A stretch of DNA of 20,736 nucleotides. Source: a virus. The stretch is taken from IMG/VR virus record IMGVR_UViG_3300030110_003460, positions 1,995 through 22,730 of that record; one strand, written 5' to 3'. Under the pieces are notes generated by a model, which was given only the letters and a program-made list of their open reading frames with translations, ran no database searches and was not told where the DNA came from. This document shows positions 1 to 20,736 of this stretch, one piece after another. A program made the position numbers and the translations under genes. Within the stretch, counting starts at the first letter, position 1; each line of letters begins with the position of its first letter.

Positions 1-39
1 TACAGCACCGCACCGCACCCGTTTATCCATCACACAGAC

Positions 40-54
40 AGTATATAGTCTTTC
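40..54. repeat. 15-base direct repeat, copy 1 (second copy at 1363-1377)
   Basis: The 15 bases AGTATATAGTCTTTC occur identically here and at 1363-1377. Both copies lie in non-coding DNA and run into pyrimidine-rich sequence. The core TATATA could be a TATA box and the GTCTTTC part resembles the pyrimidine tract just after the 97-aa gene (1289-1306), so a terminator or promoter role is possible. The match is seen directly; the role is not known. Confidence 0.55.
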
Positions 55-99
55 CTAAGTGCTATCCTCGCTCGGCTTCGCCTCGCTCGGCGACCGATA

Positions 100-129
100 C
101 ACCTAGGGATGCGGGCTTATAATGGTTAC
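100..129 (+). promoter_or_regulatory. TATA-box promoter candidate upstream of a non-coding stretch
   Basis: The bases CACCTAGGG, then GGGC directly followed by TTATAAT (117-123) and a TTAC at 126-129, closely match the sequence 378-408 in front of the 50-aa gene (CACCTATGGG, GGC, TTATAAT, then TTAC). The match covers both the TATA box and its flanks. No start codon with a good gene follows, so if it is active it would make a non-coding or leader RNA. It lacks the GCCC half of the inverted repeat seen at the other copies. Confidence 0.4.
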
Positions 130-370
130 TATAACAGCATTAGAAAAAGTGACCTTTGGCGCCGGGGTGGGCTTTAGGTCGCCCCAGCACCCCTTACGCG
201 CCCGCGTGGTGGCCGGCTCGTCCACTGACACCAACAGCCTTACGGCTGCTATATCGGCGCAAGGGGTTGTAGGATTCACGGATTTTTCACCGCTTCGGTC
301 TGCTCCTACAAATTACCGTGTGCGCACCTCGCTATTAATACTTTCGGGCCGCCGCGTTTCCGCGTTCCGC

Positions 371-437
371 GCCCATGCACCTATGGGCTGTAGGCTTATA
401 ATCATTACGAATTTTTCGCTTTAGCGACAACCTTAAG
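371..437 (+). promoter_or_regulatory. Archaeal promoter with inverted-repeat operator, module A
   Basis: In order: the inverted repeat GCCCAT-N6-ATGGGC (371-388), seven bases later the TATA box TTATAAT (396-402), then the box CGACAACCTTAAG (425-437). The box begins 36 bases before the ATG at 461 and about 26 bases after the TATA centre, where archaeal transcription normally starts. The same arrangement with the same distances recurs at 1494-1560 before the 37-aa gene. The layout is seen directly; promoter activity and operator binding are inferred. Confidence 0.65.
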
Positions 438-460
438 TAGGTACCCCCCCTACGACTACT

Positions 461-613
461 ATGGGAGACCTAACGGAAAACCAAAGAAGAAAACTGCCTA
501 CCAGAGCAGAGATAGACGCCGAGGACCTGAACGAGTGGGACCACCCTTGCACCACAAAGTTCGCATTCAGGGGATTTGTAGACGGAGAAGCACGATGGGA
601 GAGGATTGCTTGA
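461..613 (+). CDS. Small protein of unknown function (50 aa)
   Basis: This is a 50-codon gene starting ATG at 461 and ending TGA at 611-613. I do not recognise a family. The product is charged and hydrophilic, without a membrane segment, and contains one Cys and three Trp or Phe-rich patches near its C-terminus (EWDHP, FAFRGF, ARWERIA). The start is supported by promoter module A: the predicted transcript starts 36 bases upstream, and the same 36-base leader length is seen before the 37-aa gene at 1584. No strong ribosome site is present; a GTAGG/CCTAC pair (437-441 and 449-453) could form a small hairpin in the leader. It overlaps the next gene by 19 bases, suggesting translational coupling. 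Likely an early accessory gene. Confidence 0.6.
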   Translation: MGDLTENQRRKLPTRAEIDAEDLNEWDHPCTTKFAFRGFVDGEARWERIA

Positions 614-813
614 ACAGAGAACAGGCAATTGCGAGGTATCGCGCCATCAAGGCAAAGGCAACAACCAGAGGATACGCAACCGGAGCGGAAATCCGAGAAA
701 TGCTAGACCTAGCGCCTATGATGGGCCTTGACACTCGGCAGCATGATTTTGACGGCGAGGGTGGTTGTGCCGACTCCTGCTTCTGCAACTCCGAGGGGGT
801 GGACGACGCCTGA
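595..813 (+). CDS. Small Cys-containing protein of unknown function (72 aa)
   Basis: The chosen start is ATG 595, which overlaps the upstream 50-aa gene and is preceded by a GGAGAAG purine run (584-590). A TTG at 610, overlapping the upstream stop and preceded by GGGAGAGG, is a credible alternative that would give 67 aa. An in-frame ATG at 535 lies deep inside the upstream gene and is rejected. The product has a helical, basic first half (REQAIARYRAIKAKA), a possible helix-turn-helix-like middle (ATGAEIREMLDLAP), and an acidic tail with three Cys in CADSCFC. A similar CEDSC motif occurs in the 37-aa product at 1584. No family is recognised. A pyrimidine tract after the stop probably ends the transcript. 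Confidence 0.6.
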   Translation: MGEDCLNREQAIARYRAIKAKATTRGYATGAEIREMLDLAPMMGLDTRQHDFDGEGGCADSCFCNSEGVDDA

Positions 814-816
814 CCG

Positions 817-866
817 TCCGCTCCTTCTTCTTTCTCTTTCTTTCTTTCTTTTTTTTGGGGGGGGGG
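817..866 (+). terminator. Polypyrimidine tract followed by T8-G10
   Basis: Directly after the 72-aa gene the plus strand is nearly all C and T for about 38 bases (819-856), ending in eight T and then ten G (857-866). A T-rich tract on the sense strand is the usual archaeal transcription stop, so a terminator is the simplest reading. The long pure runs are also where assembly or sequencing length errors happen, and the polypurine/polypyrimidine strand bias could favour triplex or quadruplex DNA. Confidence 0.5.
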
Positions 867-912
867 TAAAGGGGTAGTCGCGCAGTCCGGCTAATTTGAA
901 CTTGGGGCTGAC

Positions 913-961
913 AGTACTTAATGGTTGCGAATTTTGCCCTTGAACCCAAGGGTTAAGTACT
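913..961 (+). promoter_or_regulatory. Nested inverted repeats before the 97-aa gene
   Basis: Perfect 9-base arms AGTACTTAA (913-921) and TTAAGTACT (953-961) enclose a second perfect pair CCCTTG (937-942) and CAAGGG (947-952) with a four-base loop. The inner 3' arm abuts the outer 3' arm, so the two stems could stack. It lies 32 bases upstream of the ATG at 993, in the promoter or leader region. It may be an operator or a leader hairpin; the DNA alone does not tell which. Confidence 0.5.
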
Positions 962-992
962 AGGTGATGCTCCGTTAAACTGGGGAAGCCCA

Positions 993-1286
993 ATGAAAAA
1001 CAACAATGTAGCAAAAACAGACCTTGACCTACACAGGCAAGATGCAGAGAAAATGAACGCCGTCATCAGCACGATGACCGGAGAGGCAACGGAGTGGGAC
1101 AACGACCACGGCCACTACCTAAGCCTTAGTCCAGTAACCAACATGGACAACGTGAACATGACCTTTTGGTCAAAGCACGTAAGGTCATGGGGTGACGGAT
1201 TTCTAGCAGAGGACATGGCTGACATAGTAGCCAAACTAAAGAAGTCCCGACGCTGGAAGTTCAACCTAGTTAAGAAGAGAGACTAG
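993..1286 (+). CDS. Protein of unknown function (97 aa)
   Basis: An ATG-to-TAG gene of 97 codons. I do not recognise the family. The product is soluble-looking: a hydrophilic N-terminus rich in Asn, Lys and Asp, a middle with HGHYLSLSP and FWSKHVRSWGDGF that could be beta-rich, and a basic C-terminal helix (ADIVAKLKKSRRWKF) ending in KKRD. No membrane segment or Cys is present. Its ribosome site is weak (GGGGAAG at 982-988). A better GGTGAT site sits at 963-968 but serves only a four-codon reading frame (GTG or ATG near 964-967 to TAA at 976), so a tiny leader frame is possible. It is a single-gene unit, set off by an inverted repeat upstream and a pyrimidine tract downstream. Confidence 0.65.
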   Translation: MKNNNVAKTDLDLHRQDAEKMNAVISTMTGEATEWDNDHGHYLSLSPVTNMDNVNMTFWSKHVRSWGDGFLAEDMADIVAKLKKSRRWKFNLVKKRD

Positions 1287-1288
1287 CC

Positions 1289-1347
1289 GAGTCTTTCTCT
1301 CTCTTTGAGTACCACGTAAGCCATTGGGGGCCGGCGGCCCCCGGTGG
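1289..1347 (+). terminator. Pyrimidine tract plus GC-rich hairpin after the 97-aa gene
   Basis: Three bases after the TAG stop a pyrimidine tract runs from 1291 to 1306. A strong hairpin follows: GGGGGCC (1326-1332), loop GGC, GGCCCCC (1336-1342), which the flanking CCATT (1321-1325) and GGTGG (1343-1347) extend to 12 pairs in RNA with two G-U pairs. This looks like a termination or transcript-end processing site for the 97-aa gene. Confidence 0.5.
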
Positions 1348-1362
1348 TGGCCTACCAACGGT

Positions 1363-1377
1363 AGTATATAGTCTTTC
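1363..1377. repeat. 15-base direct repeat, copy 2 (first copy at 40-54)
   Basis: Identical 15-base copy of AGTATATAGTCTTTC. Here it continues into TTTCTTCTTTCTCTCTCTC, a pyrimidine tract like those found after the 72-aa and 97-aa genes. Confidence 0.55.
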
Positions 1378-1431
1378 TTTCTTCTTTCTCTCTCTCTACC
1401 GGTAGGTATATATATGATGGTAAAAACGCGC

Positions 1432-1467
1432 GCCCGTGATGAGATGGGCTGTCGGTATATATACTTT
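1432..1467 (+). promoter_or_regulatory. Tandem promoter unit B1
   Basis: GCCC-N10-GGGC (1432-1449) is followed after TGTCGG by TATATATA (1456-1463). The 36 bases match unit B2 (1494-1529) at about four of five positions, with a period of 62. It is upstream of B2 and reads toward the same gene, so it may be a second start point or a decaying duplicate. Confidence 0.5.
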
Positions 1468-1493
1468 AGGGGCCGTCGCTTTCCGGCGATTTG

Positions 1494-1560
1494 GCCCATG
1501 ATGAGAAGGGCGGTCGGCCTATAAACCTTGCGCGCGCGATAGAAAATCGACACCCTTAAG
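1494..1560 (+). promoter_or_regulatory. Archaeal promoter with inverted-repeat operator, module B2
   Basis: GCCC-N10-GGGC (1494-1511), then GGTCGGCC, the TATA box TATAAA (1520-1525), and the box CGACACCCTTAAG (1548-1560). The box begins exactly 36 bases before ATG 1584 and about 26 after the TATA centre. Twelve of its 13 bases equal the box at 425-437. The bases between the two promoters' upstream parts (350-388 and 1469-1511) are also similar, so the whole module appears to be duplicated. Confidence 0.65.
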
Positions 1561-1583
1561 AGGGGGTCCGTACTTCAAGTGTC

Positions 1584-1697
1584 ATGGCACACATACGCGA
1601 AGCCAGAGAAATAACAACAAACGCACCTAGTGTAGAAAATGCACCATGTGAGGATTCATGCATAGGGTACTGCACCTCCTGCGGAGGTGGTGCCTGA
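1584..1697 (+). CDS. 37-aa Cys-rich peptide, translationally coupled to the next gene
   Basis: ATG 1584 to TGA 1695-1697, 37 codons. The product has four Cys in C-x3-C-x3-C-x2-C (residues about 22-33), followed by GGGA. That spacing could hold a zinc ion or form disulfides; no known family is recognised. The gene is supported by promoter module B2 and by its stop, which overlaps the next start as TGATG. Its last codons also encode the next gene's ribosome site (GGAGGTG), hidden in a hairpin. The CEDSC motif resembles CADSC in the 72-aa product. It may have its own job, or may partly be a leader peptide that opens the hairpin. Confidence 0.6.
   Translation: MAHIREAREITTNAPSVENAPCEDSCIGYCTSCGGGA
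1673..1689 (+). promoter_or_regulatory. Hairpin hiding the ribosome site of the 118-aa gene
   Basis: CACCTCC (1673-1679), loop TGC, GGAGGTG (1683-1689): a perfect 7-base stem. GGAGGTG is a full-strength Shine-Dalgarno sequence seven bases before ATG 1697, and the opposing arm is the same sequence as the 16S rRNA anti-Shine-Dalgarno. A ribosome finishing the 37-aa frame would open the stem and free the site. Confidence 0.6.
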
Positions 1698-2053
1698 TGC
1701 TACCCGAGATAATGAACCTGAACTCATTTGAGGTCGGAGTGGGTGGAACCCACAGACACCGAGAAGTGTTCCTATGCCGCAAGGGAGTGACGCTAAAGAA
1801 GGCAATGGATACCGGAGACGCCTTCATTATGATTACACTTCAGCAAGGATACCGCGCTTCGGTGTGGGTAATGAGCAGCGCTTCCAACCTAATGACCACA
1901 TGGGATTGGGATGACGACAAGAGGGTCCAACAACTGATTAACATGGCTTGCAGAATCAACACCAAGCAACATGACACCGAGACCACCTTCATCGACACAA
2001 CCGGACCAAACCCAGTAGTAGCCTACACAACCGAGGGGGGTGGTGCTGCCTGA
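1697..2053 (+). CDS. Protein of unknown function (118 aa)
   Basis: The frame is open from an ATG at 1658, but the start at 1697 is preferred because it overlaps the upstream stop (TGATG) and has a GGAGGTG site seven bases before it. The 118-aa product looks like a compact alpha/beta domain: VGVGGTHRHREVFLCRKG, then strands AFIMITLQQGYRASVWVMSS, a Trp/Asp patch TTWDWDDD, and a helix KRVQQLINMACRI. No catalytic motif, membrane segment or known family is recognised. Its last codons (GAGGGGGGTGG) again resemble a ribosome site but no downstream start follows. It ends the left arm and faces the packaging operon tail to tail. Confidence 0.65.
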   Translation: MLPEIMNLNSFEVGVGGTHRHREVFLCRKGVTLKKAMDTGDAFIMITLQQGYRASVWVMSSASNLMTTWDWDDDKRVQQLINMACRINTKQHDTETTFIDTTGPNPVVAYTTEGGGAA

Positions 2054-2129
2054 AACACTAGGTGTAAAAAGTAAACTGGATTTTGGTACCTATCAGCCAA
2101 AAACCATGTCTATGCGTGCCACCACACCG

Positions 2130-2615
2130 CTAACCACCTCTCTCGATTTTAGAAATTTTTTTCAAATTTTTATCCGAGGCAGTTATGCGCCTCCACTTGC
2201 CAGTTATACTGTCTTTTACATTGACTCTTGGGTTGCCCTTCCAGTTTCCGCCGTGGTACTCGTACTCTGACTTTAGCGGGAAGTCCCAATCACGAATCCA
2301 GACCTTCTGACCTACGCCCTTGTTGTATACGCGCTCGCTACTTACCAAGCCTTCTTTCTCATACTTGCGCATGATAGCACCGACCGAGAAGCCATTTAAC
2401 TTGGTCCAGTGATTACTTATGTCCTTGTTTGCTAACTCTGCTATTTCACCGCTTGTCAAAGGCTCTTTGGCCCAATGGCTACATAGAACCTTCTCTATCG
2501 CCAAGGCATATACCTTGCGTCTTTTCTGCGGCCCGTGCCTACGACCCTTGGGGTCCTGCTTGTTAAACCGCTTGCCTGTCACTCTGCTTACTTCTTTTTC
2601 TTTTCTTCTTGCCAC
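2130..2615 (-). CDS. Winged-helix DNA-binding protein (161 aa), possible small terminase or regulator
   Basis: Start GTG at 2615, two bases after the terminase stop, with GGAGAGG (2627-2621 on the minus strand) in front; no better ATG is in frame. The N-terminal 35 residues are strongly basic (KGRRHGPQKRRK). Residues about 35-108 look like a winged helix: helices YALAIEKVLCSHW, SGEIAELANKD and SVGAIMRKYEKEGLV, then a wing RVYNKGVGQKVWIRD. The C-terminus is again basic. It is the last gene of a phosphoesterase-terminase operon. Known tailed viruses usually place a DNA-binding small terminase beside terL, so that role is possible, although it normally precedes terL. A transcription regulator is the alternative. 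Confidence 0.65.
   Translation of the reverse strand: MARRKEKEVSRVTGKRFNKQDPKGRRHGPQKRRKVYALAIEKVLCSHWAKEPLTSGEIAELANKDISNHWTKLNGFSVGAIMRKYEKEGLVSSERVYNKGVGQKVWIRDWDFPLKSEYEYHGGNWKGNPRVNVKDSITGKWRRITASDKNLKKISKIERGG
2145..2172 (+). terminator. T-rich termination tract of the left arm
   Basis: On the plus strand, four T, seven T (2156-2162) and five T (2167-2171) occur within 25 bases, about 90 bases after the stop of the 118-aa gene. This is the kind of T-rich tract that stops archaeal RNA polymerase. It overlaps the 3' end of the convergent winged-helix gene. The 76 bases between the two genes hold nothing else I can name. Confidence 0.4.
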
Positions 2616-2616
2616 T

Positions 2617-4122
2617 TCATCCTCTCCTAATCACTCTTCCGCCAAGACCGCCTGTGTCTCGACGCTGTATACCGCTACTTGCTCCCCCTGTCCACTCACT
2701 CTTTCTCATTGTTCCCATGACTACTGGCATTTCGGGAGTCTTATATGTAAACTGGTCTAGCGCATGCGCCATAGCCATAGCACAGTCGTTATGTCTACCT
2801 AAGTCCACAATCAAACCTTCCCTCCATGCATGACTCTCTAGTTCCTCCAATAGTATATTAACTTGTTGCCTTGTTGCATCATCACCATAAGGAAAACAGA
2901 CTAACTCGCGCTCAAACCACACTCTCATTCGATTCATCAAACCCTGTTTCAAAGTCCTGTTGCTGACCTTACTGGCCTTGTAATCTATCACCGCACCCTT
3001 CTGCGCCAACAAACTTTCGTACATCTGTTGAAAGCCTACAGACTCAACAGCAAACGCGGGTGTACCATACCTCTTACTCCACTCTATTATCATATCTGCC
3101 TGTCGTGCAGGTGGAAAGTCGTTCCTACGCCATATGTCCACAAGATGTATAAACCCATCGGAGTCTTGCTTAAGACACACCATAACCGAGTAGTCCTGCC
3201 CTAACCCCTGCGAAGGGTCAAACCCAACTGCATATTTACAGTTGTCAATCTTTTCTTTTATCATAACACTATCCATGTCCAGATTCTTACGTGTCACGTT
3301 TCTGGGAAAAACAGAAGCCTCGTCATCAATGACCTTACAGAGATACTCCTGTACGAAAGACAACTCACCCATAGCGTCCTTTTGCTCTAGCAAGAAGTCT
3401 ATAGGTCTAAACTCCGGCCACAACTCCTTTGGCTTAATGTTTACAGGGTCAGACTTGTACTCATCCCAATTTGGAATACTAGACCAAACACCAGACTTCC
3501 ACGCATCGTTGTTTATCATTTCAGTGTGATACAAGTCAACCATGCTCATAGGTGTACCCACAGCGTATATGCTTGTACCGGGACTCAACATAGGCGTAAT
3601 CTTCTTTCTAAACCAGTTTCGCATGCCAGTCCAGTCAACATCACCACTGTCGTCAATAACGTCATCGAAAGCAATGCAAGCAGGATGCTCGCCACGAATC
3701 GCAGCACCCACGCTAGTAGCCCTTATCCATGCCCCATTGGTAAAATGCAACTCTAACTTGTTACCCTTCTTGTTACTTAAAAACTTAGACAGTTGCGGGT
3801 GTCTCTTCATGTCCTCTCTTATCTCTTCTAGTCTTCTAGTAGCAAGGTCCTTGCTTGCTGAGAAAAGCCAACAGGTAAAGGGTTTGTTGCGCCATCTCTC
3901 AAACAAAGCACTATGCAATAGTTTTACCCTAAGAGTAGTTGATTTACTGTGGTCCCTCGGCGCAATCACACAGACCCTATGTACTTGTGTGTCACCTCTC
4001 GTTCCGTACATGTCCATCCATTCGCCAATGTGGTCGCCCCATGTATACCCTAGCCAACGATAGAAGTAGGACACATCGTTGCGTGACCTTTCCATTGAGA
4101 AGTCAAGGTTGAAACTACTCAT
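2617..4122 (-). CDS. terL: Terminase large subunit (501 aa)
   Basis: The packaging motor ATPase and nuclease that cuts replicated viral DNA and pumps it through the portal. Visible motifs: variant Walker A APRDHSKST (54-62), Walker B IAFDD (150-154), coupling motif VGTP (188-191), and a RNase H-like nuclease domain with VGFDPSQG (Asp302), VES (Glu360) and GRHNDCAMA (Asp446). Its length of 501 residues is usual for the family. ATG 4122 overlaps the upstream phosphoesterase by eight bases and has GGTGG about seven bases before it. The downstream winged-helix gene starts two bases after its stop, so all three are co-transcribed. In the Walker A motif, Lys60 is present but the Gly usually before it is replaced by Ser, within the variation known for terminases. 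Confidence 0.93.
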   Translation of the reverse strand: MSSFNLDFSMERSRNDVSYFYRWLGYTWGDHIGEWMDMYGTRGDTQVHRVCVIAPRDHSKSTTLRVKLLHSALFERWRNKPFTCWLFSASKDLATRRLEEIREDMKRHPQLSKFLSNKKGNKLELHFTNGAWIRATSVGAAIRGEHPACIAFDDVIDDSGDVDWTGMRNWFRKKITPMLSPGTSIYAVGTPMSMVDLYHTEMINNDAWKSGVWSSIPNWDEYKSDPVNIKPKELWPEFRPIDFLLEQKDAMGELSFVQEYLCKVIDDEASVFPRNVTRKNLDMDSVMIKEKIDNCKYAVGFDPSQGLGQDYSVMVCLKQDSDGFIHLVDIWRRNDFPPARQADMIIEWSKRYGTPAFAVESVGFQQMYESLLAQKGAVIDYKASKVSNRTLKQGLMNRMRVWFERELVCFPYGDDATRQQVNILLEELESHAWREGLIVDLGRHNDCAMAMAHALDQFTYKTPEMPVVMGTMRKSEWTGGASSGIQRRDTGGLGGRVIRRG

Positions 4123-5653
4123 CTTCTACCACCGGGGCAAACAGGTTTCCAATCAGCCCTAACTTCTCATCAATCATGTGAGCGCATAGTCCGGGTCTAG
4201 ACAAGACATAACCCTTTCTGTAGTGCCATCTGTCGTCACCTGCTAATGAAGGCAACTGCACAACCATAGCGCCGCCCTTTTCTATGACAGACTGATGGTG
4301 CAGATGACCGTGGAACCATATCTTGTTTTCGCAGGACCCCCACTGTTGCCACTCTTCCTTAGCCATCAGCGACGGTAGGTCCATACCCTTGACTCCATCA
4401 CCGTGAGTAAAGCCCATCAATGTATTACCCCACGACACGTACTGCCTTAGTTTGGGGTCAACAACCACGTTTACATCATCGACTTCATCATAGATAGCCT
4501 TAAGATACATCATTAGAGCAAGAGAAAGGTGCCTGTCGTGGTTTCCTCGCATAAAGATAACTTCCACGGGAGATACTCCGCGTAGCAACTCGATATGCTC
4601 TCTTGCTAACTCACACCCATCCATAAATATCTGTGTGGGGCTTGAGGACATATCTTGCGGTGTGCCGCTAGTTGTATGACCCTGCTCGTTGTCTATGTGA
4701 AACCAGTCAGAACCAGTAGCCAAGAATATCTTTTCGGGCCTACCGGGAAGTCTACTTATTAAGTTTTCAGTCCTGTTAATAAGTCTTGACTTAGCCTCTT
4801 CTGTATCATAGTGGTTGCCTGTTTCGTCAATCCAACACGACGACCCAAAGTGTAGGTCAGTAGGAGACATAACAACCGCGTATGGGTCAACATCGCCCAT
4901 TTTTATCTTAGGTACCTTTTTTCTTGGTAGATGCCCTGTACCCAAAGCCTCTTTGAAGTCATTATAAAAAGCCTCATCTAGACTACGCCACTTGTGAGCA
5001 GCCTTAGCCATAGCATTGTAGTGCGCTCTTTGCGACCTAGCCAACGCGCTTTGCCTCTTTAACTCAAGAAAGTCAACAACCATGTCGTCTTCACTCATAG
5101 ACATCATTTGCTCATCCGTGTAGGGAGACATAGGATGCCTCCAATTGTGGGCTTTGATGTAGTCCTGCATCCACAAGATAGGGAAGTGGAAAGCACTAGC
5201 CATTTCAGCGACAGTAAATCTACCGCCTTCATTACTGTACTTTTTCTTCATGTCTCTGTGTTTGTCTCCTTCGACCTTAATAATTGCGTTAGCCTGTGGG
5301 ATAAACGTAAAGTATATATCTTTTTTATCATCATAATAACTTCTCATTGCCTCCGGTGCCTCTATTGCATATTCATCTTTGAGATTGTCTGGTACTTGAG
5401 TAGCAAAGTTTGGTTCCGTAGCGCTCATCTTTGAACCTTGGAAGTTTGTGTACTCTATTTCGCCACCTGCTCTCTTCCAACGCATAATAGCGTTGCGCCA
5501 AGCGTTGATGCTTCGCTTTGGCTCTAGACCATGCAAGAATCTAGCAAAGTCACTTTCACTCTTAAACTCACGCGCGTGCGCGTATTCTTCAATCATTTCT
5601 GTTCCGCCGAGCATCTTAGTGCGCCCGGAGAAGGTCTTATCCTCCTTTCCCAT
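4115..5653 (-). CDS. Helix-turn-helix and metallophosphoesterase protein (512 aa), Mre11-like
   Basis: The C-terminal half is a calcineurin-type metallophosphoesterase with all the metal-binding motifs: TDLHFG (Asp266, His268), GSDWFH (Asp316), GNHD (370-373), THGD (His417) and GHLHH (449-453). This fold includes Mre11/SbcD nucleases, and such genes are common beside phage terminases, so a DNA-end nuclease role in replication or packaging is likely. The first 250 residues are different: a segment FTVAEMASAFHFPILWMQDYIKAHNW (about 146-171) reads as a helix-turn-helix and suggests DNA binding. It heads the packaging operon. ATG 5653 lies about 26 bases from a TATATA element, so the transcript is probably leaderless; a GGAGG inside codons 3-5 cannot serve this start. 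Substrate is unknown. Confidence 0.85.
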   Translation of the reverse strand: MGKEDKTFSGRTKMLGGTEMIEEYAHAREFKSESDFARFLHGLEPKRSINAWRNAIMRWKRAGGEIEYTNFQGSKMSATEPNFATQVPDNLKDEYAIEAPEAMRSYYDDKKDIYFTFIPQANAIIKVEGDKHRDMKKKYSNEGGRFTVAEMASAFHFPILWMQDYIKAHNWRHPMSPYTDEQMMSMSEDDMVVDFLELKRQSALARSQRAHYNAMAKAAHKWRSLDEAFYNDFKEALGTGHLPRKKVPKIKMGDVDPYAVVMSPTDLHFGSSCWIDETGNHYDTEEAKSRLINRTENLISRLPGRPEKIFLATGSDWFHIDNEQGHTTSGTPQDMSSSPTQIFMDGCELAREHIELLRGVSPVEVIFMRGNHDRHLSLALMMYLKAIYDEVDDVNVVVDPKLRQYVSWGNTLMGFTHGDGVKGMDLPSLMAKEEWQQWGSCENKIWFHGHLHHQSVIEKGGAMVVQLPSLAGDDRWHYRKGYVLSRPGLCAHMIDEKLGLIGNLFAPVVEDE

Positions 5654-5674
5654 TAGACTATGCGAGTAGCAGGG

Positions 5675-5684
5675 GATATATAAC
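5675..5684 (-). promoter_or_regulatory. TATA box of the packaging operon (leaderless start)
   Basis: On the minus strand the bases GTTATATATC are centred about 26 bases before ATG 5653. Archaeal RNA polymerase starts about 25 bases after the TATA centre, which places the first transcribed base at or next to the start codon. Confidence 0.6.
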
Positions 5685-5844
5685 GATTGCGGTGGGCTGT
5701 ATTATTTTTATTTATTTTGTCAGGTCCAGAAAAAATAAACACGCATACTGCAAGCCTGTCAGGTAATTCTTTTTTTATTTCAATAGTGTTTTTAGAATGG
5801 CGGCTGCTCACCCACTATCTAGATTAGTAAACTAAGGGATTAGT

Positions 5845-5869
5845 TATAGTATTTTAGAAACATACTATA
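5845..5869. promoter_or_regulatory. Perfect 8-base inverted repeat, possible operator
   Basis: TATAGTAT and ATACTATA are separated by nine bases, about one and a half helical turns between half-site centres. It lies between the divergent operons, roughly 120 bases before the portal start, where a regulator dimer could bind. A terminator hairpin is unlikely because no gene ends here. Confidence 0.45.
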
Positions 5870-5954
5870 GAAAGAATAAAACAAATAACAGAAATAGGCG
5901 CAGTACCCCGTTTTATTTTTTTTGTAATTTACTGAAAAAAAGGAAAAAATAAGG

Positions 5955-5973
5955 GAAAAGGTTAAAAAACACC
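5955..5973 (+). promoter_or_regulatory. TATA-like promoter of the head operon (leaderless start)
   Basis: A purine run GAAAAGG (a plausible TFB recognition element) precedes TTAAAAAA (5962-5969), centred about 25 bases before ATG 5991. This predicts a transcript starting at or beside the portal start codon; no strong ribosome site is present there, in line with a leaderless message. Confidence 0.5.
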
Positions 5974-5990
5974 TACTATTAGGGTTAAAT

Positions 5991-7376
5991 ATGTCCGAGC
6001 GTAAGTGGTATCAGTTTTGGCGTGGCGATGAAGCCAAGCCAACAAGTGTAAGTGCAAGAGTAAGTACAAAGAAAGAAGGTTTTAGAGCAGTAGCGGGAGT
6101 ACCCGATGTCATGCGTGATACAGAAAGGCTGCAAAAAGATAGTAATTATGACAACGAGTTTGACATGTACGACCTCATGCTGAAACTTGACCCAGAATTG
6201 AACGGAGCGGTTCGCGCTGTCAGCCTTACTGCTAACAATTACGAGATAAATTACGCCAAAGGTAAGAATGCGGCTATCCGCAACGCAATCAAAGAACTGG
6301 TAGAAGACACGTTAGACTTCGATGACATCCTCATTACCGCTCTCAGGAACCTAATGGTTTACGGAAACGACATAAACAAGATAGTAGGAAAGCAGAATGT
6401 GGGTATAACAAACCTACAAAGCCTACCTGTCAAGCAAATTACCATAGTCGATGAAAGGGGAGGCTTGGAAAAGAGTTTCAACGCCGATGAGGAAAACCCC
6501 ATCATACACGCGGAGAAGTACATTATGAGGGAGCAGAAGTACAACACCGTGTCTATTCCCGCGCAGGAGATACTACACATAAGGGTTGACTACCGCTCTA
6601 ACTGGTTTGTTGACAACAAGGGCCGCAAGACCTACGGCGTGTGGGGCGCTTCTAGATTTACCGCTCTCAAGCAAGCCATACGCATGAAGTACAACAGTCT
6701 AAACAACCGCCTGTCCCTTGAGGATAGTATGACCAAGCAGTACATTACTATAGACAAGTCTGCCATAGAGCATATCCAAGACCCGGCAGAGCAAAGCGAA
6801 AGGTTAAATCACATTATGGGTGAAGTTATCAAACTATTCGAGGGACTACGGGGCGACCAAATACCTGTGCTGCCACACTACGTTAACCTGCACCATGTTG
6901 ACCTTGAGAACAGCCTACCTAACAGTGGCGACTTCTTGGATGCTATAAACGCAGATATAGCAGCCGTGCTACAAGTACCGCGAGTGGCCGCAGGACAGGA
7001 GAAGGGTAGCACATTCGCCGCTACCTTCAACGCTAATCTATGGGCCGTACAAGCAATCAGTAGAATGCATAGCATCCTTGCCTTCCATTGCAGGGAACTG
7101 TTCTCGATGCACCTAAAGTTACTAGGAATAGAACACAAGATGGCAGACCTACCTACTATCCGGTTTGACGCTATGGACAGTGAAACGCCACTAAATGTAA
7201 TGCAAAGGGTGACTATGGGTTATGAGTCTGGGGTTCTTACGTTAAATCAGGCGTTAGATATTCTGAATTTACCAGAGGTGTCAAACGGCAATGAAAGAAA
7301 AAACAGTGGTTCATCTGATGTCGGTGCCTTACCGCGCGAAAACTCACAACCCGGCGCAGAAGAAAATATTGAATAA
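5991..7376 (+). CDS. Portal protein (461 aa)
   Basis: The portal forms the ring at one head vertex through which DNA enters, and to which terminase and tail dock. The protein has the family layout: a variable N-terminus, a segment DPELNGAVRAVSLTANNYEINY (about 67-88), ILHIRVDYRSNWF followed by KTYGVWGASRF (about 194-222) that matches the conserved portal core, and a helical region VPRVAAGQEKGSTFAATFNANL (about 330-351) typical of the stem and wing. The C-terminus is low complexity and polar. Length fits the compact portals. It is the first gene of the head operon, facing away from terL, and is probably read from a leaderless message. Confidence 0.88.
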   Translation: MSERKWYQFWRGDEAKPTSVSARVSTKKEGFRAVAGVPDVMRDTERLQKDSNYDNEFDMYDLMLKLDPELNGAVRAVSLTANNYEINYAKGKNAAIRNAIKELVEDTLDFDDILITALRNLMVYGNDINKIVGKQNVGITNLQSLPVKQITIVDERGGLEKSFNADEENPIIHAEKYIMREQKYNTVSIPAQEILHIRVDYRSNWFVDNKGRKTYGVWGASRFTALKQAIRMKYNSLNNRLSLEDSMTKQYITIDKSAIEHIQDPAEQSERLNHIMGEVIKLFEGLRGDQIPVLPHYVNLHHVDLENSLPNSGDFLDAINADIAAVLQVPRVAAGQEKGSTFAATFNANLWAVQAISRMHSILAFHCRELFSMHLKLLGIEHKMADLPTIRFDAMDSETPLNVMQRVTMGYESGVLTLNQALDILNLPEVSNGNERKNSGSSDVGALPRENSQPGAEENIE

Positions 7377-7398
7377 TCACTTCTTTTATGGCAATAGT

Positions 7399-8322
7399 AT
7401 GAGCGGAGATGAGGAACAGAACATCATTCAGGAATTGAATGCGCGATTTCAAGAATTGCGAGCCTTGATGATTACCATAGGTTCTGTCATAGCCATGCTG
7501 CTTGCAGGTCTCAACGAAGTCGGTTTTATCTCCTTCGCGGTAGATTCGCTTGTTGATTGGGTTGAGAATGACCCTGACCGGAATCCTTACCTTCCTGACT
7601 GTGAAGAAGATTGGTTAATTGTAGCAGACCACTATATTGTTGATGGTGATTTGTACGTCACAGTAGATATTCTAGACGATGCGTGGTGCAACAACGTTCA
7701 CACTGTTTTCTATAATGTGACCTTTGAGGGAGAAGAGTATAGTGAAGAAAGTGCGCCATTTAGAAATACCGATACTGGATTATTTACTTTTGAAAATATT
7801 TCAGAAGGCACACACAGAGTAAACATTTTAGTAGAAAACGGTACTATTCTACTTTATGCCCTAGAGATAATTGATTTTGAGTATGACCAAAGCGAAGAAG
7901 AAAACGCAGTCTATGGTTGCACTGACCCTGCGGCAATAAACTACAACGAAACTGCTACGCACGAAGATGGGTCTTGTGAGTATCCCGAAGAAGAGGAAGA
8001 AATAACAGAAGATTGCTACGCATACATATATGATGCAATTTCTTATTGGGCCGAAAACAATACTTCGGTCTACAACGAGTTTGATGTTGATTTCTCCTGT
8101 CAAGCCAACGTGACCTTTACAATGCAAGTAGAATTATTAGATAGTCGTAATAACTCACTACTTTACATGGAAGATAATTTTACTACATATCATATGGAGT
8201 GGGATACTAAATACTTGGATTTCTATGACATACCAGAAAGGTATGAAGAATCTTATGGCGTAAATTTTAATCTGTACTATGATGGGGAGTTGTCGGATAC
8301 ACTATGGACACAAATCATATAA
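7399..8322 (+). CDS. Membrane-anchored acidic protein with GCTDP motif (307 aa)
   Basis: The frame is open from 7291, inside the portal gene; I prefer ATG 7399, 23 bases after the portal stop. The product has a short polar N-terminus, one membrane segment (MITIGSVIAMLLAGL, about 24-38), and then a long acidic, Cys-containing part. Residues about 172-195 carry a YGCTDPAAINY-type motif ending DGSCEY, a repeat unit known from secreted proteins of marine bacteria and archaea. The flanking parts look beta-rich. The Cys and acidity suggest that the C-terminal part is outside the cell or on the virion. Its DNA is AT-richer in codon choice than the capsid genes, so it may be an acquired gene. Function unknown; an adhesin, receptor blocker or envelope protein is possible. 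Confidence 0.7.
   Translation: MSGDEEQNIIQELNARFQELRALMITIGSVIAMLLAGLNEVGFISFAVDSLVDWVENDPDRNPYLPDCEEDWLIVADHYIVDGDLYVTVDILDDAWCNNVHTVFYNVTFEGEEYSEESAPFRNTDTGLFTFENISEGTHRVNILVENGTILLYALEIIDFEYDQSEEENAVYGCTDPAAINYNETATHEDGSCEYPEEEEEITEDCYAYIYDAISYWAENNTSVYNEFDVDFSCQANVTFTMQVELLDSRNNSLLYMEDNFTTYHMEWDTKYLDFYDIPERYEESYGVNFNLYYDGELSDTLWTQII
7912..7983 (+). other. GCTDP-x-A-x-NY motif unit
   Basis: This 24-codon segment fits the pattern G-C-T-D-P-x-A-x-N-Y, then A-T-x-x-D-G-S-C-E-Y. The motif is usually found in tandem in large secreted marine proteins; here there is a single copy. Confidence 0.6.
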
Positions 8323-8414
8323 TTCCTTTAGGTATAGTATTAATAGGTGCAATGAATTGGGGTTTTTCCATTTGGTGGGCCAAGCGCTCTTACAAAAGAA
8401 GAAAGAAGCATTAA
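8304..8414 (+). CDS. 36-aa membrane peptide
   Basis: ATG 8304 overlaps the end of the GCTDP gene by 19 bases; TAA is at 8412-8414, eight bases before the protease start. The peptide has one hydrophobic stretch (IIPLGIVLIGAMNWGFSIWWA, about 6-26) and a strongly basic tail (KRSYKRRKKH), so the C-terminus should stay in the cytoplasm. A GGGGAG run lies 14 bases upstream. The size and topology resemble holin-like or host-membrane-acting peptides, but nothing identifies its function. The tight packing between two genes and the coherent membrane design favour a real gene. Confidence 0.55.
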   Translation: MDTNHIIPLGIVLIGAMNWGFSIWWAKRSYKRRKKH

Positions 8415-8422
8415 TAAATCAC

Positions 8423-10693
8423 ATGAGTCGTCGGGCTACCATGTCGTGCGGATGTGGTTGCGGTGGCGAGGTAGTAGCCTATGAAGATTGGGAAGAAGCA
8501 GATGTCATCGCAGCCGAATACCAAGGTAGAAAGGTTACTCTAAACAAACCTTTTCGCACGCCCGGAGCAAACAAGAAGTTTGGCGTGTACACTAAGAATG
8601 AAAGTGGCAACGTGGTCCTAGTAAGGTTTGGCGACCCTAACATGGAAATAAAGAGGGATGACCCACAAAGGAGAAAAAACTTCCGAAGCCGACATAATTG
8701 CGACAGTCCGGGTCCTAAATATAAGGCACGATACTGGTCTTGCAGACAATGGAGAGGTGGTACTAAGGTGGAAGCAGAAGAATGCGGATGTAATGATGTA
8801 GTAGCAGAAGAATGCGAATGTGAGTATGGGTGCAACTGTGGACTTCCCTGCTGTTCAGAAGTAGGTATAGCAGATGAGAGAAGCACACCTGCACCCAAGA
8901 AAGACAGAATAAAAGGCTCTCCTAAAAACAAGCCCGGTTCAGCAAAGCCCGGTGGTAAGGTCACTTTCTCTGAAGGGGTCACTAACTCACTTAAGACTAA
9001 GGTAAAAGAACACAACGCCAAGAGTGACAGAAAAGTCACACTTGGTATGCTAAAGGCAGTTTACCGCAGAGGCGCGGGAGCCTACTCTACATCCCATCGG
9101 CCCGGTGTATCTAGAGCCGCATGGTCAATGGCTAGAGTCAACGCCTTCCTAAGACTTGTCAAGAGCGGCAAGCCTTCAAACCCTAAGTACAAGCAGGACA
9201 ATGACTTGCTACCAAGCAGTCACCCAAGAAAAAGCAAGAAGGCTGCTATGGAACATTGTGATGCTTGTGCAGATACCGCAGCCTGTTCAAAGCACGGTTG
9301 TATGAAAGAAGCAAAGGAAGATGATAAGATGAAAAAGAAAATGAAAGTTTATGGAGAAAAAGATATATTTGACAATCCCGGTGACGCGATGGAAAGAGCA
9401 AAAGAAATGGGATGTGGTGGTATTCACTCTCACAAAGAAGATGGAAAAACAATCTACATGCCCTGTAAGACTCATCAAGAATATATGTCCAAGAATGAAG
9501 GTAAGGATGTCGATGAAGAAGCGGGATACGGTCATAAAAAGAAGTACGCCAACGAGTGCAAGCCCGGTGAAAAGATGATTGACGGAGAGTGCAAGCGCGT
9601 GTACGCGAGCATAGAACTAGATATGGATGAGGTAGAGGCCATAGTAGAAGCAAGCACAGGAGAGACAGTCATAGAAATAAGAGGTGTCGCATTCCACGAA
9701 GGTATGAACAAAAACAAGTGGGAATTGACTTTAGAAGGAGCAAAGCATGTAGTACAGCAAATGATTGGCTCAGATGTAACACTTAACCATCCTAAGCCAA
9801 ACAGTGACGCAGCAGGATTTTCAAGAAACATGGAGGGTCTAGACGAGTCAACAGTTGGCGTAATAAAGTCGGCACAGTTGTATTCTACAGTAGCCGGTGG
9901 ATACGAAGTTAGATATGTAGCACATATTACTACGCCCGATTTATTCGAAACTATGGAGTCCGGCCTGTACCTGAGAGAGGACTACGGTGTTAGCATTGGC
10001 GGGTCAGGCATCCCCGTTGCGGCGACTGAGGATGGTATTACCTTTGGAGAGGACTTTACCTTTGACCATTTGGCTTTAGTGTATCGTCCTGCGTATCAAC
10101 GCGCTAATATAGAATCAATTGAGAAAATTGAAAAAGAGGCAAAGGTCGAGGCAACCTTTATATCACACTCAGACTCTGCCGAGATTAGTAAGGATTTGGT
10201 GAATGATATGTCAGAAGAAACTATTACCCCAGAAATCGACTACGAGGCTCAGATTGAGTCCCTCAAGGCCGACCTTGTTCTTGCTTCTTCCCGCGTAGCG
10301 GAGTTCGAAGCACTAGACGAGGCACGCGCTGAAGAGGCTCGCGCTTCTCTCGTTGAGAGAGCAACTGAAATCGGGATGTCCGGTCACGAAGACCTACAGT
10401 CAGAAACTCTTGAGAATCTGATTGCTTCGTGGGAGGCTTCCCACCCAGAGCCGGCCGAAGTCGAGATGAAGCCAGTTGATGAAAGCCCTGCCGAGATGGA
10501 GGCACCAGTTGTCGCATCCGAAGAAGAGAAGCCAGTTGTGGCTAACTTCCTAAACGGCAGACTTGTAGAGTCCGATGAGGAAATCTACGGACGCGCATAC
10601 AATGCTTGGGCAAGCGCATGGAACGGAACACTCGCAGGTGATGAAGGCAACATGAGAGCCAAGACCTACGAAGAAATAAAGGAGATGATTTGA
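8423..10693 (+). CDS. Head maturation protease fused to scaffold, with Cys-rich N-terminal domains (756 aa)
   Basis: I start at ATG 8423; the frame is open upstream to 8279, but that part overlaps two other genes, and ATG 8441 (MSCGCGCGG) is a further option. Domain order (numbered from 8423): an FGDPNMEIKRDDP domain found at the N-terminus of many marine phage proteases (about 35-112); a Cys cluster (about 119-145); a domain with VTLGMLKAVYRRGAGA and SHRPGVSRAAWSMARVNAF (about 160-270), as in DUF5824/DUF6321-type phage proteins; a second Cys group and an MGCGGIHSH segment; the protease with LNHP (His456), GVSIGG (Ser524) and DHLALVYRPAY; then an acidic coiled-coil scaffold (about 603-690). 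It would guide capsid assembly and then cut the scaffold and itself. About 21 Cys lie before the protease domain. Confidence 0.8.
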   Translation: MSRRATMSCGCGCGGEVVAYEDWEEADVIAAEYQGRKVTLNKPFRTPGANKKFGVYTKNESGNVVLVRFGDPNMEIKRDDPQRRKNFRSRHNCDSPGPKYKARYWSCRQWRGGTKVEAEECGCNDVVAEECECEYGCNCGLPCCSEVGIADERSTPAPKKDRIKGSPKNKPGSAKPGGKVTFSEGVTNSLKTKVKEHNAKSDRKVTLGMLKAVYRRGAGAYSTSHRPGVSRAAWSMARVNAFLRLVKSGKPSNPKYKQDNDLLPSSHPRKSKKAAMEHCDACADTAACSKHGCMKEAKEDDKMKKKMKVYGEKDIFDNPGDAMERAKEMGCGGIHSHKEDGKTIYMPCKTHQEYMSKNEGKDVDEEAGYGHKKKYANECKPGEKMIDGECKRVYASIELDMDEVEAIVEASTGETVIEIRGVAFHEGMNKNKWELTLEGAKHVVQQMIGSDVTLNHPKPNSDAAGFSRNMEGLDESTVGVIKSAQLYSTVAGGYEVRYVAHITTPDLFETMESGLYLREDYGVSIGGSGIPVAATEDGITFGEDFTFDHLALVYRPAYQRANIESIEKIEKEAKVEATFISHSDSAEISKDLVNDMSEETITPEIDYEAQIESLKADLVLASSRVAEFEALDEARAEEARASLVERATEIGMSGHEDLQSETLENLIASWEASHPEPAEVEMKPVDESPAEMEAPVVASEEEKPVVANFLNGRLVESDEEIYGRAYNAWASAWNGTLAGDEGNMRAKTYEEIKEMI

Positions 10694-10694
10694 A

Positions 10695-11186
10695 ATGGTA
10701 GCATTTGGAAGCGCAGACCCACTAGACGCAGTAATGATTGACGACAAGATATGCAAGGGAGTCGGAAAAATCCTAACCTTTGACGGAACCAACAACAAGG
10801 TTGACCTATCCGCCGCAACTGAGATTGCTATAGGCATCTCAGCAGGAGAGTCCGAGAGAGATTCCTCTCGCGGGATGGACATAACCGCCCCAAAGGTTTC
10901 TTTCTTCCCACTTGGAGGTGTACTGATGGTTCAGGTCGCCGCCGGTGAGACTCTAACTACCGGAGAGACAATGTACGTCGGTGCAAACGGACTTGCAACT
11001 TCGACTGCTGGCTCCAACAAGAAACTCGGTCTTTACGTTGGAAAGGGAATTGACCCAACCCCTGCTCTAGTTGATTCAGGAGCAGGTGACAAACTCACAA
11101 ACGCAGGTGTAGCCGGAAACGGTACAACTGAGTTGACTGAGGGAGCATTGATACCCATAATGACGGCGGGGGCCGCAATAGCATAG
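10695..11186 (+). CDS. Head decoration protein candidate (163 aa)
   Basis: ATG 10695 follows the protease stop by one base and has GGAGATGAT (10681-10689) in front. The product is small, Gly/Ala/Thr-rich and beta-rich, with VQVAAGETLTTGETMYVGANG and LGLYVGKG (about 79-118), a pattern resembling DUF2190-type capsid decoration proteins. Its position directly between the protease-scaffold and the major capsid protein is the usual place for a decoration protein that binds the outside of the expanded head and stabilises it. No catalytic residues are apparent. The family assignment is by pattern and position only. Confidence 0.65.
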   Translation: MVAFGSADPLDAVMIDDKICKGVGKILTFDGTNNKVDLSAATEIAIGISAGESERDSSRGMDITAPKVSFFPLGGVLMVQVAAGETLTTGETMYVGANGLATSTAGSNKKLGLYVGKGIDPTPALVDSGAGDKLTNAGVAGNGTTELTEGALIPIMTAGAAIA

Positions 11187-11200
11187 GATGGTGATTAAGT

Positions 11201-12097
11201 ATGGCAAAAGATACATTGGAACAAATACTAAACGTGGAAGCAGCAGCAGGACCCTTTTCAACGGGCGATGCAGTATTGGAGCAGACTCTAAGAGACTTCA
11301 TCCAACTACAATCGACTACAATAGCAGTAGGAACGAAGGTTGTCGGAGTGCGCTCCGTACCTTGGATGGACTTCAAGTGGTACACTGGTGTCACTGGAAC
11401 CTTCGACTTCCCTCTAGACGACAACGCAGTCACCGAGCCAAGCAAGATTGGAACGGCCAACTACTCGACCAAGTTGGAGAAGGGACAGGGGCGATGCACC
11501 TTCCTAGACTCAGTAAGGCTACGAGGCGAGTCCTTTGAGAACATCGACAGGCAGCAACTAGGAATAGTCCGCGCCCGCGCAGACAAGATTGACGCTACTA
11601 TCCTAGCCGCTCTAGCAGCAGGTGCAGGACAGTCCGCAGCCGCCGCAGCAACCTTCGGGTCTGCCGGAGCAGATGAGGAAGGCGACCTTCTATCCGCAAT
11701 GGACCTAATCTTCGCTAACGCAAGGGTTTCCGGTGACGAGCCTATGGCTCTAATCCTCCCTGCAAGCAAGAGAAGCGCTATGCTGAACACTCAACTCTTC
11801 GGAAACGTGGTTGAGTCCCTACAGGACCACATGGGCCGCATTGCTAACATGACTGTTTACTACTCAAGGGACAGTTCAGTGGCAAACGACGCTCTGCTTC
11901 TAATCCCCGGTGCCGAGACAGCCGAGTTCTTCCAGTACAGCGGAGATGGCTACACCGAGACCGAGTTGACGAGACTACCCGGTGTCGGGTTCGACTGGCT
12001 ACTAACCTCCTACATGGGAACTGTAGTCCACGAACACCAAGACGGAGCAGCAGCCGGTAAGAACAACAGAATCTTTAAGATAACTGGTGTCGCTTGA
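11201..12097 (+). CDS. Major capsid protein, HK97-like (298 aa)
   Basis: The main shell subunit. ATG 11201 has a GGTGAT site (11190-11195). The protein shows the expected plan: a short N-terminal arm, an E-loop-like region (about 45-100, VVGVRSVPWMDFKWYTGVTGTFDFPLDD), a long helix with RQQLGIVRARADKIDATILAALAAGAG (about 117-143, the spine helix position), an A-domain with ALILPASKRSAML and an end-domain GVGFDWLLTSYMGTVVHEH. No stretch suggests a large cleaved delta domain, in line with a separate scaffold in the preceding protease fusion. The call rests on size, fold pattern and place after protease and decoration genes. Codon use here is more GC-rich than in the GCTDP gene. Confidence 0.82.
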   Translation: MAKDTLEQILNVEAAAGPFSTGDAVLEQTLRDFIQLQSTTIAVGTKVVGVRSVPWMDFKWYTGVTGTFDFPLDDNAVTEPSKIGTANYSTKLEKGQGRCTFLDSVRLRGESFENIDRQQLGIVRARADKIDATILAALAAGAGQSAAAAATFGSAGADEEGDLLSAMDLIFANARVSGDEPMALILPASKRSAMLNTQLFGNVVESLQDHMGRIANMTVYYSRDSSVANDALLLIPGAETAEFFQYSGDGYTETELTRLPGVGFDWLLTSYMGTVVHEHQDGAAAGKNNRIFKITGVA

Positions 12098-12111
12098 GGT
12101 TGGTGATTTAG

Positions 12112-12528
12112 GTGCCAAGAAACGTTAAACTCCAAGGAGTGATGGATGGGCGTCTTGTACGCGCTATGGACGACGGCGAGGACTTCGGTTTTATCCCTGT
12201 AATGCTCAGGGTTAATACTGCGGCAGGTGCAGATAATACTGTTGCTCTTACTATGGAAAGGGCTTTTACAGTAACAGACTGTCAAGCACAGAACATTGGT
12301 GGAGCAGGTGCTTCAAGTGATACACTTCAACTAAAGAATGGTTCAAGTGCAATTACTAACACTCTTGATATGTCCGGTGCAGACAACGTAATTGTCCGAG
12401 CCGGTACTATTGATGACGCTCAGATGGAAATTGCCGCAGGTGGTACTCTTAATGTCGTTGCTCTTGATAACACCGGAGATAACCAACCGGCAAAGATTGT
12501 TTACATCACAGGCTACTATCACAAGTAA
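12112..12528 (+). CDS. Small beta-rich virion protein (138 aa)
   Basis: GTG 12112 is chosen because a GGTGAT site lies at 12102-12107 in the same arrangement as at the neighbouring genes. The product is beta-rich with Gly, Asn and Thr turns: VALTMERAFTVTDCQAQNIGGAG, then TNTLDMSGADNVIVRAGTID, and a C-terminal strand KIVYITGYYHK. It has no membrane or coiled-coil segment. This looks like a second head decoration or minor capsid protein, since it sits directly after the major capsid gene. A specific family is not recognised. Confidence 0.6.
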   Translation: MPRNVKLQGVMDGRLVRAMDDGEDFGFIPVMLRVNTAAGADNTVALTMERAFTVTDCQAQNIGGAGASSDTLQLKNGSSAITNTLDMSGADNVIVRAGTIDDAQMEIAAGGTLNVVALDNTGDNQPAKIVYITGYYHK

Positions 12529-12538
12529 GGTGATTTAA

Positions 12539-12676
12539 GTGGAAACATTTGAAGATGAATCCGGATTGTGGGAAGTTAAGCAAGTTGGCAAGAGAAAGGT
12601 TATGACTCTCGTTAAGCCAGTTAAGAAGAAGGCCGCTCCTAAGAAGAAAGCAGCCAAGAAGAAGAAGAGCGAGTAA
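12539..12676 (+). CDS. 45-aa Lys-rich peptide with histone-tail-like C-terminus
   Basis: GTG 12539 has GGTGAT at 12529-12534, the same site and spacing pattern (GGTGATTTAAGTG) as the gene before it. The first 15 residues are acidic and Trp-containing (ETFEDESGLWEV). The last 25 are almost all Lys, Ala and Pro (VKPVKKKAAPKKKAAKKKK, then SE), like histone H1 tails or bacterial nucleoid peptides. It probably binds DNA, perhaps packaged with it in the head or neutralising its charge. It could also be a virion core peptide. It is followed after two bases by the next gene. No homologue is claimed. Confidence 0.6.
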   Translation: METFEDESGLWEVKQVGKRKVMTLVKPVKKKAAPKKKAAKKKKSE

Positions 12677-12678
12677 GC

Positions 12679-13053
12679 ATGGCTAAGAAGTTATCAAAGG
12701 CACAGTTGGTGTCTAAACTTAAGAAGCAGGGCATCGCTGTTCCCAAGTCTGCTAAGGTTGAGGACATGCAACACAGGCTCGACCATTGGCACGGAGGCGG
12801 AGGCTTTATAGTCAGATTGCTAAAGAACCCTGCTAATGCTAAGTGGGAAGGACATCCTGTAAAATTACTTAAGGATAAAAGTATTTTATACTGGATACCA
12901 AAGAGCGACATGGCTACTGAAATATTAGAATCTAAGATAGTGATGAATTTAGGTCTTGTGGCGGAACCTTCAAATGACGCTCAAGTCATTGACGTACCAT
13001 TGGACTACCGGATGGTGACAGAAGATGGCAGTAACGACAGCGCAGATTCGTGA
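12679..13053 (+). CDS. SAP/HeH-like small protein (124 aa)
   Basis: ATG 12679 begins two bases after the upstream stop. Residues about 4-36 (LSKAQLVSKLKKQGI, then AKVEDMQHRLDHW) follow the helix-extended-helix pattern of SAP-type DNA-binding domains. After a GGGG linker a small domain follows (FIVRLLKNPANAKWEGHPVKLLKD, ILYWIPKSDMATEIL), with an acidic C-terminal tail. With the Lys-rich peptide before it, this makes two potential DNA-binding products between capsid and adaptor genes. It could also be a head-completion protein. The last 29 bases overlap the next gene. No family is certain. Confidence 0.55.
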   Translation: MAKKLSKAQLVSKLKKQGIAVPKSAKVEDMQHRLDHWHGGGGFIVRLLKNPANAKWEGHPVKLLKDKSILYWIPKSDMATEILESKIVMNLGLVAEPSNDAQVIDVPLDYRMVTEDGSNDSADS

Positions 13054-13462
13054 TTTACTCAACAGACCTAGAGGACTGAATGAGGGTACCATTACTGAGT
13101 ACATAACAATTCGCACAGCAGAAGTTAACAAGAAGGCTAGAGCCGTAGACTATTTTGGTGGTACAGCAGACAATGTACCTACTACTACACTAAAAGAATC
13201 TGCAATCAAGATGATGGTATGTGCTGATTGTCTACGTGTACTGATTGATACAATACCAGCATGGGTACCAGAGAAAGAGCAAGGAACACAGGACGTTAGA
13301 TTTAATCAACAACTTAAGTCGTTTGAAAAGCAAGCGCTTGAAGCGATAAGAGCAATAGAAGAGAAGGGTGGTGCAGCCTTCAAGGTCGATGCTACCACAT
13401 CGAGAGTAGGTGGCACAACGTCAGCGCAACTGAGCGGAAGCATTCATCCTACTAACAGATAG
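13025..13462 (+). CDS. Head-tail adaptor candidate (145 aa)
   Basis: ATG 13025 lies inside the end of the SAP-like gene and has GGTGA (13014-13018) six bases upstream. The product is mainly helical: TTAQIRDLLNRP at the N-terminus, then TITEYITIRTAEVNKKARAVDYF, LKESAIKMMVCADCLRVLIDT, and a long C-terminal helix NQQLKSFEKQALEAIRAIEEKG, with a polar tail. A small all-helical protein after the capsid gene is what one expects for the adaptor that sits under the portal and joins head to tail (gp6/gp15-type). The assignment rests on position and secondary structure, not on a recognised signature. Confidence 0.55.
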   Translation: MAVTTAQIRDLLNRPRGLNEGTITEYITIRTAEVNKKARAVDYFGGTADNVPTTTLKESAIKMMVCADCLRVLIDTIPAWVPEKEQGTQDVRFNQQLKSFEKQALEAIRAIEEKGGAAFKVDATTSRVGGTTSAQLSGSIHPTNR

Positions 13463-13473
13463 TAGGTGATGTT

Positions 13474-16400
13474 ATGGCGACAAGGACATGGAACGGCGAC
13501 GTAAATACTGAATTCGCTAATGCAGCGAATTGGAGTAGCAACACAGCCCCGGTTAGTGGAGATACAGTAGTCTTTGACTCAAGCGCAGATGCCAACGCAG
13601 TTCTTGTAGACCTGCGGCCATCTTCCGGTCAATTCGCAGAGGTAATTATAGAAAATAACTTCGACCAACTACTGTCATTTGAACACGCTACTGCGCAGAT
13701 AAAAACTAATAAATTAACAATAAAAGCAAAAGGTAAAATAAAGGATACTACCGGCGGTAAAATTACCTTTGTTGGTGGTGGTACCTCTGGTGTATTTGTA
13801 TTCTTCAATCATGCTGACATGGCTTCTGGGCCACTTGGTATGTTCGATACTACTCTATCGAGAACTAGAATGTTTTTTGACTTTAGTGGCGTTACAGCCG
13901 GAACAGCAATAAAATTAGAAAACGGCGTGTATCCCAATATACTACTTACAGGTACAGGAAACAATAGTACCTTTAGCCCTACTGCTGTGACTGCCGCAGG
14001 AACAAACACATATCCTACCACAGATATTTTGACGTTCCAAACAGATAGCGATACTTCTATTATACCCGCTACAAAGAATCAAGCAGACCTAGGTAAGATT
14101 TTTAGAATCCACGGAGGTATATATGCACAATGCGCAGATTTTAATTGGGGTAATACTACTTTAGAAATACAACCACAGGATGCAAGCGGAAGTAAAGTAC
14201 CTTACAATGGTGCTTATTTTGCAAGCGGTAATTTTAGATTTGGTACAACAGGCAAGATATTCAAAGCCAAATACAATCATCTTCGTATTGCATCCAATAC
14301 CGGAAAGTATTTCGAATTAGATTCTGGTGCTATTTTATCTTGCAATAAATTAACTATTTTACCTAACGCAAGATTTTATGGGCCTGATACTACTGTAAAC
14401 AAAGGAGCGGAAATACAAACTATAGAACAACCCACTATACAGGGCGATTGGAACTTTGCGCAGATAGCCGAGGGTATTTACAGAAGTAGGAGCAACCCGC
14501 CACCGTATCAAGAATACCATAGCATTCTCGCTAACAATCTAGGGTCAAACGGTCAGGTATTAGCCATCGCTTCTGACGGCTCGCTTGAGTGGTCTTCTTC
14601 CGCAGGTGGTGGGGGAGTAACAGTTGAAAATGCTGGCAACGCACTAAGCACTACTGCTACTATTCTTGACTTTACTGGTAATGGAGTGACAGCAAGCGGT
14701 TCGGGCGCCGAAAAAACTATTGCAATTAGTAACACTAACCAACTTACTGAGTTTACCTTAGCGGGAGATAGCGGAAGCAGTCAGACTATTGCACATGGCA
14801 ATACTTTAACAATAGCGGGCGGTACTAACATTAGTTCTGTAGCAAGTGCTACTGATACAATTACGCTAAATGTAGATGATGCTTTTATTAAGAATGACGC
14901 TAACGATACCACAAGTGGCACTATAACTGCGGCGGGGTTTACTACTACGGATGGTCCTGTTAGTTTTAAGAGAGATAATAATAGTGCCGTGACAATGGTA
15001 GTAGAACAAGACGGTGACGGAGATATTGCTACCTTTAAAGGCGCAAGCGATGAGTTACTTACTATTAGAAGAACGGGAAGCATTAAATTTAACTTAAGCA
15101 CTGCCGGTGGCTCGGCTACTGAAAATATAATATCTTATCGTGATACTGGCGGCGATGAAAGAACCCTTCTTTCTGTGGATGCCGGAACAATTGTTCTTCA
15201 TAATCGCGGCCCTGATGGTGATGTGGAAATTAGGGGAAACACTAGCACTGCCGGAGCAAGCGGAGAAACAACCATAGCAAAGTTTGAAGATACTGCAATT
15301 AATCTTTACAAAAATGTCGTAGTAGGAGGCAACCTAACTGTAAGCGGTACTACAACAACTCTTTCTTCGACCACAGTTGCTACAGGCGACTCTATGCTTT
15401 CTCTTGCTACAGGACAAACGACAGAAGGTGCAGACGCAATTGACATAGGGTTGTATGGAACATATAACGTGGATGATGGCGATGCTGGTAGTAGCACAGG
15501 TATTCAGAAATGGGCTGGACTATTTAGGGATGCCAACGATAGCGGTAAATTTAAGTTGTTTAAAGACGTACAAGCCGAACCTACTACTACTGTAAATACT
15601 AGCGCGACAGGCTACACAGTAGCAAGTCTAGTTGCTAATCTTGAGGGTAACGTCACAGGAAATGTAACAGGAAATGTAAGCGGCTCTGCCGGTTCTGCTA
15701 CAGGAAATGCCGCGACTGCGACAGCGCTAGAGACTGCAAGGGCAATCAACGGTGTGAACTTTGATGGTACTGCCGCTATTACTGTCCCAGCCGCAGGTAG
15801 TACACTTACTGATACAGTCACAGTAGCAAAGGGTGGTACAGGCGCAACAAGCCTAACAAATAATGCTATACTAACAGGGGCAGGGACAAGTGCCATCACA
15901 GCAGAATCTACCTTTACTTATGTAACAGGTGTTTTAGAAATGAACGTAGGTTCAGATGGTTCTAATGATGCGGCTAACATGGTCTTAGATGGTCATGTCA
16001 CATCTAGCACTAACACAGTATCAGAAATATTAGTGAAAAACAAAGGCGATTCTATTACTAGAATTCTAACGGGTAGGGATAGTTCTGATACTGCGGGATT
16101 CCTCACTTTCTCAACACAACCCTCCGGTGGTAGCATAACAGAAAGAATGAGAATAACTTCTGCGGGTAATATCGGAATAGGCACTACAAGTCCCACCTTC
16201 CCTCTTCATCTGACATACACAGATGATGATACTGGGCCGGAAGGAGGCCATGCTTCGGGTGCATCAGGGACAATCGGTACAAGCGCAGAAGGCGGCGGTT
16301 TGTATATCGAGAACGAATCAACACAAGATGGTTCTTATGCGGGCATCACATTCAGAACCGATACTGCCGATGCTAGGATTGCATGGCAATCAGTAGGGTC

Positions 16401-19400
16401 GAGCCTTGTCAATGAAGGGCAAATGTCATTCTATCTTGACACCCATGACACAGATGGCGGAAGTCCTGATGCAGTATTTACTCTTGAAGAGGTTCTTCGA
16501 CTCAGAGGTGGAAGTTCTGATTCCGACAGCAATCTTGCATACAATCTTGCATACATCAATGGTAGGCTTGGAGTAGGCACTTCGGCTCCCTCAACGCCAG
16601 TTCATATCAGAACCACTACTACTTCTCTAGACAATGTTTTATTGTTGGAAAACAACGGAGGTAGTGGGTCGCCCGGTGTAGGAATCAAGATGTTCTCCAA
16701 TGTGGGAACAGCAAACTACCTTGAGATTTTGCATGACGCTTTCGGCCATACCAACTTCAAGACTGTAAACGGTTCATCGACATACAGTCAGCAATTGTAT
16801 CTGCAAAATGACGGGAAGGTTTCGTTTGGAACGGGTAATGTGGGAATAGGCACTACGAGTCCCGATACTCCCCTCCATGTTGCAGGGTCAAGTCATAAGA
16901 TGCTGACGCTTGAAAGACAAGTGGATAACGAGGGTTATTGGGCGGGCATTGAGTTTCAACTAGGAGATGATAATTCAACAACGGCAGGTCACATCTATGG
17001 TATCATTGGTGGTGCAATAGAAGACCACACTAACGGTGCAGAAGACGGATTCCTAACATTCCAAACATCGCTTGCGGGAACAACTGCTGAGAAGATGAGA
17101 ATTACATCTGCCGGCCAACTTCTAGTCGGGAAGACAGCATCAGTAGCAAGCGAAACTAGGAAACTAGAGGTTGAAGGTAGCATAGCCGCCGCAAGTGGTG
17201 GTACAGGTGGAGTAGGATTCCACATGAAGAACTCCGAAGGGGAGTTCCTGATGTACACCGATGGCGGGGATATGCTTATCAAGGACTACGCAGGTTCAGA
17301 CACATACCCATTCAAGATAGTAGGTGCGGCTGAGACTGATACTTTAAAAATAATGACAGGGGGAGATGTTCGCGTCAAAGATAGACTTGGGGTAGGAACA
17401 GATAGCCCCTCTACAAAATTAGAAGTCGTTGGAGACATAACCGCAGAGAGGTTAAATCTTCTCAAAAGTAGTGGCTATGCTAGTATAGAGATGGGTGGCC
17501 CATCGGGTGCTTTCATAGACTTTAAGAATGATATTACTACCCCCGATGATTTTGATGCTAGGATAATCACAGACGGAACAGGGTTGGATATTGTCACTAG
17601 CGGTTCTAATCATATTACCCTAAAAACAAATGGTTCGCAGAGGCTTAAGGTGGAAGATGCTACAATTACAATGTACCCATCAACTCTTCAATTTACTACT
17701 ACAGGTGCGCCTACGATAAAAGGCGGAAACCATAATCCGCTAACGATTTACGGTAATCAAGATGGAACCCCTACTTCAACATCTAGCAACGTAGTCACAC
17801 GTTCAACTGCGGCGGCACTAGACTTCGATGTAAACTCAAGTCAGCAATTGGCTATGAGAATTAAGGACAACAAGGATGTAGATGTGTATGGTGTTTTGAG
17901 TGGGCCGGGAGTAGCAAGAGGGGGCTACGGTGCTAACTCGTTCCATTTTGGTGCGACAGGAAGCACAGAGGATGACGATTGGTATGAGGTATTCCGATGG
18001 ACTCCTAACGCTACGATGAGCGCAACCACTTCAAACCAATACAGAAACTTTGCCGCAAGATTCCAAGTCGTAGGAAGAGGTCTTCAAAGAATAAACTTCG
18101 ATATGTATGTCCGTGGTGAGTATGGGGTTCAAGGCGACTCAGGTTGGTGGGCTAGGGAGTTCATCATAGACGGTCTTTCCCAAAGCACAGACGCAGATGG
18201 GAACGCTTCGCCCGATGGAGACTCTATCTTCAAGATGGTCTACAACGCTGGCAATAGTTTGAGTATGCCCTATGCAAGCCTGTATATGAGAAGGGATGAG
18301 GATTGGGAGATAAGAACCTGCAACCTAGTATCCATGTTCACCAATTGTGTCTTTGAGTTCAAAGACACCAACGTCGGAGAAACGACACCGACAAATGATA
18401 CTCATACAGGCTCATATGATTTGTCTCCTTCAATCAGAAAGAAACTGAGAGTAGATGTGAACAACCAATTAATCAACGGTGTAGAACCAACTGGAATCTA
18501 CTTTGATGAGTCAAACGATAGACTCGGAATAGGCACCGCAAGTCCCGCCGAACCACTACACGTTCTAGGAGCGGATAGCGGCCCAATTGCCAAGTTTGAG
18601 AGAGATGGGCAAGAGAGCGTGTTTATCAGTGGAAACAATGGGTGGGGCAATCTATACACAAGCGATGCCGTTCTTGCTTTTGGTACAGGAGGGAGTTCGG
18701 GTGCTAATTCTCAAATGATATTGAGTAGTAATGCTTTAATTATAGGAGATGGTGATGCTACTGCCGTGACTGATGGTGCTAAACTACACGTTCACGATAC
18801 AGACGGCTATTCCCTTATTCAAGCAACGGGTACGGGTTCGGATTGGATTAATGCTGGGTTGCTATTGACTCAGAGACAAACAGGTTCGCAATATCGAGGT
18901 CTTGGTGTATTCATGCACGATGAAACGCATGACACAGAATGGTTCGCTGGTAGGGCTTATAATAGTGAAGACGAATACATCATAGCCTATGATAGTGCGG
19001 CTTCCTCTCACTATAACAAATTAGCCTCTTCTGACCCTAATAATATAGATAGCGGTGCTACTAACCTATTAGTTATGGACACATGGGGTAGAATGTATAG
19101 CGATTATGGGGGCTATGTAGATGGGAATATGATTTCTTCTAACTCTTGGTACCCCATGTCTGACTTGAGTACGCTACCGCGTGGTTTTATCATCAATGGA
19201 GCGGCTGATGAAAACTCGATAGTCTGGGGAGAAACACCGCTTGGTTTTGGGGATGACTTCGGAAGAGGTTTATTGTGGAGATGCCAAGATAACGGAAGTG
19301 GGAGTGCGAGTGGGGGATTCTTGAATGCAAACCCTCAACCTAGAATAGACCCAGAAAAAACTTATCGGCTATCTGTTTGGGTAAAGAGAAGCCACTTAAC

Positions 19401-20736
19401 CGAAGGTGCTTACTATTTGGGTGCATACGGTCTATCTAATGCAACAGGTTCTAATCAAGGTCTTCAAGACCCATCGAAGAGAGGTACACTAAATGGTAAC
19501 TCTAGTGCTGGTTCAACTACGCTAGACCTTAACTCCGATGAGAGTATGCCCGACCCCGGTGGTGCAACTCGCTATGCAGTAATTAATAACGAAGATACAA
19601 TCACATATACTGGTAAAAGTGGCGACCAACTAACGGGTATTCCATCTAGTGGTACTTACGCAATAGACAAGGTACACGGTTCGGGCGCGGTTGTCCAGTA
19701 CGTTGAGCAAAATGCTTACTTTAAATCTGGTGATTTACCAGAAGTAGATAAGTGGTATCTAGTCGTAGGCTACATACGCGGTAAGGGAGATACAGGAGAC
19801 TTTACGGACAGGAGTGCGGTATATGACGGCGAGACAGGAATGAAAGTCGGTGAGGGCGGAGACTTTATGTGGATGCCTACTAACACTCACGGTAAGTTTA
19901 GAGTCTATATGTTTTACAGTGACGATAACCCAGAGCAGATACAACATATGTTTGACCCACGATTTGAAGAGTTAAGTTCAGCACCTTCTCTCGCTCAATA
20001 CTTCCCCCTTAGAGCAGATGGCTTAACTTCTCAACAACAAGTTTACATTAAGGAACAGGCTTCTGCGAAAACCGATACTGCCGGTTATGGGCAACTATGG
20101 GTCAAAAACTCGGCACCTAACGAATTGTATTTCACTGATGATGCAGGTACGGATATCCCCATAAGCAGTATTCCAAATGGTGCAAACAACCGCGTACTCA
20201 CGGCAACCGGCGCAAGCGGGATGAACGCCGAAGCCAACATGACCTTCGATGGTTCTGACCTCATAGTGGACAATGGTGCAACTGCTAGGGTAAGAGCGCA
20301 AGGTACTAGCAACTACGCTTCAACCATAGTCGCCTATTCGGGTGGCGCATATCTAGCGATGGGTGATATGGATTCCAATGAAACGACATTTTTGCAAATG
20401 GGAGCGTATGGTGGTATCAATAACTTTGACACCAAAACAAGAGACTTCCACCTATACGGGACAAACACAACCACAGGATTCTATTTCGATGAGTCGGCAG
20501 GGAAGTTTGGAATAGGTGACACTACACCTTCCTACAAACTAGATGTAAATGGTGACATAAGAGCGCAAGACGATATTTATACTGACAAACTCATAGCAAG
20601 TCAAGGTATTAGGTCTAGTAGCAGAGCCTCTTTTAACACCATGCAGATGTACTACTACGACAGGCAAAGCATGGGTACGGATGCGGTTTATCTTCGTGTG
20701 CCTGTTGGTGGCTCATCAAGTGCCAATCCGGGTTTT
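13474..20736 (+). CDS. Giant mosaic tail fibre or adhesin (at least 2421 aa, partial at right edge)
   Basis: ATG 13474, with GGTGAT (13465-13470) in front, opens a frame with no stop to the window edge. The N-terminus (TWNGDVNTEFANAANWSS, GDTVVFDSS) resembles the start of pectate-lyase-like or G8-type fibre proteins. Typical tail-fibre sequence follows: NVTG tripled (residues 726-737), ATATALETARAINGVNFDGTA, VAKGGTGATSL. From residue about 900 on, units ending RMRITSAGNIGIGTTSP-x-PLHL recur at about 900, 1030, 1121, 1304, 1683 and 2344. Other insertions look like lectin or jelly-roll domains (for example TYRLSVWVKRSHL and WYLVVGYIRG, near residues 1970 and 2095). It most likely binds the host surface. 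No chaperone or peptidase domain is visible within the window, and the C-terminus lies beyond it. A virion surface adhesin is the alternative. Confidence 0.85.
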   Translation, partial: MATRTWNGDVNTEFANAANWSSNTAPVSGDTVVFDSSADANAVLVDLRPSSGQFAEVIIENNFDQLLSFEHATAQIKTNKLTIKAKGKIKDTTGGKITFVGGGTSGVFVFFNHADMASGPLGMFDTTLSRTRMFFDFSGVTAGTAIKLENGVYPNILLTGTGNNSTFSPTAVTAAGTNTYPTTDILTFQTDSDTSIIPATKNQADLGKIFRIHGGIYAQCADFNWGNTTLEIQPQDASGSKVPYNGAYFASGNFRFGTTGKIFKAKYNHLRIASNTGKYFELDSGAILSCNKLTILPNARFYGPDTTVNKGAEIQTIEQPTIQGDWNFAQIAEGIYRSRSNPPPYQEYHSILANNLGSNGQVLAIASDGSLEWSSSAGGGGVTVENAGNALSTTATILDFTGNGVTASGSGAEKTIAISNTNQLTEFTLAGDSGSSQTIAHGNTLTIAGGTNISSVASATDTITLNVDDAFIKNDANDTTSGTITAAGFTTTDGPVSFKRDNNSAVTMVVEQDGDGDIATFKGASDELLTIRRTGSIKFNLSTAGGSATENIISYRDTGGDERTLLSVDAGTIVLHNRGPDGDVEIRGNTSTAGASGETTIAKFEDTAINLYKNVVVGGNLTVSGTTTTLSSTTVATGDSMLSLATGQTTEGADAIDIGLYGTYNVDDGDAGSSTGIQKWAGLFRDANDSGKFKLFKDVQAEPTTTVNTSATGYTVASLVANLEGNVTGNVTGNVSGSAGSATGNAATATALETARAINGVNFDGTAAITVPAAGSTLTDTVTVAKGGTGATSLTNNAILTGAGTSAITAESTFTYVTGVLEMNVGSDGSNDAANMVLDGHVTSSTNTVSEILVKNKGDSITRILTGRDSSDTAGFLTFSTQPSGGSITERMRITSAGNIGIGTTSPTFPLHLTYTDDDTGPEGGHASGASGTIGTSAEGGGLYIENESTQDGSYAGITFRTDTADARIAWQSVGSSLVNEGQMSFYLDTHDTDGGSPDAVFTLEEVLRLRGGSSDSDSNLAYNLAYINGRLGVGTSAPSTPVHIRTTTTSLDNVLLLENNGGSGSPGVGIKMFSNVGTANYLEILHDAFGHTNFKTVNGSSTYSQQLYLQNDGKVSFGTGNVGIGTTSPDTPLHVAGSSHKMLTLERQVDNEGYWAGIEFQLGDDNSTTAGHIYGIIGGAIEDHTNGAEDGFLTFQTSLAGTTAEKMRITSAGQLLVGKTASVASETRKLEVEGSIAAASGGTGGVGFHMKNSEGEFLMYTDGGDMLIKDYAGSDTYPFKIVGAAETDTLKIMTGGDVRVKDRLGVGTDSPSTKLEVVGDITAERLNLLKSSGYASIEMGGPSGAFIDFKNDITTPDDFDARIITDGTGLDIVTSGSNHITLKTNGSQRLKVEDATITMYPSTLQFTTTGAPTIKGGNHNPLTIYGNQDGTPTSTSSNVVTRSTAAALDFDVNSSQQLAMRIKDNKDVDVYGVLSGPGVARGGYGANSFHFGATGSTEDDDWYEVFRWTPNATMSATTSNQYRNFAARFQVVGRGLQRINFDMYVRGEYGVQGDSGWWAREFIIDGLSQSTDADGNASPDGDSIFKMVYNAGNSLSMPYASLYMRRDEDWEIRTCNLVSMFTNCVFEFKDTNVGETTPTNDTHTGSYDLSPSIRKKLRVDVNNQLINGVEPTGIYFDESNDRLGIGTASPAEPLHVLGADSGPIAKFERDGQESVFISGNNGWGNLYTSDAVLAFGTGGSSGANSQMILSSNALIIGDGDATAVTDGAKLHVHDTDGYSLIQATGTGSDWINAGLLLTQRQTGSQYRGLGVFMHDETHDTEWFAGRAYNSEDEYIIAYDSAASSHYNKLASSDPNNIDSGATNLLVMDTWGRMYSDYGGYVDGNMISSNSWYPMSDLSTLPRGFIINGAADENSIVWGETPLGFGDDFGRGLLWRCQDNGSGSASGGFLNANPQPRIDPEKTYRLSVWVKRSHLTEGAYYLGAYGLSNATGSNQGLQDPSKRGTLNGNSSAGSTTLDLNSDESMPDPGGATRYAVINNEDTITYTGKSGDQLTGIPSSGTYAIDKVHGSGAVVQYVEQNAYFKSGDLPEVDKWYLVVGYIRGKGDTGDFTDRSAVYDGETGMKVGEGGDFMWMPTNTHGKFRVYMFYSDDNPEQIQHMFDPRFEELSSAPSLAQYFPLRADGLTSQQQVYIKEQASAKTDTAGYGQLWVKNSAPNELYFTDDAGTDIPISSIPNGANNRVLTATGASGMNAEANMTFDGSDLIVDNGATARVRAQGTSNYASTIVAYSGGAYLAMGDMDSNETTFLQMGAYGGINNFDTKTRDFHLYGTNTTTGFYFDESAGKFGIGDTTPSYKLDVNGDIRAQDDIYTDKLIASQGIRSSSRASFNTMQMYYYDRQSMGTDAVYLRVPVGGSSSANPGF
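15649..15684 (+). repeat. Three tandem 12-base units in the fibre gene (NVTG-NVTG-NVSG)
   Basis: Three in-frame four-residue units follow each other and lead into Gly/Ser/Ala-rich sequence. Such N-V-x-G runs are a familiar element of phage fibres and mark the junction between the N-terminal part and the repeat-bearing part. Confidence 0.7.
16162..20560 (+). repeat. Six dispersed GIGT-x2-P-x3-L-x-V units in the fibre gene
   Basis: Units begin near 16162, 16561, 16834, 17383, 18520 and 20503. Each encodes (N/R/K)-(I/L/V/F)-G-(I/V)-G-(T/D)-x-(S/A/D/T)-P, then a Leu- or Val-containing strand. A degenerate unit (LLVGKTASVASETRKLEV) lies at about 17119-17172. Two units are preceded by an (I/F)YFDES segment (near 18498 and 20480), so longer segments were duplicated. 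Confidence 0.75.

Follow-up and report, generated by a model that had tools for sequence, protein, structure and literature searches.

Two known kinds of viral gene come close to the locus described here: cargo genes carried amid the structural genes of phages, and genes encoding surface exclusion proteins. Moron or cargo loci hold exchangeable genes in a fixed slot, as is the case for the gene that we refer to as P307, which is present as an inverted copy in one relative (L020). Unlike in those loci, however, the P307 slot was empty in 0 of the 87 distinct slots compared, and membrane-protein genes were always present in it. Phage superinfection-exclusion membrane proteins are made by the virus and reside in the host envelope, as we propose for P307, but no sequence relation between them and P307 was found, and the P307 ectodomain is large, sequon-rich, and exchangeable. 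To our knowledge, host exit and the exclusion of rivals are largely unknown in tailed archaeal viruses, and the probable hosts of the virus studied here are uncultured. Among marine viruses, the closest are magroviruses and other tailed viruses of Poseidoniales (marine group II). Magroviruses are described as combining a family-B polymerase (PolB) and an ERCC4 nuclease with portal, terminase, capsid, and protease genes (PMC10160649), and this combination is matched by a 71-kb relative of our virus (G005).

What is new in our study is an exchangeable, sequon-rich, stalked protein, predicted to lie at the cell surface, of probable archaeal tailed viruses. We read P307 as cargo in a variable slot of a tailed-virus head operon, encoding a surface glycoprotein that would act on the host envelope, and we give this reading a probability of about 0.6.

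The P307 and p36 genes

The window, that is, the whole stretch of DNA analysed (20,736 nucleotides), belongs to a virus record of 22.7 kb (IMGVR_UViG_3300030110_003460). The original prediction placed open reading frames of 307 and 36 amino acids between a portal and a protease gene, and both are present as described (Table 1), with an overlap of 19 nt. The mechanical P307 reading frame opens at an ATG at 7291, and the conserved start of the homologues aligns at 7399. The genes for the terminase large subunit and for an exonuclease-like protein are on the opposite strand of the window. The gene at the 3' border of the slot is protease-like in our reading of its sequence and place, and no family library (Pfam, PHROGs, NCBIfam) gives it a name. 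Its Cys-rich N-terminal part is long, and the presence and length of this part differ among relatives.

Table 1. Features of the slot and of the P307 gene, in window coordinates.
Feature	Position	Strand	Evidence
Portal protein gene, 5' border of the slot	5991..7376	+	PF04860 E=4.8e-8 (short of Pfam's own cut-off); phrog_12 E=4.6e-5
P307 gene, 307 aa plus stop	7399..8322	+	Open reading frame, homologue alignment, dN/dS
Nmod, residues 1-58: predicted cytosolic helix and transmembrane helix (20-38), strongly conserved	7399..7572	+	Alignment, model, dN/dS 0.052
Block in which L018 diverges (about 59-77% DNA identity; 91-100% on the 3' side up to 8774)	7470..7960	+	DNA comparison with window
Ig1, residues 59-165: predicted membrane-proximal beta-sandwich, exchanged among viruses	7573..7893	+	Models, DNA comparison, dN/dS
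GCTDP stalk, residues 166-205, which includes an acidic EEEEE tract	7894..8013	+	Alignment; low model confidence
Ig2, residues 206-307: predicted beta-sandwich of Ig-like type, similar to the GH2 Ig-like domain	8014..8319	+	VIA-align Z 13.4, rmsd 1.7 over 100 residues
p36: 36-aa membrane peptide, single helix, basic C-terminus	8304..8414	+	Open reading frame, hydropathy, dN/dS
Prohead-protease-position gene, 3' border of the slot (Cys-rich N-terminal part and protease-like region)	8423..10693	+	Sequence, position

P307 had been described as a membrane-anchored acidic protein with a GCTDP motif, which our analysis bears out: hydrophobicity is strong over residues 20-38 (Kyte-Doolittle mean 2.06), acidic residues (68 D+E) far outnumber basic ones (8 K+R), and the motif is present (GCTDPAAINYNETATHEDGSCEY). 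A first scan returned 31 contigs, with P307 in 29 viral contigs (one a 47-residue stub at a contig end) and only the GCTDP motif in common in the other two. Homologues shared 58-95% identity with the window protein, and BFVD contained one close relative (75% identity). The p36 peptide was found in 13 distinct slots including the window, with a length of 36 aa in all 13. Other viral contigs also have these genes in the portal-protease interval, where the original prediction proposed to look for them, and P307 in 29 viral contigs excludes the possibility that the pair is absent from all relatives.

The alignment of homologues (A1) had 26 rows, comprising the 29 P307 loci of the first scan minus L005, L006, L008, and L030 (near-copies or stub) plus the window. 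Averaged over pairs with 0.05<dS<1.5 only, dN/dS was lowest in the anchor and the stalk (0.05 each), intermediate in Ig2 (0.09), and highest in Ig1 (0.16); p36 had a value of 0.16 (codons 8-36). Judged by these sequence comparisons, P307 and p36 are real genes. Positive selection on P307 was considered and is not supported, with dN/dS well under 1 in every domain and Ig1 simply the least constrained of them.

Neither P307 nor p36 matched a lysis family in Pfam, PHROGs, or NCBIfam, and P307 matched no exclusion family and no function-naming family in these libraries. Searched against a phage collection, P307 had no match up to E=1, and no description of P307 or the slot was among the matches listed from the open-licence literature. 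The codon use of the pair had been called AT-richer than that of capsid genes. This holds relative to portal and capsid (GC3 of 0.37 versus 0.51 and 0.56), but the composition is not special: GC3 is equally low in the tail fibre (0.36), g1 (0.35), and g4 (0.34) of the same window. We therefore reject codon use as an indication that the pair was captured.

Predicted fold and topology

The full P307 model (26 sequences; mean pLDDT 66.7) had an N-terminal long helix followed by two beta-sandwiches that are joined by a linker of low confidence, and a model of the ectodomain only (22 sequences) reached a pLDDT of 77.5 and a pTM of 0.60. Ig1 was modelled with seven strands at a pLDDT mostly above 80, and the fold-comparison rows cover only residues 147-248 of the ectodomain model. 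Whole-model Foldseek searches were set aside: given that query TM-scores were at most 0.26 among the PDB matches listed, only the VIA-align match of Ig2 was used. In this match, predicted Ig2 resembles the GH2-type immunoglobulin-like beta-sandwich at 12% identity, but P307 lacks the GH2 catalytic barrel; the likeness is one of fold, and a shared fold implies no function. The P307 profile had no match up to E=1 among the sequences of solved structures.

All 26 homologues carried 8-12 sequons in the ectodomain (nine in the window protein), compared to about 2.5 (range 1.8-3.0) expected from shuffles. The same excess was present in the four tested relatives of the LDL-A type described below, and none was found in eleven other window proteins. 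Seven sequon columns were kept in 26/26 homologues; among these, S and T exchanged at the third position in five and the middle position varied in five, the pattern that conservation of the sequon as such would produce. Six cysteines were likewise present in the ectodomain of every homologue, and the first 60 residues contained zero sequons and zero cysteines. P307 is predicted to be a single-pass protein with N-in/C-out topology that stands on the infected-cell surface, with probable disulphides in its ectodomain, which we infer from the sequon pattern to be N-glycosylated. Hydropathy, sequons, and cysteines therefore agree with the membrane anchorage and export suggested earlier, as predicted properties. 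Given that sequons and cysteines are confined to the ectodomain, P307 is unlikely to be a plain internal head protein.

A variable slot between portal and protease

A same-strand portal gene lay upstream of P307 in 28 of the 29 first-scan contigs, the exception being the inverted copy of L020, and the protease gene came next after P307 in all 24 contigs that reach that far. We extended the comparison to 87 distinct slots, using a portal scan (best 80 of 206 relatives), an M168 scan (best 80 of 122), and a P307 profile scan, and excluding slots without a recognised portal or downstream gene, with genes on opposite strands, with a non-positive gap, or duplicated by their first 500 nt. P307-family genes occupied 36 slots and genes for another membrane protein, M168, occupied 63, with both present in 12 and neither in 0, a zero that is biased because P307, portal, and M168 themselves served as the search queries; the portal-gathered loci are the fairest part of the sample. 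P307-family genes were missing from 51/87 slots.

In the portal-scan relatives, small membrane-protein genes fill the slots (27 slots read). Among the slot partners were an anchored protein of 119 aa and short proteins with one or two helices, in addition to a ferredoxin, a methyltransferase, and a homologue of staphylococcal nuclease. The statement that the pair interrupts an otherwise standard head cassette is therefore misleading, since all compared relatives have membrane-protein cargo at this place.

Several partners could be located individually. A 4Fe-4S ferredoxin gene was found in the slot of L093 (8200-8472, Pfam Fer4) and in those of L094 and L187; a staphylococcal-nuclease homologue lay beside an LDL-A-type P307 in L178 (PF00565 E=3e-14) and, by eye, in L199 and L207; and a DNA methyltransferase-like gene headed the slot of L114 (5406-6008, phrog_757 E=1.5e-62), L115, and L120.

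A search with a single M168 sequence gave no M168 match in six records, those of the window, L003, L006, L011, L021 (68 kb), and L029 (71 kb). We considered P307 as a simple replacement of M168, given the absence of M168 from L021 and L029; yet 12/87 slots carry both, and replacement is therefore not general. In the L089 record, the M168 match at 13396-13821 has two TAA in its span, yet a 164-aa open frame is given. A 51-aa anchor-like protein, M51, was located beside M168 in five slots (HMM E of 1.2e-4 to 5e-3 in a small database), and from its sequence it seems to be the P307 anchor module on its own.

A later profile scan revealed more distant P307 members. Two of these, L262 and L263, have P307 followed by a small gene and then the protease, while a long tail-fibre-like ORF (by eye) and a 95-aa ORF stand upstream, with no portal. 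Distant relatives kept the anchor and the Ig2-like end and had a changed middle part. In 11 slots, an LDL-receptor-A-like segment (by eye) was present in place of Ig1. Most of these LDL-A-type relatives had two GCTD units, and in L195, L207, and L209 these units were absent, with an Asn/Thr-rich stretch (13 sequons) instead. L178 passed the PF00057 cut-off (27.9 versus 24.1 bits), L136 missed it (22.2 bits), and the window P307 did not match this family in the Pfam search.

Domain exchange and mobility

Comparison of the window with L018 showed DNA identities of 99% in Ig2, 93% in the protease gene, 91% in the p36 region, and 95% at the portal 3' end (484 of 1386 nt compared), compared to only 62% in Ig1, 82% in the stalk, and 84% in Nmod. 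This sharp Ig1 difference comes from one contig and could be an assembly error, although the same combination of domain types recurs in L020. The 26 homologues fell into two Ig1 types, about 45-50% identical to each other, and two Ig2 types, at about 52%, which were combined as a-a, b-b, and b-a, the last common to L018 and the more divergent L020.

Nearest relatives also differed between genes: the window portal was closest to that of L015 (95%), whereas the window P307 was closest to that of L003 (95%) and only 78% identical to that of L015, so the histories of the portal and P307 genes disagree. On a portal tree of 79 rows, from which portals shorter than 300 aa were left out, the state of having P307 without M168 required six changes, at least five of them forced by well-supported branches. 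In L020, the inverted P307 gene lies between 32-nt direct repeats that are 995 nt apart and 91% alike, and L089, a close relative of L020, has one related repeat site at this place and no P307. Judging from the repeats, the L020 gene looks like an insertion with site duplication.

Virus affinity and host-type modules

The 71-kb relative G005, which is the record of L029, encodes a family-B polymerase, an ERCC4-type nuclease, and an RFC-like ATPase, the first two alongside portal, terminase, major capsid protein (MCP), and protease-position genes. Its polymerase was closest to those of haloarchaeal viruses among the matches listed (24-25% identity). The 71-kb relative also encodes a Cpn60 chaperonin (L150 8363-9853, PF00118 E=1.6e-40). 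Given that neither portal nor MCP matched any of 50,697 phage records (MCP up to E=0.01), we place the virus in no named family. The terminase large subunit had only distant matches in the phage collection, mostly to cyanophages and below 30% identity among the matches listed, and a search for tRNA genes in six loci returned none.

A GCTDP search of cellular genomes yielded 43 loci, three of them with euryarchaeote titles and most from Bacteroidota. Given this distribution and the fact that the search pattern was taken from the viral form, GCTDP alone is weak evidence for a host. In the three euryarchaeote-titled MAGs (L035, L038, and L039), GCTDP units occurred in an apparent secreted amylase (by eye) with a C-terminal anchor. 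These marine euryarchaeal amylases resemble P307 in their GCTDP units, N/T-rich stretches, and membrane anchor, and in the ATHDDGSC form of the units, which is also present in P307 homologues. However, they are enzymes anchored at the C-terminus, whereas P307 has an N-terminal anchor and no catalytic domain, and the two have in common just the GCTDP motif and adjoining residues.

Within one marine euryarchaeal family, to which one of these three MAGs belongs, 52/78 genomes matched the P307 profile, nearly all at the GCTDP motif. LDL-A was present in 30/38 genomes of the same family (27 above cut-off) and in 0/14 control genomes, and the STT3 oligosaccharyltransferase exceeded its cut-off in 35/38 genomes of this presumed host family. 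The hosts are probably marine euryarchaea and presumably Poseidoniales. Sequence matches indicate that P307 is partly made of domain types in use by marine archaea too. The LDL-receptor-A domain is best known from animals, and its use, with that of other cell-surface domain types, would here extend to viruses and to the archaea that they probably infect. Capture of the pair from a cellular host, as first proposed, is retained in part: a cellular source is supported for some modules (GCTDP, LDL-A), but no full-length cellular homologue of P307 was found in the cellular genome searches, and the pair was therefore not captured whole from a host gene visible to them.

Proposed function of the predicted surface protein

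In the mechanism that we propose, the infected cell would carry P307 on its outside, with the anchor followed by Ig1, the GCTDP stalk, and Ig2. The anchor is nearly constant, while recombination would replace Ig1, and distant relatives have an LDL-receptor-A-like segment in its stead. This variable part would bind a strain-variable component of the host envelope, presumably the S-layer or another surface glycoprotein. The location of its gene amid head genes suggests that P307 is probably made late. From the surface of the infected cell it would then act on the host envelope, and in the option that we rank first it would help to loosen this envelope for exit together with the small membrane peptides of the slot.

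Such a surface glycoprotein could serve either exit or the exclusion of rivals, and we rank exit first. As an exit protein, which we favour tentatively and at somewhat less than even odds, the anchor would permeabilise the membrane with the slot peptides (p36, M51, M50, M168, and an 82-aa one-helix protein), while the ectodomain would pull the S-layer apart. Small membrane proteins are abundant in the slot, the anchor module apparently stands alone as M51 next to M168, and the place in the head operon fits. However, the only holin match, to the 82-aa protein, was sub-threshold (E=0.075), P307 has no enzymatic domain, and the literature searched yielded no description of lysis in the presumed hosts. 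Exclusion proteins of lytic phages are often early and late genes serve mostly assembly or exit, and gene position alone therefore cannot separate exit from exclusion. Superinfection exclusion comes second and seems rather unlikely; P307 would then mask, alter, or mimic a receptor against competing viruses, and the Ig1 type would set which of them are excluded. The predicted cell-surface topology, the sequons, and the exchange of Ig1 between two types are consistent with it, but the head-gene location suggests late expression, and matches to exclusion families were absent from Pfam, PHROGs, and NCBIfam. The tailed archaeal virus HFTV1 bears on both sides: its description names an S-layer glycoprotein as its receptor and reports Ig-like domains in Haloferax S-layer proteins, which favours exclusion, but it also reports that no superinfection exclusion was seen (PMC9973310).

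Roles away from the envelope fit the slot less well. The constant position by portal and protease and the strongly conserved N-terminal module would suit a protein that tethers the portal to the membrane while heads are assembled or travels in the virion, but we regard this as very improbable: sequons and cysteines are confined to the ectodomain, more than half of the slots (51/87) do without the P307 family, the L020 copy is inverted, and in L262 and L263 P307 is not linked to a portal. Accessory cargo without an envelope role, such as an adhesin that aggregates infected cells or sticks to particles, is improbable as well, if slightly less so. Ferredoxin, nuclease, and methyltransferase genes among the slot partners point in this direction, and domains of the Ig-like and LDL-A types serve as binding modules in general, but membrane-protein genes in 87/87 slots, albeit under biased sampling, go beyond what free cargo would lead one to expect.

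At a broader scale, tailed viruses of marine archaea may display a modular surface glycoprotein made of host-type modules, with a membrane-proximal domain swapped by homologous recombination between conserved flanks, in a serotype-like compatibility system, a generalisation that we consider conceivable yet doubtful. If true, such a system would set compatibility at the cell surface, either among rival viruses or towards the host S-layer when the virus exits. The slot, the constant anchor, and the two Ig1 types together provide a concrete gene set that could be tested in a model archaeon.

Divergence between close relatives was also seen downstream of the slot. The decoration gene of L018 had diverged from that of the window (61%). 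The decoration-like gene of the window (10695-11186) shared 43-48% identity with L003 and L009, whose major capsid protein is 97-98% identical, and 76-78% with L007 and L008; from these comparisons, it seems to be another exchanged outer-surface gene.
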